Shown here piece by piece: positions 1 to 64,000 of a stretch of DNA of 64,000 nt. The notes beneath the pieces were generated by a model. The model searched no databases, was not told the DNA's origin, and saw nothing but the letters and a program-made list of their open reading frames with translations. Numbering within the stretch: position 1 is the first letter of the stretch; every line of letters starts with the position of its first letter. A program made the translations under genes and the position numbers. The DNA lies in NCBI RefSeq assembly GCF_000585375.1, contig NZ_KK073874.1, positions 7,160,894 to 7,224,893 of the forward strand, written 5' to 3'. Source of the stretch: Cryptosporangium arvum DSM 44712. Its GTDB lineage: Bacteria > Actinomycetota > Actinomycetes > Mycobacteriales > Cryptosporangiaceae.

Positions 1-79
1 CGTCGGGCGCTGCGGTGGTCTTCGCTGGGCTGGACGCTGTGGTTGTCGCCTCGGGGTCGGGGCCTGATGGGCTGGTCAT
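1..79 (-). CDS. N-terminal fragment of a gene coupled to the ImuA'-like gene, probably ImuB (Y-family polymerase-like)
   Basis: An ATG on the minus strand at 77-79 overlaps the TGA stop of the ImuA'-like gene (ATGA). The frame stays open to the window edge. The 26 visible residues begin MTSPSGPDPEATTT and are Pro/Thr/Ala-rich, so no domain can be seen. In actinobacteria the gene after the RecA-like ImuA' protein is normally imuB, the catalytically degenerate Y-family polymerase that bridges DnaE2 and the sliding clamp. That assignment is inferred from context only. If correct, the protein has a disordered N-terminal extension, since ImuB proteins usually start close to the polymerase core. 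Confidence 0.45.
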   Translation of the reverse strand, partial: MTSPSGPDPEATTTASSPAKTTAAPD

Positions 80-1449
80 CTCGCCTCCGGGGCTGCTCGG
101 AGGGCCGACCTGGGCTTCCGCGCCGAGGGCTGGGGCAACGCGGAGGCGGGCATCAGGCCGGGCAGGTCAGGCAGCACCGCCCGGATTCGCACTGCCGGGG
201 CCCGACGCTCCGCACCCGATCGCTCGGCCGCGGCACCTGAGCGCCGTTCGACGGCAGCACTCGACCGGCGCTCAACGGCAGCACCCGGCCGCCGCTCAAC
301 GGCAACACCTGGCCGCCGCTCAGCCGCAGCACCCGATCGCCGGTCGGCCGCAACGCCCGGCTGATGCTCGGCGGCGGCACCCGATCGGCGCTCAACGGCA
401 GCACCCGGCTGCCGAGTGGCAGCAGCTGATTGTTGGGCGGCAGGGCCTAGGGCGACTGGCCCCAATGCGCCCGGCTCCAGCACGACGGACCCCAGGGCGG
501 CCGGCTCCAGGACAGCCCGCTCCTGAACAGCTGGCCCTGGTGCGGCGGGATTCAAGGCCACAGGCTCCAGGGCCACCAGCCCTGAGACGGTGGGATTCAA
601 AGCGGCGGATTCCAGCGCGACAGGCTCCAGCGCGACAGGCTCCAGCGCCACCGGCTCCAGCGCCACCGGCTCCAGGGCGGCTTGGTCTGGGGCGGCGGGT
701 CGCAAGGGGGTGGGTGCGGGGAGGTGGGGATGGGTGAGCGGTGTCCGGTTCGGTTGAGGGGCATCCAGCGGGACCGGGTGGAGGGGGCGAACTGGAGTAG
801 TGGGGTGGAAGGGGGCTATCCGGCCTTCGGGGGTGGGGAGCAGGACCACTACGTGGCGGGGGCGGGATGCGCTGCCTCGGCCCTCGGCGATGACGGTTAC
901 CCGGCGTTGGCGCAGGCGTCCGTCGCCGCGGCCGGCGCCTTGCCAGAGTGCGTCGGTGAGGGAGAGCCGCAGGTCGGCGCTCGGCCAGGATCCGATTCCG
1001 ACCAGCACCGCGCCGCGCTGTCGTGCCCTTGCCGTGAGGCGGCGTACCTCGGCCAGCCCGAGGCCGCGGGGGTCGCCGACGACGACCAGGTCGAATCCGT
1101 CGAGCAGTGCGCCGACCACTCCGGCCGGGTCGGGGCCGGGGTCGCGCACCAGCGCCAGCCGGTCGACGGTGACGCCCGCCTCGGCCGCTGCCACCACGCC
1201 GAAGGCCGGTAGGCCCACCACCGCGCACCATGATCCGGCGCTCGAGACCGCGGCCAGGAGTGCGACCAGCAGGCTGCTCGAACGACCGACCGCAAGGGTG
1301 GAGCCTCGCGCCAGGCCTCCGGCCGGGAACAGGGTCAGTAGCGGCTCCGGTGCCGGTAGCAGGTCGGTGACCTGGTGCTTCTCGGTCAGCGTCGAGGCTG
1401 AGCGGACCGTCTCGACCAACGCGGCTCGCGCCGCTGCTTTCCCGCTCAC
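76..1449 (-). CDS. ImuA'-like RecA-fold protein with long repetitive C-terminal tail
   Basis: A 457-residue protein from a GTG start preceded by an AGGTGAGG-type ribosome site. Residues 1 to about 215 resemble the degenerate RecA-like protein encoded just before imuB in actinobacteria (ImuA' type): hydrophobic strands at about 57-72 and 117-126 (LVVVGDPRG) and a second core at 146-152. No intact Walker A motif is seen where a P-loop would lie (around GGLARGST). Residues about 256-340 are five-residue ALEPV-type repeats, and about 345-415 are eight-residue repeats of the RRPGAAVE kind, so nearly half the protein is low complexity. It overlaps the next gene by ATGA. The inferred role is as an accessory factor for mutagenic lesion bypass with ImuB and DnaE2. 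The family call rests on fold-like features and context, so it is moderate. Confidence 0.6.
   Translation of the reverse strand: MSGKAAARAALVETVRSASTLTEKHQVTDLLPAPEPLLTLFPAGGLARGSTLAVGRSSSLLVALLAAVSSAGSWCAVVGLPAFGVVAAAEAGVTVDRLALVRDPGPDPAGVVGALLDGFDLVVVGDPRGLGLAEVRRLTARARQRGAVLVGIGSWPSADLRLSLTDALWQGAGRGDGRLRQRRVTVIAEGRGSASRPRHVVVLLPTPEGRIAPFHPTTPVRPLHPVPLDAPQPNRTPLTHPHLPAPTPLRPAAPDQAALEPVALEPVALEPVALEPVALESAALNPTVSGLVALEPVALNPAAPGPAVQERAVLEPAALGSVVLEPGALGPVALGPAAQQSAAATRQPGAAVERRSGAAAEHQPGVAADRRSGAAAERRPGVAVERRPGAAVERRSSAAVERRSGAAAERSGAERRAPAVRIRAVLPDLPGLMPASALPQPSARKPRSALRAAPEAR
241..417. repeat. 24-bp degenerate tandem repeat inside the ImuA'-like gene
   Basis: About seven imperfect copies of a 24-bp unit related to CTCAACGGCAGCACCCGGCC lie in the 3' part of the gene. 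On the minus strand they encode the eight-residue RRPGAAVE-type repeats. The unit is a multiple of three, so copy-number change would keep the frame. Confidence 0.8.
611..685. repeat. 15-bp tandem repeat inside the ImuA'-like gene
   Basis: About five near-identical copies of a 15-bp unit (CTCCAGCGCGACAGG or CTCCAGCGCCACCGG). On the minus strand they encode successive five-residue PVALE repeats at about residues 256-280. More diverged copies continue toward position 440. Confidence 0.85.
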
Positions 1450-2004
1450 CGCGCCTCACCTGCCGCCGGCAGGCTGCCTTCACCCGCCGTGGACGGGCGA
1501 CCGCCGACCACCGCAGCCGACCCGTCGCCAGCTGCTGCGACCGGCCCGTCGCCGACTGCTATGACCGGCTCGCGGCCGGTCGCCGCGGATGACTCGATGC
1601 CCTCCGCCGTGGCCGGCTCGCTGCCGACCGTTCGGCTTGGCCGTGCTCTCCCCCGTCGCGCATCCATCGCGCCACGCCCCCTGATTTTCGCCCGCACTGC
1701 CACCCGGAACCGGCGACGCCGGTAGATCACACACGCCCGGCCGGCGAACCGGCCACGCTTCACCTCACGCCGAGCACCTGACCGGCCGAAACGGCCGGAA
1801 CAACCACACCGACCGGAACAACCACCGGCCTGCCTCACGCCGAGCCCCGACCCACCAGGCCGCCACCGCCACCGCCACCGCCAGCAAAGCCCGCCCAGCC
1901 GCCAGACCAACCGATCCGATCCGATCCGGCCAACCGATCCGGCCCGGCCCGGCCGATCCGGCCCAACCGATCCCGGCCCGGGCCAGCCCGGCCAACCCAC
2001 TCGA
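1450..2004. other. Gene-free, low-complexity intergenic region
   Basis: No convincing gene is seen in these 555 bases. Open frames exist on both strands, but their products are Gly/Arg/Trp or Pro/Ala low complexity with no domain. The stretch holds a small hairpin at 1782-1798 (CCGGCCG, AAA, CGGCCGG), two copies of CCTCACGCCGAGC near 1764 and 1832, and a run of short GATCCG/GGCC repeats at about 1914-1990. It separates the HEPN gene from the ImuA'-like gene, so an internal promoter is possible, but no clear -10/-35 pair was found. Confidence 0.6.
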
Positions 2005-2514
2005 TCAACCCGCGCGGGGAGTTTCGGCGGGTAGCTGGGCCGGGAGGCCGAGCATGGTTTCGACGAGCGTGCAGAAGCGCTCGGCGTCGCGGAGCAGATC
2101 GTCGGCCTCCCGGGCGGTGGCCGCCCGGGGCAGACCGGCCTCCGCCGCCGCTCTCTTCACCGCCGCGGTGGCGAAGAACGCCGCCCACTCGCCCATCTCG
2201 GGGGCCACCTGGGTGAGCAGCACCCACACGCTCGTCGGCCGCGAGCGCGGGCGGCGCACGCCGGGGGGCAGCGGCCGGGCCCGGACCGCGAGCACCGCCG
2301 CGGCGGCACGCAGCGCGGCCAGATGCGCGGTGGCGTAGCGGGGGCCCGGCGACCGGGTGACCGCGGCCTCGCCCAGCCCGTGGCGGGCCAGCGCGAGCAG
2401 TTCACGCGGCGTGCGGTGCGGTAGCGCGGAGGCCGGCACCGAGACCGGCATGCCGCCGGACGCGTCGCCGACGGACGTCGAAGGCCGGATCGTGACGGGC
2501 ACCGGGTAAGTCAT
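2005..2514 (-). CDS. SAV_6107-type HEPN domain protein
   Basis: A 169-residue, mainly alpha-helical protein. The ATG overlaps the stop of the upstream DUF6504 gene (ATGA), which fixes the start and shows translational coupling. The segment from about residue 30 (PRELLALARHGL) through an RYATAH helix to FFATAAVKRAA matches the small actinobacterial HEPN family named after SAV_6107. HEPN folds are often RNases or nucleotidyltransferase partners, but no activity is established here. RYATAH has the spacing of an R-x4-H motif, though whether it is catalytic is uncertain. Members of this family recur next to DUF6504, imuB and dnaE2 genes, so the context suggests a link with SOS lesion bypass. Confidence 0.75.
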   Translation of the reverse strand: MTYPVPVTIRPSTSVGDASGGMPVSVPASALPHRTPRELLALARHGLGEAAVTRSPGPRYATAHLAALRAAAAVLAVRARPLPPGVRRPRSRPTSVWVLLTQVAPEMGEWAAFFATAAVKRAAAEAGLPRAATAREADDLLRDAERFCTLVETMLGLPAQLPAETPRAG

Positions 2515-2945
2515 TGTTCCTCCTCGAGGATGTCGATCCTGGTGACGGTCCAGCGACCGACCGCCCAGTCGAAGCTCAGGTCGAAAACACCAGCGAGCAC
2601 AGGCGCCGGCCGGGACGAACTCTTGTCGGCCTCGGATGTCCCCGCGGGCGGGACACCGCCCGCGAAGGAAGGACTGGCGCTCACCCGCCAGACCTCCTCG
2701 TCGGGAGGGCTGGTGGCAGCGGGTTCGGAGAGCTCCGCGGCGCGAGAAGCGCGCCGGGCCTCCAGCTCGTCCACCACGGGAGGGGAAGGAGGGAGATCGG
2801 GGCGCGTGGAGGAGCCGGGCCGGGGCGAGTGGCGAATGCGGTGATGCGTGAGCACCACCCGCACCCGATGGATCTGACCGTTCCAGTGGAACTCCACCGG
2901 AGCGTCCGCGCCGGCACCACGCCGGACCTCGGTCTCCTCGGCCAC
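2511..2945 (-). CDS. DUF6504 family protein of the mutasome neighbourhood
   Basis: A 144-residue protein. The GTG start is chosen because it follows a strong GGAGGGG ribosome site by about five bases. The N-terminal part (about residues 14-35, VEFHWNGQIHRVRVVLTHHRI) and the C-terminal part (about 115-140, FDLSFDWAVGRWTVTRI) look like a split beta-rich domain, with a Pro/Ser/Ala-rich linker between. This matches DUF6504, a small actinobacterial family usually found beside ImuB/DnaE2-type genes. Its biochemical role is unknown. The stop overlaps the HEPN start, and the gene lies about 205 bases downstream of a LexA-type box on the same strand. DNA-damage induction is therefore likely but inferred. 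Confidence 0.72.
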   Translation of the reverse strand: MAEETEVRRGAGADAPVEFHWNGQIHRVRVVLTHHRIRHSPRPGSSTRPDLPPSPPVVDELEARRASRAAELSEPAATSPPDEEVWRVSASPSFAGGVPPAGTSEADKSSSRPAPVLAGVFDLSFDWAVGRWTVTRIDILEEEQ

Positions 2946-3022
2946 CGTTTCCCCTCCACGCCGTACCGCCGGGTGCCCGGACGGACACCCGGCGCCGCTC
3001 GAGGGGAAGGTGAGCGGCGCCA

Positions 3023-3064
3023 CCGGCTCGGGCAAGGCGCTTCCCCTCGCCTTACCCGAGCCGG
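3023..3064. repeat. Perfect stem-loop upstream of DUF6504
   Basis: The arms CCGGCTCGGG (3023-3032) and CCCGAGCCGG (3055-3064) are perfectly complementary. An inner AAGGCG/CGCCTT pairing continues the stem around an eight-base loop. It lies between the LexA-type box and the DUF6504 start, so it would sit in that gene's 5' leader. It could be an attenuator, or a terminator facing either direction; no T-tract follows. Confidence 0.7.
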
Positions 3065-3070
3065 CAGCAG

Positions 3071-3113
3071 CCTTCACCGCCGGTAGAAAGGGTCGATCCA
3101 CCGGCGGTGAAGG
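3071..3113. repeat. Second perfect stem-loop upstream of DUF6504
   Basis: A 13-bp perfect inverted repeat, CCTTCACCGCCGG (3071-3083) and CCGGCGGTGAAGG (3101-3113), with a 17-base loop. It is adjacent to the previous stem-loop, so the two would form consecutive hairpins in the leader between the SOS box and the DUF6504 gene. Confidence 0.7.
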
Positions 3114-3150
3114 TTTCCGGAGGCGGGTCGCGACACCCGCTCCGGAGTGT

Positions 3151-3166
3151 TCGAACGAGTGTTCGA
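3151..3166. promoter_or_regulatory. LexA-type SOS box
   Basis: TCGAACGAGTGTTCGA matches the actinobacterial LexA operator consensus TCGAAC-N4-GTTCGA at all twelve fixed positions. It sits between the divergent DUF6504 gene (minus, start 2945) and the transaminase gene (plus, start 3246). The first is a mutasome-type gene, so the box most likely controls that operon. It is the only full match noticed in this window. It is also embedded in a 12-bp direct repeat, GAGTGTTCGAAC, at 3145-3168. Confidence 0.8.
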
Positions 3167-3245
3167 ACCAGCCCAACAGTAACCCCGCCCCGGGCCCGGC
3201 GCAACGCCGACGCACGGCTCGGCCACCACGAGGCAAGATGTTCGG

Positions 3246-4604
3246 GTGAACACCGTTGATCGCCGCCGTCTCGCCGACCTGACCAGCCGCGAAAGAGCCC
3301 GGTTCGCCGAAGCGAACCCGCGCTCGGCGTCGGCCTACGCAAACGGAAAGCACCTGTTCGGCCGCACCCCGATGACCTGGATGGCCAAGCAGGCGGGTGG
3401 GTTTCCGCTCTATCTCGCGACCGCCCGCGGGGCACGCGTCACCGACCTGGACGGGCACACGTACATCGACCTCTGCCTGGGCGACACCGGCGCGATGGCC
3501 GGGCACTCCCCCGCCCCGGTCGTCGAGGCCATCCGACGTCGTACGGCCGACGAGGGCGGTCTCACCGCCATGCTGCCCACCGAGGACGCCGAGTGGGTCG
3601 GCGCGGAGCTGACCCGGCGCTTCGGGCTCCCGCAGTGGAGCCTGTCGCTGACCGCCACCGACGCCAACCGGTGGGCGATCCGGCTCGCCCGCGCCATCAC
3701 CGGCAAGCCGAAGATCCTGGTCAACAGCTACTGCTACCACGGCAGCGTCGACGAGTCGCTGATCGTGGTCGGGGCGGACAAAGAGCCCCAGGTCCGCGAC
3801 GGCAACGTCGGTGCCCCGGTCGACACCCGGGTCACCAGCCGGGTCGCCGAGTACAACGACCTCGAGGGCCTGGAAACCGAACTCGCCCACGGCGACGTCG
3901 CCGCGGTGCTGATGGAGCCCGCGCTCACCAACATCGGCATCGTGCTGCCCGAGCCCGGCTATCTGCACGGAGTCCGCGAGATGACCCGCAGGTACGGCGT
4001 GCTCCTGATCAACGACGAGACCCACACGTTCTCGGCCGGCCCCGGCGGCTGCACGAAAGAATGGAACCTCGAGCCCGACGTCCTGACGATCGGCAAAGCG
4101 ATCGGCGGCGGCGTGCCGGTCGGCGCCTACGGCCTCTCGGAAGAGGTCAGCGCACGCATCGAGGCCCGCACGGACCTCGACCTCATCGACATGGGCGGCG
4201 TCGGCGGCACGCTGGCCGGCAACGCGCTCTCGGTCGCGGCCACCAGGGCCACCCTCGAGCACGTCCTCACCGACGAAGCGTTCGAGACGATGACCGAACT
4301 CGGCACCCACCTGGCCGAGGGCACCCGGAAAGCCATCGAGGGCATGCCCTGGTCGGTCACCCAGCTCGGCGCCCGCGCCGAGTACCGCTTCGCCGACCCC
4401 GCCCCGCGCACCGGCGGCGAATCACACGCGGCCGGCGACGCCGAACTCGACGACTACCTGCACGTCTACGCGGCCAACCGAGGCATCCTGCTCACGCCGT
4501 TCCACAACATGGCCCTGGTCTGCCCGGACACCACCCGAGCCGATGTCGACGCCCACCTCGAGGTGCTGCACCAAGCGGTCACGGAGCTAGAACAGAACGG
4601 TTGA
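3246..4604 (+). CDS. Class III PLP aminotransferase, glutamate-1-semialdehyde aminomutase-like
   Basis: A 452-residue fold-type I PLP enzyme. The N-terminal segment with a VTDLDGHTYIDLCLGDTGAM-type motif (about 60-80) and the Schiff-base lysine motif TIGKAIGGGVPVG (about 280-290) are typical of the class III family, closest in style to glutamate-1-semialdehyde 2,1-aminomutase. The PLP-binding NDET motif is present at about residue 258. It is unlikely to be the haem-pathway HemL, since no tetrapyrrole gene is near and the N-terminus carries about 35 extra residues. The substrate is unknown; it is probably an amino acid or amine transaminase. The GTG start has only a weak ribosome site. Its 3' end overlaps the convergent GNAT gene by 18 bases. 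The SOS box lies 80 bases upstream, but relevance to this gene is doubtful. Confidence 0.8.
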   Translation: MNTVDRRRLADLTSRERARFAEANPRSASAYANGKHLFGRTPMTWMAKQAGGFPLYLATARGARVTDLDGHTYIDLCLGDTGAMAGHSPAPVVEAIRRRTADEGGLTAMLPTEDAEWVGAELTRRFGLPQWSLSLTATDANRWAIRLARAITGKPKILVNSYCYHGSVDESLIVVGADKEPQVRDGNVGAPVDTRVTSRVAEYNDLEGLETELAHGDVAAVLMEPALTNIGIVLPEPGYLHGVREMTRRYGVLLINDETHTFSAGPGGCTKEWNLEPDVLTIGKAIGGGVPVGAYGLSEEVSARIEARTDLDLIDMGGVGGTLAGNALSVAATRATLEHVLTDEAFETMTELGTHLAEGTRKAIEGMPWSVTQLGARAEYRFADPAPRTGGESHAAGDAELDDYLHVYAANRGILLTPFHNMALVCPDTTRADVDAHLEVLHQAVTELEQNG

Positions 4605-5429
4605 GAACGTTCCCACCTGGGTGAAGCCGCAGCGCTGATAAACGGTGCGGGCGGCGTGGTTGAAGTCGTTCACGTAGAGGCTGACGATCGGCGCGACGGT
4701 GCGGAGCGTGTCGGCGACCACGGCGGCCATCGCCGCCGTGGCCACGCCCGTCCCGCGCCGCTCCGGGTGCACCCAGACGCCCTGTACCTGCGCGACCCGG
4801 TTGCTGACCGCGCCGAGCTCGGCCTTGAACACGACCTGGCCGTTCTCCATCCGCAGATACGAACGCCCGGCTCGCACCAGCTCGGCGACCCGGGCGCGGT
4901 AGGCGACCCCGCCGTCCCACTCGACCGGCGAGACGCCGATCTCCTCGGTGTACATCGCGATGCACGCCGGCAGCAGCGCGTCGAAGTCACGCATGTCCGC
5001 GCGCCGCACCCACGGGTCCGGCGCGACCGGAGGCAGCGCCGACGTGGCCAGCAGCGGCTGGGAGGCACGCACCTCGCGGGGCTGGCCCCAATCGCCCACC
5101 AGGTCGTCCCAGAGCGGCAGAACCGCTTTGTCGGGCCCGACGATCGACGAGCAGACCCGCCCCTGCTCCCGGGCGACGTCGGCGAACGCCCGTACCGCGT
5201 CGGGTTCGGTGGTCAGCGGCACCAGGTTCGCGCCGGAGTAGCACAGGCCCTCGACGGCACCGTCGAGCGTGTAGCCCCAGAGCTGGGCTCCGAGCCTCCA
5301 GCGCGAGATCCCGTGCGTGCCGATCCGGGCCGCGACGAACACGCTCGCGACCGGATCAGCGTCCAACAGCTCTTCGACCTCGGTGCGGTCGGCGTCCCGC
5401 AGGACCCGGACCGGCCTGGTCGTCAGCAC
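4587..5429 (-). CDS. GNAT family N-acetyltransferase with DUF4081 N-terminal domain
   Basis: A 280-residue protein from a GTG start. The N-terminal half (about 1-135) is the DUF4081-type region found before GNAT domains in actinobacteria. The C-terminal half carries the GNAT acetyl-CoA site: GVWVHPERRGTGVATAAMAA (about 220-240, the R/Q-x-x-G-x-G/A motif) and YVNDFNHAARTVYQRCGF near the end. This gene is conserved directly after ispG in many actinobacteria, as Rv2867c is in Mycobacterium. Its acyl acceptor is not known. It follows ispG on the same strand with a 52-base gap, so it is likely the last gene of the dxr-rseP-ispG unit. Confidence 0.88.
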   Translation of the reverse strand: MLTTRPVRVLRDADRTEVEELLDADPVASVFVAARIGTHGISRWRLGAQLWGYTLDGAVEGLCYSGANLVPLTTEPDAVRAFADVAREQGRVCSSIVGPDKAVLPLWDDLVGDWGQPREVRASQPLLATSALPPVAPDPWVRRADMRDFDALLPACIAMYTEEIGVSPVEWDGGVAYRARVAELVRAGRSYLRMENGQVVFKAELGAVSNRVAQVQGVWVHPERRGTGVATAAMAAVVADTLRTVAPIVSLYVNDFNHAARTVYQRCGFTQVGTFSTVLF

Positions 5430-5481
5430 GAGGCACTCACGCTTCCCAGCCTGCCACGGACTACCCGGCAGGCCAAAGCTC

Positions 5482-6648
<1,167 letters not shown>

Positions 6649-6660
6649 AGCGAAGTTCCT

Positions 6661-7911
6661 TTATCGGGTGGTGAGCGTGATCGGGTTGATGATGTCGGTC
6701 GCGACCGTCAGCAGCGTGATGCCACCGAAGATCAACACGACGGCATACGTGATCGGCAGCAGCTTGGTGTAGTCGACCCGGCCCGGGTCGGGCTTACCGC
6801 GCTTGGCCGCCACCCACGACCGGACCTTCTCGAACCAGGCGATCGCGATGTGCCCGCCGTCCAGCGGCAGCAGCGGGAACAGGTTGAACACACCGATGAA
6901 GAAGTTCAGGTTGGCCAGCAGCAGGAAGAAGATCGGCCAGATGCCGCGCTCGACGACCTCGCCGCCGATCCGGCTGGCCCCGACCACGCTGACCGGGGTC
7001 TCCGGGTCGCGCTCCTGGCCGAGCAGGGCATCCCAGAGCTTCGGGATCTTCTCCGGGAAGTTCGCGATCGCCTTGAACGTGCCGGCGAAGATCTGGCCGG
7101 TGTAGTCGGCCGCCTGCCCGACGCCGTCGATCGGACCGTAGGTGACGGTCAGCGGAGCGTCGGAACCCTTCGGCGAGACCCCGAGGAAGCCGACTTCCTG
7201 CACGTTCGGCTTGTCGGTCGTGCTGATGTCGAGGTTGCGGCGGATGACCGTGATCGTCGTGTTCTCGGTCTGGCCGTCGCGGACGTAGGTCAGCGGCACC
7301 GCGCCGGCCGGCGACTTGCGGACCATCGCGACGAGCTCGCCGTACGTCGGCGTGCTGGTGTTGTTGAACGACGTGATGCGGTCGCCGGGCTCGAGGCCGG
7401 CGGCCGAGGCCGGCGACCGGGGGTCACCCTTGGCGACGTCGCACGTGAACGAGTCGGGGGTGGCCGGGACGCAGTCGTTCACCGCGCCGAGGACGGCCGG
7501 TTCCTTGTTCGCGTCGTAGGCGGCGCGCTCGGGGTTCGGCAGGCCGATGAACACGGCGGTGACCCAGAGCAGCACCACCCCGAGGATGAAGTGCGTGATC
7601 GATCCGGCCGACAGTACGATCGTCCGCTTCCAGACCGGCCGCTTCCAGAAGACCTTGTCCTCGTCGGCCGGGTCGACCTCGTCCAGCGGGGTCATCCCCA
7701 CGATCGAGACGAACGCGCCGGCCGGGATGGCCTTGAGGCCGTACTCGGTCTCTTTGCGGCGGAACGCGAACAACGTCGGACCGAAGCCGATGAAGAACCT
7801 CGTGACCTTCATTCCGAACGCCCGGGCACTCCACATGTGGCCGGCCTCGTGGAGGGCCACCGAGATCAAAATGCCGAGGGCGAACAGAATAATTCCACCC
7901 GTGTACGCCAT
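6661..7911 (-). CDS. rseP: Site-2 intramembrane zinc protease RseP/Rip1 (M50 family)
   Basis: A 416-residue membrane protease. HEAGH (residues 21-25) in the first membrane segment is the zinc motif. The third ligand region, FPLLPLDGGH, lies in the penultimate membrane segment. A PDZ domain lies between (about 170-260, with GLEPGDRITSFNN). The family cleaves anti-sigma factors and other membrane proteins within the bilayer (Rip1 in Mycobacterium, RseP in E. coli). It is packed six bases after dxr and 12 bases before ispG. This linkage with the MEP genes is an actinobacterial trait rather than a sign of a role in isoprenoid synthesis. Confidence 0.95.
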   Translation of the reverse strand: MAYTGGIILFALGILISVALHEAGHMWSARAFGMKVTRFFIGFGPTLFAFRRKETEYGLKAIPAGAFVSIVGMTPLDEVDPADEDKVFWKRPVWKRTIVLSAGSITHFILGVVLLWVTAVFIGLPNPERAAYDANKEPAVLGAVNDCVPATPDSFTCDVAKGDPRSPASAAGLEPGDRITSFNNTSTPTYGELVAMVRKSPAGAVPLTYVRDGQTENTTITVIRRNLDISTTDKPNVQEVGFLGVSPKGSDAPLTVTYGPIDGVGQAADYTGQIFAGTFKAIANFPEKIPKLWDALLGQERDPETPVSVVGASRIGGEVVERGIWPIFFLLLANLNFFIGVFNLFPLLPLDGGHIAIAWFEKVRSWVAAKRGKPDPGRVDYTKLLPITYAVVLIFGGITLLTVATDIINPITLTTR

Positions 7912-7917
7912 CGGCGC

Positions 7918-9147
7918 TTACCTCGACCCTTCTACAGCGGAAACCGCCGTCACAGCTTCCGACCGCGCCCAACGCTCGGCCGAGAGAACGTCCTCGACGC
8001 TACCTGGCTCGTCCAAGAGTTGACCTCCGGCCTTTTCGGCCGATTCAACTACAGAACGTACAGTGTCAACGATTCCCGTGAACGGGAGCACACCCGCGAT
8101 GAACGCAGCGACACATTCTTCGTTGGCAGCGTTGTAGATCGCCGGCAGGCACCCGCCCGCGGCCCCCACCTCGCGGGCCAGCCGCACGGCCGGGAACGCG
8201 TCGTCGTCCAGGGGTTCGAACGTCCAGCTCGCGGCCTTGGTCCAGTCGACCGCGGCCGCCGCCTCGGGGACCCGGTCGGGCCAGGCCAGGCCGAGCGCGA
8301 TCGGGAGCCGCATGTCGGGCGGGCTGACCTGGGCCAGCGTCGACCCGTCGACGAACTCCACCATCGAGTGGACGAGCGACTGCGGGTGGACGACGACGTC
8401 GAGCTTCTCGTAGGGCAGGCCGAACAGCTCGTGGGCCTCGATCACCTCGAGGGCCTTGTTCACCATCGTCGCCGAGTTGATCGTGACGACCGGGCCCATC
8501 GACCAGGTGGGGTGGGCCAGCGCGTCGTCGACCGTGACGCCGCTCAGCTCGGCGCGGCTGCGCCCCCGGAACGGACCACCACTCGCGGTGAGGATCAGCT
8601 TGCGCACCTCGGAGGCCGCGCCACCGCGCAGGCACTGGGCCAGCGCCGAGTGCTCGCTGTCGACCGGCACGATCTGCCCCGGTTTGGCCAGGGCACGCAC
8701 CAGCGGCCCCCCGGCAACCAGCGACTCCTTGTTGGCCAGCGCGAGCGTCCGACCGGCGGTCAACGCGGCGAGCGTCGGCGCGAGGCCGATCGAGCCGGTG
8801 ATGCCGTTGAGCACCAGACCGTTCTCTCCCAGCGGCCAGGCCGCCAGATCGGCCGCGGCGTCCGGACCGGCGAGGATCTTCGGCAGCGCGAACTTGCCCT
8901 CGCTCCAACCGCGACGCTGGGCTTCGGCGTAGAACGCCAGCTGCAGATCCTGGGCGGTGCTCGCTCTGGCGACCGCGACGGCGTCGACCCCGAACTCCAG
9001 TGCCTGGGCGGCCAGCAGTCCGACCTGGGCGCCCCCGCCGGCCAGACCGACCACGCGGAACCGGTCACGGTTCCGGCGGATCACGTCGAGGGCCTGGGTT
9101 CCGATCGAGCCGGTGCTGCCGAGGAGGACTACCTCGCGCGAACTCAT
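7918..9147 (-). CDS. dxr: 1-deoxy-D-xylulose 5-phosphate reductoisomerase
   Basis: A 409-residue enzyme converting DXP to MEP with NADPH, the first committed step of the MEP pathway. Visible features are the NADPH motif [12 protein letters not shown] near residue 8, the metal and substrate segments [12 protein letters not shown] and [19 protein letters not shown], and the C-terminal helical domain. ATG at 9147 is preferred because it puts the nucleotide motif at the usual distance from the N-terminus; a longer in-frame extension lacks homology. It heads the dxr-rseP-ispG-GNAT unit. Its promoter must lie in the roughly 300-base gap shared with the divergent TetR gene. Confidence 0.97.
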
Positions 9148-9455
9148 GCGGCCATTCTCGCGCACCGGGGACAGGACTGCTGAACGGGCACTTCGTCCAC
9201 ATCCGAGCGCGTCGTGTCGGTCACAACGACGACACACCGGACGAGGCACGACAAATCAACCGAATGGCCAGTGTGAACTCGGTCGATGACACGAACGATG
9301 AACAGTTCGCACTCGGGCGGTTACCAGAAGCCGTCGGGCTCGTTGTGTGGTGTGGCAGGGCGGTCACGCCGGCCGACGGGCACCGGGCGGTCCGTCGGCA
9401 CGAACGCGGAGACCGCCGCAGCGGAAGTTCGCGAGGGGGTCTTGGAGTCGTGACT
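9148..9455. other. Divergent intergenic region between dxr and the TetR gene
   Basis: About 300 bases without a supported gene. The region is less GC-rich around 9210-9310 (for example CGACAAATCAACCGAATGG and GATGACACGAACGATGAAC), as expected for back-to-back promoters. No clear operator palindrome or consensus -10/-35 pair was identified. Confidence 0.5.
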
Positions 9456-9458
9456 GTG

Positions 9459-10259
9459 ATGGTGAACCGTCGGGAGCGCGTCCGGGCGGCGACGGTCCAG
9501 GAAATCAAGGACGTGGCGCGGAGGCAGCTGGTCGGCGACGGGCCATCAGCGGTCTCGCTGCGGGCCATCGCCCGCGAGATGGGGATGACTGCACCGGCGC
9601 TGTACCGGTACTTCCCGAGTTTTGACCACTTGGTGCAGTCGCTGGTGACCGATCTGTCGACCGAGTTGTGCGCGGCCGTCGAGCACGCTCGTGACCTGGC
9701 GTCTCCGGACGACGCCGGTGCACGGCTGCTGGCCGTGTGCCGGGCCTTCCGGGCCTGGTCGGTGGGTCATCCGGCGGAGTTCGGGCTGATCTTCGGCGCA
9801 CCCACGCCGGGGTACGGGACGCCGGCGTACAACGCCGGTCCCAGTGGGTTGACGCCCACCCAGACCAGCCGGGCCGCGGCCAGCGACTCCGCGGGGTCGG
9901 ACAACGAGCCGGGCGCCGAGCGTCTGGACAACGGAGGGGCCCGGTTCGGGCGGCTGTTCCTGTCCGCGTTCGCGGACGTGTGGCGCGAGCGTCGATTCCC
10001 GACGCCGGACGCCGAGTCGCTGCCGCCGCGGCTCACCGAGCAGCTCGCCGCGTACCGCCAGCGCCTGGGCAGCACCCTGCCGCTCGGTGCGCTCGCGGTC
10101 GTGTTCGGCTGCTGGATGCGCCTCTACGGCCTGGTCAGCCTCGAGGTGTTCAACCACATGAGCTTCGCCCTGCCCGACCCCGAGCCGTTCTTCGAGGGCG
10201 AGCTGGCGGAGATCGCCGCCCGGCTGGACATCACCGAGGTCGAGCCGGCGCTGCACTGA
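9459..10259 (+). CDS. TetR/AcrR family transcriptional regulator
   Basis: A regulator of about 266 residues. The N-terminal helix-turn-helix (about residues 8-55) is classical, with SLRAIAREMGMTAPALYRYFPSF. The C-terminal ligand domain (about 80-260) has the style of the larger TetR_C_33/WHG group (HPAEFGLIFGAPTPGY). Three in-frame starts are close together: GTG 9450, GTG 9456 and ATG 9459. The GGAG at 9444-9447 is best spaced for 9456 or 9459. The ligand is unknown. The gene precedes an EAL-GAF gene by 77 bases on the same strand and is divergent from dxr, so local autoregulation is the simplest guess. Confidence 0.88.
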   Translation: MVNRRERVRAATVQEIKDVARRQLVGDGPSAVSLRAIAREMGMTAPALYRYFPSFDHLVQSLVTDLSTELCAAVEHARDLASPDDAGARLLAVCRAFRAWSVGHPAEFGLIFGAPTPGYGTPAYNAGPSGLTPTQTSRAAASDSAGSDNEPGAERLDNGGARFGRLFLSAFADVWRERRFPTPDAESLPPRLTEQLAAYRQRLGSTLPLGALAVVFGCWMRLYGLVSLEVFNHMSFALPDPEPFFEGELAEIAARLDITEVEPALH

Positions 10260-10336
10260 CGTCCTCCGGTGCGATCCGGGCCGCACCGCTGGAGTGGCAG
10301 TTCCTCAGATCCCGTCCCGGAGGGGAGAGCACGGCG

Positions 10337-11644
10337 GTGACCCAGGTAGCCACTCCGGCCCCCCGGCGCCGGAGTGGCCGGAAGCCGGGACCGGCCGACG
10401 TGCGCCGGTTGCTGACCGACAGCACCGGGCCCCAGGTCCATGCGCAACCCATCCTCGACCTGGTGTCGGGAACGCTGAGCGGCTACGAGGCGCTCGCGCG
10501 TTTCCGGCAGTTCCCGGCGGCCACCCCGGACGACTGGTTCGCCGCCGCTCACCGGGCCGGCGTCGGCGCCCAGCTGGAGGCCTGCGCCGTCGCCAACGCC
10601 CTCGATCTGGGGGCGACGCGTCCACCGGGCACCGTGCTCTCGGTGAACGTGAGCCCGAACGTCATCGACTCCCCCGAACTGCGGGCCGTGCTTCCGGAGG
10701 ACCTGACCGGTCTGCAGTTCGAGGTCACCGAACACGAGCTCGCCGACGACGGGGCCGCACTGATCGCCGCCCTCGACCGGCTGCGGCAGCGCGGTGCCCG
10801 GATCGCGGTGGACGACGTGGGAGCGGGGTACGCCGGCTTCCAGCGCCTGGTCGCGCTCGCGCCGGACGTCCTCAAGCTCGACCGCACGCTGGTGACCGGC
10901 ATCAGCCGGGAGCCGCGCAAGGGTGCGATGGTCGAGGCGATCGTGCACTTCGGGGCCCGCACCGGGGCCCGGGTGTGCGCGGAGGGGCTGGAGACCGTCG
11001 AGGACCTGGCCGCCGTGACCGACCTGTCGGTCTCACTCGGTCAGGGCTGGGTCATCGGCCGTCCGGCCGCGGAGTTCTCCGCGGTCGACCCGGTCGCTCG
11101 TCAGGCCTGGCGGGAATCCCGGGGTCCCCGGCAGTTGCATGACCTCGCCGAGGTGCTGGAGAGCCTCGCCGAGGTGCAGGACCTCGACGCGGCGGCCGCC
11201 GTGCTCGCCGGTTCGGCCACGCTGCTGGGCTGCCAGGCGATCGGCCTGGCCGTGCTGGAACGTCCACGTCGGGCGTCGGCTCCGGCCGAACTCCGCCTGG
11301 TGACGCCGGAGGGGGCGTCGTCGGACGGACGGTCGGAGCGGCCCGGCGGGGCCGGCTGGCCGTGGCCGCTGCACCGGGCGCCCACCGCCCGCCAGGTGGT
11401 GGACGAACGGGCGGTGTGCCAGGTGCTGCTGACCGATGTGGACCCGGACACCGCGGAGCGCGCGTGGCTGGCCGCGACCGGAACCCGCTCGATGGTGCTG
11501 TTCCCGCTGGTGTCGGCGGGTGCGGCAGTGGGGGTTCTGGTGTGCGGACGCCGCCACGAACACCGCTGGGGCCGGGCCGAGCTCCGTCCGGCCCGGACGG
11601 TGGCGGCCGCGGCCGGTGCCGTCATCGCGGCCGTTCGTCCCTAA
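10337..11644 (+). CDS. EAL-domain protein with C-terminal GAF-like domain
   Basis: A 435-residue soluble protein; GTG at 10337 follows GGAGGGGAG. Residues about 30-260 form an EAL fold typical of c-di-GMP phosphodiesterases: HAQPILDL, GYEALARF (EAL kept), SVNVSPNVI, FEVTEHE, IAVDDVGAGYAGF (variant of DDFGTG), VLKLDR and CAEGLET. The main metal-binding Glu/Asp residues and the lysine remain, so activity is possible, though loop 6 is divergent. Residues about 280-435 resemble a GAF-type sensor (SMVLFPLVSAGAAVGVLVCG). There is no membrane segment and no GGDEF domain. Its stop overlaps the convergent saccharopine-dehydrogenase-like gene by four bases. Confidence 0.85.
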   Translation: MTQVATPAPRRRSGRKPGPADVRRLLTDSTGPQVHAQPILDLVSGTLSGYEALARFRQFPAATPDDWFAAAHRAGVGAQLEACAVANALDLGATRPPGTVLSVNVSPNVIDSPELRAVLPEDLTGLQFEVTEHELADDGAALIAALDRLRQRGARIAVDDVGAGYAGFQRLVALAPDVLKLDRTLVTGISREPRKGAMVEAIVHFGARTGARVCAEGLETVEDLAAVTDLSVSLGQGWVIGRPAAEFSAVDPVARQAWRESRGPRQLHDLAEVLESLAEVQDLDAAAAVLAGSATLLGCQAIGLAVLERPRRASAPAELRLVTPEGASSDGRSERPGGAGWPWPLHRAPTARQVVDERAVCQVLLTDVDPDTAERAWLAATGTRSMVLFPLVSAGAAVGVLVCGRRHEHRWGRAELRPARTVAAAAGAVIAAVRP

Positions 11645-12861
11645 GCCATGTGGTCACGCAGTCCCCAGGGTGAGCCGTAGGCCGTCAGCAGGTCGAGGAA
11701 CGGAACGGCGTCGAACGCCTCCGGGCCGAGGACGCCGGTTCCCGACCAGGCGCCGCTCGCGAGCAGCTCGAGCGCCACCACCGGGTTGATCGCGGTCTGC
11801 CAGACCACGGCCTGCGACCCGTACTCCGCCATCGTCTCCGCGTTGTCGACGACGTGGTACAGGTAGACCTCGCGCGGCTCGCCGTCGGTTCCGGTGCCCT
11901 TCACCCAGGTGCCCGCGCACGTCTTGCCGCTCATCCGGTCGCCGAGCGTCGCCGGGTCCGGCAGGCACGCGGCGACGACGTCACGCGGTGAGACCTCGAC
12001 GCCCTTGACCCGCACCGGCGTGGTCCGGTCGAGCCCGAGCTGGTGGAGGGTCTTGAGCACGCCGATGAACTCGGCACCCAGGCCGTACTTGAACGTGACC
12101 CGCTTCGCCGGCACCCAGCGCGGGATCAGCAGCACCTCCTCGTGCTCGACGTTGACGCACTCGACCGGGCCGATGCCGTCGGGGAACTCGAAGACCTCCG
12201 GCTCGCTGAACGGCGCGGTGGTGAACCAGCCCCGGTCGCGCTCGTAGATCACCGGCGGGTTCAGGCACTCCTCGATCGTCGTCCAGATCGAGAAGCTCGG
12301 GGCGAAGATCGGTTCGCCGTCGTCACCGGTGACGACGAGGTTCGCACCGTCCCGGATGCCGATCTCGTCGATCTCCGAGAACAGGTGGTCGGCGGCGTAG
12401 CGGGCGAACACGTCGGAGAGGCCCGGTTCGACGCCCATGCCGACGAGCGCGAGCCGGCCGGCGTCGCGCCAGGCGGGGTCGGCGGCGAACTGCTCGGCGC
12501 CGAGCGCGGTACCGACCTGCTCGTACGGGAGGCTGGGGTGCGGCGCGGAGAGCGACATCGCCATGTCGAGGTAGTCGACGCCTGCGCTCTGCGCGGCACC
12601 GAAGATCGGTAAGACGAAGCGCGGGTCGACGGCGTTGAGCACGTGGGTGACACGGTGCTCGGCGATGAGCGCCTTGATCGCCTCGGAGTCGGAGGCGTCC
12701 ACCGCGGCGGCGGCGAACCGTGCGTCCCCGTCGGGCACCGCCTTCGCGGCGCGGGCCACGTCGTAGTCCGCGATCACCATCGTCTCGAAGAACTCACGGC
12801 GGGCAGCGATCGCGGCGACCGCGCTGCCCACTCCCCCGGCTCCGACCACCAGTACGCGCAT
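11641..12861 (-). CDS. Saccharopine dehydrogenase-like NAD(P)-binding protein
   Basis: A protein of about 406 residues with an N-terminal Rossmann motif (VLVVGAGGVGSAVAAIAA, residues 3-20) followed by a substrate domain typical of the saccharopine dehydrogenase/homospermidine synthase superfamily (PF03435-like). ATG at 12861 places the dinucleotide motif at the N-terminus; a GTG six codons upstream is an alternative, and neither has a good ribosome site. The natural substrate is unknown. Family members include lysine-pathway enzymes, carboxynorspermidine synthases and many uncharacterised reductases. No partner genes nearby settle the function. Confidence 0.8.
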   Translation of the reverse strand: MRVLVVGAGGVGSAVAAIAARREFFETMVIADYDVARAAKAVPDGDARFAAAAVDASDSEAIKALIAEHRVTHVLNAVDPRFVLPIFGAAQSAGVDYLDMAMSLSAPHPSLPYEQVGTALGAEQFAADPAWRDAGRLALVGMGVEPGLSDVFARYAADHLFSEIDEIGIRDGANLVVTGDDGEPIFAPSFSIWTTIEECLNPPVIYERDRGWFTTAPFSEPEVFEFPDGIGPVECVNVEHEEVLLIPRWVPAKRVTFKYGLGAEFIGVLKTLHQLGLDRTTPVRVKGVEVSPRDVVAACLPDPATLGDRMSGKTCAGTWVKGTGTDGEPREVYLYHVVDNAETMAEYGSQAVVWQTAINPVVALELLASGAWSGTGVLGPEAFDAVPFLDLLTAYGSPWGLRDHMA

Positions 12862-12883
12862 GTGAGCCACGATAACCACGGAA

Positions 12884-13201
12884 TCAGTTGAAAACTAGCT
12901 CATGGCCTTCGGGTATCGCACCGACAAGCGTGCGGAACGCACTGAATTCGGATTGTTCTTCCGCCGACTCGGCGTAGGGCGAGATCCGGCTCAGCTCGGT
13001 GACCGTCATTCGGATCTCGAGCGGCCCGAAGACCAGCTCCCCGTCGGTGGAGAGCAGATCGAGGGTCCGCGTCCAGCCTTCGGGCACCCGGGCGAGCACC
13101 GCGAAGAAGGGAGCCCCGAGGATCAGGGGCTCCCCGATCGGAGCCGCCGCCTTGCGTCGGAAGAAGCCCGTGCGGACGGGCCGGACGGAGACGCTACGCA
13201 C
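12884..13201 (-). CDS. Small conserved-looking protein of unknown function
   Basis: A 105-residue protein from a GTG start that overlaps the end of the upstream Rieske/MBL gene by eight bases, implying coupling. It has a basic N-terminus (VRPVRTGFFRRK) and a mixed alpha/beta centre (LILGAPFFAVLARVPEGWTRTLDLLSTDG). There are no cysteines, membrane segments or recognised motifs. The tight junction with the Rieske protein suggests a related role, but this is inference only. Confidence 0.6.
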   Translation of the reverse strand: MRSVSVRPVRTGFFRRKAAAPIGEPLILGAPFFAVLARVPEGWTRTLDLLSTDGELVFGPLEIRMTVTELSRISPYAESAEEQSEFSAFRTLVGAIPEGHELVFN

Positions 13202-14729
13202 CCGCGGGGGTGGACCTGATGGGGTGACCCACCGACGTGAGGCACTTGCCGTCCTGGAGGCGCCACTTCCAGCCGTGCATCTGGCAGGTCAGGACGCCGT
13301 CCTCGACCTTCCCGAACTTCGTGAGGTCGGCCTTGAGGTGCGGGCATCGCCGCTGCACCTCCCAGCCTTCGAGCTCGATGTTCTCGTCGTCGGTGTTCTG
13401 CTCGGCGAACCAGCCCTCGGCGTAGTTCAGCCGCTCCTCACCGAGGCACTTGAAGAACGCGTACACGAACTCGTTGTACGGCCCGACCCGGTGCGCGGTG
13501 AACCGGCACGACAGGAACAGGCTGTTCACCCAGTCGATCTCGTGGATGGCCACCAGGTGTTCGAGCAGCTCGCGCGGCGCGGTGAACCGGTAGCGCACCC
13601 GCTCGCCGTCGTAGGCCCTCACCTCGCGGCCGACAAAATCGAACAGCACGTCGACGTCACCCCGCTCGGGCGAGAGCGCGGTGAACCGCACCGGCCCGTT
13701 GATGCCGGCGGCGATCGTGTCGGCCTGCTTGATCAGCGGCTCGATCCACTCCTTGAGCGCGGGCAGCAGCTCGATCTCCGGGTGCGCCCAGCTCGCCTTC
13801 TCCGCCTCCAGCGCGGCCTTCTTGCGCTCCTGGTAGGTCCGCAGGTAAGGCTCCTTGTTCGCGCCGAACACCGTGGCCGGGTCGTACGGATGCTCGACCG
13901 GCGCGCCCTCGACGTCGAAATCGCAGACCGAACCCGGCAGCAGCAGCACACCGTTGCCGCGGCCCTTCTCGGCCATGTGGTCGAGGAAGACCTGCTGGTC
14001 GGGGAAGATGTTGCCCGGATCGGTGCCGAAGTCGTTGAACTGCCAGAGCTCCTCGTCGAGGAAGCAGGGCGGACCGGCGATCGGCACGACCCAGGTGGCC
14101 TCGAGGTCGTCGATGTAGCGCAGCGTCCGGTCGAACTGGCGGGCCCGCTTCTGCTCGCCGAAGACCTGCTTCGCGTGGTCGGTGAGCTCGTAGACCATCG
14201 GGTACCAGATCGCGCCGGAGTACTGGAGCAGGTGGATGTCCACGTGGCCCAGCTCGGCGAACGCCGACAGCTCGGTGGGGCGGGCGTCGTTCTGGTTCAG
14301 CAGCTTCGTGGTGCCGTCGTCGAGCCAGAGCGACGAGTCACCGATCGGCCCGTCGGTGGGCGAGATCAGCGCCTGGATCATCACCTTCAACCCGCCGAGG
14401 TCGTGCACCTCGCCGTTCTTCGTGCGGAAGATCTTCGTGAAGCCGGCGTCGCGCAGGGCGTCGTGCAGCTCGTCGGTGGGGAACTCCGGCAGCAGAACGG
14501 TCGCGGACTTGGAGATCCGCTTCAGGTTCTCGGTGTCGTAGTGGTCGCGGTGCAGGTGCGAGACGTAGAGGTAGTCGACCTGGCCGATCGCGTCCCAGTC
14601 GAGCTCGGAGTTGTCGGGGAACGGGAACCACGACCCGAAGTAGGCCGGGTTCACCCAGGGATCGCAGAGCACGCTGCCGTGCGCGGTCTCGATCAGGGCA
14701 CTCGCGTGGCCCAGGCCCGTCACTCGCAC
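13194..14729 (-). CDS. Metallo-beta-lactamase fold protein with C-terminal Rieske [2Fe-2S] domain (Rv3818-like)
   Basis: A 511-residue fusion. The N-terminal half is an UlaG-like metallo-beta-lactamase fold: VTGLGHASALIET, then the SHLHRDHYD metal motif at about residue 57. The C-terminal about 80 residues form a Rieske [2Fe-2S] domain with RCPHLKADLTKFG and CQMHGWKW, giving the C-x-H and C-x2-H ligands. Mycobacteria carry a similar protein (Rv3818). The domain pair recalls CMP-N-acetylneuraminate hydroxylase, which has the domains in the opposite order. The substrate is unknown; a hydroxylase or redox hydrolase is plausible. The gene ends inside the start of the small downstream gene. Confidence 0.88.
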   Translation of the reverse strand: MRVTGLGHASALIETAHGSVLCDPWVNPAYFGSWFPFPDNSELDWDAIGQVDYLYVSHLHRDHYDTENLKRISKSATVLLPEFPTDELHDALRDAGFTKIFRTKNGEVHDLGGLKVMIQALISPTDGPIGDSSLWLDDGTTKLLNQNDARPTELSAFAELGHVDIHLLQYSGAIWYPMVYELTDHAKQVFGEQKRARQFDRTLRYIDDLEATWVVPIAGPPCFLDEELWQFNDFGTDPGNIFPDQQVFLDHMAEKGRGNGVLLLPGSVCDFDVEGAPVEHPYDPATVFGANKEPYLRTYQERKKAALEAEKASWAHPEIELLPALKEWIEPLIKQADTIAAGINGPVRFTALSPERGDVDVLFDFVGREVRAYDGERVRYRFTAPRELLEHLVAIHEIDWVNSLFLSCRFTAHRVGPYNEFVYAFFKCLGEERLNYAEGWFAEQNTDDENIELEGWEVQRRCPHLKADLTKFGKVEDGVLTCQMHGWKWRLQDGKCLTSVGHPIRSTPAGA

Positions 14730-14842
14730 AGCGTTCCGACCCTCCCGCGGCGCGCGGCGCCGCCGTTCATGACTCGTGGATTCCTACCGTAGCGGGCGGG
14801 CCGAAACGGCCCGGTCCTGCCCGACGGTTGCACCGCACACCG

Positions 14843-15844
14843 ATGGGCATACCGCAGGACGTGACCGAGACCCCCACCTCGTCCGTCGAGCGCACGCCGG
14901 GCAAACTCCCCACCGACGACAGCGAGTCCGGCGGTGAGAGCACGCTCACCGTCGTCGTCGCCGGAGTGGCGAACCTGGCGATCGCGATCGCCAAGGCCGT
15001 CGGCGGCCTGCTCGCCGGCTCGTCGGCGATGCTCTCGGAGGCCGCGCACTCGCTCGCCGACACGATCACCGAGGTGCTGCTGCTCACCGCGGTGAAGCGC
15101 AGCGGGCGCCCGGCCGACGAGCACCACCAGTTCGGGTACGGCCAGGCCCACTACTTCTGGGCGTTCGTCGCCGCGCTCGCCACGTTCACGGCCGGGTCGG
15201 TGTTCTCGGTCTTCCAGGGCGTGCACACGATCCTCGAGGGTGAGGAGCCCGGCGACTTCCTGGTCTCCTACGTCGTGCTGGCGGTCGCGTTCGTCGTCGA
15301 GGGCATCTCGCTGACCCAGGCCGTCCGGCAGATCCGCGGCGGCGCCCGCCGGTGGCGCGTCCGTCCCGCGCGCTACCTGCGCCGGACGCCGGACACCGCG
15401 CTGAAAGCGGTCGCGTTCGAGGACTCGGCCGCGCTGATCGGCCTGCTGCTGGCCGCGGGCGGACTGGCCGGGACCGAGGTCACCGGGAACGCCGTCTGGG
15501 ACGGGGCCGCGTCGATCCTGATCGGCGTGCTGCTCGCGGTCGTCGCCGTGACGCTCGGACGCGAGAACGCGTCGTATCTCGTCGGCCGGGCCGCGGCACC
15601 GCGGGTGCAGGAGACGATCCGGCGGACGCTCGAGGAGACGCCGGGCGTCGACCGGGTGGTGACGCTCTACACCCAGCACCTCGGCCCGCGTGAGCTGCTG
15701 ATCGCCGCGAAGGTCGACTTCTCCGACGGCGACGCCGACGCGGTGGAGCGCAGCGCCGAGGACGCCGAACGCCGGATCCACGAGAACGTGCCGAACGTGC
15801 GTGAGCTGTTCCTCGATCCGACCTCCCGGCGGGACGCCCACTAA
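14843..15844 (+). CDS. Cation diffusion facilitator (CDF) transporter
   Basis: A protein of about 333 residues. After a hydrophilic N-terminus of about 35 residues come membrane segments with the CDF signatures SEAAHSLADTITE (metal-binding H-x3-D in the second segment) and FEDSAALIG (in the fifth). A soluble C-terminal domain of about 80 residues follows (about 250-333). CDF proteins export Zn, Fe, Mn or Co in exchange for protons; the metal is not predictable here. ATG at 14843 is chosen over a TTG five codons upstream. The methyltransferase gene starts 12 bases after its stop, suggesting an operon. Confidence 0.9.
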   Translation: MGIPQDVTETPTSSVERTPGKLPTDDSESGGESTLTVVVAGVANLAIAIAKAVGGLLAGSSAMLSEAAHSLADTITEVLLLTAVKRSGRPADEHHQFGYGQAHYFWAFVAALATFTAGSVFSVFQGVHTILEGEEPGDFLVSYVVLAVAFVVEGISLTQAVRQIRGGARRWRVRPARYLRRTPDTALKAVAFEDSAALIGLLLAAGGLAGTEVTGNAVWDGAASILIGVLLAVVAVTLGRENASYLVGRAAAPRVQETIRRTLEETPGVDRVVTLYTQHLGPRELLIAAKVDFSDGDADAVERSAEDAERRIHENVPNVRELFLDPTSRRDAH

Positions 15845-15856
15845 GCTGGACGCACT

Positions 15857-16450
15857 GTGAGTGAGCACTATTTCTCGTCGAGTCCGTCGGCGGCGCGGGC
15901 CCCGAGGACCGTGCGGCTGGCGCTGCGTGACGTCCAGGTCGGGCTGGCCACCGACACCGGCGTGTTCTCGCCGGCCGCGATCGACGCCGGCACGCTCGTC
16001 CTGCTCGAGACCGTGCCGTCGCCCCCCGCGGCCGGCGACCTGCTCGACCTCGGCTGCGGCTACGGGCCGATCACGGTGGCGCTGGCCCACCGCGCGCCCG
16101 GGGCCACGGTCTGGGGTGTCGACGTCAACGAACGCGCGCGTGAGCTGGCCCGGGCCAACACGGCGAGCCTCCCGAACGTCCGGATCGAGGGCCCCGACGG
16201 CGTGCCGGCCGACACCGGGTTCGCGGCGATCTGGTCGAACCCTCCGATCAAGGTCGGCAAGGGCGTGCTGCACGAGATGATGCGTCGCTGGCTGCCCCGG
16301 CTCGCGCCCGGCGGCGTCGCGTACCTGGTGGTGCAGCGTCACCTGGGAGCCGACTCGCTGCACCGGTGGCTCGAGGCCGAGGGCTTCCCCACCGAGCGGC
16401 TAGCCTCGCGCAAGGGGTACCGAATTCTGGCCGTGAGAGGGAACGAGTGA
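15857..16450 (+). CDS. Class I SAM-dependent methyltransferase, RsmC/MTS-like
   Basis: A 197-residue Rossmann-fold methyltransferase with motif I DLLDLGCGYGPITVAL (about 61-76), an acidic VWGVDVNERA and the catalytic SNPPIK (N-P-P-x type, used for exocyclic amino groups of bases). It corresponds to the C-terminal catalytic half of RsmC-type 16S rRNA G1207 methyltransferases, which in actinobacteria occur as single-domain proteins. An RNA target is therefore likely but not proven. Its TGA overlaps the GTG of the SpoU gene (GTGA). Confidence 0.85.
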   Translation: MSEHYFSSSPSAARAPRTVRLALRDVQVGLATDTGVFSPAAIDAGTLVLLETVPSPPAAGDLLDLGCGYGPITVALAHRAPGATVWGVDVNERARELARANTASLPNVRIEGPDGVPADTGFAAIWSNPPIKVGKGVLHEMMRRWLPRLAPGGVAYLVVQRHLGADSLHRWLEAEGFPTERLASRKGYRILAVRGNE

Positions 16451-17016
16451 TCCATCAGCTCCGGGGCACCGAGCTCAAGCGCCTCCACCGCACCTGGCGC
16501 CGGCGTAGCGACAGTCGGCTCGCCCTGCTGCTGGACGACGTCGGTAACCCGTACAACGTCGGGTCGATCACCCGGTCGGCGGCCGCGTTCGGCGTCGACC
16601 ACCTGTATCTCGCCGGGTCGTCGGTGTCGCCGCGGGCGCCGAAAGCGGCGAAGACCGCGCTCGGCACCGACCGGTATCTGCAGTGGTCGGAGCACCCGAC
16701 CGTCACCGAGGCGATCGGCGCCGCGAAGAAGGACGGCTACCGCGTCGTCGGGGTCGAGCTCGCCGACCCGGCGTCGCCGCTCGCCGACCTCGACCTCTCC
16801 GTCGACGTGTGCCTCGTGCTGGGCCACGAGGAGCGCGGGATCTCGACGACCGGGCTCGCCGAGTGCGACGCGGTGGGGTACGTGCCGCTGATCGGCCGGG
16901 TCGGTTCGCTGAACGTGGCCACTGCGGCCGCGATCGCCTGCTACGAGGTCCGCCGCCAGGGCTGGTCCGAGGGTGACTGGTCCGACGCCGAATCCGCGGA
17001 ACTCGCCGAGACGTGA
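16447..17016 (+). CDS. SpoU/TrmH family RNA 2'-O-methyltransferase
   Basis: A 189-residue SPOUT-class enzyme. The GTG start overlaps the preceding stop. Family motifs are visible: LDDVGNPYNVGSITRSAAAF (motif 1, the N and R of the RNA site), LVLGHEERGIS (motif 2) and VGSLNVATAAAIACYE (motif 3, forming the trefoil-knot SAM site). The lack of an N-terminal RNA-binding domain resembles tRNA (Gm18 or Cm34)-type enzymes. The exact nucleotide is unknown. It overlaps the downstream GH9 gene by GTGA. Confidence 0.9.
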   Translation: MIHQLRGTELKRLHRTWRRRSDSRLALLLDDVGNPYNVGSITRSAAAFGVDHLYLAGSSVSPRAPKAAKTALGTDRYLQWSEHPTVTEAIGAAKKDGYRVVGVELADPASPLADLDLSVDVCLVLGHEERGISTTGLAECDAVGYVPLIGRVGSLNVATAAAIACYEVRRQGWSEGDWSDAESAELAET

Positions 17017-18719
17017 CCACACACGCGGTGCGGGTCAATCAGCTCGGCTATCCCGCCGGGTGGCCGCTGGGCGCCACCGTGGTCTCCGATTCGCCGACGC
17101 CGCTGCGCTGGCAGCTCCGCGACCCGTCCGGAACCACCGCGGCGGCCGGCGAGACGAGCGTCCACGGCCCCGACCCCGCCGCCGGCGAGACCGTCCACAC
17201 GGTCACCACCACCGCACCGGCGAGCACGGACCCCACGGACTGGGTGCTCGTGGTGGACGGGGTGCAGAGCGCGCCGTTCGCGCTGGGGGCGCGGGCCGCC
17301 GACCGCTACCGCGACCTGGCCCGCGACGCCGCGCGCTTCCTCTACCTCCAGCGCAGCGGCACCCCGATCGCCGACCCGCGGTTCGGCCGCCCGGCCGGTC
17401 ACGTCGGCACCGCCCCGAACCGCGGCGACGGCTCGGTGGCGTGCCACCGAGCCGACTGCCCGCGTCGCCGCCTGCTGTTCGGCTGCCGCGGCCACGACCT
17501 CCGCGGCGGCTGGTACGACGCCGGCGACCACGGCAAGTACGCGGTCACCACGGCGGTGACGGTCTGGCTGCTGCAGCACGCGGTCGAGCGCTCCGGCGAC
17601 CCGAACCTTCTCGACGAGGCCCGCTGGGGCCTCGAGTTCCTGCTCTCCGCCCAGCTGCCGACCGGCGACCCCGACGCCGGCATGGTGTTCGCCGCCGTGC
17701 ACGACGCCCGCTGGACCGGCCTGCCGCTGCGCCCCGACGCGGACCCGCAGCCCCGCACGGTGCGGATACCGACCACCGCGGCGACGTACGGGCTGGCCGC
17801 GGTGGCCGCGCAGGCCGCGCGGGTCTGGGAGGTCCACGACCCGGTGTTCGCCGCGCGCTGCCGCACGGCGGCCGACCGGGCCTGGAACGCGGCCACGCAC
17901 AACCCGGTCGTGTACGCCACGGTCGCGGAGGCCGCCGACACCGGCGGCGGACCCTACGACGACAGCGACGTCCGGGACGAGCGGTACTGGGCCGCCGCCG
18001 AGCTCGCGGCGCTGACCGGCGCCGAGGAGTACCGGTACGCGATGCTGCACTCCGGGCTCGACCCGGTGGCCGCGGTGCACGAGGGCTTCGACTGGCGCTC
18101 GGTGTTGCCGCTGGCGCAGCTGACGCTCGCGCTCGGTCCGGGATGGACGGCCGCGTCGGCGGCGACCGGCGCGCGGGCGGTGCTCGCCACGGCGTCCGAG
18201 ATGCTGTTGACGACGATCGCCGCCGAAGGCCACGCCACGCCGTACGCGCCGCCCGACGGGCGGTACTGCTGGGGTTCGAACTCGCGTGTGCTGGCCCACG
18301 CGCTGACGCTCGCGGCCGCCGCCGACCACACCGGCGACGCGCGCTTCTTCGCCGGTGAGCTCGCCTGCCTCGACTACCTGCTCGGGCGGAACGCAACCGG
18401 CTTCAGCCAGGTCACCGGGTACGGCGCCCGGGCCGTGGCCCGCCCCCACCACCGGTTCTTCGCCCAGGCGATCGACCCGGCCTACCCGCCGGCGCCGCCC
18501 GGTGTGGTCGTGGGCGGCCCGAACAGCGGCCTCGACGACCCGGTGGCCGCCATGGCACGCAGCGGAGCGCCACCCCAGAAGTGCTGGATCGACGACCCGG
18601 GGTCCTGGGCCACCAACGAGGTGACGATCGGCTGGAACGCCGCGCTCGCCCTGGTCGCGAACCACGTGGCCACCCACCTGGCGCCGCCGCGCTCGTTAGG
18701 CACGCCCCGCGCGGCCTGA
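17013..18719 (+). CDS. Glycoside hydrolase family 9 protein without a signal peptide
   Basis: A 568-residue protein with a CelD_N-like immunoglobulin-type N-terminal domain (about 1-95) and a GH9 (alpha/alpha)6 barrel. The catalytic base motif is in GGWYDAGDHGKY (about 165). The later conserved RPHHRF and the acid-bearing NEVTIGWNAAL near the C-terminus are both present, so the enzyme should be active on beta-1,4-glucans or related glycans. Unusually, no signal peptide or carbohydrate-binding module is seen. The GTG start overlaps the SpoU stop and admits no upstream extension on this reading. A cytoplasmic role on imported oligosaccharides is one possibility. Confidence 0.88.
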   Translation: MTTHAVRVNQLGYPAGWPLGATVVSDSPTPLRWQLRDPSGTTAAAGETSVHGPDPAAGETVHTVTTTAPASTDPTDWVLVVDGVQSAPFALGARAADRYRDLARDAARFLYLQRSGTPIADPRFGRPAGHVGTAPNRGDGSVACHRADCPRRRLLFGCRGHDLRGGWYDAGDHGKYAVTTAVTVWLLQHAVERSGDPNLLDEARWGLEFLLSAQLPTGDPDAGMVFAAVHDARWTGLPLRPDADPQPRTVRIPTTAATYGLAAVAAQAARVWEVHDPVFAARCRTAADRAWNAATHNPVVYATVAEAADTGGGPYDDSDVRDERYWAAAELAALTGAEEYRYAMLHSGLDPVAAVHEGFDWRSVLPLAQLTLALGPGWTAASAATGARAVLATASEMLLTTIAAEGHATPYAPPDGRYCWGSNSRVLAHALTLAAAADHTGDARFFAGELACLDYLLGRNATGFSQVTGYGARAVARPHHRFFAQAIDPAYPPAPPGVVVGGPNSGLDDPVAAMARSGAPPQKCWIDDPGSWATNEVTIGWNAALALVANHVATHLAPPRSLGTPRAA

Positions 18720-18725
18720 CCCGAG

Positions 18726-21125
18726 CTAAGGGCCGGCCGGGCTCTCTGCGGCGAGTAGTCCGTCGAGTTCTCCCGCGCCCACCGGCTTGGAGTACAGGAA
18801 GCCCTGCGCGCGGTCGCACCGCAGCTCGCGCAGCGTGTCCGCGCGTTCGCTGGTCTCCACCCCCTCGGCCACCGTCGACAACCCGAGCGAGTGCGAGAGC
18901 TGCAGGATCGCCTTGGTCAGCGCGGTGTCCTCGCTGTCGGCCCCGTCCGGGCCGTCCATGCTGAACGCCCGGTCGATCTTCAGGATGTCGACCGGCAGGC
19001 GACGCAGGTACGACAGCGACGAGTACCCGGTGCCGAAGTCGTCGATCGCGATCCGGATACCGCGCGCACGCAGCTGCTCGAGCCGCTTCACGACCGCGTC
19101 GGTCTCGGCGGCGGTCGCGGCGATCATCGTCGACTCGGTGATCTCCAGGACGAGCGCCTGCGGCGGCAGCCCGCTGAAGCGGAGCGCGCCGATCACGGTC
19201 GAGACGAACTCGGGGTCGCGCAGCTGGGCGGTGGCCACGTTCACCGCGACCGAGATGCCGAACCGGGCGTACCAGTCGGCCGCGTCGACGCACGCCTGGC
19301 TCAGCACCCAGGCGCCGATCGGCACGATCAGCCCGCTCTCCTCGGCGACCGGCACGAACTCCGTCGGCGACATCCGGCCCTGCCCCGGCATGTCCCAGCG
19401 CAGCAGCGCCTCCACCGAGCTGATCCGCTCGGTGACCAGGTCGACGACCGGCTGGTACTCCAGCACGAACTCGCCGCCGGCCACCGCGCGGCGCAGCCCG
19501 GCGAGCAGCTCGACCTTGTCCAGGTGCGCGGTGCGCAGCTCCTGGCGGTAGGGCACGACCTGGTCCTTGCCGGCCCCCTTGGCCGCGTAGAGCGCGAGGT
19601 CCGCGTTACGCAGCACGTCGCTCGGCGTCGCCGTGCCGCTGCCGACGTAGAGCCCGACGCTCGTCGTCATGTAGAGGTCGTGCGCGGCGACGTGGAAAGG
19701 AGTGCGGAGCGCGTCGGTGAGGCGCTGTCCGACCCCCAGCGCCGCCGTCTCGTCGGTGTCGCCGAGCAGGACGGCGAACTCGTCGCCGCCGAGCCGGGCG
19801 AGCAGGGCGCCGTCGGGCAGCGCTTCGCTGAACCGGCCCGCCGCCTGGACCAGCAGTTCGTCGCCGACCGGGTGCCCGTGGGTGTCGTTGACGTCCTTGA
19901 ACCCGTCGAGGTCGATCAGCAGCAGCGCGTACGACCGGTCGCCGTCCGTCTCCGGCTGGGCGTCGGCCAGTACCCGGTCGAGGGCCTCGGTGAGCTTGGC
20001 CCGGTTGGCCAGCCCGGTCAGCGGGTCGTGCAGCGCCCGGTAGGTCAGCTGGCTCTGCAGGGCCTGCTGCTCGGCCAGGGCCGACCCGAGCGCGGCCGCC
20101 TGCGCGGCCTGCTCCTGCTCGCGCCGGAACGACTCGCGGGCCTGACCGGCGCTCCGGATCGCCAGATAGAAACAGAACAGCGTGGTGACGGTCACCGGGT
20201 AGCCGACGTCGATGAGCGGGTCGAGCTCCCACTCGTTCACCGAGGCCAGCACGGTGTAGACCGGGTAGACGAAGACCGTGAGGCCGAGCAGCGTCAGCTT
20301 CGCCCGCCCGGTCGGGCGCTGTCCGTCCAGCGGTGGCCGCCGATCGGTGACCGAGGGATGCCAGGCCGCGACGGCCATCAGCAAGTACCCGCTGAGCACG
20401 ATGGCGCCGGGAGCGCCGGTCGCCACGACCCCGGTCGGCTGCCCACCGGTGACGCTCCGGAGCAGGTCACCGACCAGGAAGAACAACGACGCCAGGCCGA
20501 CGAGCAGCTGAGTGGTGTTCCGGATCGACACCGTGAACACCATCACGGCCATCACGAGCAGCAGCAGGTCGCCCAGCACGAACGCGAACGCGCTCAACCG
20601 GGCGTCGTCGGGCTCCCCGCGCAGGTAGGGCACCGCGAACAGCAGGTAGAGCACCAGGCTCACGCTGTAGCTGACCGCCAGGCCGTCGACGACCCGGTGG
20701 GTGCGGTAGCCGCCGCCCCGGGCGATGATGCCGACCAGCCCGGCCACCAGCAGCGGGAACGACAGGATCCGGAACGCCTGCGTGGCCGTCATCGGCACGC
20801 CCGGCAGGGCCGCCGCGTTCGGCACCGCCTGGTAGATGACCAGGCCGGTCAGCCGGGTGGCGAGCCCGGCACCGAGCAGGAGCCAGGGCCAGACCGGAGC
20901 CGGCCGGTGGACGGCGATCCCCACCCAGAGGGCGAGCACCGCGCACAGCGCGGTCGCGACGTAGGAGCGCGGCGACTGCGGCCCGGGGGCGGCGAGCAAC
21001 AGCCAGGGCACGACGAGCGCGGCCACCGAACCGGCGAGCCAATGCGTCCGCCGACGAGCGACGGCCTGCTCCGCGGCGTGCGCGACGCCGTCCAGCGGCG
21101 TGGACACGCCGGCACGGGTGCGCAC
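18726..21125 (-). CDS. Membrane-bound GGDEF-EAL bifunctional c-di-GMP protein
   Basis: A protein of about 799 residues. GTG at 21125 is chosen because GAAGG precedes it by seven bases; another GTG at 21161 lacks a ribosome site. The N-terminal about 330 residues contain roughly eight to ten hydrophobic segments. A GGDEF domain follows (about 375-535, with LARLGGDEFAVLLGD, active-site loop intact). A C-terminal EAL domain (about 555-795) has SVEALLRW, LEITEST, IAIDDFGTGYSSLSYL, ILKIDR and VAEGVET, all metal and catalytic residues present. It could make or degrade c-di-GMP. It lies directly downstream of a second, similar gene on the same strand. Confidence 0.92.
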   Translation of the reverse strand: MRTRAGVSTPLDGVAHAAEQAVARRRTHWLAGSVAALVVPWLLLAAPGPQSPRSYVATALCAVLALWVGIAVHRPAPVWPWLLLGAGLATRLTGLVIYQAVPNAAALPGVPMTATQAFRILSFPLLVAGLVGIIARGGGYRTHRVVDGLAVSYSVSLVLYLLFAVPYLRGEPDDARLSAFAFVLGDLLLLVMAVMVFTVSIRNTTQLLVGLASLFFLVGDLLRSVTGGQPTGVVATGAPGAIVLSGYLLMAVAAWHPSVTDRRPPLDGQRPTGRAKLTLLGLTVFVYPVYTVLASVNEWELDPLIDVGYPVTVTTLFCFYLAIRSAGQARESFRREQEQAAQAAALGSALAEQQALQSQLTYRALHDPLTGLANRAKLTEALDRVLADAQPETDGDRSYALLLIDLDGFKDVNDTHGHPVGDELLVQAAGRFSEALPDGALLARLGGDEFAVLLGDTDETAALGVGQRLTDALRTPFHVAAHDLYMTTSVGLYVGSGTATPSDVLRNADLALYAAKGAGKDQVVPYRQELRTAHLDKVELLAGLRRAVAGGEFVLEYQPVVDLVTERISSVEALLRWDMPGQGRMSPTEFVPVAEESGLIVPIGAWVLSQACVDAADWYARFGISVAVNVATAQLRDPEFVSTVIGALRFSGLPPQALVLEITESTMIAATAAETDAVVKRLEQLRARGIRIAIDDFGTGYSSLSYLRRLPVDILKIDRAFSMDGPDGADSEDTALTKAILQLSHSLGLSTVAEGVETSERADTLRELRCDRAQGFLYSKPVGAGELDGLLAAESPAGP

Positions 21126-21199
21126 GACCAGACCTTCGGTCGGCGCAGTCTGGGTCTGCACGATTGTCTGTACGGACGCACAGCACCCGACCTGACGGT

Positions 21200-23503
21200 T
21201 TACTCCGACCTTTGACTCAACAGCTCCGGCGTGTCGCGCGCCGCGCGGCGGCCGGGACGGCCGGCCAGGAACGTCTCGACGGCCGACGCGGGCAGCGGCG
21301 GGGTGAAGTAGTCGCCCTGCATGAGGCGGCAACCCAACTCGCGCAGCCACTCGACCCGGTCGGCGCTCTCGACCCGTTCGGCCACCGCACGCAACCCGAG
21401 CGTCCGGCAGATCTCCAGGACCGCGCGGGTCAGCGCGGCGTCGACCAGCGGGTCGGACGGGGCGTCCAGCTCCCCGGCCCGGCCGAGCGCGGGATCGAGT
21501 TTCAGCACGTCGACCGGTATCTGACGCAGCAAAGCGAGCGACGACTGCCCGGTACCGAAGTCATCGACGGCGATCCGCACCCCGGTCCCACGCAGCTCGG
21601 TGACGCGTGCCGCGAGCGCGGCGGTGTCCCCGCTCACCGCCGACTCGGTCAGCTCCAGCACCAGCGCGTGCGCCGGCAGGCCGGTCTCGGTCAGCACCGA
21701 GTGGACCAGGTCGGGAAGCCCCGGGTCGAGCATGAGCCGCGCCGAGACGTTCACCGCGACGCCGACGCCGTACCGCTCGTACCACGGCCGCGCCTCGGCA
21801 CACGCGGTCCGCAGCGCCCAGGTGCCGATCGGCACGCTCAGGCCGGCGGTCTCGGCCACCGGGAGGAATTCGCGGGACGGCACGGGCTCCCGGCCGGGCG
21901 GGGCCCAGCGGATCAGCGCCTCCACGACCGTCGGGCGGCCGGTGAACACGTCGATCGACGGCTGGTAGTGCAGGACGAACTCGTCGCGGGTGACGGCCTC
22001 GTGCAGCCCGGCGGCCAGCGCCGCCCGCTCGGCGTGCGCCGCGCTCAGCGTCGCGGAGAACACCGACACCTGGTTCTTGCCGTTCTGCTTCGCGGCGTAG
22101 AGCGCGAGGTCGGCGTCGCGCAGCAGGACGCCGGACAGCCCGACGCGCATGTCCTCGCCGATCACCCGGGCCCCGATGCTCGCGGTCACGCACAGCTCCC
22201 GGCCCTCGACCGGGTAGGGCTCCGCCACGACCTCGACGATCCGCCGGCCGAGCGCCACCGTTCCGGCCCGGTCGGCCCGGCCCAGCAGGATCGCGAACTC
22301 ATCACCGCCGAGCCGGGCGACCACCGTGTCGGTGGCCGCCGCCGTGGCGTCGGCCCGGACCGCGGCGGATAGGCGATCGGCGGCGAGCCGGAGCAGGGCG
22401 TCACCGGCCGGATGGCCGAAGCCGTCGTTGACGGCCTTGAAGCCGTCCAGGTCGAGCAGGAGCAACGCGGGCCGGCTCCCCGACGGGAGCGCCGCCAGCG
22501 CATCGGTGAGCGCACCCCGGTTCGCCAGCCCGGTCAGCGCGTCACGCAGCGCACGCACCCGGGCGTCGGTGGCCTGCAGGTGCACCCGCAGCAGCAGCGC
22601 GATCGAGAGCACCGCCATGCCGGCCACCGGGACGACCACGTTGCGCCACGGGTCCAGCGGCGAGATCGTCAGCGCCGAGATCGTCAGCGCGATCGGTGGG
22701 GCCACGACCGCGACCAGGAACAGCGGGATCCGGGCGTTCGAACCACCCGCCGGCGGCGCGGGCACGCCGGCGGCGTGCAGCACCCACCAGCGCGACGCGG
22801 TCGCCGTGATGACGGCGGCGGCCAGCGTGACGGTCAGGGCCCACCCCGGGTCCTCGCGTTCGAACAGCGGACCCCACCAGAACAGGCTCGAGACCAGCAC
22901 CAGCCCGATCGCGGCGACCAGCAGCCCGGTCTCGGCCCGCCCGTCCGCCACCAGCACGAGCCGGAGCACCGCCACCCACCCGGCCAGCGAGATCACCGTG
23001 AGCAGCACGACGGTGGCCAGCGCGCTCGGGCCGGAGGGCAGCACGACCACCCGCGAACCGACGAGCGTCGCCACGCTGGTGCCGATGCCGAAGCCGACCA
23101 CGGTCAGGTCGACCAGCCCACCCCGGGCCGGCGTCAGGTTGGTCGCCCGGTGCAGCCGGACCAGGCCGACGACCACGGTCGTGAGCCCGCCGAGGTGGAG
23201 CAGGAACGCCAGCAGCGGATCGGGCTCTCCACCGGCCGAGAGGCGGACGGCGAGCGCCCCGTCGCCCAGCACGATGACCGTGATCCCGATCAGCGTCATC
23301 GGCGCGCCCGGGGCCGAGTAGCCGATCTCGGCGACCTGGTCCTGCAACGTGGTGAAGATCAGCCAGAGAACGACCGACGCGTAGAGCGAGACCGCCAGCT
23401 GGACCGGTACGAAAGGCAGCACACAGAGCGGTAGGGCGCCCACGAGTGGACGCCCCAAGCCGCGCAAAGGACCCGGGAGCCCCAGTGGTCGCGCTTTCGG
23501 CAC
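21200..23503 (-). CDS. Second membrane-bound GGDEF-EAL protein
   Basis: A 767-residue protein from a GTG start. The N-terminal about 310 residues are membrane-spanning. The GGDEF domain (about 330-490) has an intact ARLGGDEFAILLG loop. The EAL domain (about 510-755) keeps VEALIRW, LELTESA and DDFGTGQSS but departs at KLDPAL (usually K-I/L-D-R/K) and AERVES (usually AEGVE). Its phosphodiesterase activity may therefore be weaker than that of the downstream paralogue. A TATACAG-like sequence lies just upstream of the start on this strand and could be part of its promoter. The 75-base gap to the next gene suggests co-transcription. Confidence 0.9.
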   Translation of the reverse strand: MPKARPLGLPGPLRGLGRPLVGALPLCVLPFVPVQLAVSLYASVVLWLIFTTLQDQVAEIGYSAPGAPMTLIGITVIVLGDGALAVRLSAGGEPDPLLAFLLHLGGLTTVVVGLVRLHRATNLTPARGGLVDLTVVGFGIGTSVATLVGSRVVVLPSGPSALATVVLLTVISLAGWVAVLRLVLVADGRAETGLLVAAIGLVLVSSLFWWGPLFEREDPGWALTVTLAAAVITATASRWWVLHAAGVPAPPAGGSNARIPLFLVAVVAPPIALTISALTISPLDPWRNVVVPVAGMAVLSIALLLRVHLQATDARVRALRDALTGLANRGALTDALAALPSGSRPALLLLDLDGFKAVNDGFGHPAGDALLRLAADRLSAAVRADATAAATDTVVARLGGDEFAILLGRADRAGTVALGRRIVEVVAEPYPVEGRELCVTASIGARVIGEDMRVGLSGVLLRDADLALYAAKQNGKNQVSVFSATLSAAHAERAALAAGLHEAVTRDEFVLHYQPSIDVFTGRPTVVEALIRWAPPGREPVPSREFLPVAETAGLSVPIGTWALRTACAEARPWYERYGVGVAVNVSARLMLDPGLPDLVHSVLTETGLPAHALVLELTESAVSGDTAALAARVTELRGTGVRIAVDDFGTGQSSLALLRQIPVDVLKLDPALGRAGELDAPSDPLVDAALTRAVLEICRTLGLRAVAERVESADRVEWLRELGCRLMQGDYFTPPLPASAVETFLAGRPGRRAARDTPELLSQRSE

Positions 23504-23540
23504 GCCTTTAGCTATACAGGGCTCACGCTGAGTTAGATAG

Positions 23541-23570
23541 CACGAAGGGCCCCTCGCGGGGCCCTTCGTG
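23541..23570. terminator. Intrinsic-type hairpin terminator after lon
   Basis: A perfect 13-bp stem, CACGAAGGGCCCC and GGGGCCCTTCGTG, with a four-base TCGC loop. It starts four bases beyond the lon stop. There is no real T-tract on either side, as is common in actinomycetes. It separates lon from the GGDEF-EAL pair on the same strand. Confidence 0.85.
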
Positions 23571-23574
23571 TTGT

Positions 23575-26001
<2,427 letters not shown>

Positions 26002-26026
26002 CGCCGTACCTCATAGCAGTCGGAAG

Positions 26027-26045
26027 TTGAGTGCACCCGACTCAA
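26027..26045. promoter_or_regulatory. HAIR element (HspR operator) upstream of lon
   Basis: TTGAGTGCACCCGACTCAA is an exact TTGAGT-N7-ACTCAA inverted repeat, the core of the HspR-associated inverted repeat (CTTGAGT-N7-ACTCAAG). It begins 26 bases before the lon start codon, where a repressor would block transcription or early elongation. HspR repression of lon is known in Streptomyces; its operation here is inferred. Confidence 0.88.
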
Positions 26046-26507
26046 TGCTTACAGCGTTGCGGTCATTCCCGCGGGGGTGGATGTTCGCTGTGAGCGGATG
26101 TTCCAGGCGGAATCGCCCGGGCGGATCGGACCACCCCGCGGACCGCGAGGCGCGAGAGCTACCGAAGTTCCGTTGCGGCTCAGCTGCTTCTGAAGCCCTG
26201 TCCGCGCGCTCGGGAGGAAGTCGAAGGCGCTGAGCCGTGCGGTGGCCGGGGTAGTGAAATGCCGCCGCCGAGCTACGCAGCCGATCAGCGGCCGGGTGGA
26301 GACCATGGTCCGGGCGTCGTGGCGATGCCGCCATCACTACGGTCGCGCGGCATCTCTGGCGCGCGATCACGGCCGAGCCGCGACGGTCGGCTTCCGGATC
26401 CGGCTGCTCGCACGCTGTTGCCCCTGATCATCAACGACGGACGCCGCAATGCGCCTGTCTGAGCCGACCCGCACCCATTCGCCCAATGGATCGCGCACGA
26501 AGGCGGG
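26046..26507. other. Intergenic region upstream of lon with no supported gene
   Basis: Several short frames are open on both strands, but none has a ribosome site, a recognisable domain or consistent codon bias. The proximal part should hold the lon promoter on the minus strand. Composition is slightly less GC-rich than neighbouring genes. It may include gene remnants, but none can be named. Confidence 0.5.
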
Positions 26508-26768
26508 TCAGACGGCTATCGCCGAGCGCACGGAGGGATCCTCGGGGCCGGTTGTCGGCTCGCCGGCCCGGTTGAGGACCTCGATGGCCCAGCGCCAGCG
26601 TTTGCAGGGCCACGGTGGCGCCGACGGGCCCACCGCGCAGGTCAGGTACGGGCATTCACCTCGGTGGTCGGGTCGGTGCAGCTCGCGGAAGAGCTGCGCG
26701 GTCTCGATCTGTTCGGCGTCCGGGTTCTCTGGCAGGACGAAGCCTCCGCTTTCCATGCCGACGATCAT
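26508..26768 (-). CDS. Small Cys/Trp-containing protein (WPC type), copy 1
   Basis: A protein of up to 86 residues; starts at ATG 26768 or ATG 26756 are both possible and neither has a good ribosome site. The core contains ETAQLFRELHRP, two cysteines in GECPYLTC, and then PPWPCKRWRWAIEVL followed by GEPTTGPED. The second small protein at 28119-28337 shares ETA-x-x-L, WPC-x-R-x-RWA and GE-x-x-T-x-PED in the same order. The two are thus paralogues, which supports both being real genes. No family or function is recognised. The cysteines and Trp-rich patch might bind metal or another protein. It is divergent from the GntR gene. Confidence 0.6.
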   Translation of the reverse strand: MIVGMESGGFVLPENPDAEQIETAQLFRELHRPDHRGECPYLTCAVGPSAPPWPCKRWRWAIEVLNRAGEPTTGPEDPSVRSAIAV

Positions 26769-26813
26769 ACGACAGGTCGTACCTACGTGTCGACGAGATG
26801 TCGTAGAAACGAC
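26768..26813. promoter_or_regulatory. Paired palindromes, candidate GntR-type operators
   Basis: Two inverted repeats sharing GTCGT half-sites lie between the divergent WPC gene and the GntR gene: TACGAC-AG-GTCGTA (26768-26781) and GTCGT-AGAA-ACGAC (26800-26813). A TATAGC hexamer at 26818-26823 could be the -10 of the GntR gene and would give a nearly leaderless transcript starting at the ATG (26833). Autoregulation by the adjacent GntR protein is inferred. Confidence 0.55.
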
Positions 26814-26832
26814 TCCCTATAGCGTCCGCCGC

Positions 26833-27571
26833 ATGATCGATCCGCACGGGGACCGGGCCGTCTACCGTCAGCTGGCCGACCAGCTGCGCGCGAACATCAA
26901 CAGCGGCGAGTACGGGCCGGGGAGCGGCGATCCCCTCCGAGGCCACGTTGATGCAGCGCTACGGCGTCGCCCGTAACACCGTGCGGCTGGCGATGGTGAT
27001 GCTCCGCGAGGAGGGTCTGGTGGTCACCCACCACGGCCGCGGCACGTTCGTCCGCGAGTCGCTCCCGATCCGCACGATCTCGTCGGAGCGGTACCGGGCG
27101 GCGCTGACGTCTCCGGAGCCGGGCGAGTACCGCTCCGAGGTCACCCACCAGGAGATCCCGGCCACCGCCCAGGTCGCCGGCCTGCTCGACGTCCCCGTCG
27201 GCACGCCGGTGCTGGAGCGGCGGATCCTCTTCCTCGACGGCAGCCTGCCGCAGCAGCTGAGCACGTCCTACATCCCGGCGGAGCTGGTCGCGGGTACGCC
27301 GGTGGCCGATCCGCAGCGCGAACCGTGGGCCGGCGGCACGATCGCCGCCCTGGCCGGCATCGACGTGCGGGTCACGTCGGTGCGCGAGCTGGTCCGCGCC
27401 CGGATGCCGCTGCCCGACGAGACCCGTTCGCTCGCGGTCGCGGTCGGCACGCCGATGCTCACGGTCACCCGCACGATGTTCGCGGGCGACCGGCCGGTCG
27501 AGGCCGCGGTGGACATCGTCGTGCCTGGTGACCGGGGCGAGTTGGAGTACCGGATCGACCTCGACGATTGA
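26833..27571 (+). pseudogene. GntR/HutC-family regulator interrupted by a single-base frameshift
   Basis: The gene would encode about 245 residues: a winged-helix GntR domain (about 1-70) and a UTRA effector domain (about 85-240). The first frame reads MIDPHGDRAVYRQLADQL and on to NSGEYGPG, then runs off-frame and stops at 26976. The second frame resumes as AAIPSEATLMQRYGVARN. Removing the A at 26923 joins them exactly as GPG-AAIPSEATL, the expected GntR sequence. This is either a real inactivating mutation inside the DNA-binding domain or an assembly error. Internal reinitiation would give a UTRA protein without a complete HTH. Two palindromes just upstream are candidate operators. Confidence 0.8.
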
Positions 27572-27600
27572 ATTTCCGGTGAGCGGGCAGTGTCGCTGAC

Positions 27601-28122
27601 ATGACCGCCGATTCGCTCACCGACCGGGCTCTGGGTGACCCTCCGCGCGAAGAGTCCGAGGCCCAGCGGCTCGACCGCAACTTGAACGAACTGCTGCAGG
27701 AACTGCGTGTCGCGCAGACCGGCGTGCAGATCCTGTTCGCGTTCTTACTCACGCTGGTGTTCCAGCAGCGTTTCTCCGAGGTGGACGCGTTCGGCCGCTC
27801 CGTCTACATCGGTGCGCTCGGCTGCGCGTTACTCTCGAGCGGCTTCCTCATCGCTCCGGTCGGCTATCACCGTCTGGTGTTCCGGCGCGCGATGAAAGGT
27901 GAGGTCGTCCGCACCGCGAACGTGTTCGCGCTGATCGGCTTGGCGTTCCTGTCGGTCGCGCTCGGCGGTGCGCTGACCGTCATCCTCGACGTGATGTTCA
28001 GCAAGGAGACGGCGATGGTCGGCGGCGCCGTCGCGCTGGTGTTCCTGGCCGTGCTGTGGTTCGCGATCCCCTGGGTGCGGGTGCGCGCCAAGCGCGGCGA
28101 CTCCGGCGCCGAGGGCCACTAG
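27601..28122 (+). CDS. DUF6328 family membrane protein
   Basis: A 173-residue protein with a short charged N-terminus, then RLDRNLNELLQELRVAQTGVQ, which is the hallmark of DUF6328. Four hydrophobic segments follow at about 42-58, 72-88, 108-130 and 138-156, with a basic C-terminus. This family of small four-helix membrane proteins is common in actinobacteria and has no known function. It lies 29 bases after the frameshifted GntR gene. Its stop overlaps the convergent WPC-type gene by four bases. Regulation by the GntR protein is possible but unproven. Confidence 0.85.
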   Translation: MTADSLTDRALGDPPREESEAQRLDRNLNELLQELRVAQTGVQILFAFLLTLVFQQRFSEVDAFGRSVYIGALGCALLSSGFLIAPVGYHRLVFRRAMKGEVVRTANVFALIGLAFLSVALGGALTVILDVMFSKETAMVGGAVALVFLAVLWFAIPWVRVRAKRGDSGAEGH

Positions 28123-28337
28123 TCTTCCGGCGGCGTCTCGATCTCGCCGCGCTCGTCGGCGGCCAGGACGGCCACGGCCCAGCGGTGGCGGGCGCACGGC
28201 CACAGCGCGGGTGTGTAGTGGGTCGCGCTGGCGCAGTAGGACCGATCGTGGGCGTCGGGCGCAGAAGGCTGGTGCATCGTCAGCAGCCGGTGTGCAGTTT
28301 CGACGTCTTCCTGCACGAGTGGCCGGTGGTAATGCAC
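28119..28337 (-). CDS. Small Cys/Trp-containing protein (WPC type), copy 2
   Basis: A 72-residue protein. GTG at 28337 is chosen because it directly follows a GGGGAGGGG ribosome site. The core has EDVETAHRLL, two cysteines, then ALWPCARHRWAVAVL and GEIETPPED, matching copy 1 at 26508-26768 in motif order. No known domain is recognised and there is no membrane segment. The convergent four-base overlap with the DUF6328 gene and the shared flanking of the GntR/DUF6328 pair suggest the two copies came from local duplication. Function unknown. Confidence 0.7.
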   Translation of the reverse strand: MHYHRPLVQEDVETAHRLLTMHQPSAPDAHDRSYCASATHYTPALWPCARHRWAVAVLAADERGEIETPPED

Positions 28338-28498
28338 TACCCCTCCCCTTCGCGCTCCGATCACGCGGACCATGACACATTTCCCCATTCATTGAGAACG
28401 CATTCGCCGCCGCCGTCCACCCTTTGGGGCCGGAATCTGACGGATCGGTTGGCCGCGTTAAGTCCGCTGCGTCCCAAGCGTCTCTCCCCTCTCCTCAG

Positions 28499-28543
28499 CG
28501 AACGCCGGTCACCTCCCGAAGGGAACGAGGCGACCGGCGTTCG
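28499..28543. terminator. Hairpin terminator after the polyamine transporter operon
   Basis: A perfect 12-bp stem, CGAACGCCGGTC and GACCGGCGTTCG, with a 21-base loop that can pair further (CCTC with GAGG). It lies eight bases past the stop of the last transporter gene on the minus strand. Confidence 0.8.
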
Positions 28544-28551
28544 GCGAAGGG

Positions 28552-29409
28552 TCAGGACCGGCGCAGCTTGATCCGCGTGCGGTACTGCGCGGCCAGCACC
28601 AGGAACAGCGCCAGGAAGAACATGATCGAGCCGATCACGTTGATCTGCGGCGGCACCCCGCGCTGGTTGGCTCCGAAGACGAACATCGGGAACGTCACGA
28701 GGTTGCCCGAGTTGAAGTTCGTGACGATGAAGTCGTCGAAGCTGAGCGAGAACGACAGCAGCGCCGCCGCGACGATGCCCGGCAGCACCAGCGGCAACGT
28801 CACCCGCCGGAACACCTGGTACGGCGTGGCGTAGAGGTCGGCCGCGGCCTGTTCCAGCCGCGGATCCATGCCCTGCAACCGCGCTTTCACGGTGACGACG
28901 ACGAAGCTCATGCAGAAGAGCACGTGCGAGATGAACAGCGTGGTGAACCCGCGGTCGAGACCGCCCTGCACGAACAGCGCGAGCAGCGAGGAGCCCATGA
29001 CCACCTCGGGCGTGGCCATCGGGAGGAACACCAGCAGGTTCGTCGGCTGACGTCCGCGGAAGCGGTGACGCACCAGCGCGAACGCCAGCAGGGTGCCGAG
29101 CACGGTGGCGCCCAGCGTCGCCAGGAGACCCAGCCGGATCGACAGCCAGAGGCTGTCGCACATGCCGCCGATGCCGCAGACGTCGGTCCACGCGTCCAGC
29201 GAGAACTCGTGCCAGGCGAAGTTGAAGCGCCCGACCGGCTTGTTGAACGAGAAGATGAACACGACCACGACGGGGAGCAGGAGGTAGCCCAGCGCGGCGA
29301 GCCCGGCGAACGTCACCAGGTGCTCGCGCACCCAGGTCAGCGCGGCCGAGAGCGGGGAGCGCGGCGGTGCGGCGCGGTGGCCGCCCCGGTTCTGCGTGAG
29401 GGTCGCCAT
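28552..29409 (-). CDS. potC: ABC transporter permease, PotC-like (polyamine)
   Basis: A 285-residue permease with six predicted membrane segments and the EAA loop (about residues 185-205, LEQAAADLYATPYQVFRRVTLP) that contacts the ATPase. It matches the PotC/YdcV type of spermidine/putrescine importers. Its ATG overlaps the potB stop (TGATG). It is the last gene of the potD-A-B-C order and is followed by a hairpin terminator. Specificity for putrescine or spermidine is inferred from the flanking catabolic genes. Confidence 0.9.
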   Translation of the reverse strand: MATLTQNRGGHRAAPPRSPLSAALTWVREHLVTFAGLAALGYLLLPVVVVFIFSFNKPVGRFNFAWHEFSLDAWTDVCGIGGMCDSLWLSIRLGLLATLGATVLGTLLAFALVRHRFRGRQPTNLLVFLPMATPEVVMGSSLLALFVQGGLDRGFTTLFISHVLFCMSFVVVTVKARLQGMDPRLEQAAADLYATPYQVFRRVTLPLVLPGIVAAALLSFSLSFDDFIVTNFNSGNLVTFPMFVFGANQRGVPPQINVIGSIMFFLALFLVLAAQYRTRIKLRRS

Positions 29410-30254
29410 CAGACCAGTTCCTCCGTCCCGGCCCGGCGCACGTAGACGAGCACCATCGAGATGATCACGACCATCAGGATCACCGAGAGCGCGGCCGCGC
29501 CCGGATAGTCCAGCGAGACCAGGAACTTGCTCTGGACGACGTTGCCGATCATCGACGTCTGCGGAGTGCCGAGGAACTCCACGTTGACGTAGTCGCCGGC
29601 CGCCGGGATGAACGTCAGCAGCGTCCCCCCGACCACGCCCGGGAGCGACAGCGGGAACGTCACCTTGCGGAACGTCGTGAACGCGTTCGCGTACAGGTCA
29701 CCGGCCGCTTCGAGCAACCGGCCGTCGAGGCGCTCCAGGCTCGTGTAGAGCGGCAGCGTCATGAACGGCAGGAAGTTGTAGGTGAGACCGCAGACGACGG
29801 CGATCGGCGTCGCCAGCAGACGGTCGTCGGTGAACGACAGCAGGCCGACCGCGCGCAGCACGTCGGCGACCCAGCCCTCGTCGGCCAGGATGATCTTCCA
29901 GGCCAGCGTCCGCACCAGGAAGCTGGTGAAGAACGGCGCGACGACGAGGATCAGCAGCACGTTGCGCCAGCGCCCGGCCTTGAACGCGATCGTGTACGCC
30001 AGCGGGTACGCGATGATCAGCGCGGCGACCGTCGCCAGCCCGGCGTAGACGAGCGAGCGCAGGAACTGGGGCGCGTAGTCGCTGATGACCTGGCCGTAGA
30101 TGCCGAAGTTCCAGGTCAGCGAGTAGCCGAGCTCGAGCGAGCCCTCCTGGAGCGATTGGCTGATCAGCGTGATCGTCGGGATGACGAAGAACACGGCCAG
30201 CCAGAGCAGCCCCGGCAGCACCAGCAGGTACGCCGTCGACTTCCGTGCGTTCAT
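29409..30254 (-). CDS. potB: ABC transporter permease, PotB-like (polyamine)
   Basis: A 281-residue permease with six membrane segments and the EAA motif LLEAAGDLYANAFTTFRKVTFP at about residue 180. It pairs with the PotC-like protein to form the membrane channel. Its ATG overlaps the potA stop (ATGA) and its stop overlaps the potC start, so the subunits are translationally coupled. The sequence resembles PotB/YdcU-type permeases. Confidence 0.9.
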   Translation of the reverse strand: MNARKSTAYLLVLPGLLWLAVFFVIPTITLISQSLQEGSLELGYSLTWNFGIYGQVISDYAPQFLRSLVYAGLATVAALIIAYPLAYTIAFKAGRWRNVLLILVVAPFFTSFLVRTLAWKIILADEGWVADVLRAVGLLSFTDDRLLATPIAVVCGLTYNFLPFMTLPLYTSLERLDGRLLEAAGDLYANAFTTFRKVTFPLSLPGVVGGTLLTFIPAAGDYVNVEFLGTPQTSMIGNVVQSKFLVSLDYPGAAALSVILMVVIISMVLVYVRRAGTEELV

Positions 30255-31411
30255 GACACCGACCCGGCGGGCACGCCGCCCAGCTCGGGGTCGATGATCT
30301 GGCCGGCGTGGATGTCCTGGCTGCCGTCCAGGCCGAACGCGGACGCCGGATCCCAGTGGATCTGCACCTCGTGGCCCGGCCGGGGGCCGAGGTCGGAGGT
30401 GAGGTTCTGCGCGAAGACCGAGAGCGTCTGCCCCCAGCGGGTGCGCACCTGGTACTGGGTGCTGACGCCGATGAAGCTGGAGTCGACGACCTGGACGTCG
30501 ATGCGGTTGTGCCGGTCGGGCACCGGAGCGCCGTTGGGGCTCAGGTGCAGCTTCTCCGGGCGGACGCCGACGTAGAGCCGGTTCGCGTTGGACGCCGACC
30601 GGTTCGCCGGCAGCGCCACCCGGTATCCGGAGACGTCGAGCAGCAGGTCCCCGCCCGACCGGCCGGTGACGTTCCCGGCGAGCAGGTTGGACTGGCCGAG
30701 GAAGTTGGCGACGAAGACCGTGGCCGGGGTCTCGTAGAGCTCGACCGGGCCGCCGAGCTGCTCGACCCGGCCCTGGTTCATGACCGCGATCGTGTCGGCC
30801 ATCGACATGGCCTCTTCCTGGTCGTGCGTGACGTGCACGAACGTCGACCGGACGCCGGTCTGGATCTGCTTGAGCTCGAGCTGCATCTGGCGACGCAATT
30901 TGAGGTCGAGCGCTCCGAGCGGCTCGTCGAGCAGCAGCACCTGCGGGCGGTTGACGAGCGCGCGGGCCAGCGCGACGCGCTGCTGCTGGCCACCGGAGAG
31001 CTGGGTCGGCTTGCGCTGGGCCAGGTCGCCCAGCTCCACCATCGCCAGCGCCTCGCTGACCTTGTTCCGGACGTCGGACTGGCGTCGCCGGCGCAGGCCG
31101 AACGCGACGTTCTCGAAGATCGTCAGGTGCGGGAAGAGCGCGTAGCTCTGGAACACCGTGTTGACCGGCCGCTGGTACGGCTTCTTCGTCGTGATGTCGT
31201 CCTGGCCCAGCAGGATCCGGCCCTCGGTGGGCTCCTCGAGCCCGCCGATCATCCGCAGCGTGGTCGTCTTCCCGCAGCCCGACGGGCCGAGCAGCGCGAA
31301 GAACGACCCCTCCGGGATCGTCAGCGACAGGTTGTCGACGGCCGTCATCGGCCCGAAGCGCTTCGAGACCTCGAGCAGCCGGAGGTCCCGCCCCGTCCCC
31401 GGCGCGGTCAC
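30251..31411 (-). CDS. potA: ABC transporter ATP-binding protein, PotA-like
   Basis: A 386-residue ATPase energising the polyamine importer. Walker A is [10 protein letters not shown] (about residue 46), the signature is [15 protein letters not shown], and Walker B is [12 protein letters not shown] with the switch His in [11 protein letters not shown]-terminal TOBE-type regulatory domain (about 285-370) is present. The GTG start overlaps the potD stop (GTGA). A much longer in-frame reading upstream is only a shadow of potD. Confidence 0.93.
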
Positions 31412-32616
31412 GCGCCGATGACCTTCGCGAACTTGTCCGCGAACGAACGCTCGGTGGCGTCGTCCAACGCCTTGAACGTGTGCAGCTTGGACAGGGTGGC
31501 TTCGGTCGGGAAGATCAGCTCGTTCTTCGCCAGCTGGGGATCGGTCTTGGCGACGATCTCCTTCGCGCCGACGACCGGGCAGATGTAGTTGACGTACGCC
31601 GTGAGCTCGGCCGCGACCTTGGGGTCGTAGTAGTAGTTCATCAGCAGCTCGGCGTTCTTCTTGTGAGCCGCCTTGTTCGGGATCATCATGTTGTCGTTCG
31701 CGCGGGTCGCGCCGGCTTCCGGCGTCACGAACTGGATCTTCGGGTTGTCGTTCTGGAGCTGGACGATGTCCCCGGACCACGCGATGCAGGCCGCGACGTT
31801 CCCGGCCGCCAGGTCCTGGGTGTAGTCGTTGCCGGTGAAGCGGCGGATCTGGCCGCTCTTCACGGCCGCCTCCAGCGTCGCCAGCGCCTCGTCGAACTGC
31901 GCCTCGGTGACCGACGCCGGGTCGGCCCCGTTCTCCAGCAGGATCAGCCCCATCGTGTCGCGCATCTCGGTCAGCGCGGTGACCTTGCCCTTGAGGTCCG
32001 ACCGGGTGAGCAGGTCGGTCACGTTGTCGACCTTGCCGGTGACGTCGCTGTTGTAGGCGATACCGGCCATGACGCCGGCCCAGGGCAGCGAGTACTCGCG
32101 CGCGGAGTCGAACTCCACCTCGGTGAGCGAGGGCTGGATGTTCTTCTTGTTCGGGACGTTCGCCGCGTCCATCTTCTGGACCCACTTGAGCCGGATGAGC
32201 CGGGCGGCCATCCAGTCGGTGAGCACCATGACGTCGCGCTTGATGTCGTTGCCGGCCGCGAGGTCGGCGCGGACCTTCCCGAAGAACTGGTCGTTGTCGT
32301 TGATGTCCTCGACGTAGTTGACCTTGATGCCGGTCTGCTGGGTGAACCCGTCGAGGGTCGGGTGGACCTTCTCGTCGTTCTCCGCCACGTCGATGTACAG
32401 CGGCCAGTTGGAGAAGTTGACGATCTTGTCCTTGTCGGACAGGTCGGAGGCGGCGGCCTGGTCGGCCTCGGTCTTCTGGGCACCCTTCGTGCCGCACGCC
32501 GCGAGCAGCGGTCCGCTTGCAGCCAGTAAGCCGGCCGCACCGGCGCTACGGAGCACCGACCGACGCGACAGCAGCTGGCGCAGCGACCGCATTACGTCCG
32601 GGTCGACATCCGTCAT
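31408..32616 (-). CDS. potD: Polyamine-binding lipoprotein, PotD-like, with twin-arginine signal
   Basis: A 402-residue extracellular solute-binding protein. The N-terminus has a twin-arginine motif (LSRRSVLRSAG, about 17-27) and a lipobox LAAC (Cys at about 41), so it should be Tat-exported and lipid-anchored. The mature protein is a two-lobed spermidine/putrescine-type binding domain (NWPLYIDV near the start of the mature part). ATG 32616 is preceded by AAGGAG. It is first in the potDABC order; 114 bases separate it from the upstream aldehyde dehydrogenase. Confidence 0.92.
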   Translation of the reverse strand: MTDVDPDVMRSLRQLLSRRSVLRSAGAAGLLAASGPLLAACGTKGAQKTEADQAAASDLSDKDKIVNFSNWPLYIDVAENDEKVHPTLDGFTQQTGIKVNYVEDINDNDQFFGKVRADLAAGNDIKRDVMVLTDWMAARLIRLKWVQKMDAANVPNKKNIQPSLTEVEFDSAREYSLPWAGVMAGIAYNSDVTGKVDNVTDLLTRSDLKGKVTALTEMRDTMGLILLENGADPASVTEAQFDEALATLEAAVKSGQIRRFTGNDYTQDLAAGNVAACIAWSGDIVQLQNDNPKIQFVTPEAGATRANDNMMIPNKAAHKKNAELLMNYYYDPKVAAELTAYVNYICPVVGAKEIVAKTDPQLAKNELIFPTEATLSKLHTFKALDDATERSFADKFAKVIGA

Positions 32617-32730
32617 CGGAGCTGCTCCTTCAGATACTTCGGCGGACCGCCGGTAGCGGACCGTGATTAGTTGAGTGTGCCGGGTTAATGCTGCCGCTAA
32701 CGAGGCGGCTGTGGCCAGCGGGTCGGAAAA

Positions 32731-34245
32731 TTACGCATCCCGGAACACTGTCCGGTGCCACGGTTTGGCGGCCTTCGCCGTCAGGTCGTACATGACGTGC
32801 TTGACGGCGGTGTATTCCTCGAACGAGTACGTCGACATGTCCTTACCGAAGCCCGAGGCTTTGACGCCGCCGTGTGGCATTTCGCTGATGATCGGGATGT
32901 GGTCGTTGACCCAGACGCAGCCGGAGCGGATCGTGCGGGTCGCATGCAGGGCACGGTGCACGTCCCGGGTCCAGACCGAAGCGGCCAGACCGTAGGGCGT
33001 GTCGTTGGCCAGCGCGATCGCCTCGTCCAGGTCGGAGTCGTCTCCACCCTGGTGGGCCGAACCACCCCCGAACGGCACGGCGACCAGAACCGGACCGAAA
33101 ATCTCCTTCTGAACTATCTCCGAGTCTTGCCCGACATCGACGATCAGCGTCGGCGCATAGTACGAACCTCTGATCAGTTCGTCGGTCTTCGGGATCTCGC
33201 CGCCGACGACCACGCGCGCGCCGTAACCGCGGGCCCGGTCGACGAAGCCCGCCACCCGCTCCTGCTGGGCGCGGTGGATGAGCGGGCCCTGGTCGGTCGC
33301 CGGGTCGAGCGGCGCGCCCAGCCGGACCCCGGCCATCAGCTCGGCGACCCGGTCGACGAACTCGGCGAAGCGGGAGCGGTGGACGTACGCGCGGGTGGCC
33401 GCGGTGCAGTCCTGGCCGGTGTTGATCAGGGCGCCGGCCACGGCACCGTGCGCGGCGGCCTCGAGGTCGGCGTCGTCGAGTACGACGAACGGAGCCTTGC
33501 CGCCGAGCTCGAGGTGGATGCGCTTGGGGCCCTGGCTCGCCAGCTCCATGACCCGGCGGCCGACCGCCGAGGAACCGGTGAACGACACCATGCTCACGTC
33601 CGTGTGGGAGATGAGCGCCTCGCCCGCTTCCCGTCCGACCCCCGTGATCACGTTGACGACCCCCGCCGGTGCACCCGCCTCGGTGGCCAGTTCCGCGAGG
33701 CGCAGCGACGTCAGCGGCGTGTTCTCGGCCGGCTTGAGGACGATCGTGTTGCCGGCGGCGATGGCGGGCAGGATCTTCCAGGCCGCCATCTGCAGCGGGT
33801 AGTTCCACGGTGCGATCGAGCCGACGACGCCGATCGGCTCCCGGCGCACCATCGACGTGTGGTCGGGCGAGTACTCGGCGGCGGCCTTCCCGGCCAGTTC
33901 ACGGGCGGCGCCGGCGAAGAACGCGGTGTTGTCGACCGTGCCCGGCACGTCGAACTCGGTCGAGAGCCGGATCGGCTTGCCGGTCTGCCTGCTCTCGAGC
34001 TCGGCGAGGTCGGCGGCCTCGGCGTCGAGCAGCGCGGCCAGCTTCGTGAGCACGGCCGAGCGCTCGCCGGGCGTGGCCCGCGACCACTCCTCGAACGCCG
34101 CCCCGGCCGCCGCGACGGCCCGATCGACGTCGTCGGAGTTCGCGAGCTCCACCGACTCGACGGCCTCCCCCGTGGCGGGGTCGATCACGTCGTAGGGGGT
34201 TCCGCTCGAACCGCGTGCCCGTTGCCCGGCGATGTACTGGTGCAC
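32731..34245 (-). CDS. Aldehyde dehydrogenase, gamma-aminobutyraldehyde/betaine-aldehyde type (first copy)
   Basis: A 504-residue NAD(P)-dependent enzyme. The catalytic Glu lies in LELGGKAP and the Cys in NTGQDCTAATRAYV, and the APWNYPLQMAAWK nucleotide-fold segment is present. The closest type is the gamma-aminobutyraldehyde dehydrogenase (PatD/PuuC) group, oxidising 4-aminobutanal to GABA in putrescine breakdown. GTG 34245 gives the usual length; a longer frame upstream lacks homology. An unusual GGGSAHQGGDDSD insert near residue 420 adds a Gly/Asp loop. It sits between potD and a divergent oxidase. Confidence 0.88.
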   Translation of the reverse strand: MHQYIAGQRARGSSGTPYDVIDPATGEAVESVELANSDDVDRAVAAAGAAFEEWSRATPGERSAVLTKLAALLDAEAADLAELESRQTGKPIRLSTEFDVPGTVDNTAFFAGAARELAGKAAAEYSPDHTSMVRREPIGVVGSIAPWNYPLQMAAWKILPAIAAGNTIVLKPAENTPLTSLRLAELATEAGAPAGVVNVITGVGREAGEALISHTDVSMVSFTGSSAVGRRVMELASQGPKRIHLELGGKAPFVVLDDADLEAAAHGAVAGALINTGQDCTAATRAYVHRSRFAEFVDRVAELMAGVRLGAPLDPATDQGPLIHRAQQERVAGFVDRARGYGARVVVGGEIPKTDELIRGSYYAPTLIVDVGQDSEIVQKEIFGPVLVAVPFGGGSAHQGGDDSDLDEAIALANDTPYGLAASVWTRDVHRALHATRTIRSGCVWVNDHIPIISEMPHGGVKASGFGKDMSTYSFEEYTAVKHVMYDLTAKAAKPWHRTVFRDA

Positions 34246-34450
34246 CCGTAGACCGTCCTCTTCTCGCGCCGCGAGATTACAACCGATCCAGGCCCTGGAA
34301 TCGGTCGGATGGGCCTGAGAATGACAGGCACGGCCGTAATCGGGCAAGGAATCCGTGAAACAATACGGTCTCAGATGATGAATCCGTTGTGGAACCTCGG
34401 AAACGTCTTGGTAACCGGGGTTCTCGTAGGTCCGTTTTAGGGGTATCCGC

Positions 34451-35830
34451 ATGGCCGAATCAGCTCTCAGCCTCTGGCTCGACGGGCGGACGCCCGGGCC
34501 GGCGGACCGCCGGGCCGGGTTGTCGGGCGACCTGGCCGTCGACGTCGCGATCGTCGGGGCCGGCTTCACCGGCCTGTGGACCGCCTACTATCTCGCCGCC
34601 GCCGATCCCTCGCTGCGCATCGCGGTGCTCGAGGCCGAGTTCGCCGGATTCGGTGCCTCCGGGCGCAACGGCGGCTGGTGCTCGGCGCTCTTCCCGGCCT
34701 CCACCGCCCGGGTCGCCGGGGACCACGGCCGGGACGCGGCGATCGCGCTGCGCCGCGCGTTGTTCGACACCGTCGACGAGGTGGGCCGGGTCGCGGTGGC
34801 CGAGAACCTGGACATCGACTGGGCCAAGGGCGGCACGCTGACGCTCGCGGCCGGAGCGGCCCAGGAGGCGCGGCTGCGCGCGGAACTCGAGGACGAGCGG
34901 CAGTGGGGCTTCGGGGACGCCGACTACCGCTGGCTGAACGCCGACGAGGCGCGGGCCCGGGTCGGGGTCGCGACCGACGTCCGCGGCGCGCTCTACACGC
35001 CGCACTGCGCGGCGATCCACCCGGCGAAGCTGGCCCGGGGGCTGGCCGAGCTGGTCACGGCGCGCGGCGTCGAGCTGTTCGAGGGAACCCGGGTGACCCG
35101 CCTGGAGCCCGGGCGCGCGGTGACGGACGCCGGAACCGTCACGGCCGACGTCGTGATCCGGGCGACCGAGGGGTACACCCCGTCGCTGCCGGGCCACCGG
35201 CGGGCGGTGGCGCCGCTGTACTCGCTGATGATCGCCACCGAGCCGCTGCCGGCCTGGTTCTTCGAGAGCGTCGGCTGGCGGTCGCGGGAGACGCTCACCG
35301 ACGGCCGGCACCTGATCATCTACGCGCAGCGCACCGCCGACGACCGGATCGCGCTGGGCGGGAGGGGTGCGCCGTACCCGTACGGGTCGAAGCTGCGTGA
35401 CGAGGCCGAACGCGACCAGGCGGTGTTCGCCGCCCTGCACCGGACGCTGCTGGAGATGTTCCCGGGCGCCTCCGGGGCCGCGATCACGCACACCTGGGGC
35501 GGGCCGCTGGGCGTGCCGCGCGACTGGCACGCGTCGGTGGGGCTCGATCGCTCCACCGGCGTGGGGTGGGCCGGCGGGTACGTCGGTGACGGCGTCGCGA
35601 CGACGAACCTCGCCGGGCGGACGCTCACCGACCTGGTGCTGAAGCGGGACACCGAGCTGACCCGCCTGCCCTGGGTAGGCCACCGCTCCCCGCAGTGGGA
35701 ACCGGAGCCGCTCCGCTGGCTAGGCATGAGCGGCGGCCTCTGGGCCATGACCACCGCCGACAAGGTCGAAGCCCGCACCGGCACACCGGCTCGCCGAGCG
35801 TCGTTCATGCAGGGCTTGTTAGGCGGTTGA
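34451..35830 (+). CDS. FAD-dependent oxidoreductase, DAO family (putative gamma-glutamylputrescine oxidase-like)
   Basis: A 459-residue flavoprotein. The FAD-binding motif DVAIVGAGFTGLWTAYYLA begins at about residue 31 and the following GxGASGRNGGW loop is typical of DAO-family amine oxidases such as PuuB. The C-terminal VGYVGDGVATTN-like segment closes the FAD site. With polyamine transport and aldehyde dehydrogenase genes alongside, oxidation of putrescine or a gamma-glutamyl derivative is likely. No gamma-glutamylputrescine synthetase lies in the window. The gene is divergent from the first aldehyde dehydrogenase across 205 bases. Confidence 0.85.
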   Translation: MAESALSLWLDGRTPGPADRRAGLSGDLAVDVAIVGAGFTGLWTAYYLAAADPSLRIAVLEAEFAGFGASGRNGGWCSALFPASTARVAGDHGRDAAIALRRALFDTVDEVGRVAVAENLDIDWAKGGTLTLAAGAAQEARLRAELEDERQWGFGDADYRWLNADEARARVGVATDVRGALYTPHCAAIHPAKLARGLAELVTARGVELFEGTRVTRLEPGRAVTDAGTVTADVVIRATEGYTPSLPGHRRAVAPLYSLMIATEPLPAWFFESVGWRSRETLTDGRHLIIYAQRTADDRIALGGRGAPYPYGSKLRDEAERDQAVFAALHRTLLEMFPGASGAAITHTWGGPLGVPRDWHASVGLDRSTGVGWAGGYVGDGVATTNLAGRTLTDLVLKRDTELTRLPWVGHRSPQWEPEPLRWLGMSGGLWAMTTADKVEARTGTPARRASFMQGLLGG

Positions 35831-35845
35831 GGCGGCAAAGCCGCC
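35831..35845. terminator. Small GC hairpin at the end of the DAO-type oxidase gene
   Basis: GGCGGC, AAA, GCCGCC forms a compact six-pair stem immediately after the oxidase stop codon, in the 137-base gap before the convergent second aldehyde dehydrogenase. It is a possible terminator, but short. Confidence 0.45.
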
Positions 35846-35967
35846 GTTGTGTACTGACCTGGAGCCCGCCCAGGGCAACGCTGCCAGTCGAGCGCGAATC
35901 CGCCGCGTATAGCTGATACTCAAGGGTTCGTGCTCGCCTGGCGGCGTTGTTCTGGGCGGGCCGCCCA

Positions 35968-37392
35968 CTACCCCTCGATGTTCGACATTACGTGCTTGAC
36001 GCGGGTGTAGTCCTCGAGGCCGTACATGCTCAGGTCCTTGCCGTAGCCGGAGTGCTTGAAGCCTCCGTGCGGCATCTCGGCGACGAGCGGGATGTGGGTG
36101 TTGATCCACACGCACCCGAAGTCGAGCTTCTTGGCCATCCGCATCGCCCGGCCGTGGTCCTTCGTCCACACCGACGACGCCAGCCCGTACTTGACCCCGT
36201 TGGCCCAGCGCAGCGCCTCGGCCTCGTCGGAGAACTTCTGCACGGTGATGACCGGCCCGAACACCTCGTTCTGGACGATCTCGTCGTTCTGGTTCAGGCC
36301 CGAAACGACCGTGGGGGCGTAGAAGAAGCCCCGGTCGCCGACGCGCGCGCCACCGGCGTCGAGGGAAGCGTGGTCGGGCAGCCGGTCGATGAACCCAGTG
36401 ACCTTCTCCAGCTGAGCGGCGGAGTTCACCGGCCCGTAGAGCGCGTCGGCGTTGTCCGGAGCCCCCGTGACCGTGCCGCGCGCCTGCTCGGCCAGCGCCG
36501 CCACGAAGTCGTTGTGCAGGTGCGGGGCCACCAGCACCCGGGTCGCCGCGGTGCAGTCCTGCCCGGCGTTGAAGTACCCGGCGACCGCGATCGCCTCCGC
36601 CGCGGCCTCGATGTCCGCGTCGTCGAACACGATCACCGGCGCCTTGCCGCCGAGCTCGAGGTGCACGCGCTTGAGATCCTTCGCGGCACTCCCCGCGACC
36701 TCCATGCCGGCGCGGACCGAGCCGGTGATCGAGACCATGTCGACGTCCTCGTGCTCGACCAGCGCGCGACCGGTGTCGCGGTCGCCGGTGATCACGTTGA
36801 ACACGCCCTCGGGCAGGAACTCGGCCGCGATCTCGGCCAGCAGCAGCGTCGACGCCGGCGTGGTGTCCGACGGCTTGAGCACCACGGTGTTGCCCGCCGC
36901 GATCGCCGGCGCGAACTTCCACACCGCCATCATCATCGGGTAGTTCCACGGCGCCACCTGCCCGCAGACCCCGACCGGCTCGCGCCGGATGAACGAGGTG
37001 TGCCCGGCCATGTACTCGCCGGCCGACTTGCCCTCCAGCACCCGGGCCGCCCCGGCGAAGAAGCGGATCTGGTCGACCATCGGCGGAATTTCTTCCTCGG
37101 TCGTCAGCTGGAGCGGCTTGCCGGTGTTCTCCGACTCGACCTTCACCAGTTCGTCGGCGCGCGCCTCGATCGCGTCGGCGATCTTCAGCAGTGCCTTCTG
37201 CCGTTCGCTGGGCGTCGAGTCGCGCCACGACTCGAACGCGACCCGGGCGGTCTTGACGGCGGTGTCCACATCCGCGGCACCGGAGAGCGGGGCGCTCGTG
37301 TACACCTCGCCCGTGCTCGGGTCCACCACGTCCGTCGTCCGTCCGTCGCCGGCAGCCGTCTGCTTGCCACCGACGAAGTTGTGCAGCGTCAT
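35968..37392 (-). CDS. Aldehyde dehydrogenase, gamma-aminobutyraldehyde dehydrogenase type (second copy)
   Basis: A 474-residue enzyme from ATG 37392. The catalytic Cys is in NAGQDCTAATRVLV and the Glu in LELGGKAPV; VAPWNYPMMMAVWKFAP is the fold segment. It resembles the first copy and PatD-type 4-aminobutanal dehydrogenases but lacks the Gly/Asp insert. It is divergent from the Lrp-type regulator across a 144-base gap, the usual layout for a regulated catabolic gene. Two similar dehydrogenases may handle putrescine- and spermidine-derived aldehydes respectively; this is inference. Confidence 0.9.
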   Translation of the reverse strand: MTLHNFVGGKQTAAGDGRTTDVVDPSTGEVYTSAPLSGAADVDTAVKTARVAFESWRDSTPSERQKALLKIADAIEARADELVKVESENTGKPLQLTTEEEIPPMVDQIRFFAGAARVLEGKSAGEYMAGHTSFIRREPVGVCGQVAPWNYPMMMAVWKFAPAIAAGNTVVLKPSDTTPASTLLLAEIAAEFLPEGVFNVITGDRDTGRALVEHEDVDMVSITGSVRAGMEVAGSAAKDLKRVHLELGGKAPVIVFDDADIEAAAEAIAVAGYFNAGQDCTAATRVLVAPHLHNDFVAALAEQARGTVTGAPDNADALYGPVNSAAQLEKVTGFIDRLPDHASLDAGGARVGDRGFFYAPTVVSGLNQNDEIVQNEVFGPVITVQKFSDEAEALRWANGVKYGLASSVWTKDHGRAMRMAKKLDFGCVWINTHIPLVAEMPHGGFKHSGYGKDLSMYGLEDYTRVKHVMSNIEG

Positions 37393-37536
37393 CGTCTCTC
37401 CGTAATGTCACCTTGAGCTGACTTGTCCGCGAAGCACCTCCTATCTCATTGCATCCGTAACGGAATCCGCAAGAAGAAGGCGGAAACTCAACGGAATCAC
37501 TTGCCCCAGGTGGTAGGTCTCAGCAACCATGGGCAG

Positions 37537-38022
37537 GTGCAGCCCACCTCCTCCAGCCGCTCCGCCGGCCCGCCCGTCGTCCTGGACGACATCGCGAAGC
37601 GGATCATCGAGCAGCTCCAGAGGGACGGCCGACGTTCCTACGCGGCGATCGCGAAGGACGTCGGGCTATCCGAAGCCGCCGTTCGCCAGCGGATCCAGCG
37701 CCTCCTCGAGGCCGGGGTCATGCAGATCGTCGCGGTCACCGACCCGTTGATGCTGGGGTTCCGGCGTCAGGCGATGGTCGGGGTACGCGCCGAGGGCGAC
37801 CTGCGCGAGGTGGCCGAGCGTCTCGGCAAGTTGGACGAGATCGATTACGTCGTACTGACCGCCGGTTCGTACGACGTCCTGCTCGAGGTGGTCGCCGAGG
37901 ACGACGACCACTTGCTGCGCGTCGTCAATGAGCTGATCCGGCAGGTACCGGGTGTGCGGAGCACCGAGATCTTCATGTACCTGCGCCTGGTGAAGCAGAC
38001 CTATTCCTGGGGGACCAGATGA
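37537..38022 (+). CDS. Lrp/AsnC family transcriptional regulator
   Basis: A regulator of about 161 residues with an N-terminal winged HTH (LDDIAKRIIEQLQRDGRRSY, then SEAAVRQRIQRLLEAG) and a C-terminal RAM effector domain (about 80-150, GSYDVLLEVVAEDDDHLLRVV). GTG 37537 gives the normal family length; GTG 37510 and a TTG farther upstream are alternatives and none has a clear ribosome site. Its stop overlaps the ATG of the transaminase (ATGA). It probably senses an amino acid or polyamine product and controls the transaminase and the divergent aldehyde dehydrogenase. Confidence 0.88.
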   Translation: MQPTSSSRSAGPPVVLDDIAKRIIEQLQRDGRRSYAAIAKDVGLSEAAVRQRIQRLLEAGVMQIVAVTDPLMLGFRRQAMVGVRAEGDLREVAERLGKLDEIDYVVLTAGSYDVLLEVVAEDDDHLLRVVNELIRQVPGVRSTEIFMYLRLVKQTYSWGTR

Positions 38023-39416
38023 CCACCACCCCGATCGAGACCGCCGGGGCAGGCGGGAACGACAAACTCTCCCGAACCGCGTACGACCACCTGTGGATGC
38101 ACTTCACGCGGATGTCGACGTACCGGGACGAGCCCGTCCCGACGATCGCCCGCGGCGACGGCATGTACATCTACGACACCAACGGCAAGAAGTACCTCGA
38201 CGGGCTCGCGGGTCTGTTCGTCGTGCAGGCCGGCCACGGCCGCGTCGAACTGGCCGAGGCGGCCTACAAGCAGGCGCAGGAGCTCGCGTTCTTCCCGCTC
38301 TGGGGGCACGCGCACCCGGCCGCCATCGAGCTGGCCGAGCGGCTGGCGCACTACGCCCCGGGCGACCTGAACCGGGTGTTCTTCACGACCGGAGGCGGCG
38401 AGGCCGTCGAGACCGCGTGGAAGGCCGCGAAGCAGTACTTCAAGCTGACCGGCAAGCCGTTAAAGCACAAGGTCATCAGCCGTTCGATCGCCTACCACGG
38501 CACCCCGCAGGGCGCGCTGTCGATCACCGGCATCCCCGACGCCAAGAAGTACTTCGAGCCGCTGGTGCCCGGGGCGTTCAAGGCTCCGAACACGAACTTC
38601 TACCGCGCCCCCGAGCACGGGGACGACCTCGAGGCGTTCGGGCGCTGGGCCGCCGACCAGATCGAGCAGGCGATCGTGATGGAGGGCCCCGACACCGTCG
38701 CCGCGGTGTTCGTCGAGCCCGTGCAGAACTCCGGCGGGTGCTTCCCGCCGCCGCCCGGTTACTTCCAGCGGCTGCGCGAGATCTGCGACCGGCACGACGT
38801 GCTGCTCGTCTCCGACGAGGTGATCTGCGCGTTCGGCCGGCTCGGCACGATGTTCGCCTGCGACAAGTTCGACTACGTGCCGGACATCATCACCTGCGCG
38901 AAGGGCATGACGTCCGGCTACTCGCCGATCGGCGCGGCGATCTTCTCCGACCGCCTGATGGAGCCTTTCCTGGAGGGCGCCAACTACTTCCCGCACGGCT
39001 ACACGTTCGGCGGGCACCCGGTGTCGGCGCGCGTCGGCCTGGCCAACCTCGACCTGTTCGAGCGTGAGGGCCTCAACAACCACGTGCTCGCGAACGAGGA
39101 CGCGTTCCGGGCGACCCTGGAGAAGCTGTACGACCTGCCGATCGTCGGTGACGTGCGCGGGAACGGCTTCTTCTACGGCATCGAGATGGTCAAGGACAAG
39201 GCCACCAAGGAGACGTTCGACACCGACGAGAGCGAGCGCCTGCTGCGTGGTTTCCTCTCCAAGGCGCTGTTCGACGCCGGCCTGTACTGCCGGGCCGACG
39301 ACCGGGGTGACCCGGTGATCCAGCTGTCGCCGCCGCTGATCGCCGACCAGTCGCACTTCGACGAGATGGAGCAGATCCTGCGCTCGGTTCTCACCGAGGC
39401 GTGGTCGCGGATCTAA
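38019..39416 (+). CDS. Class III aminotransferase, putrescine:pyruvate transaminase-like
   Basis: A 465-residue PLP enzyme. The Schiff-base lysine lies in TCAKGMTSGYSPIGA (about 295) and the PLP-phosphate Thr in GGGEAVETAWKAAK (about 130). LLVSDEVICAFGRLG is the cofactor Asp segment. It most resembles omega-amine transaminases of the putrescine/cadaverine group (SpuC type), converting putrescine to 4-aminobutanal, the substrate of the neighbouring dehydrogenases. It is translationally coupled to the Lrp gene. A beta-alanine or other omega-amino acid substrate cannot be excluded. Confidence 0.88.
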   Translation: MTTTPIETAGAGGNDKLSRTAYDHLWMHFTRMSTYRDEPVPTIARGDGMYIYDTNGKKYLDGLAGLFVVQAGHGRVELAEAAYKQAQELAFFPLWGHAHPAAIELAERLAHYAPGDLNRVFFTTGGGEAVETAWKAAKQYFKLTGKPLKHKVISRSIAYHGTPQGALSITGIPDAKKYFEPLVPGAFKAPNTNFYRAPEHGDDLEAFGRWAADQIEQAIVMEGPDTVAAVFVEPVQNSGGCFPPPPGYFQRLREICDRHDVLLVSDEVICAFGRLGTMFACDKFDYVPDIITCAKGMTSGYSPIGAAIFSDRLMEPFLEGANYFPHGYTFGGHPVSARVGLANLDLFEREGLNNHVLANEDAFRATLEKLYDLPIVGDVRGNGFFYGIEMVKDKATKETFDTDESERLLRGFLSKALFDAGLYCRADDRGDPVIQLSPPLIADQSHFDEMEQILRSVLTEAWSRI

Positions 39417-39470
39417 GTTCTACAGCGTGTGGAAGAATGCGGCTCAACGAGGCCGGACGAGGAGGAAACC

Positions 39471-39692
39471 GTGGCCGAGGACGAGCCGGTAGTCGCACCT
39501 GACCAGCTCAGGGAGGGTCACCCGAAGCTCTGGCGTGGGCTGGCCGTCGTGTCGGCCCTCTCGCTGGTGGTGATGGCCGTCGGCAATCACGAGGGTCACG
39601 TCGAGGACCTGTTCCTGTTCGTCGGCGCCGCGATCATCCTGGTGATGCTCGGCTGGGACGCCGTTCAGCGTCGCTACGGCGTCAAGCGCTGA
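39471..39692 (+). CDS. DUF2631 family small membrane protein
   Basis: A 73-residue protein. GTG 39471 is chosen because GGAGGAAACC precedes it directly. It has the DUF2631 pattern: an acidic N-terminus, GHPKLWRG, a membrane helix (about 27-42), NHEGHVEDLF, and a second helix (about 50-65) ending in a basic tail. The family is confined to actinobacteria and its function is unknown. It is followed by a strong bidirectional terminator. Confidence 0.85.
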   Translation: MAEDEPVVAPDQLREGHPKLWRGLAVVSALSLVVMAVGNHEGHVEDLFLFVGAAIILVMLGWDAVQRRYGVKR

Positions 39693-39699
39693 GTTTTCG

Positions 39700-39744
39700 C
39701 ACGAAGAAGGCCCCGGGGGAAAATCCCCCGGGGCCTTCTTCGTG
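39700..39744. terminator. Strong bidirectional terminator
   Basis: A perfect 21-bp stem from CACGAAGAAGGCCCCGGGGG to its complement, with a three-base AAA loop. It lies between the DUF2631 gene (plus) and the DivIVA-like gene (minus), so it can terminate both. The outer CACGAAG resembles that of the terminator after lon. Confidence 0.92.
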
Positions 39745-39752
39745 TTCTGGGC

Positions 39753-41501
39753 TCAGCCGACGCGGCGGCCGTAGAGACCGCGGACCTGGCGCAGCGCCTC
39801 GTCGACGTCGTCCTCGAAGTACCCACCCTGGACCAGGCCGAACTGGCCGGGCATCAGGTCGCTGTCGGAGACCTGGCCGCCGCTGCGGCCCTCCATCATC
39901 GCCTGGATGGCGTCGAACAGCCGCTCGACCTGACCGGGGTCGTACCCGGAGCCGAAGCGACGCGGCCGGAAGCTCGACCGGAGCTCCGCGACGACGGCCT
40001 TGTCCTCGTTGGTGAACGGGGAGACGAGACCCGGAACGGCGCCCATCTCCATCGTCATCTCCTTGCCGTACCGGCCCGCGTACTCCGGCTCGGCGCCGCC
40101 CCGACCGGCCGGGAGCTCCCGGAAGCCGGACTCCTGGCCGAACTGGCGACCGCCCCGGGGCGGCGGGACCGACCCGGAGACCGGCACACCGGACACGACC
40201 GGGTGCGGACCGGTGCCCTCGGGCTCCGGGTAGCCGCCGCGGCCGGCGGTGCGGTACTCGCCCGTGTTGCCGCCGCGGTAGCCCCCGGCGAACTCGCGGG
40301 CCGGCACGTCACCGTAGGACGGCTGCTCCTGGTACGGCTCCGGGTACCCGCCGCCGTTGCGCGGCCGCGGGCCACCGCCCCCGTAGGGGCCGCCGGAGTA
40401 GGGCTGGCTCTCGGAGTAGGACGGACCCTCGCGGTACTGCGCGCCCTCGGCGTACGAGGGACCTTCGCGGTACCCGCCGGCCGACCCGTACGGCGGGATC
40501 TCGGCGTAGGCCGTCTGGTCCAGGTACTGCGACTGGTCGGCGTAGGGAGCCTGCTCCGCGTACGACGGGCCCTCCTGGAACCGGCCGTTGTTGCGGTCGG
40601 CGTAGGCGGCCTGGTCGGCGTATTGCGCGCCCTCCGCGTACGACGGCTGCTCGACGTAGGGCGGCGCGTTGTCGTAGCGGTCGTTGCCGCCGCGGTAGCC
40701 ACCGCCGTACGAGGGCTCCTCGCGGTACCGCTCGCCGCCGGGGGCGCCGCCGTAGGGCGTCTGCTCCGGGTACGCGGCGTTGTCGCGGTACCGGTCGTCG
40801 CGGTACGGGTCGTTCGGTTCGTTCCAGCCGCCGCCGCTGACCGGCGCGCCCCGGTACTCGTTGGGCTCGCGCATCTGCGCGGCCTCACGCATCGGGCCGG
40901 GCTGGTGGATCGTCGGGGCCTCACCGGGGCCGCGGTAGCCACCGCCGTACGACGGCTCCTCGCGGTAACCGCCACCGCCGCCGTAGACGCCCGGCTGCTC
41001 GCGGTAGTCGGGCTCGTCCCGGTAGGGGGCCTGGCCGCCGTAGGACGGCTCCTCCCGGCCGTATACGCCGGGTTCCTCACGGAAGCCCGGACGCCCGTAG
41101 GTGCCCGACGGCTCGTTGCGGAAACCGCCGCCGTAGGTGGCCGGCTCGGGCTGCACGCCCGGCGACCCCATCGCGCCGTAGGACGGCACCTCTTCGCGGT
41201 CCTGGTAGGCCGAGGGACCGGCCTCCAGCGCGCGGAAGCCGTTGGAGCCACGCGGCGGCAGGCCCGAGGCCAGCTCGTCGAGCTCCTTCTCGAGCCGGTC
41301 GAGGTGCAGGTCGACCTGCCACTCGTCGTAGCCGCCGAAGCGGGTGCGGAACACGACGTCGCGGATGTCCGCTGCGGTGAGCGGATCACCAATGGGTCGC
41401 CGCGCCAGCGTCGCCTCGGCCCGGTCGAGGAACTCGTCGACCTCGTCGACCTTGTAGCCCCGCTTCAGTGCCTTCCGGCGAAACCTGTCGCCCTGAGCCA
41501 T
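39753..41501 (-). CDS. DivIVA-domain protein with a long Tyr/Gly/Pro-rich disordered centre
   Basis: A 582-residue protein. Residues 1-75 contain two DivI1A-type motifs (RGYKVDEVDEFLDRAEATL and GGYDEWQVDLHLDRLEKEL). Residues about 90-520 are a low-complexity region rich in Tyr, Gly, Glu and Pro with recurrent EEPSYGGGYR and YAEQAPYADQ-like units. A third DivI1A-like motif, GSGYDPGQVERLFDAIQ, lies in the last 60 residues. DivIVA-like motifs target curved or growing membrane in actinobacteria. ATG 41501 is best placed after GGAGGT; ATG 41510 overlaps the rlmN stop (ATGA) and is an alternative. A polar scaffold role is inferred. Confidence 0.8.
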   Translation of the reverse strand: MAQGDRFRRKALKRGYKVDEVDEFLDRAEATLARRPIGDPLTAADIRDVVFRTRFGGYDEWQVDLHLDRLEKELDELASGLPPRGSNGFRALEAGPSAYQDREEVPSYGAMGSPGVQPEPATYGGGFRNEPSGTYGRPGFREEPGVYGREEPSYGGQAPYRDEPDYREQPGVYGGGGGYREEPSYGGGYRGPGEAPTIHQPGPMREAAQMREPNEYRGAPVSGGGWNEPNDPYRDDRYRDNAAYPEQTPYGGAPGGERYREEPSYGGGYRGGNDRYDNAPPYVEQPSYAEGAQYADQAAYADRNNGRFQEGPSYAEQAPYADQSQYLDQTAYAEIPPYGSAGGYREGPSYAEGAQYREGPSYSESQPYSGGPYGGGGPRPRNGGGYPEPYQEQPSYGDVPAREFAGGYRGGNTGEYRTAGRGGYPEPEGTGPHPVVSGVPVSGSVPPPRGGRQFGQESGFRELPAGRGGAEPEYAGRYGKEMTMEMGAVPGLVSPFTNEDKAVVAELRSSFRPRRFGSGYDPGQVERLFDAIQAMMEGRSGGQVSDSDLMPGQFGLVQGGYFEDDVDEALRQVRGLYGRRVG

Positions 41502-41506
41502 TGTCC

Positions 41507-42595
41507 TCATACCTCCGCTGCCGCGAGCTGGCCGCATGCGCCGTCGATCTCTCGACCGCGTGTGTCCCGGACCGTCGTCGGGACGCCAGCGGCCCGCAAC
41601 CGGTGCACGAACTCCCGCTCCACTGCCTTCGGGCTGGCGTCCCAATCACTGCCCGGAGTGGGGTTGAGCGGTATCAGGTTCACGTGCGCAAGCCTTTTGG
41701 CCAGCAGCCGACCCAACAGGTCTGCTCGCCACGGCTGGTCGTTCACGTCCTTGATCATGGCGTACTCGATGGAAACGCGTCGCCCGGTTCGCTCGGCGTA
41801 TTCCCATGCGGCCCCGAGCACCTCAGCGACCTTCCATCGGGAGTTCACCGGCACCAACGTGTCTCGTAGTTCGTCGTCAGGCGCGTGCAGGGACACCGCG
41901 AGAGTGGCGTTAATGCCCTCGGCTGTCAACCGGTTGATCGCAGGTACGAGACCAACGGTGGAAATGGTGACCGAACGTTGGGAGAGACCCAGTCCGTCCG
42001 GTGCAGCATCGGTGATCCGGCGGAACGCCGAGAGCACTCGCTTGTAATTAGCGAGCGGCTCACCCATGCCCATGAAGACGACGTTGGACAACCGGTCCTG
42101 CGTCTTCGCCATCTCTCGTGCCGCAACCATCACCTGCTCGACGATCTCGGCGGTCGAGAGGTTCCGCTTGAGGCCACCTTGACCGGTGGCGCAGAACGGG
42201 CACGCCATTCCGCAGCCGGCCTGACTGGAGATGCAGACCGTCGCCCGATCGGGGTAGCGCATCAACACGCTCTCGACCAGAGAGCCGTCGAACGTGCGCC
42301 AGAGCCATTTCCGGGTCTCGCCGTCGTCCGTGGTGACCGAGCGGACCGAGGTCAGCAGGGTCGGCAGGAACGCTTCGGCGAGCGCATCGCGGTCGGCGGC
42401 CGGCAGGTCGGTCATCGCGCCGGGATCCGTCGTCAGCCGCCCGAAATAGTGGGTCGAGAGCTGCTTGGCCCGGAAGGCGGGACGACCGAGGGCGGACACG
42501 GCTTCGCGACGCTCCGCTGGATCGAGATCCGCCAGATGGCGGGGCGGGGCGGTCCGGCGGGGCGCGTCAAGCACCAGAGGGAGTGTCGTCGTCAT
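41507..42595 (-). CDS. rlmN: 23S rRNA (adenine2503-C2)/tRNA methyltransferase RlmN
   Basis: A 362-residue radical-SAM enzyme that methylates A2503 of 23S rRNA and A37 of some tRNAs. The CxxxCxxC cluster motif is in [11 protein letters not shown] (about residue 127). The catalytic cysteine near the C-terminus is visible in [16 protein letters not shown]. Length and start agree with the family. It lies between cdsA and the DivIVA-like gene, with a 156-base gap upstream that could hold a promoter. Confidence 0.96.
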
Positions 42596-42751
42596 CGCTT
42601 GCTCATTGTCACACGCCGCAGCGGGCCTGCGGCCGGTCTCGGACAGAGGCGTCCGCCACGAAGACGTCTCTCACAGTGATATTCCACCGATCTACTGCAC
42701 TGAGTGATCGGACGAACACCCGAGGTGATTTGTTCGCACCATTTCTCGACG

Positions 42752-43702
42752 TCATGCCGGTGGTGCGAACGCCGTCAACAGCAGGTACGCGACCGGTGCC
42801 GCGAACAGCAGCGAGTCGAGCCGATCCATCAGTCCGCCGTGCCCGGGCAGCAGCGAACTCATGTCCTTGACCCCGAGGTCACGTTTGATCATCGATTCGG
42901 TGAGGTCGCCGAGCGTCGCCGCGATCGCGATCGCGAGGCCGTAGATCACGCCCTCCCACCACGCTCCGTTGTCGAAGCCCAGCTCCAGGAACGCGGCGCC
43001 GCCGATCGCGCACGCGAGGAGCGAACCGGCCATACCCTCCCAGGACTTCTTCGGGCTCACCGTCGGGGCCATCGGGTGCCGGCCGGCCAGCACCCCGGCC
43101 GCGTAGCCGCCGATGTCGCTGCAGGCCACGGTCGCGATGAACGCGATGATCCGCATCACGCCGTCGTCGGCGACCTCGAGCAGCACCGCGAAGCCGCCCA
43201 GGAACGGCACGTAGGTGGCCACCAGCACCGCGGCGGTGACGTCACGCTGGAAGCCGACCGGCCCGTCGGGGATACGCCAGATCACCACCGCGACGACCGT
43301 CAGCAACAACCCGAGCAGGAGCGCTTCCGGGCCGCTGACGTACGTGATGACGATCGTGCCGACGCCGCCGACGACCAGCGGGATCATCGGCGGGCGCGCC
43401 TCGACCGGGCGGATCGCCCGCACCAGCTCCCAGATGCCGACGCCCATCGCGGCCGCGATCACGGCGGCGAACGCGATCTTCGACGTGAACAGCGTCACGA
43501 GAACGAGCGCGGCGAGCCCCACCCCGACGCCGATCGCCGCCGGCAGGTTGCGCCCGGCGCGGCTCGCCCGGGCGGCCGTCGACACTGCTGCCCCCAGGGG
43601 TGGCCCGACCGGCACCGCGTTCCCGTCGTCGTTCTTCGGGACGGCGGGGCCGGGAGAACCGCTGGGTGCCGCCGGCGCATCCACGGAAGGGACCTCACTC
43701 AT
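42752..43702 (-). CDS. cdsA: Phosphatidate cytidylyltransferase
   Basis: A 316-residue membrane enzyme forming CDP-diacylglycerol from CTP and phosphatidate. It has an N-terminal Pro/Ala-rich extension of about 50 residues and then about seven to eight membrane helices. The family signature SMIKRDLGVKDMSSLLPGHGG with DRLD is complete near the C-terminus. It lies in the conserved order frr-cdsA-rlmN. A GC hairpin sits in the 45-base gap after frr. Confidence 0.95.
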   Translation of the reverse strand: MSEVPSVDAPAAPSGSPGPAVPKNDDGNAVPVGPPLGAAVSTAARASRAGRNLPAAIGVGVGLAALVLVTLFTSKIAFAAVIAAAMGVGIWELVRAIRPVEARPPMIPLVVGGVGTIVITYVSGPEALLLGLLLTVVAVVIWRIPDGPVGFQRDVTAAVLVATYVPFLGGFAVLLEVADDGVMRIIAFIATVACSDIGGYAAGVLAGRHPMAPTVSPKKSWEGMAGSLLACAIGGAAFLELGFDNGAWWEGVIYGLAIAIAATLGDLTESMIKRDLGVKDMSSLLPGHGGLMDRLDSLLFAAPVAYLLLTAFAPPA

Positions 43703-43711
43703 GCCTGTCAG

Positions 43712-43736
43712 GCCCTCCCGGCGGCGCCGGGAGGGC
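43712..43736. terminator. Hairpin between frr and cdsA
   Basis: GCCCTCCCGGC and GCCGGGAGGGC form a perfect 11-bp stem with a three-base loop, just before the cdsA start on the minus strand. It may attenuate read-through from frr into cdsA. Confidence 0.65.
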
Positions 43737-43747
43737 TATTCGGACCG

Positions 43748-44305
43748 TCAGACCTCGAGGAGCTCGGCTTCCTTGTGCTTCATCAGCTCGTCGACCTGGT
43801 GGACGTACTTGCCGGTGGTGTCGTCGAGCTCCTTCTCGGCGCGACGCACGTCGTCCTCGCCGGCCTCGCCGTCCTTGCCGATCTTGTCCAGCGCTTCCTT
43901 GGCCCGCCGCCGGATGTTGCGGATCGAGACCTTGGCGTCCTCACCCTTGGAGCGGGCCACCTTCACCAGGTCGCGCCGACGCTCCTCGGTGAGCTGGGGG
44001 AAGATGACGCGGATGATCGAGCCGTCGTTGCTCGGGTTGACGCCGAGGTCGGAGTCGCGGATCGCGCGCTCGAGCGTACCCAGCTGGGAGCCGTCGTACG
44101 GCTTGATGACCGCCATCCGCGCCTCCGGGATCGTGATGGAGGCCAGCTGGGGCAGCGGCGTCATCGCGCCGTAGTAGTCGACGAAGATCTTGCCGAACAT
44201 CGCCGGAGCCGCCCGGCCGGTACGCACCGAGCCGAAGTCCTCCTTGGCGACCTCGACGGCTTTCTCCATCTTCTCCTCGGCTTCGAAGAGAGTTTCGTCG
44301 ATCAC
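43748..44305 (-). CDS. frr: Ribosome recycling factor
   Basis: A 185-residue protein that with EF-G splits post-termination ribosomes. The three-helix bundle and beta domain are recognisable: [13 protein letters not shown] near residue 25 (RNA-binding Arg), [14 protein letters not shown] in the middle and [26 protein letters not shown] toward the C-terminus. The GTG start follows GGAGGCGACACCC. It sits between pyrH and cdsA as in most bacteria. Confidence 0.97.
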
Positions 44306-44351
44306 GGGTGTCGCCTCCTGGGCTCGGTCTCTTGCCGGCGTGAAGATTATT

Positions 44352-45134
44352 TCAGTCCGCGGAAGTCGTGGTGACCGGCTCCGTGGTCACCAACGTTCCA
44401 ATCCGGTCACCGCGCACCGCGCGCGTGATGTTGCCGGGGACGAGCAGGTCGAAGACGACCAGCGGCAGGTCGTTCTCCATGCACAGACTAATCGCGGCGG
44501 CGTCGGCGACCCCGAGGCCGCGGGTGAGCACCTCGGTGTAGCTGATCCGGTCGAATCGGACGGCCGCCGGGTTCTTCTTCGGGTCGTCGTCGTAGACGCC
44601 GTCGACCTGAGTGGCCTTGAGCAGCACGTCCGCGCCGATCTCCAGCGCGCGCTGGGCGGCGACGGTGTCGGTGGTGAAGTACGGCATGCCCGCGCCGGCG
44701 CCGAAAATGACGACGCGGCCCTTCTCCAGGTGACGCATCGCGCGCCGCGGGATGTAGGGCTCGGCGACCTGGGCCATGTTGATGGCGGTCTGGACGCGGG
44801 TGTCGATGCCCTGCTTCTCCAGGAAGTCCTGGAGCGCGAGGCAGTTCATCACGGTGCCCAGCATGCCCATGTAGTCCGAGCGCGCCCGGTCCATGCCGCG
44901 CTGCTGCAACTCAGCGCCGCGGAAGTAGTTGCCGCCGCCGACGACGACCGCGACCTGCAGGCCCTGCCGGACGACGTCGGCGATCTGGACGGCGATCGCT
45001 TGCACGACGTCGGGGTCGACGCCGAACTGGCCGCCGCCGAACACCTCACCGGAGAGTTTGAGCATCACCCGTGACCAGGGACGGTCGCGGCCGGCGGTCT
45101 TCGTGTCCGGGGCGGGGCTGGTCTGCAGGGTCAT
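44352..45134 (-). CDS. pyrH: Uridylate kinase
   Basis: A 260-residue amino-acid-kinase-fold enzyme phosphorylating [12 protein letters not shown] (phosphate-binding Lys near residue 25), [14 protein letters not shown] and the [22 protein letters not shown] substrate segment are present. The N-terminal about 20 residues are an actinobacterial extension ([15 protein letters not shown]). It precedes frr by 46 bases and is separated from tsf by a strong hairpin. Confidence 0.97.
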
Positions 45135-45157
45135 CGCTGCTCTCCTAGGTGATCATG

Positions 45158-45196
45158 CGAAAGCCGCCGGTGGCGGTACGCCACCGGCGGCTTTCG
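45158..45196. terminator. Terminator between tsf and pyrH
   Basis: CGAAAGCCGCCGGTGG and CCACCGGCGGCTTTCG form a perfect 16-bp stem with a seven-base loop. It follows the tsf stop by about 40 bases on the minus strand and should end the rpsB-tsf transcript. Confidence 0.9.
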
Positions 45197-45239
45197 TGCG
45201 TCGTCTGGACACGCGAGCCGGCCCGGTGGGCCGGCCTCG

Positions 45240-46061
45240 TCAGGCCTGTCCGACCTCGAACCGGACGAACCGGCTCACCGTGACACCGGCGCCGTCGAGC
45301 TGGGCCTTCACCGTCTTCTTGCTGTCCTGCACCGAGGACTGCTCGAGCAGCACGTTCTCCTTGAAGAAGCCGTTCACCCGGCCCTCGACGATCTTCGGGA
45401 GCGCCTGCTCCGGCTTGCCCTCTTCGCGGGCGGTGGCCTCGGCGATACGACGCTCGTTCTCGACGATGTCGCCGGGGACCTCGTCGCGGGTGACGTACTG
45501 CGGGCGCATCGCGGCGACCTGCATCGCGGCACCGCGGGCGACCTCGACGTCTCCGCCGGCGAACTCGACGAGCACGCCGACCTGCGGCGGCAGCGACGGG
45601 TCCTTGCGGTGCATGTAGGTGGCGACCTGGCCGTCGAGCAGCGCCACCCGGCGCAGCTCCAGCTTCTCGCCGATCTTGACCGAGGCGGCCTCGATGTTCT
45701 CGGCGACGGTCTTGCCGTCCTTGAGCTTCTCGGCGAGCAGCGCGTCCAGGTCGCCCACCTTCGCCGCGGCGGCGTGCGCCACGATGTCGGCGGCCAGGCT
45801 CTGGAACTCGTCGTTCTTGGCGACGAAGTCCGTCTCGGAGTTGAGCTCGATGATCGCGCCTTCGGCGGCGGCGATGAGGCCGTTCGCCGCGGTGCGCTCG
45901 CCACCACGCTTGGCGGCCTTGGCCGCGCCCTTGATGCGCAGCACCTCGACGGCCTTGTCGAAGTCGCCCTCAGCCTCGGTGAGCGCCTTCTTGGCGTCCA
46001 TCATGCCCGCGCCCGTCAGGTCGCGGAGCTTCTTCACGTCGGCGGCGGAAATGTTCGCCAT
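45240..46061 (-). CDS. tsf: Translation elongation factor Ts
   Basis: A 273-residue guanine-nucleotide exchange factor for EF-Tu. The N-terminal UBA-like signature [16 protein letters not shown] (about 12-27) and the core motif [15 protein letters not shown] (about 72-86, the EF-Tu contact) are intact. Length is typical for actinobacteria. It lies 296 bases downstream of rpsB; that gap contains an unusual 24-bp tandem repeat. Confidence 0.97.
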
Positions 46062-46136
46062 TGTCCGTTCTCTCAGATCCGTAGTCTGTGGCCCGGCGTT
46101 GGGCCTGGGGTGTTCGCTCGGGTCCGGGCGGTTCAG

Positions 46137-46272
46137 CGCCGGGATGGTTTCCTCGGGGTGGTTTCCCCGGCCGGTGACCTGGATGTTCTCCGGGTCGGTG
46201 ACCTGGATGGTTTCCCGGTCGCTGACCTGGATGGTTTCCCGGTCGGTGACCTGGATGGTTTCCCGGTGGTGG
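46137..46272. repeat. 24-bp tandem repeat between rpsB and tsf
   Basis: Four to five imperfect copies of a 24-bp unit containing GGTTTCCCGGTCGGTGACCT with TGGA occupy almost half of the 296-base spacer. Consecutive copies start near 46160, 46184, 46208, 46232 and 46256 (partial). The unit would read as an eight-residue repeat in one minus frame, but that frame has no start or homology. The repeat would be transcribed in the rpsB-tsf mRNA. Confidence 0.85.
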
Positions 46273-46357
46273 ACCGTTTGGAGCTTCCTCCCGGCGGGTG
46301 GCCGCCTGGAGCCGACGCTCGGATCCGGGCGGGTGGCCCGCCCGGATCCGGGCGTGA

Positions 46358-47293
46358 TCAGGACTCGGTGCTGGCCGGGGCCGGCTCGGCGGCGACCGGA
46401 GCGGCCTCGGCGGCGACCGGGGCCGGCTCGGTGCTGGCCGGGGCCGACTCGGCGGCCGGGGCGTCAGCGGCCGGGGCGTCAGCGGCCGGGGCCTCGGTGG
46501 CCGCGGCGGGCTCCTCGGTCTTCGACTCGAGCAGCTCGCGCTCCCACTCGGGCAGCGGCTCGTTCGCGGCCGGGGCGTCCGGCTTCGTGTCGGCCTTGCT
46601 GCCACCGGCGCGGGCGATCAGACCCTCGGCGACGGCGTCGGCGACGACCCGGGTGAGCAGAGCGGCGCTACGGATCGCGTCGTCGTTGCCCGGGATCTTG
46701 TAGTCGACCTCGTCCGGGTCGCAGTTGGTGTCGAGGATCGCGACGATCGGGATGTGCAGCTTGCGCGACTCGTCGACCGCGATGTGCTCCTTCTTGGTGT
46801 CGACGATCCACACCGCGGAAGGCACCTTCTGCATGTCGCGAAGACCGCCGAGCGTGCGCTCGAGCTTGTCCTTCTCGCGCTTGAGAACGAGGGCTTCCTT
46901 CTTCGTGAGCACGTTGTCGCCACCGGTCTGCTCGATGATCTCGAGCTCCTTGAGGCGCTGCAGGCGCTTGTACACGGTCTGGAAGTTCGTGAGCATGCCA
47001 CCCAGCCAGCGCTGGTTCACGTACGGCATGCCGACCCGGCGGGCCTGCTCGGCGATGGCCTCCTGGGCCTGCTTCTTGGTGCCGATGAACAGGATCGTTC
47101 CGCCGTGCGCGACCGTCTGCTTGACGAACTCGTACGCGTTGTCGATGTACGTGAGCGTCTGCTGCAGGTCGATGATGTAGATCCCGTTGCGCTCCGTCAG
47201 GATGAAGCGCTTCATCTTCGGGTTCCAACGTCGGGTCTGGTGCCCGAAGTGCACGCCGCTCTCGAGGAGCTGGCGCATTCCGACGACGGCCAT
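46358..47293 (-). CDS. rpsB: Ribosomal protein S2 with extended Ala/Pro/Glu tail
   Basis: A 311-residue protein of the small subunit. Residues 1-230 are canonical S2 ([64 protein letters not shown]). Residues about 232-311 form an 80-residue Ala/Pro/Glu/Thr/Ser tail with five-residue repeats (APAAD three times, then PVAAE- and PASTE-type units). Many actinobacterial S2 proteins have an acidic tail, but this one is long. ATG 47293 matches the family N-terminus. It heads the rpsB-tsf unit. Confidence 0.96.
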
Positions 47294-48063
47294 GAGTGTG
47301 GCGCGTCCTTCCGTTTTTCGGGCGGCGCGCGTGTTCGGCGCACCGCGGTTTCCTCGGTTGTCGCTCCGGTGTGCTGCGCTGCGGCAGACCCGGCGCCCTG
47401 GTGCCCCACGGTCGATGGCCCCCAGCAGGGGACCGAGGAGACCGCCGCGCGTTCGTCGCCTCTCCGCCGGAGCGGGAAGGTGGCCCTGCCGCCGGAGCGG
47501 AGGGACACGAAGCGCGGTGGGCACGCGAAGTCGACCCGCTGATGCGGGTCGCCGTCCAGAAGTCTACGCGGAGTGGGCCCGGAACGCCGAACCCGGTCGT
47601 CGGCGCGGCTCAGAGGTGTTTGGTGGGGTCGGGGCTTTGGCGGTTGGGGGGCGTTTTAGCTCGGGGCGGTTCTGTGCTCGGGGGCTTCGGTGCTTGGGGG
47701 CTAGGGCGCACGGGGGGCTGGGCGCACAAGGCGGTTCCGTGCTCGAGGGCCTCGATGCACGGGGGCTAGGGCGCACGGGGGCTGGGCGCACAAGGCGGTT
47801 CCGCGCTCGGGGGCCTTTGGCGCTCGGAACGGTTCGGCACTCGGGGCCGCTTCGGGGCGCGGGGCGGTTCGGCACTCAGGGCGGTTCGGCACTCAGGGCG
47901 CTTGGGCGCACGCGGCGGTTGGCCGGATCTGGTGCTCCGGGCGTCCCTCGCGCTCCGGGCGTCCCTCGCGCTCCGGGCGTCCCTCGCGCTCCAGGCGTCC
48001 CTCGCGCTCCGGGGCGGAGTGCGAGGAACGCGAGGAGCTTCGGGGCGCGAGGCTCTCGGCGGG
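47294..48063. repeat. Gene-free, repeat-rich region upstream of rpsB
   Basis: No supported gene in about 770 bases. It must contain the rpsB promoter and leader. It holds an approximately 62-bp direct duplication (about 47696-47759 and 47760-47822, sharing GGGGGCTAGGGCGCACGGGG and GCGCACAAGGCGGTTCC). It also has many diverged copies of CGGTTC/GCACTCGGGG between 47640 and 47900, and an 18-bp array at 47935-48012. The plus strand is strongly G-rich. Confidence 0.7.
47935..48012. repeat. 18-bp tandem repeat, four copies
   Basis: Four consecutive copies of CTCCGGGCGTCCCTCGCG, one with a single G-to-A change. In one minus frame this reads as a collagen-like GARGTP repeat, but the frame overlaps the end of the large membrane protein gene out of phase and is not considered coding. 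Confidence 0.88.
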
Positions 48064-50856
48064 TCAGCCGACGGCGATGGCTGCGCAGAGAAGAACGGCG
48101 ATTCCGAGGGTCACGGAAAGCGCGCCGGGGCGGGCGAGGAGAGCAGGAAGCGATTGGGTACTCCCAGCGATCGAGCCCGCCCGCGCACCCTTGAGCACCC
48201 CGACAGCCAGCAGGATCAGCCCGATCACACCCAGGCCTCCGCCGAGTGCCCCGCCCGCATCCGGAACGACCGCCAACGCCGAACGCCAACTCACGACCGC
48301 AGCCGGCACCGCGGTCGCCAACAACACCACGAGCACGAGCGCGATCCGTGCCCCCGACCGCCACTGCGCCGGAGTCGGCCGACGTCGCGGCGCACGCGTG
48401 GCCTTCTTCGACGTGACAGCAGGACGGGACGTGGGGTCGATCGGGGCGGGCGCGGACCCGGCCGGGTAGGGACGGGCCGCAGCGACCTCGAGCGGAACTG
48501 GCCCTCCCGTGGAGGACCCGGTGATCGCGCCCGCGAAGTCGCGCTGCACGGAGGCACTCCCCTCTTTCGGACTCCCGGCCACACCAAATCCGGATGCACC
48601 AGAGTCCGCCGCACCAGAGTCCGCCGCACTGAAGTCCGCAGCACCAGAGTCCGCCGCAGCGGCCCCGGCGGTTCCGGGCAACCCGGCGTCACTTCGGTAG
48701 CCGGTATCTCCGGGCAACCCGGCGTCGCTTCGGTAGCCGGTATCTCCGGGCAACCCGGCGTCACCCTGGTAGCCGGCGTCTCCGGGGAAACCGGCGCCAC
48801 TCTGGTGACCGATGGAGCGAGAACCCACGGCACCGGGCCCTGGCGTTCCGGCGCTGGTGATACCGGCGCGCACCGCGTCGGATTCCGTCCGGGCCAGTTC
48901 GGTCCCATCGACAGTCGGCACCGCCGACGGTGTCGAAGCGAATTCGGAACCACCCGCCGGATCCGACCCAGGACCGCCGCCCGAGGTCGCGTCGTCCGCC
49001 CGACCCCGCTCCGACCTCCAGCCGACCGGCCGCGCAGGCCACAACCGCCGCACCGCCTCCCGAGACGGAAGCATCGACGCCAACCGCGCACCGAACGAGG
49101 GCGCCGGCGTCGCATTGTCAGCCGCCTCCGGACCAGGCCCGAGCGGTCCGGGCGGCGACATCCGCTGCGTGTCATCACTCGACTTGACCCGAGCCCGCGT
49201 CCGAGCAACCAGCGCATCAAACGTCGGAACCGGCTCAGCGATCGTGATCGGATGCGGCACCGACCCGATCGGAAACGCCCCACCCCGCTCGTCGTCCGCA
49301 CCAACCGGCTCGACCGACTCCGAAGCCTCTAGTACCCGCCCGTCCTTGTCGACCAGCCCCAGCCGAACCAGCACCGACTCGGTCTCCGGCCAGTGCGACC
49401 GCGCTCCGCCCGACGAGGCGTTCTCCGTACCCGAGGAAGCCCACGACCCCACTCCGTCCCAGGACGCCCCCCGCTCGACCGCCTCGTCGGCCGGGCCCTC
49501 CCCCACGCGGATCGGCGCCAACGAAACAGTCGTCGCTTCCCCCGGGTCTTCTCCCCCGCTGGCCAACTCCTCGACCGCACGTCCACTCGCCGAGGTCGAG
49601 TCCGCTCCAGCCCTCAAAGCCGCATCACCCGAGGACTGCGATGCAGCAGCGTCCACCGCCGAAACAGCAGATTCACCCGGGCCCGCCCCCGAGCCACCCC
49701 CAGCCCGCCGCTCCCCAGCAGCCACCGATGCAGATACCGCCGGGGCCTCATCTGCCGGAGCAGGCCCCGAAGCCGCACTCGCCGCAGCCGGAGCATCCGG
49801 AGCCGAAGGCACCGCAGCAGGAGCAGGCGTCGCCACAGCCGAAGCCGGAACTGGATGAGCCGTGGCCGGAGACGCTGGGGCCGAAGACGCACTCGTCGCA
49901 GTCGTCATCGCCGCAGAACTCGGCGCAGCCGAATCATCCCCAACCCGCGCGCCACCTCCGGTCGACCTGGACGCGGGAGCACCCGCAGGCGCACCAGGCG
50001 CCGACTTCGTCCTCGCCGCGATCGCCTTGGGCACCGCCAACGTTCGATAAGCCTGGATCAACTCCAACGCAGCGGGATGCTCCACCACACTGCTCGCTGC
50101 ACCAGCATCCGTCCCCGATACATCGTCATCGGCGCCCTCACCGACCGAGCCCTTCACCCCCGAGGCTCCCCCACTCCCCGAGCCACCCCGACCCCCCGGA
50201 GCAACCGAGCCACCCCGACCGCCCGAAGCACTCGAGCCACCCCGACCTCCCGGAGCAACCGGAGCAACCGACCCTTCCGACGACGCCTGCCCCTCCGAGG
50301 AGACCCGCGCCTCCGCGGAACGGCGCCCGTCCGAGCCAACCCGTCCCTCCGACATACCCCCCACGCCCGCACCCGCAGACGATCCCGACGACGAACTCCG
50401 CGCCGCACGTGGACTCCGCGCCGGAGGAACGACGGGCGCCTCGTCCGTCGACACCTCCGAAGCCTCGACCGACGCCGCCGGCTGAGCACCCCCGGCCCGA
50501 GGCCGTGCAGGCGAGGGTTTCCGCGCCGCCTTCCGCGGCTCCGCCGCCGTACTCACCCCTCGCCGCGCAGGCCGAGCCGACACAGCCGACGTCCGCGCCC
50601 GTGCCCCCCGCCCCGCCGCTTTCCCGTCCTCTACTTCAGCCCGCGAAGCACCCTCATCCGACCCACCAGAAGAACCAGCCCCAGCGGGAGCATCAGTCAC
50701 AGAGGAAGCATCAGTCCCAGCAGAAGGCCCCAAGCCCGCCGAACCGGAGTCCCCACCCCTCGAACCACCGGTCGCACCAGCCCCCCGGGCCGCCGACCCC
50801 GACCCTCGGGAAGCCCCCCGATCCGACTCATCCGCCAACGACGGGTTCTCGACCAT
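48064..50856 (-). CDS. Large Ser/Ala/Gly-rich protein with three C-terminal membrane helices
   Basis: A 930-residue protein of unknown function. ATG 50856 follows GGAGGAGC, a good ribosome site. About 800 residues are low complexity (Ser, Ala, Gly, Pro, Asp) with repeats such as GRGGS, AGLPGDTGYRSD and DSGAAD. Two less degenerate islands occur, one with HPAALELIQAYRTLAVPKAI and one with ITIAEPVPTFDALVARTRAR. The last about 110 residues are ordered: a basic stretch, then three hydrophobic helices (IALVLVVLLATAVPAAVV; GVIGLILLAVGVL; LGIAVLLCAAIAVG). The helices and start site argue that this strand is the coding one. A membrane-anchored, intrinsically disordered scaffold is possible. Confidence 0.7.
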   Translation of the reverse strand: MVENPSLADESDRGASRGSGSAARGAGATGGSRGGDSGSAGLGPSAGTDASSVTDAPAGAGSSGGSDEGASRAEVEDGKAAGRGARARTSAVSARPARRGVSTAAEPRKAARKPSPARPRAGGAQPAASVEASEVSTDEAPVVPPARSPRAARSSSSGSSAGAGVGGMSEGRVGSDGRRSAEARVSSEGQASSEGSVAPVAPGGRGGSSASGGRGGSVAPGGRGGSGSGGASGVKGSVGEGADDDVSGTDAGAASSVVEHPAALELIQAYRTLAVPKAIAARTKSAPGAPAGAPASRSTGGGARVGDDSAAPSSAAMTTATSASSAPASPATAHPVPASAVATPAPAAVPSAPDAPAAASAASGPAPADEAPAVSASVAAGERRAGGGSGAGPGESAVSAVDAAASQSSGDAALRAGADSTSASGRAVEELASGGEDPGEATTVSLAPIRVGEGPADEAVERGASWDGVGSWASSGTENASSGGARSHWPETESVLVRLGLVDKDGRVLEASESVEPVGADDERGGAFPIGSVPHPITIAEPVPTFDALVARTRARVKSSDDTQRMSPPGPLGPGPEAADNATPAPSFGARLASMLPSREAVRRLWPARPVGWRSERGRADDATSGGGPGSDPAGGSEFASTPSAVPTVDGTELARTESDAVRAGITSAGTPGPGAVGSRSIGHQSGAGFPGDAGYQGDAGLPGDTGYRSDAGLPGDTGYRSDAGLPGTAGAAAADSGAADFSAADSGAADSGASGFGVAGSPKEGSASVQRDFAGAITGSSTGGPVPLEVAAARPYPAGSAPAPIDPTSRPAVTSKKATRAPRRRPTPAQWRSGARIALVLVVLLATAVPAAVVSWRSALAVVPDAGGALGGGLGVIGLILLAVGVLKGARAGSIAGSTQSLPALLARPGALSVTLGIAVLLCAAIAVG
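48674..48790. repeat. 36-bp tandem repeat inside the large membrane protein gene
   Basis: Three copies of a 36-bp unit containing CCGGGCAACCCGGCGTC and CGGTAGCCGGTATCT. They encode the AGLPGDTGYRSD repeat of the large low-complexity protein. Shorter repeats (CACCAGAGTCCGCCG type) lie on the side nearer the 3' end of the gene, at about 48597-48660. Confidence 0.85.
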
Positions 50857-51108
50857 CGGAGCTCCTCCCGCTGCGACGCGTCCCGCGATCCGCGCCTTAG
50901 CAGACGTTACCGAGGTAACCCCCACAACCCGATGACCGACCCGACCTCCCCGTTAAGGCCCACCGCGAACCCCCCATACGTTTCGCCCGATTAATTCCAT
51001 TCACGAGCGTCGATTCCTGCTTTAGGCAGACCTTAAGTCAAGATATGGTGGGCCAAAAACGGCGCCCGATGTGCTGAACAGGAAAGACAGCGCCTATGGT
51101 CTGGGGTC

Positions 51109-52413
51109 ATGACCCCTGCCGGCAACGCTGGTTCCGAACTCAGGTCGCACAGTGAGGCTTCCCGCTCGCAGGAGACTCGTCGCGGCATTGCACGCATGCG
51201 CGGCTTCGGCACCACGATCTTCACCGAAATGACGTCGCTCGCCGTCCGCACCGGCGCGATCAACCTCGGCCAGGGCTTCCCCGACACCGACGGCCCCGGA
51301 GCGATGCTGCGCGCGGCGGTCAAGGCGATCCAGTCCGGTCAGAACCAGTACGCCCCGGGCTCCGGAACCCCGGACCTGCGCAGCGCGATCGCCCGCCACC
51401 AGGGCGACTGGTACGGCCTGGACTACAACCCCGACACCGAAGTGCTGGTCACCGCCGGCGCCACCGAGGCGATCGCCGCCACCCTCCTCGGCCTCTGCGA
51501 GCCGGGCGACGAGGTGCTCTGCGTCGAGCCGTACTACGACTCCTACGCCGCCGTCATCGCGCTGGCCGGCGCCGTCCGCCGCCCGGTGACCCTCCGCCCG
51601 CCGGACTACCGCCTCGACACCGCCGCGCTCGCCGCATCGATCACGCCGCGCACCCGCGTCATCCTGATCAACTCGCCGCACAACCCCACCGGCGCGGTGT
51701 TCGACCGCGAGGAGCTCACCGAAGTCGCGCGCCTGTGCGTGGAGCACGACTTGATCGCGGTCACTGACGAGGTCTACGAGCACATCGTCTTCCACGGTGA
51801 GCACGTGCCGCTGGCCACGCTGCCGGGCATGCGTGACCGCACGGTGACGATCTCCTCCGCCGGCAAGACGTTCAGCGCCACCGGATGGAAGGTCGGCTGG
51901 ATCTGCGCCTCGCCCGATCTGGTCGCCGCCGTCGCGCGGGTGAAGCAGTTCCTCACCTTCACCAACGCCGCCCCGTTCCAACCCGCCGTGGCCACCGCGC
52001 TCTCCCTCCCCCGCGACTACTTCTCCGCGCTCGCCGCCGACCTCCGCGCCAAGCGGGACCTACTCTGCCAGGGTCTGGTCGCCGCCGGTTTCGATGTCCA
52101 CATCCCCGCCGGCACGTACTTCGTCACCGCCGACGCGGCCCCGCTCGGCGGCGTCGACGGACTCGCGTTCTGCCGTGCGCTCCCCGAACGAGCCGGCGTG
52201 GTGGCGGTTCCGGTCGGCGTGTTCTACGACCAGGAAGCCCACGACGTGGTCCCCGGCGCGTCCCTGGTGCGCTTCGCGTTCTGCAAGCAGGACGACGTGC
52301 TCCACGAGGCCGTACGTCGCCTCGAGCGGCTCCGCGACGGCGGCCCGGTCGTCGAACCGGCTCCGCGCCGCATGCCCGGCTCCGCCGGACAGCCCGGCGC
52401 CTGGGCCCGCTGA
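51109..52413 (+). CDS. Class I/II PLP aminotransferase, DapC/MtnE-like
   Basis: A 434-residue fold-type I transaminase. INLGQGFPDTDGP (about 51-63), NQYAPGSGTPDLRSAIA, INSPHNPTGAVF, and the Schiff-base Lys in SSAGKTFSATGWKVGW (about 248) are all present, as is the C-terminal Arg segment SLVRFAFCKQ. It resembles N-succinyldiaminopimelate:glutamate and methionine-type aminotransferases annotated in actinobacteria. The exact substrate cannot be fixed; no lysine genes are adjacent. The 252-base upstream gap is relatively AT-rich near 50990-51050 and probably holds promoters for both divergent genes. Confidence 0.87.
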   Translation: MTPAGNAGSELRSHSEASRSQETRRGIARMRGFGTTIFTEMTSLAVRTGAINLGQGFPDTDGPGAMLRAAVKAIQSGQNQYAPGSGTPDLRSAIARHQGDWYGLDYNPDTEVLVTAGATEAIAATLLGLCEPGDEVLCVEPYYDSYAAVIALAGAVRRPVTLRPPDYRLDTAALAASITPRTRVILINSPHNPTGAVFDREELTEVARLCVEHDLIAVTDEVYEHIVFHGEHVPLATLPGMRDRTVTISSAGKTFSATGWKVGWICASPDLVAAVARVKQFLTFTNAAPFQPAVATALSLPRDYFSALAADLRAKRDLLCQGLVAAGFDVHIPAGTYFVTADAAPLGGVDGLAFCRALPERAGVVAVPVGVFYDQEAHDVVPGASLVRFAFCKQDDVLHEAVRRLERLRDGGPVVEPAPRRMPGSAGQPGAWAR

Positions 52414-52480
52414 ACCGGGTTATCCACAAGCTGCCAATGGCAGCTAGCGATGGCGGGCGCGGGCGTCCACCCTTACCTTC

Positions 52481-53140
52481 ATGCTTCTCCAGATCGACGC
52501 CGAGCCAGCAGGCGTCCGCCCGCATGGTGGCCTCCCCTGGGCGTTCCTGGTCGGGTGCCTGCTCCTGGCCGCCGCCCTGCCCGCCCCCGGAGTGACCCGA
52601 CCCTCCACAGCGACCGAGTGGTCCTCCTCCGGCCGCCATCCACCAGCGGAGCAGCACCCACCATCAGTGCGGCTGGCCCCCGGGTTGCGCCCAGCGGCAG
52701 TGGTGGCCGCACCTACGGTCGAGCTCAGCCGGCGCTGGCCGCTGGACGGCCCGGTGCGGGTGGTCCGACCGTTCGACCCGCCAGCGGGCCCCTACGGGCC
52801 TGGCCACCGCGGCGTCGACCTGGCCGGCAGCCCCGGAACGCTCGTGCGGGCCGCCGCTGACGGCGTGGTCCGGTTCGCCGGTCCAGTGGGCGGCCGGGGT
52901 GTCGTCAGCATCACGCACGACGCCGACCGCCGGACCACGTACGAGCCGGTCCGCGCCTCCGTGCGGACCGGCGACCGGGTGGTTCCCGGCACCCCACTGG
53001 GCCAGCTGGAAGGACGCCACCCGGGCTGCCCGACCGAAACCTGCCTGCACTGGGGCCTGATCGTGTCCGACCAGTACGTCGACCCTCTCACCCTCCTCCG
53101 CCCCACCGCGGTACGCCTCTACCCCGCTCCCGACCGATAG
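52481..53140 (+). CDS. M23-type peptidase domain protein with His-to-Cys change in the HxH motif
   Basis: A 219-residue secreted or membrane-anchored protein. A hydrophobic segment at about 19-36 (WAFLVGCLLLAAALPAPG) acts as signal or anchor. The M23/LytM fold spans about 85-205 with the zinc ligands in GHRGVDL (His109, Asp113) and the last His in CLHWGL (His190). The usual first His of the HxH motif is Cys188, with Cys183 five residues before. The enzyme may thus be a degenerate peptidoglycan binder or regulator rather than an endopeptidase. An M23 gene near rpsB is a common actinobacterial arrangement. Confidence 0.85.
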   Translation: MLLQIDAEPAGVRPHGGLPWAFLVGCLLLAAALPAPGVTRPSTATEWSSSGRHPPAEQHPPSVRLAPGLRPAAVVAAPTVELSRRWPLDGPVRVVRPFDPPAGPYGPGHRGVDLAGSPGTLVRAAADGVVRFAGPVGGRGVVSITHDADRRTTYEPVRASVRTGDRVVPGTPLGQLEGRHPGCPTETCLHWGLIVSDQYVDPLTLLRPTAVRLYPAPDR

Positions 53141-53278
53141 CCCGAACCGACGCGACCGCTCCCGCCGAGGTAGGTGCGCCGCGGCCGGCACCGGCAACGC
53201 TGTCGACACAGGTGCGGCAGAAGCGCCGCCGGAGTGGTCGGCGGAACGAGGCAAGGCCCCAGCCGACCGAGGCGGATG

Positions 53279-53938
53279 TCAGCCCGTGACGACCTGGTCG
53301 GTACTCAGCGGGGCGTACCGGGCCTCGGCGCCGGTGCTGTAGGCCCAGTAGCGCTCACCGAACGACCAATGCCACCACTCGGTCGGGTAGTTCACCAGCC
53401 CGGCCCGGGTCAACGTCGCCACGAGCAGGCGCCGGTTCGCCGCCGCCTCGGCCGGGATGTCGAGCGCGGCCGTGTAACAACGGTTCGCGCTGGCGACCGG
53501 GCTCGCGTTCACCTCGGTGCCCATGTCGAGCTCGACACCATCGTCCGCACACAGCGTCAGATCGATCGCGCCCCCGGTGCAGTGCGGGGCCACCTCAGGA
53601 GGCGAGATGAACCGGGAAGCCTCCCGGCGGAGTCGCTCGGCCGCCCAGCCGGGATTCCGCTCCCGGAGAACGTCGACGTAGGCCGTGAACTGCTGCAGCT
53701 GCACCGCGGGCGGCCGGTAGCCCTCGACCAGCAGCAGGTGCACACCGGACGGGAGGCTCTCCTCGGCACTCAGCAGCCGCTCGTGCAGTCCGGACCGGAC
53801 GAAGTGCAGCAGCGGGTTGTACCGGGCTTCGCGACGGTCGATGCGCAACCCGGCGGCGTCGACCGCGGGTTCGCCGCACTCGGAGGTCTCGATCGCCGCG
53901 ATCACCGGATCGCTCAACAGCACGAAGTCACTGGCCAC
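53279..53938 (-). CDS. D-Ala-D-Ala dipeptidase, VanX-like (M15D)
   Basis: A 219-residue zinc peptidase. The metal and catalytic residues of the VanX family are visible: Arg75 in VEGYRP, His119 and Asp126 in PHCTGGAIDLTL, Glu187 and His190 in EWWHW. Such enzymes hydrolyse D-Ala-D-Ala, in peptidoglycan recycling or glycopeptide resistance. No vanH/vanA genes are nearby, so a recycling role is likelier here. The GTG start encodes no signal peptide, consistent with a cytoplasmic enzyme. The gene is convergent with the M23 gene. Confidence 0.9.
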   Translation of the reverse strand: MASDFVLLSDPVIAAIETSECGEPAVDAAGLRIDRREARYNPLLHFVRSGLHERLLSAEESLPSGVHLLLVEGYRPPAVQLQQFTAYVDVLRERNPGWAAERLRREASRFISPPEVAPHCTGGAIDLTLCADDGVELDMGTEVNASPVASANRCYTAALDIPAEAAANRRLLVATLTRAGLVNYPTEWWHWSFGERYWAYSTGAEARYAPLSTDQVVTG

Positions 53939-54064
53939 GCCCCCACGCTAATCCGCCCCCCGATCACCACCGACCCAGGCCCAGCCCACCTCTCACACCA
54001 ACCGACCCTGTCTCAGGTCATCAGGCCCCTTCACGTACCAGGCCCCTTCACGCACCAGTCCCCC

Positions 54065-54176
54065 GCACTCCCACTGGCCCGCACTCCCACTGGCCCGCAC
54101 TCCCACTGGCCCGCACTCCCACTGGCCCGCACTCCCACTGGCCCGCACTCCCACTGGCCCGCACTCCCACTGGCCC
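54065..54176. repeat. Seven perfect copies of a 16-bp tandem repeat
   Basis: GCACTCCCACTGGCCC is repeated seven times without a mismatch (starts at 54065, 54081, 54097, 54113, 54129, 54145 and 54161). Perfect identity implies recent expansion or ongoing homogenisation. A period of 16 is not a multiple of three, so the array is not coding. There are no spacers, so it is not a CRISPR. Confidence 0.95.
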
Positions 54177-54625
54177 TCGATCACGCAGTAGGTCCGTGCT
54201 GGCTTTGTGTCACGTTCGCGGGCCCCGTGTCGCGGCAGGCGGTCCTCACTCACGGGGGCCGGCTGCGTGAATCGCCTCGTGCCCGTAGAGCCGGACGGTG
54301 TTCGCCGATGCCGGGTGCACGATCACTTCCCGGTATCGACACCGCATTAGCGGAGTCCTCCTAAGGAAAGGCTCCAAGGCTCGGAACCCCCGCTCGCACC
54401 AGCGAGTACTGCTCACACAACTGCACCCGCACAAGCACGATCTCGCCATACGGCCAGCGTCTCGCTCACACCAGCCAGACCTCGCACACTGCAGCCGGAT
54501 CTCACACGCGGTGGGCTCACACTCGCTCGCCCAGGGCTGGTACTCCCTCCAGGGAAGGCTGCAACTCGCTCCTGGAGGCTCCAGTTGGACTCCTAGGGAG
54601 GCTGTCACTCCGCTCCCTGCCGTAG

Positions 54626-54785
54626 TTGGCGCTCCGCTCGCGGAAAACCTGGCACTCGCTCGCGGAAAAACTGGCACTCCGCTCGCGGACAACCTGGCAC
54701 CCGGCTCGTGGAGAGCCTGGCATCCGGCTCGCGGGAAACCTGACACCCGGCTCGTGGAGAACCTGACACCCGGCTCGTGGAGGCC
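54626..54785. repeat. Degenerate 23-25-bp tandem repeat downstream of xerC
   Basis: About seven imperfect units of the type GGCACTCCGCTCGCGGAAAA followed by CCT; later copies drift to GACACCCGGCTCGTGGAGAA. The array runs up to the xerC stop codon, so it lies in the 3' flank of that gene. GGCTCGTGGAG and CTCGCGGAAAA each recur two to three times. Confidence 0.8.
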
Positions 54786-54789
54786 GGCT

Positions 54790-56043
54790 TCAGGCGCGGG
54801 GGTGGGCCTGGCGATAGGCGGAGCGGAGACGGTCGACGGTGACGTGCGTGTAGATCTGGGTGGTCGCGAGGGTGGCGTGGCCGAGGAGCTCCTGGACGGT
54901 GCGGAGGTCGGCGCCGCCGGCGAGGAGGTGGGTGGCTGCGGTGTGCCGGAGGCCGTGCGGGCCGAGGTCGGGGGCGCCGGGTACGTCGCGGAGGCGGTCG
55001 TGGACGATCTGGCGTGCCGTGCGGGGATCCAGGCGTCCGCCGCGGACTCCGAGGAGCAGGGCCGGGCCGCTGCGGGGGGTGGCGAGTACCGGTCGGCCGT
55101 GATCGAGCCAGGCTTTGATCGCTCGTTCGGCCGGGACGCCGTACGGAACGGTGCGTTCGCGGTTGCCCTTGCCGACCACGCGGAGCAGTCGACGTTCGTG
55201 GTCGATGTCGTCCACGTCCAGTCCGCAGAGTTCGCTGACCCGAACGCCGGTGGCGTAGAGCAACTCCAGGACGGCCAGGTCTCGTGCCAGCGCGGCGCCC
55301 GCCCGGGGATCGGGCTCGGACGGGGCCGCGGCTTCCGCGGTGGCGGTGGGGTCCACGAGTGCGGCGGTGCCCGCAGGGCCGGTGGGGTCCACGAGTGCGG
55401 CGGTGCCCGCAGAGCCGGTGGGGTCCACGAGGGCGGTGGTGCCCGTCGGGCCGGTGGGGTCCACGACCGTGGCAGCGCCCGCAAGGGCGGTGGGGTCCAC
55501 GAGCGCCGCCGTGCCCGCCGGGGCGCTGCGGTCCGGGAGGGCGGCCGTGTCCGCGGGGGTGGTTCCGTCCAGGACGGCAGCGGAGTCCGCCCGGGTAGCG
55601 CTGTCCTGGAGAGCGGCGGTGGTTCCGTTCAGGAGGGCGGCGGCTTGGGCTACGTCCAGTACTCGGGGCAGGTGGGCCGGGAGTTTCGGGCTGGCCAGGT
55701 CGCGGCCGGGGTCGTCGGCTCGGCGGCCGGTCCGTTGGGCCCAGGCGGTGAGTGCCCTGGCGGCGGCCGCGCGACGGGCCAGCGTGCGGGGTGCGGCGCC
55801 GGTGCTGCGTTGGCGGGCCAGCCAGCTCCGAAGTAACGAGAGGTCGAGTGCGTCGAACCGGTCGTGGCCCGAGCGGGTCAGATGGTCGAGGAGGAGCACC
55901 GCGTCGGCCACATAGGCCCGCAGGGTCGTCGGCGGGTGGCTCCGCTCGTGCTCCAGATAGGCCTCGAAGGCATCGACCGTCTCCGCCAGGGCGGGCGGGA
56001 GAGCGGCGCGCAGTGCCGCTACCCGCGGTCGGGATCGAGCCAC
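54790..56043 (-). CDS. xerC: XerC-type tyrosine recombinase with a repetitive interdomain insert
   Basis: A 417-residue recombinase, about 110 residues longer than usual XerC. Residues 20-137 are the SAM-like core-binding domain (DAFEAYLEHERSHPPTTLRAYVA). Residues 248-417 are the catalytic domain with all active residues: Arg268 (TGVRVSELCGL), Lys292 (GKGNRERTVP), His363 and Arg366 (HGLRHTAATHLL), His389 and Tyr398 (TQIYTH). Between them, about residues 139-247 are Ala/Thr/Pro-rich 12-residue repeats of the TAALVDPTGPAG type. GTG 56043 is preferred by homology; the ribosome site is weak. XerC with XerD resolves chromosome dimers at dif. Gene order with dprA and comM is typical of actinobacteria. 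Confidence 0.9.
   Translation of the reverse strand: MARSRPRVAALRAALPPALAETVDAFEAYLEHERSHPPTTLRAYVADAVLLLDHLTRSGHDRFDALDLSLLRSWLARQRSTGAAPRTLARRAAAARALTAWAQRTGRRADDPGRDLASPKLPAHLPRVLDVAQAAALLNGTTAALQDSATRADSAAVLDGTTPADTAALPDRSAPAGTAALVDPTALAGAATVVDPTGPTGTTALVDPTGSAGTAALVDPTGPAGTAALVDPTATAEAAAPSEPDPRAGAALARDLAVLELLYATGVRVSELCGLDVDDIDHERRLLRVVGKGNRERTVPYGVPAERAIKAWLDHGRPVLATPRSGPALLLGVRGGRLDPRTARQIVHDRLRDVPGAPDLGPHGLRHTAATHLLAGGADLRTVQELLGHATLATTQIYTHVTVDRLRSAYRQAHPRA
55303..55629. repeat. 36-bp-period repeat inserted within xerC
   Basis: The segment coding for XerC residues about 139-247 includes at least five units of a 36-bp repeat with the core GGTGGGGTCCACGAGTGCGG, clearest at 55346-55505. 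Copies farther toward 55629 are diverged. The period is a multiple of three, so the frame is preserved whatever the copy number. Confidence 0.88.
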
Positions 56044-56183
56044 GTCCCGACCGTGCCCGCTCGCGTTCCTCGGAGCAAGCCGCCCCGCCGCACCTCCGCC
56101 CCGGCTTTCCCCACACCGCAGTCCGCGCGGACGGAGCCTCCGACGCCGCGAGCGGAGGCCTCCCGGGCGGTTCGCTCCGGCGG

Positions 56184-57464
56184 TCACCCGGCGCCGGGCG
56201 GCGGCACGGGGTCGGGTGACTCGGGGCCGTCGGCCGGGCGGTGGGGTTCGGCGAACGTGGGCGGGCCCAGACCGGCCTCGGTCAGGCGGTAGCCGCCGTC
56301 CACTGCCCGGACGTACCCGCGCAATCGCAGGTCGGGCAGTGCTCGTCGGACCTCGGTCGGTGGCAGGCGGGCCGCTAGCGCGACGTCCTCCACGGTGACC
56401 ACGCGGCCGGCCGGTACGGCTTCCAGCACCAGGCGGAGCGGGGGCGGCAGTGCTTCCCGGCCCGGACGTCCGCCACCGGCGCCGCTCGGCAGCGACGCGT
56501 CCCACTCGGCTGGGTCCTGACCGCCCCCGATACCCACGCCGATCGGGCCGATCGTCTCGAGGACGTCCTCGGCGCTGGTCGCGAGCGTCGCGCCGAAGTC
56601 GCGGATGAGCCGGTGGGTGCCCACCGAGAGGGCGGACGTCACCGGGCCGGGTACGGCCAGCAGCGGACGGTCGAGCTGGTGCGCGCGCTCGGCCGTGACG
56701 CTGGTGCCGGACCGCGCCCCGGCCTCCACCACCACCAGGCCCGCGCCGAGCGCCGCGATCAGGCGGTTGCGGGAGAGGAAGCGGTGTCGTTGCGGCGACT
56801 CGCCCAGCGGGACCTCGCTGATCAGCAACCCCTCCTCGGCGACGCGGTCGAGCAGCCCGGCGTGGGCGAGCGGGTACGGCACGTCGACGCCGCCGGCCAG
56901 CACCGCGATCGTCGGCCCGCCGCCGGCGAGCGCCCCGCGGTGGGCCGCGCCGTCGATGCCGAAGGCGCCGCCGGAGACCACCACCCACCCGCGTTCGGCC
57001 AGCCCGTAGCCGATCTCACCGGCCACGTGCTTGCCGTAGGACGTGGCCGCACGCGCACCGACGATCGCGACGGCGTGGCTGGCCGTCTGCGGTAGCGCCA
57101 ACGACCCGCGGAGCCAGAGGCACGGCGGCGGGGCCACGTCGATCCGTTCGGCCTCGGCCAGCGGCGCGAGCCCGGCGAACGCCTCGCCCGGCCACTCGGC
57201 GTCGACGGGGGTCACGGCGCGCGCTCCGGCCCGCGCGGCCGCGGTGAGGTCGGCCTCCGCGCGGGCCCACGGGTCGACGCCGGCCAGCCGCTGGCGGATG
57301 CCCCGGTTCACCGCGCCGGGCGCACCGGCGAGCGCACCTTCCAGCAGGGCCCGCGCACCCCCGGCGGCCGCCGCCAGCACCGTGCGCCGACCGGGCTCGA
57401 ACAGACGCCCCAGCGCCACCCAGGCGAGCCGCTCGACGGCGATCCCCTCGGCCCGGTCGCTCAT
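56184..57464 (-). CDS. dprA: DNA processing protein DprA
   Basis: A 426-residue protein that loads RecA on incoming single-stranded DNA in transformation. The Rossmann-like core shows AIVGARAATSYGKHVAGEI, the hallmark VSGGAFGIDGAAHRGAL, and FLSRNRLIAALGAGLVVVEAG. A C-terminal winged-helix DML1-like domain (about 345-395) follows a Gly/Pro linker. ATG 57464 overlaps the comM stop (ATGA). Whether this organism is competent is unknown; dprA is widely conserved without proven competence in actinobacteria. Confidence 0.94.
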   Translation of the reverse strand: MSDRAEGIAVERLAWVALGRLFEPGRRTVLAAAAGGARALLEGALAGAPGAVNRGIRQRLAGVDPWARAEADLTAAARAGARAVTPVDAEWPGEAFAGLAPLAEAERIDVAPPPCLWLRGSLALPQTASHAVAIVGARAATSYGKHVAGEIGYGLAERGWVVVSGGAFGIDGAAHRGALAGGGPTIAVLAGGVDVPYPLAHAGLLDRVAEEGLLISEVPLGESPQRHRFLSRNRLIAALGAGLVVVEAGARSGTSVTAERAHQLDRPLLAVPGPVTSALSVGTHRLIRDFGATLATSAEDVLETIGPIGVGIGGGQDPAEWDASLPSGAGGGRPGREALPPPLRLVLEAVPAGRVVTVEDVALAARLPPTEVRRALPDLRLRGYVRAVDGGYRLTEAGLGPPTFAEPHRPADGPESPDPVPPPGAG

Positions 57465-59008
57465 GCCGTCACCAGCCCGCGGCGCAGCTCCAGGGCCTCG
57501 TTGACGTCGCCGTGGTCGGGCGCCGCCCGACCGGCCAGGTCGGCCAGCGTCCAGGCGATGCGCAGCACGCGGTCGAAGCCGCGGGCGGAGAGTTCGCCGG
57601 TGTCGATGGCGCGGGCCGCCGCCGCGGTCACCGGCCGGGGCAACCGCCACTCCCGGGCGCGGAGCGTGGAGCCGGGCACGGTGGCGTTCGACGACCACCC
57701 GAGCTCGCTCCAACGCTCGACCGCGGCGGTGCGGGCCTCCCGCGCCCGCTGGGCGACGACGGCGGTGGAGTCGGGCTGGTCGTGCGTCGCGTACAGCGCG
57801 GCCGACGCCACCGGCAGCAGCGTGACGCGCAGGTCGATGCGGTCGAGCAGCGGGCCGGAGATGCGCCCGAGGTACCGGCGGCGCGCGCCGGGCGTGCAGG
57901 TGCAGGCGCGGTCGCCGGCCGCGGAGGCACAGGGACACGGGTTAGCGGCCAGGACGAGCTGGACCTGGGCCGGGTATCGGACGGCACCGCCGGTGCGGGC
58001 CAGCAGCACCTCGCCGCGTTCCACCGGCTGGCGCAGCGCGTCCAGGGCGCGCGGTGAGAACTCCGGGCTCTCGTCCAGGAAGAGCACGCCGTGGTGAGCG
58101 AGCGAGATCGCGCCCGGGCGGGCCAGCCCGGTGCCGCCGCCGACCAGCGCGGCCACGGTGGCGGTGTGGTGCGGCGCCTGGTACGGAGCCCGGCGCACCA
58201 GGCCGGTGCCGACCGGAAGCACCCCGGCCACCGAGTGAACAGCGGTCACCTCCACCGCCGACCGGTCGTCGAGCGGCGGCAGGACCCCCGGCAGCCGCTC
58301 CGCGAGCATCGTCTTGCCCGCGCCGGGCGGCCCGAACAGCGCCAGGTGGTGGCCACCGGCGGCCGCCACCTCGACGGCCCGCCGCCCGATCTCCTGCCCG
58401 ACGACGTCGGCCAGGTCGCCCTCGGAGTCGCCGGGCCGGGCCACCGCTCGTGGCGGTGGCGGTGCCGACGCCGCGTCGTCGGCCGGTGGCTGCTCGCCGC
58501 GCAGCAACGCGATGACCCCGCGCAGCGTGCGACGACCCACGACGTCGGCGCCGGGCACCAGCGCGGCCTCCGACCAGTTGCCCGCAGGCATCACGTACCG
58601 GCGCAGCCCGGCCTCGGCCCCGGCCACCACCGACGGGAAGACCCCGCGCACCGGGCGGAGCCCGCCGTCGAGGCCCAGTTCGCCGATCAGCACCAGACCC
58701 TCGAGCGCGACCCGCGGCGTGACCCCGGCGGCGGTGAGGATCGCCGCGGCGACCGCCAGGTCGAAGCTCGTACCGTGCTTGGGCAGCCACGCCGGGCCCA
58801 GGCCGACCGTGATCCGCTGATCGGGCCACCGCTGGCCCGAGTTGAGCACGGCGGCACGCACGCGGTCGCGCGCCTGCGTGACCGCGGCGTCGGGCAGGCC
58901 GGTGATGACCAGGCCGGGCAGACCCTGGGCCAGATGGGCCTCGACCTCCACGACACGCCCGTGGACACCGTGCAGACCCACGGCCAGCGCACGCGCGAAC
59001 CCCGCCAT
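57461..59008 (-). CDS. comM: YifB/ComM Mg-chelatase-like AAA+ ATPase
   Basis: A 515-residue protein. The N-terminal Lon-protease-like fold (about 1-165, PGLVITGLPDAAVTQARDRV) is followed by the Mg-chelatase AAA+ domain with Walker A LFGPPGAGKTMLAERL (about 225) and Walker B GVLFLDESPEF. Four closely spaced cysteines (NPCPCASAAGDRACTCTPG) match the ComM zinc-like motif. ComM is a helicase promoting branch migration in natural transformation in other bacteria. It is coupled upstream to yraN (TGATG) and downstream to dprA (ATGA). Confidence 0.95.
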   Translation of the reverse strand: MAGFARALAVGLHGVHGRVVEVEAHLAQGLPGLVITGLPDAAVTQARDRVRAAVLNSGQRWPDQRITVGLGPAWLPKHGTSFDLAVAAAILTAAGVTPRVALEGLVLIGELGLDGGLRPVRGVFPSVVAGAEAGLRRYVMPAGNWSEAALVPGADVVGRRTLRGVIALLRGEQPPADDAASAPPPPRAVARPGDSEGDLADVVGQEIGRRAVEVAAAGGHHLALFGPPGAGKTMLAERLPGVLPPLDDRSAVEVTAVHSVAGVLPVGTGLVRRAPYQAPHHTATVAALVGGGTGLARPGAISLAHHGVLFLDESPEFSPRALDALRQPVERGEVLLARTGGAVRYPAQVQLVLAANPCPCASAAGDRACTCTPGARRRYLGRISGPLLDRIDLRVTLLPVASAALYATHDQPDSTAVVAQRAREARTAAVERWSELGWSSNATVPGSTLRAREWRLPRPVTAAAARAIDTGELSARGFDRVLRIAWTLADLAGRAAPDHGDVNEALELRRGLVTA

Positions 59009-59364
59009 CAGAACGCCCCGCGCAGATGGTCGACCCGGGCGGGCCCTGAGCGCTGCGGCCGGACGCTCACCACGTCGAACCGCACCGTGGGGGCGTGGAC
59101 GCCGCTGGCCCGGATCCAGTACGCGGCCAGCCGGCGTAATCGTGCGGCCTTGGCCGCGATCACCGCCTCGGCCGGGACGCCGTGCCGCTCGCCGCGCCGG
59201 GTCTTGACCTCGCAGACGACGAGCGCGTCGCCCTCCCGGGCGACGATGTCGAGCTCGCCCTCGGCGCATCGCCAGTTCCGGGCGAGCACGACCAGACCAG
59301 CCTGCTCGAGATGACGCACGGCGACCCGTTCGCCGTACGCACCGACCGCTTGCTTCGCGCTCAT
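59008..59364 (-). CDS. yraN: YraN family endonuclease-like protein (UPF0102)
   Basis: A 118-residue protein with the restriction-endonuclease-like core GAYGERVAVRHLEQAG, then ELDIVAREGDALVVCEVKTRRG, giving the E...D...ExK nuclease motif. Function is not established, though a role in DNA processing near dprA/comM is often suggested. ATG 59364 is preceded by GGGAGG at good spacing. It starts the yraN-comM-dprA unit and is divergent from the gene at 59539. Confidence 0.92.
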   Translation of the reverse strand: MSAKQAVGAYGERVAVRHLEQAGLVVLARNWRCAEGELDIVAREGDALVVCEVKTRRGERHGVPAEAVIAAKAARLRRLAAYWIRASGVHAPTVRFDVVSVRPQRSGPARVDHLRGAF

Positions 59365-59538
59365 CCGCCGCCTCCCGATCGCCAGGTGAGGAGGCCAGGA
59401 TGGCCGGGAAGACGGACGCCGAGCAGCCGGGAAATCCGGCGCTGGGGACAACTCGACGGCCTGTGGACGACGGCACGCCACCCCGGGCAGTGGTAGGGAC
59501 ACGGATCAAACAGATCCGACTTATTACTCTTACGAACT

Positions 59539-60063
59539 ATGACGGACGAATGGGTCTCACTCGGCACCGTCGCCGGGGTGTGCCTCCTGGTGGCAGTGCT
59601 AGGTGCGGCGACCGCGATCGGTATCGCACGCCGTGGCCATCGTCAGATCTCGGAGGTGATCACCGCCGGGCACCGGCAGGCCGTATTGCTGGCCCGCGAG
59701 GACGAACGGCGGGACGCCTACACCGCCGCGCTGGAGTACGCCGACTCGGCCCGGTTGGAGTACGGCAAGGTCGGCCGGGGCGAGAACGCGGAGTTCCTGC
59801 CGCCGGACATCGAGCGCTCAGCGCCGCTGCTGGCCGCCGTGTCGGCCCACGGCGGCCCCGAGGCGTCCCGGCGGCTCTCCGACCTGCTCATGCACGTGCC
59901 GACCGTGAACTACTACGCGGCGCGGCTCTCGCGCGCGCCGCGTGACTCCGACCGCGAACAGGAGTTCGTCTCGGCCCTGCTCCGCTTCGAGGAGCTCTAC
60001 GAATCCTTCGCCACGTACGCCCACGCCGACCTGGCCACCCCACTGGAAATGCCCGCCGACTAG
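59539..60063 (+). CDS. Single-pass membrane protein of unknown function
   Basis: A 174-residue protein with one N-terminal membrane helix (about 8-28, LGTVAGVCLLVAVLGAATAIG) and a cytoplasmic helical domain rich in charged residues (HRQAVLLAREDERRDAYTAAL). No conserved family is recognised. The topology resembles small membrane-anchored helical proteins. It is divergent from yraN; the gap (59365-59538) has an AT-rich tract around 59505-59535 that probably contains its promoter. Confidence 0.65.
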   Translation: MTDEWVSLGTVAGVCLLVAVLGAATAIGIARRGHRQISEVITAGHRQAVLLAREDERRDAYTAALEYADSARLEYGKVGRGENAEFLPPDIERSAPLLAAVSAHGGPEASRRLSDLLMHVPTVNYYAARLSRAPRDSDREQEFVSALLRFEELYESFATYAHADLATPLEMPAD

Positions 60064-60115
60064 ACCGTGTCCTGCGAGTCCGTACTCGGCCGCACCTAGC
60101 GTGAGTCGGCTACGC

Positions 60116-60433
60116 CTAGCGCGAGTGGTCGGCGCGCCCCGGCAGCGGCGTCGCCGACGTGTCGAACTCCTGTCCACCAGCGCCGACGTCAGGCGTGTGC
60201 ACGCCGTCCACCGGCGCCATCGACTCGGAGGTCCCGAGCGCGGGCTCGACCTCGGGCGCGGTACCCGGGGGCACGCCGCCCTCGCCGGACGGCGGGTAAT
60301 CCTCCGGGGCGGGTTTCTCGGCGTACCCGGTGCGTGCCTCCGCGGGCATCGTCGGGGGCGGCCCGTCCACACGCAGGCGAGCGGCAGTGTCGACCGGGTC
60401 AGCGACCGGGTTGCGGTCCGGGGTCTCGTCCAT
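60116..60433 (-). CDS. Disordered acidic protein of unknown function
   Basis: A 105-residue Pro/Glu/Ala-rich protein with no predicted fold, membrane segment or known domain (for example EDYPPSGEGGVPPGTAPEVE). It lies 26 bases downstream of the DUF2469 gene on the same strand, so it may be the last gene of that operon. It could equally be a weakly conserved lineage-specific gene. Confidence comes from position and start only. Confidence 0.5.
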   Translation of the reverse strand: MDETPDRNPVADPVDTAARLRVDGPPPTMPAEARTGYAEKPAPEDYPPSGEGGVPPGTAPEVEPALGTSESMAPVDGVHTPDVGAGGQEFDTSATPLPGRADHSR

Positions 60434-60459
60434 GGGCCAGACCTACCCCGGGCGACCCG

Positions 60460-60783
60460 TCACGAACCGAACGAGCCGTTCCCGGGCAGTGAGATGTCGG
60501 GCTTGTCGAGCTCCTCGACGTTGACGTCCTTGAACGTCACCACCCGGACGTTCTTCACGAACCGAGCCGGCCGGTACATGTCCCAGACCCACGCGTCGGA
60601 CATCGCGACCTCGAAGTACACCTCGCCGTCGGCGTTGCGGACCTGCAGGTCGACCGAGTTCGCCAAGTAGAAGCGACGCTCGGTCTCCACGACGTAGGAG
60701 AACTGCCGGACGATGTCCCGGTACTCGCGATAGAGCTGAAGCTCCATCTCGGTCTCGTACTTCTCGAGATCCTCAGCGCTCAT
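60460..60783 (-). CDS. DUF2469 family protein
   Basis: A 107-residue actinobacteria-specific protein, like Rv2901c of Mycobacterium. It starts SAEDLEKYETEMELQLYREY and contains VVETERRFYLAN and DAWVWDMYRPARFVKNVRV, the family core. Function is unknown. Its ATG overlaps the rnhB stop (ATGA), as is typical for the lepB-rnhB-DUF2469 region. High family confidence; role undetermined. Confidence 0.93.
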   Translation of the reverse strand: MSAEDLEKYETEMELQLYREYRDIVRQFSYVVETERRFYLANSVDLQVRNADGEVYFEVAMSDAWVWDMYRPARFVKNVRVVTFKDVNVEELDKPDISLPGNGSFGS

Positions 60784-61499
60784 ACCTCGTCCTCCACGTG
60801 ACCATTGTGGCTCACTGCCACCGGCACCAAGGCCTCAGCCCTACTTCGAGGCACCACGGCGGCCGCCGCGACGTTCGCGTACGACATCCGGTGCTCCGGG
60901 CAGGGACCGTGGACGGCCAGGGCCTCGGCGTGCGCCGCGGTCACATATCCCTTGTGCTGGGCGAAGTCGTAACACGGATAGGTGTCGTGCAGGGTCGTCA
61001 TGATCCGATCCCTGGTGACCTTCGCCAACACCGAGGCGGCCGCGATGCACGCCGCCACCCGGTCGCCCTTCCAGACCGCCAGCCCGGGTAGTCCGAGGCC
61101 GGCGACACCGAACCCGTCGGTGAGCATGTAATCCGGTCGTACCGTCAGCTGCTCGAGGGCCCGGCGCATCGCGTCGACGTTGCTGCGGTGCAGCCCTCGG
61201 GCGTCCACCTCGGCCGCAGGCACGATCACCACCGAGTACGCCTCGGCTCGCTTGATCACCTCGTCGTAGACCCGGTCGCGGGCCGCCGGGGTGAGCAGCT
61301 TGGAGTCGGCCAGGCCTGGCACCTCGCCGCGCGCCGTGGCCGGCAGCACGGCGGCCGCGACCACGAGCGGACCGGCGCAGGCACCGCGTCCGGCCTCGTC
61401 GGCGCCGGCCACCCGCGCGAAACCGCGGCGGCGCAGCGTCCGTTCGAGGGCGTACAGACCACCGTCGCGGCGGACCACCGCGCGCGGGGGGACGAGCAC
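60780..61499 (-). CDS. rnhB: Ribonuclease HII
   Basis: A 239-residue enzyme removing ribonucleotides from DNA and RNA primers. The DEDD-type acidic residues are seen in GADEAGRGACAGPLV (Asp/Glu pair) and in DYMLTDGF, with the helical AACIAAASVLAKVTRDRIM segment. The GTG start lies one base after the stop of the preceding NUDIX gene. The C-terminal VSHNGHVEDEV overlaps the DUF2469 start. Confidence 0.96.
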   Translation of the reverse strand: MLVPPRAVVRRDGGLYALERTLRRRGFARVAGADEAGRGACAGPLVVAAAVLPATARGEVPGLADSKLLTPAARDRVYDEVIKRAEAYSVVIVPAAEVDARGLHRSNVDAMRRALEQLTVRPDYMLTDGFGVAGLGLPGLAVWKGDRVAACIAAASVLAKVTRDRIMTTLHDTYPCYDFAQHKGYVTAAHAEALAVHGPCPEHRMSYANVAAAAVVPRSRAEALVPVAVSHNGHVEDEV

Positions 61500-61500
61500 G

Positions 61501-61959
61501 TCACGCCTCCTTCACGAGGTCGTCGAGCAGGTCGGCAAGGTTCGGAGGGTAGACCGTTTCGGTCGCGGCGCGCAGTTCGGGGCTGCTCCACCATCGCGCC
61601 TCCCCCATGAACTGTCGTTCCCAGTCCGTCTGGGCGTGGCGGTCGATCTCGAACCCGCCGCGCCGGAGCACCAGGTACTGCTGGGTCTGCCGCTGGGTGC
61701 CGGTCGACGTCGGGTACTCGACCACTTCCTCGAAGACCGGACCCTCGAAATCCGCGGGGGCCACGACCAGACCGGTCTCCTCGGCGAGTTCCCGCACCGC
61801 TCCGGCCCGGAGGTCCTCGTCGGCCTCCAGGCCACCGCCCGGCGTGATCCACCAGGGGCCGTCCTCGGGACGGTGTGCGCTGCTGCAGCGGAACAACAGC
61901 ACCGTGCTGCCGTCGAGTACCAGAACCCGCGCGGCCCGCCGTGCACTTACCTCAGTCAT
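61501..61959 (-). CDS. NUDIX hydrolase (first)
   Basis: A 152-residue protein. The Nudix box is complete: GGGLEADEDLRAGAVRELAEETGL (about 45-68, G-x5-E-x7-REUxEExGU). Substrate is likely a nucleoside diphosphate derivative or other housecleaning target; not determinable. ATG 61959 is chosen, since the longer in-frame reading has no homology. The stop is one base from the rnhB start, so they should be co-transcribed. Confidence 0.88.
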   Translation of the reverse strand: MTEVSARRAARVLVLDGSTVLLFRCSSAHRPEDGPWWITPGGGLEADEDLRAGAVRELAEETGLVVAPADFEGPVFEEVVEYPTSTGTQRQTQQYLVLRRGGFEIDRHAQTDWERQFMGEARWWSSPELRAATETVYPPNLADLLDDLVKEA

Positions 61960-62006
61960 CGGTAGCCGAGCGTATCCGCTGCCCGCGATTCCGTGCGGCC
62001 GAGGCG

Positions 62007-62561
62007 TCAGCACCAGACCGCGAAGCCGGTGTCGACGCGCTCTCCGGCCCGCAGCCGAGGCAGCGTCCGGGCTATTCCGTCAGGAAATGTCCGCGGAAGC
62101 CGATCCAGTTCCGACACCGGGATCCAGTCGGCCCCGAGGAACGTGGCGCCCTCGTCGGGCGTGTACGCGAGCTCGGCGACCACCTCCGGCGTGGCGGCCG
62201 GGCACGCGAGGTGTACGGCCTGCCGCGACCAGCGCCGCTGCCCGAGCCACAGGTACGTCACTTCCGACCACCACACCGCGGCCGGGATCAGGTCTGAGGC
62301 CGCGATCGCCACACCCGTCTCCTCGCGCACCTCGCGCACCGCCGCCGCGACCGTGTCCTCGCCCGGATCGACACCGCCGCCCGGCACCTCCCACCACTCC
62401 CCGAGCTCCGGGTACTCCGGATCGCGGGCCCGGATGAGCAGCAACCGGTCGGCGGGGTCGAGAACCAGCAGCCGTCCGGAGAGCCGCCACGGGCGCGGTG
62501 GCGCCCCGGGCGGCTGCGCGCTGCCCGGCGCGAGCGGCGACTCCCAGGAAGCGTCAGCCAC
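62007..62561 (-). CDS. NUDIX hydrolase (second)
   Basis: A 184-residue protein with a complete Nudix box, PGGGVDPGEDTVAAAVREVREETG (about 60-83). A 25-residue Pro-rich N-terminus precedes it. The GTG start overlaps the signal peptidase stop by eight bases, implying coupling. It differs from the neighbouring NUDIX protein in sequence and length, so the pair is not a recent duplication. Substrate unknown. Confidence 0.88.
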   Translation of the reverse strand: MADASWESPLAPGSAQPPGAPPRPWRLSGRLLVLDPADRLLLIRARDPEYPELGEWWEVPGGGVDPGEDTVAAAVREVREETGVAIAASDLIPAAVWWSEVTYLWLGQRRWSRQAVHLACPAATPEVVAELAYTPDEGATFLGADWIPVSELDRLPRTFPDGIARTLPRLRAGERVDTGFAVWC

Positions 62562-63168
62562 CCGACGGCGCCGGAATCGCCTCGTACCCCTTCGGCACCG
62601 ACAACGTTCCGACGTGACTGAACGGCCAGAAGATCACAAATGCCCGGCCGACGACGGCGTCGACGGGAATCGTCCCGACCTGGTAGTCGGTGTGGTACCG
62701 GGAGTCCGCGGACGAGGACCGGTGGTCACCCATCACGAACAGCCGGCCGGTCGGCACGGAGACATCGAACGGCTGCGCGGACGGGACGTCGTCCTCGAAG
62801 AGGTAGTCCTCCTGCAGCACCTTGCCGTTGATCGTGATCCGCCCGGCGGAGTCGCAGCAGACGATCTTGTCGCCGCCGACCCCGACGACGCGCTTGATGT
62901 AGTCGTCCTTGGTCGGGCCGGCGTCCCACTGTTTGGGCGGCACGAAGACGACGACCTCGCCCCGGCGTGGCTCCCGGAAGCGATAGACCATCTTGTTGAC
63001 CAGCACGCGGTCATTGATGAGGAGCGTGGTCTCCATCGAGCCGGACGGGATGTAGAACGTCTGTACCAGGAACGTCCGAACCAGCACGGCGACGATGACC
63101 GCTACGAGGAGGAGGATCGGGAGCTCGACCCAGAAGGATCGCTGTTTCCGACGGGAGGTCTCGGGCAT
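62554..63168 (-). CDS. lepB: Signal peptidase I (first copy)
   Basis: A 204-residue type I leader peptidase. One N-terminal membrane helix (about 16-38) is followed by the catalytic Ser44 in YIPSGSME and the Lys of DYIKRVVGVGGD. The GDHRSSSADSR segment is also conserved. It processes Sec and Tat precursors. ATG 63168 overlaps the upstream stop (TGATG); a GTG one codon earlier is equally possible. The C-terminus lacks a second membrane helix. Confidence 0.94.
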   Translation of the reverse strand: MPETSRRKQRSFWVELPILLLVAVIVAVLVRTFLVQTFYIPSGSMETTLLINDRVLVNKMVYRFREPRRGEVVVFVPPKQWDAGPTKDDYIKRVVGVGGDKIVCCDSAGRITINGKVLQEDYLFEDDVPSAQPFDVSVPTGRLFVMGDHRSSSADSRYHTDYQVGTIPVDAVVGRAFVIFWPFSHVGTLSVPKGYEAIPAPSGG

Positions 63169-64000
63169 CACCAGCGCAGCCTACGGCGTCGACGCGAATC
63201 TGGGCGCAACAGCCACCTGGGGGCACGTCGGGACCAGAGCAACCCGAAGGGCCCGAACAGGACGGGAAGCACCAGCAGAGCCGTCGCCCCGGCCGGCTGC
63301 GGTTCGCTGTGGGGTTTCTCACCCAGAGCGGTCGGTACGTCGCTGAACGTGTCCGGCTCCGGCAGCAAGCCCCATCGCGACGCCGGCCACGCCGTCGCAT
63401 AGGCCTGGCCGATCACCGCCTCGACCGGGATCGTGCCCCTCCACTGGTCGTTGAGGTACACCCGGGAGTCCGCCGACCGGGACCGGTGGTCGCCCATCAT
63501 GAACAGGCGGCCATCGGGCACCGTCACCGGGCCGAACGGGCGCTCCTGGATCGGATCGTCCTCGAAGATGTACGGCTCGACGAGCGGCGTGCCGTTGACC
63601 TCGACCCGGCCGTCCTTGTCGCAGCACTGCACCACGTCGCCGCCGACGCCGATCACGCGCTTGACGAAGTCCTTCTCGTCCGGCGGGGCCGCCCCGATCA
63701 GGCCGCCGAGCATGCGGCCGGCGGTGGCGAGCGCACCGGTGTTCTGCTGGACGCCGTTCTCGGGCACCCACGAGTCGGTGCCGCGGAAGACGACCACCTC
63801 GCCGCGACGGGGGTCACGCGTGTCGTAGACGAATTTGTTGACCAGGACGCGATCGCTGACCAGCAGCGTCTGTTCCATCGACCCGGAAGGGATGTAGAAC
63901 GCCTGGACGACGAAGGTCTTGATCACGGTCGCGAGGACGAACGCGATGATCAGCAGGAGCGGGATCTCCTGCCAGAGGGGCAGGGTGCGGCGGCGCGAAC
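63168..64000 (-). CDS. lepB: Signal peptidase I (second copy), partial at the window edge
   Basis: At least 276 residues; the N-terminus lies beyond the window, which already shows the membrane segment WQEIPLLLIIAFVLATVIKTFV. The catalytic Ser is in YIPSGSMEQTL and the Lys in DFVKRVIGVGGD; GDHRSRSADSR follows. Compared with the neighbouring copy it has an about 20-residue insert after the first catalytic region. It also has a C-terminal extension with a second hydrophobic helix (LLVLPVLFGPFGLLW) and a basic tail. The two copies are tandem and coupled. Confidence 0.92.
   Translation of the reverse strand, partial: SRRRTLPLWQEIPLLLIIAFVLATVIKTFVVQAFYIPSGSMEQTLLVSDRVLVNKFVYDTRDPRRGEVVVFRGTDSWVPENGVQQNTGALATAGRMLGGLIGAAPPDEKDFVKRVIGVGGDVVQCCDKDGRVEVNGTPLVEPYIFEDDPIQERPFGPVTVPDGRLFMMGDHRSRSADSRVYLNDQWRGTIPVEAVIGQAYATAWPASRWGLLPEPDTFSDVPTALGEKPHSEPQPAGATALLVLPVLFGPFGLLWSRRAPRWLLRPDSRRRRRLRW

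Follow-up and report, generated by a model that had tools for sequence, protein, structure and literature searches.

DnaE2 mutasomes make damage-induced mutations and are implicated in drug resistance in relatives of the bacterium considered here. The ImuA'-ImuB-DnaE2 mutasome of the Mycobacterium tuberculosis type is described as a LexA-regulated cassette, and the DnaE2 motif is given as SRDF[H/R] (PMC3919608). A further component, the ImuB-C domain, was named by Aravind et al. in 2013 (PMC3765255); standalone ImuB-C proteins beside DnaE2 were reported by Timinskas and Venclovas (PMC6511836; PMC12926913), in whose modelling the domain forms a new beta barrel touching the PHP domain of DnaE2 (PMC12926913). 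The word HEPN is absent from the main text of each of four papers, PMC3765255, PMC6511836, PMC12926913 and PMC3919608. The operator through which LexA acts is given for S. venezuelae as tCGAAC-N4-GNNCGa (PMC9380542).

Here we analyse a locus in Cryptosporangium arvum DSM 44712, contained in a 64-kb stretch of DNA hereafter called the window, together with its counterparts across the class. The evidence makes it highly probable that this is a LexA-controlled SOS mutagenesis operon, DUF6504(ImuB-C)-HEPN-imuA'-imuB-dnaE2, controlled at two levels. Two small proteins, widespread but with roles little known, become testable members of the mutasome system, in hosts that are non-pathogenic laboratory organisms.

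The LexA box and the genes of the operon

The features on which the argument turns are the following.

3151..3166, no strand assigned: LexA (SOS) box TCGAACGAGTGTTCGA, a pattern match, identical in 4/4 genus members
2511..2945, minus strand: DUF6504 gene, predicted standalone ImuB-C domain protein of 144 aa (PF20114, 25.4 bits against a cut-off of 24.2)
2005..2514, minus strand: HEPN_SAV_6107 family protein of 169 aa (PF18726, E 1.1e-35, 122.6 bits against a cut-off of 27.2)
76..1449, minus strand: imuA' with a long repetitive C-terminal tail (NF058630, E 1.5e-51, residues 40-191)
1..79 (start about 79), minus strand: 5' end of imuB, the rest lying beyond the window, with dnaE2 next (3598-5973 and 318-3596 of L021, the fetched stretch of this locus; IMS domain)
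3246..4604, plus strand: divergent PRK07046-type transaminase, a possible second target

Within the window, TCGAACGAGTGTTCGA at 3151-3166 is the sole perfect match to the actinobacterial LexA operator pattern TCGAACNNNNGTTCGA, and 11 sites match with up to two mismatches against 3.3 expected. The whole genome of 9.196 Mb holds five perfect sites, and none when the pattern is read backwards. The box is intergenic, lying 205 bp from the GTG of DUF6504 (2945, minus strand), behind which HEPN comes next, and 79 bp from the GTG of the divergent transaminase (3246). A first-pass annotation of the window, which had proposed a perfect LexA box upstream of the DUF6504 and HEPN genes, is confirmed on both counts, although the setting that it described left out the nearby transaminase.

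Some further features of these sites were observed. The box is included in a 12-bp tandem repeat (GAGTGTTCGAAC x2, 3145-3168), of which two GTTCGAAC cores are present in 4/4 genus members and the full 12-bp second copy in two only. The four other perfect boxes of the genome (L016, L017, L019 and L020, each at 1501-1516; neighbours named by eye) comprise one flanked on one side by a LacI-type regulator and on the other by a gene for a membrane protein, one 18 bp ahead of a dehydrogenase-like ORF, one beside the end of a UvrD/PcrA-like gene and, in L019, one just upstream of a radical SAM-like ORF; a radical SAM gene is also under LexA control in S. venezuelae (PMC9380542, Table 1). The genome's best LexA-like gene (L321) is preceded by boxes with two mismatches only. 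Counts of GAACNNNNGTTC alone were rejected as uninformative, since codon use may explain much of the difference between 182 occurrences and 13 for the reversed core.

The DUF6504 and HEPN_SAV_6107 genes overlap at ATGA, and we infer that all five genes, from DUF6504 through HEPN, imuA' and imuB to dnaE2, are co-transcribed. The mutasome set is complete, and the polymerase, which ends in SRDFR, is DnaE2 and not DnaE1; the earlier call of an ImuA'-like gene coupled to a probable imuB was right, given the NF058630 match, the IMS domain and the dnaE2 that follows. Two of the proteins have long tails: that at the C-terminus of ImuA' (window 76-900) is of low complexity with repeats such as ALEPVALEPVA, and that at the N-terminus of ImuB is long and repetitive, with AKTSAAPDA repeats. 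Between HEPN and imuA' lies a GC-rich, repeat-laden gap of 555 bp (1450-2004) without a convincing gene, in which no LexA-like site with up to two mismatches was found.

Judged by profile matching, DUF6504 is the already named ImuB-C domain. PF20114 scores over its cut-off at the C-terminus of ImuB in three of five proteobacterial proteins (one of the others falling below the cut-off and one giving no match; E for the Microvirga ImuB was 0.045), and it is this position that identifies the family with the domain of Aravind et al. Hence, the statement of the first-pass annotation that DUF6504 and HEPN are of unknown function does not wholly hold for its DUF6504 half. In the genome scan the window's DUF6504 reached 22.7 bits, below the cut-off; PF20114 had no match in three actinobacterial ImuB proteins; and when DUF6504 and actinobacterial ImuB-C were compared as profiles, no significant match resulted (hhalign probability 0.7%). 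A structural model of the DUF6504 protein of L198, made from seven sequences, is all-beta, with a mean pLDDT of 69 and about 92 over the first half of the core, and found no PDB match better than E 3.5. A literature search for DUF6504 found no paper. As in the model published for the ImuB C-terminus (PMC12926913), the likely docking partner of the standalone ImuB-C is the DnaE2 polymerase.

Conservation of the box across Actinomycetes

PF18726 (HEPN) was found in 197 of 296 genomes of the class and PF20114 (DUF6504) in 121. To the window's own locus we added 80 stretches, most of them the single representative of a genus, taken from those listed matches that scored best; weak HEPN relatives are therefore under-sampled among the resulting 81. 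Profiles built from these stretches found HEPN in 77 and DUF6504 in 50, DUF6504 lying directly ahead of HEPN in 46 of the 77 HEPN loci, which represent 72 genera and 35 families. A perfect box stands within 1 kb upstream at 64 of the 77 (60 genera, 32 families) and a box with one mismatch at 11 more, making 75/77; the two remaining loci, L058 and L073, the latter from g36, which we take to be Streptomyces, have two-mismatch sites. The 179 other permutations of the half-sites gave no site in the same 76,988 upstream bases, and 1-kb tiles elsewhere in the same loci gave 2/768. Such footprinting supports the proposal, made from the window alone, that DUF6504 and HEPN_SAV_6107 belong to the SOS response. 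A search for boxes at DUF6504 genes of other actinobacteria, suggested at the same time, bore this out at the four fetched DUF6504 loci without HEPN, whose best boxes, near -100, have 0, 1, 1 and 2 mismatches; the idea that DUF6504 without HEPN has no box was accordingly rejected.

Additional loci show how far the box extends. Among 20 further loci of one family, six have a perfect box, seven one mismatch, five two mismatches and two worse. A named set of 80 loci comprised 11 from outside Streptomyces, with perfect boxes at 9/11 and one mismatch at 1/11, and 69 from Streptomyces, with perfect boxes at 0/69, one mismatch at one and two mismatches at 36, these being mostly CCGAAC-N4-GATCGA near -240; less than 1 kb upstream was available for three of the Streptomyces loci, and the set is not wholly independent, L153 and L213 being apparently the same contigs as L137 and L100. 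At best, therefore, the Streptomyces loci appear to carry a degenerate box. L213, labelled as a Spirochaetaceae MAG (8,044 bases), has the length and the box of L100, an actinomycete contig from another collection, and its public label may be wrong.

The genes beside HEPN vary between the loci. HEPN and a dnaE2-type polymerase share one cluster in 50 of the 77 loci. The order HEPN-imuA'-imuB-dnaE2 occurs in eight, with DUF6504 only in the four of the window's genus; in 38, HEPN is followed by a DnaE2B-like dnaE, so labelled by inference from about 32% identity to the window's DnaE2, and 37 of these 38 have DUF6504; the other four contacts with dnaE2 consist of a dnaE2 piece in one locus and dnaE2 just ahead of HEPN in three. 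No polymerase adjoins HEPN in 24 loci, and three end at a contig edge. That the dnaE beside HEPN might be the replicative DnaE1 was considered and rejected, its identity to the window's DnaE1 being about 28%. A box with at most one mismatch accompanies imuA'-imuB-dnaE2 in 8/8 loci, DnaE2B-like dnaE in 38/38, the dnaE2 piece in 1/1, dnaE2 before HEPN in 3/3, loci without polymerase in 22/24 and those at a contig edge in 3/3; hence, the box goes with HEPN and DUF6504 and not with one polymerase.

This pattern also bears on which gene the window's box serves. It is very improbable that the box acts for the transaminase alone and that the DUF6504 operon has a promoter of its own: the transaminase is the nearer gene and is divergent in 4/4 genus members, but outside the genus the box stays with DUF6504 and HEPN, and a tblastn search of 81 stretches found the transaminase in 0/77 of those from outside the genus. 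An operator of palindromic form, set between divergent genes in a synteny kept throughout the genus, could be shared by both, which we consider possible but on balance unlikely, as no link between a PRK07046-type transaminase and DNA repair is known to us.

HEPN_SAV_6107 itself is present in 114 of 121 genomes of one family. In L263, from a genome that we take to be Corynebacterium, the HEPN gene has metF/GNAT on one side and DUF3040-mraZ-mraW on the other (genes named by eye), the position of cg2381 in C. glutamicum. PF18726 is present in C. glutamicum, and gene order suggests that cg2381 is probably its HEPN_SAV_6107. This conserved hypothetical gene was induced by ciprofloxacin (M-value 3.86) and is named among the LexA-regulon genes of Jochmann 2009 (PMC5055667).

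A candidate structured leader RNA

Between the box and DUF6504 lies a second group of features.

2946..3150, minus strand: candidate structured 5' leader of the operon (fold, genus conservation)
3071..3113, minus strand: leader hairpin H1, with UCGACCC in the loop (fold; covariation of model R2)
3023..3064, minus strand: leader hairpin H2, apical GAGGGGAAGC, with GGGGAA at 3041-3046 (fold, covariation, model R1)
2991..3021, minus strand: leader hairpin H3, whose loop ACCUUCCCCUC complements both the H2 loop and the Shine-Dalgarno region
2951..2957, minus strand: Shine-Dalgarno-like GGAGGGG of DUF6504 (sequence)

The 205 bases from the box to the start codon are unusually conserved in an alignment of the four genus members, the leader being 90-92% identical in the three others, and the predicted fold of 2930-3150 has an energy of -158.3 kcal/mol (z -8.5), matched by none of 200 shuffles. 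Structured leaders elsewhere follow one plan, in which H1 (UCGACCC loop) is followed by H2 (GUGGGGAAGC or GAGGGGAAGC tip), H3 (CCUUCCCC loop) and the Shine-Dalgarno. The loops of H2 and H3 are complementary (GGGGAA/UUCCCC), and the calculated duplex energy of the H3 loop is -16.4 kcal/mol with the H2 loop and -17.9 kcal/mol with the Shine-Dalgarno region. Across the other loci and the window, z is below -3 in 29 of 69 leaders (median -2.6). Of 77 leaders, 43 contain CGACCC and 18 have GGGGAAG with CUUCCCC further on. Among 75 leaders, a hairpin of at least seven pairs holds GACCC in its loop in 34 and CGACC in 41, compared with 0 to 15 for the other 18 permutations.

The predicted stems are supported by covariation above that of 500/500 shuffles. 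For H2-H3, model R1 was built from 17 sequences picked for holding both loops, leaving out L093 (a MAFFT misplacement) and L125 (a near-duplicate). Over H2, H3 and the kissing pairs the covariation score was 0.321, compared with 0.155 in shuffles (0/500 reached it) and with no more than 0.141 after sliding; both sides vary in 17 of the 29 pairs. The stems of H2 and H3 were not selected for in this picking; the six kissing pairs, which form in 17/17 sequences and hardly vary, partly were, so that kissing is consistent with the data and not proven by them. For H1, model R2 kept 27 of 37 candidates, entry requiring at least 6/7 inner pairs, and all kept loops but one hold YUCGACCC. Here covariation was 0.617 against 0.237 in shuffles (0/500 as high, n=27) and at most 0.304 when slid; the loop and inner pairs partly reflect selection, whereas the outer seven pairs, each changed on both sides in 5 to 9 sequences, and the genome-wide specificity do not. 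The number of R2 pairs changed on both sides showed no excess (14 against 13.4 in shuffles, 268/500), and H1 did not emerge when RNAalifold was run on a plain MAFFT alignment.

In their stronger matches, both models are specific for the locus. Over 296 genomes and at E up to 0.01, R1 matched once in each of 17; all 17/17 matches fall upstream of HEPN or DUF6504 at a distance of no more than 0.7 kb, and four come from loci outside the model; it also matches the leaders of the named Kineosporia (L198) and Kineosporiaceae (L166) loci. With exact GGGGAAG in 29/77 leaders, H2-H3 is thus present in a minority of loci. The best 28 R2 matches (E up to 0.0021) are all upstream of DUF6504 or HEPN, 27 by coordinates and the last by fetched sequence, and 17 come from loci outside the model; at least five of the next 22 (E above 0.0021) are at the locus, these weaker matches lying mostly elsewhere, as chance would give. 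The window's own H1 is matched weakly by R2 (17.7 bits, E 5.7), and its genome has no R2 match at E 0.1. The R2 match checked in G324 lacks a perfect LexA box within its 3.6 kb.

Some leaders carry two H1 copies in tandem (L076 2316-2352 and 2377-2413; G273 C35 858-955). Seven (L071, L090, L107, L114, L117, L119 and L121) have a long H2-like hairpin tipped GAGGGGAAGC and no exact CUUCCCC, perhaps a variant leader. No Rfam 15 family exceeded its gathering threshold in window 1400-3400 or L075 9500-10000, where only chance matches below threshold were seen, and none of the literature matches listed concerned this leader RNA, judged by title and the start of the abstract.

It is rather doubtful that the hairpins act as DNA, or as transcription terminators or attenuators, and not as a translational switch. 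Very stable GC-rich stems beside an operator might be expected of such elements, and attenuation also fits a leader; against this, the loops are conserved as well as the stems, no U run follows H2 and H3 in the window, and the sequence is directional, R1 scoring 74.7 bits (2985-3068, E 1.7e-9) on the mRNA strand of the window, whose sequence is in the model as L021, and 22.8 bits on the opposite strand.

Proposed control and comparison with described systems

We propose that LexA, presumably bound at the footprint at 3151-3166, would repress the promoter, which would open when DNA damage leads to RecA-triggered cleavage of LexA. The transcript would then begin with the folded leader of about 200 nt, in which the H3 loop (CUUCCCC) may form a kissing contact with the H2 loop (GGGGAA) or, alternatively, base-pair with the DUF6504 Shine-Dalgarno; given these alternative partners, the leader probably gates translation. 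A protein or a ligand is likely to bind at the H1 loop (UCGACCC), and HEPN or ImuB-C may bind the leader. As CUUCCCC resembles any anti-Shine-Dalgarno and fits almost any Shine-Dalgarno, the switch would be weakly specific.

The HEPN protein probably either joins the DnaE2 complex as a small partner or is the leader's own RNA binder, in autoregulation. Its structural model has five helices and a core pLDDT of about 98, and its two best matches in the PDB, both HEPN proteins, have a probability of 1.00 and weak E-values of 0.09 and 0.2. Since many RNases belong to the HEPN superfamily (PMC3710099), and an R-x4-H pattern (R59, H64), comparable with the R-x4-6-H of catalytic HEPN RNases, is nearly invariant, the protein might instead be an SOS-induced RNase or toxin-like effector outside the mutasome. 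We judge this unlikely, because the SAV_6107 motif is given as not conserved (PMC3710099), the R-x4-H sits at the start of the second helix in the model, and a protein near-universal in one family is unlike a mobile toxin.

The role of a partner or RNA binder can be extended to a wider reading, offered tentatively and as somewhat short of probable: SOS mutagenesis in actinobacteria would be under double control, by LexA and by an undescribed H1/H2-H3 leader gating translation of ImuB-C-HEPN and the mutasome, and HEPN_SAV_6107, as a core SOS protein in most Actinomycetes, would bind the leader or the DnaE2 complex and may have been overlooked through its lack in Mycobacterium. With a structured RNA beneath its LexA operator, the cell would have an unusual second means of controlling when its mutation rate rises: damage could set off the switch, which would nevertheless be restrained until the arrival of a second signal, such as free HEPN or ImuB-C or an RNA ligand.

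Like the candidate structured bacterial RNAs of PMC2864571, this leader is conserved and has covarying stems and conserved loops; it differs in belonging to no Rfam 15 family at threshold and in lying under a LexA operator. DUF6504 resembles the ImuB-C domain (PMC3765255) in its place at the ImuB C-terminus, its predicted all-beta fold and its want of a close PDB match, and departs from it in the profile comparison with actinobacterial ImuB-C. The mutasome of the M. tuberculosis type likewise unites imuA' (NF058630), imuB (IMS) and dnaE2 in one set, to which the window's locus adds a standalone ImuB-C and HEPN in front, and a structured leader. HEPN was found in 0/17 of the g9 genomes listed, which we take to be Mycobacterium, and this difference may explain why it went unnoticed. 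Closest in the placing of a standalone ImuB-C by a second DnaE, as in 37/38 of our DnaE2B-like loci, are the DnaE2B-[ImuB-C] and DnaE2B-PolY-[ImuB-C]-RecA systems of Actinobacteria (PMC12926913), in the main text of which HEPN is not mentioned; in contrast to these, the window's genus combines a standalone ImuB-C with a complete ImuB.
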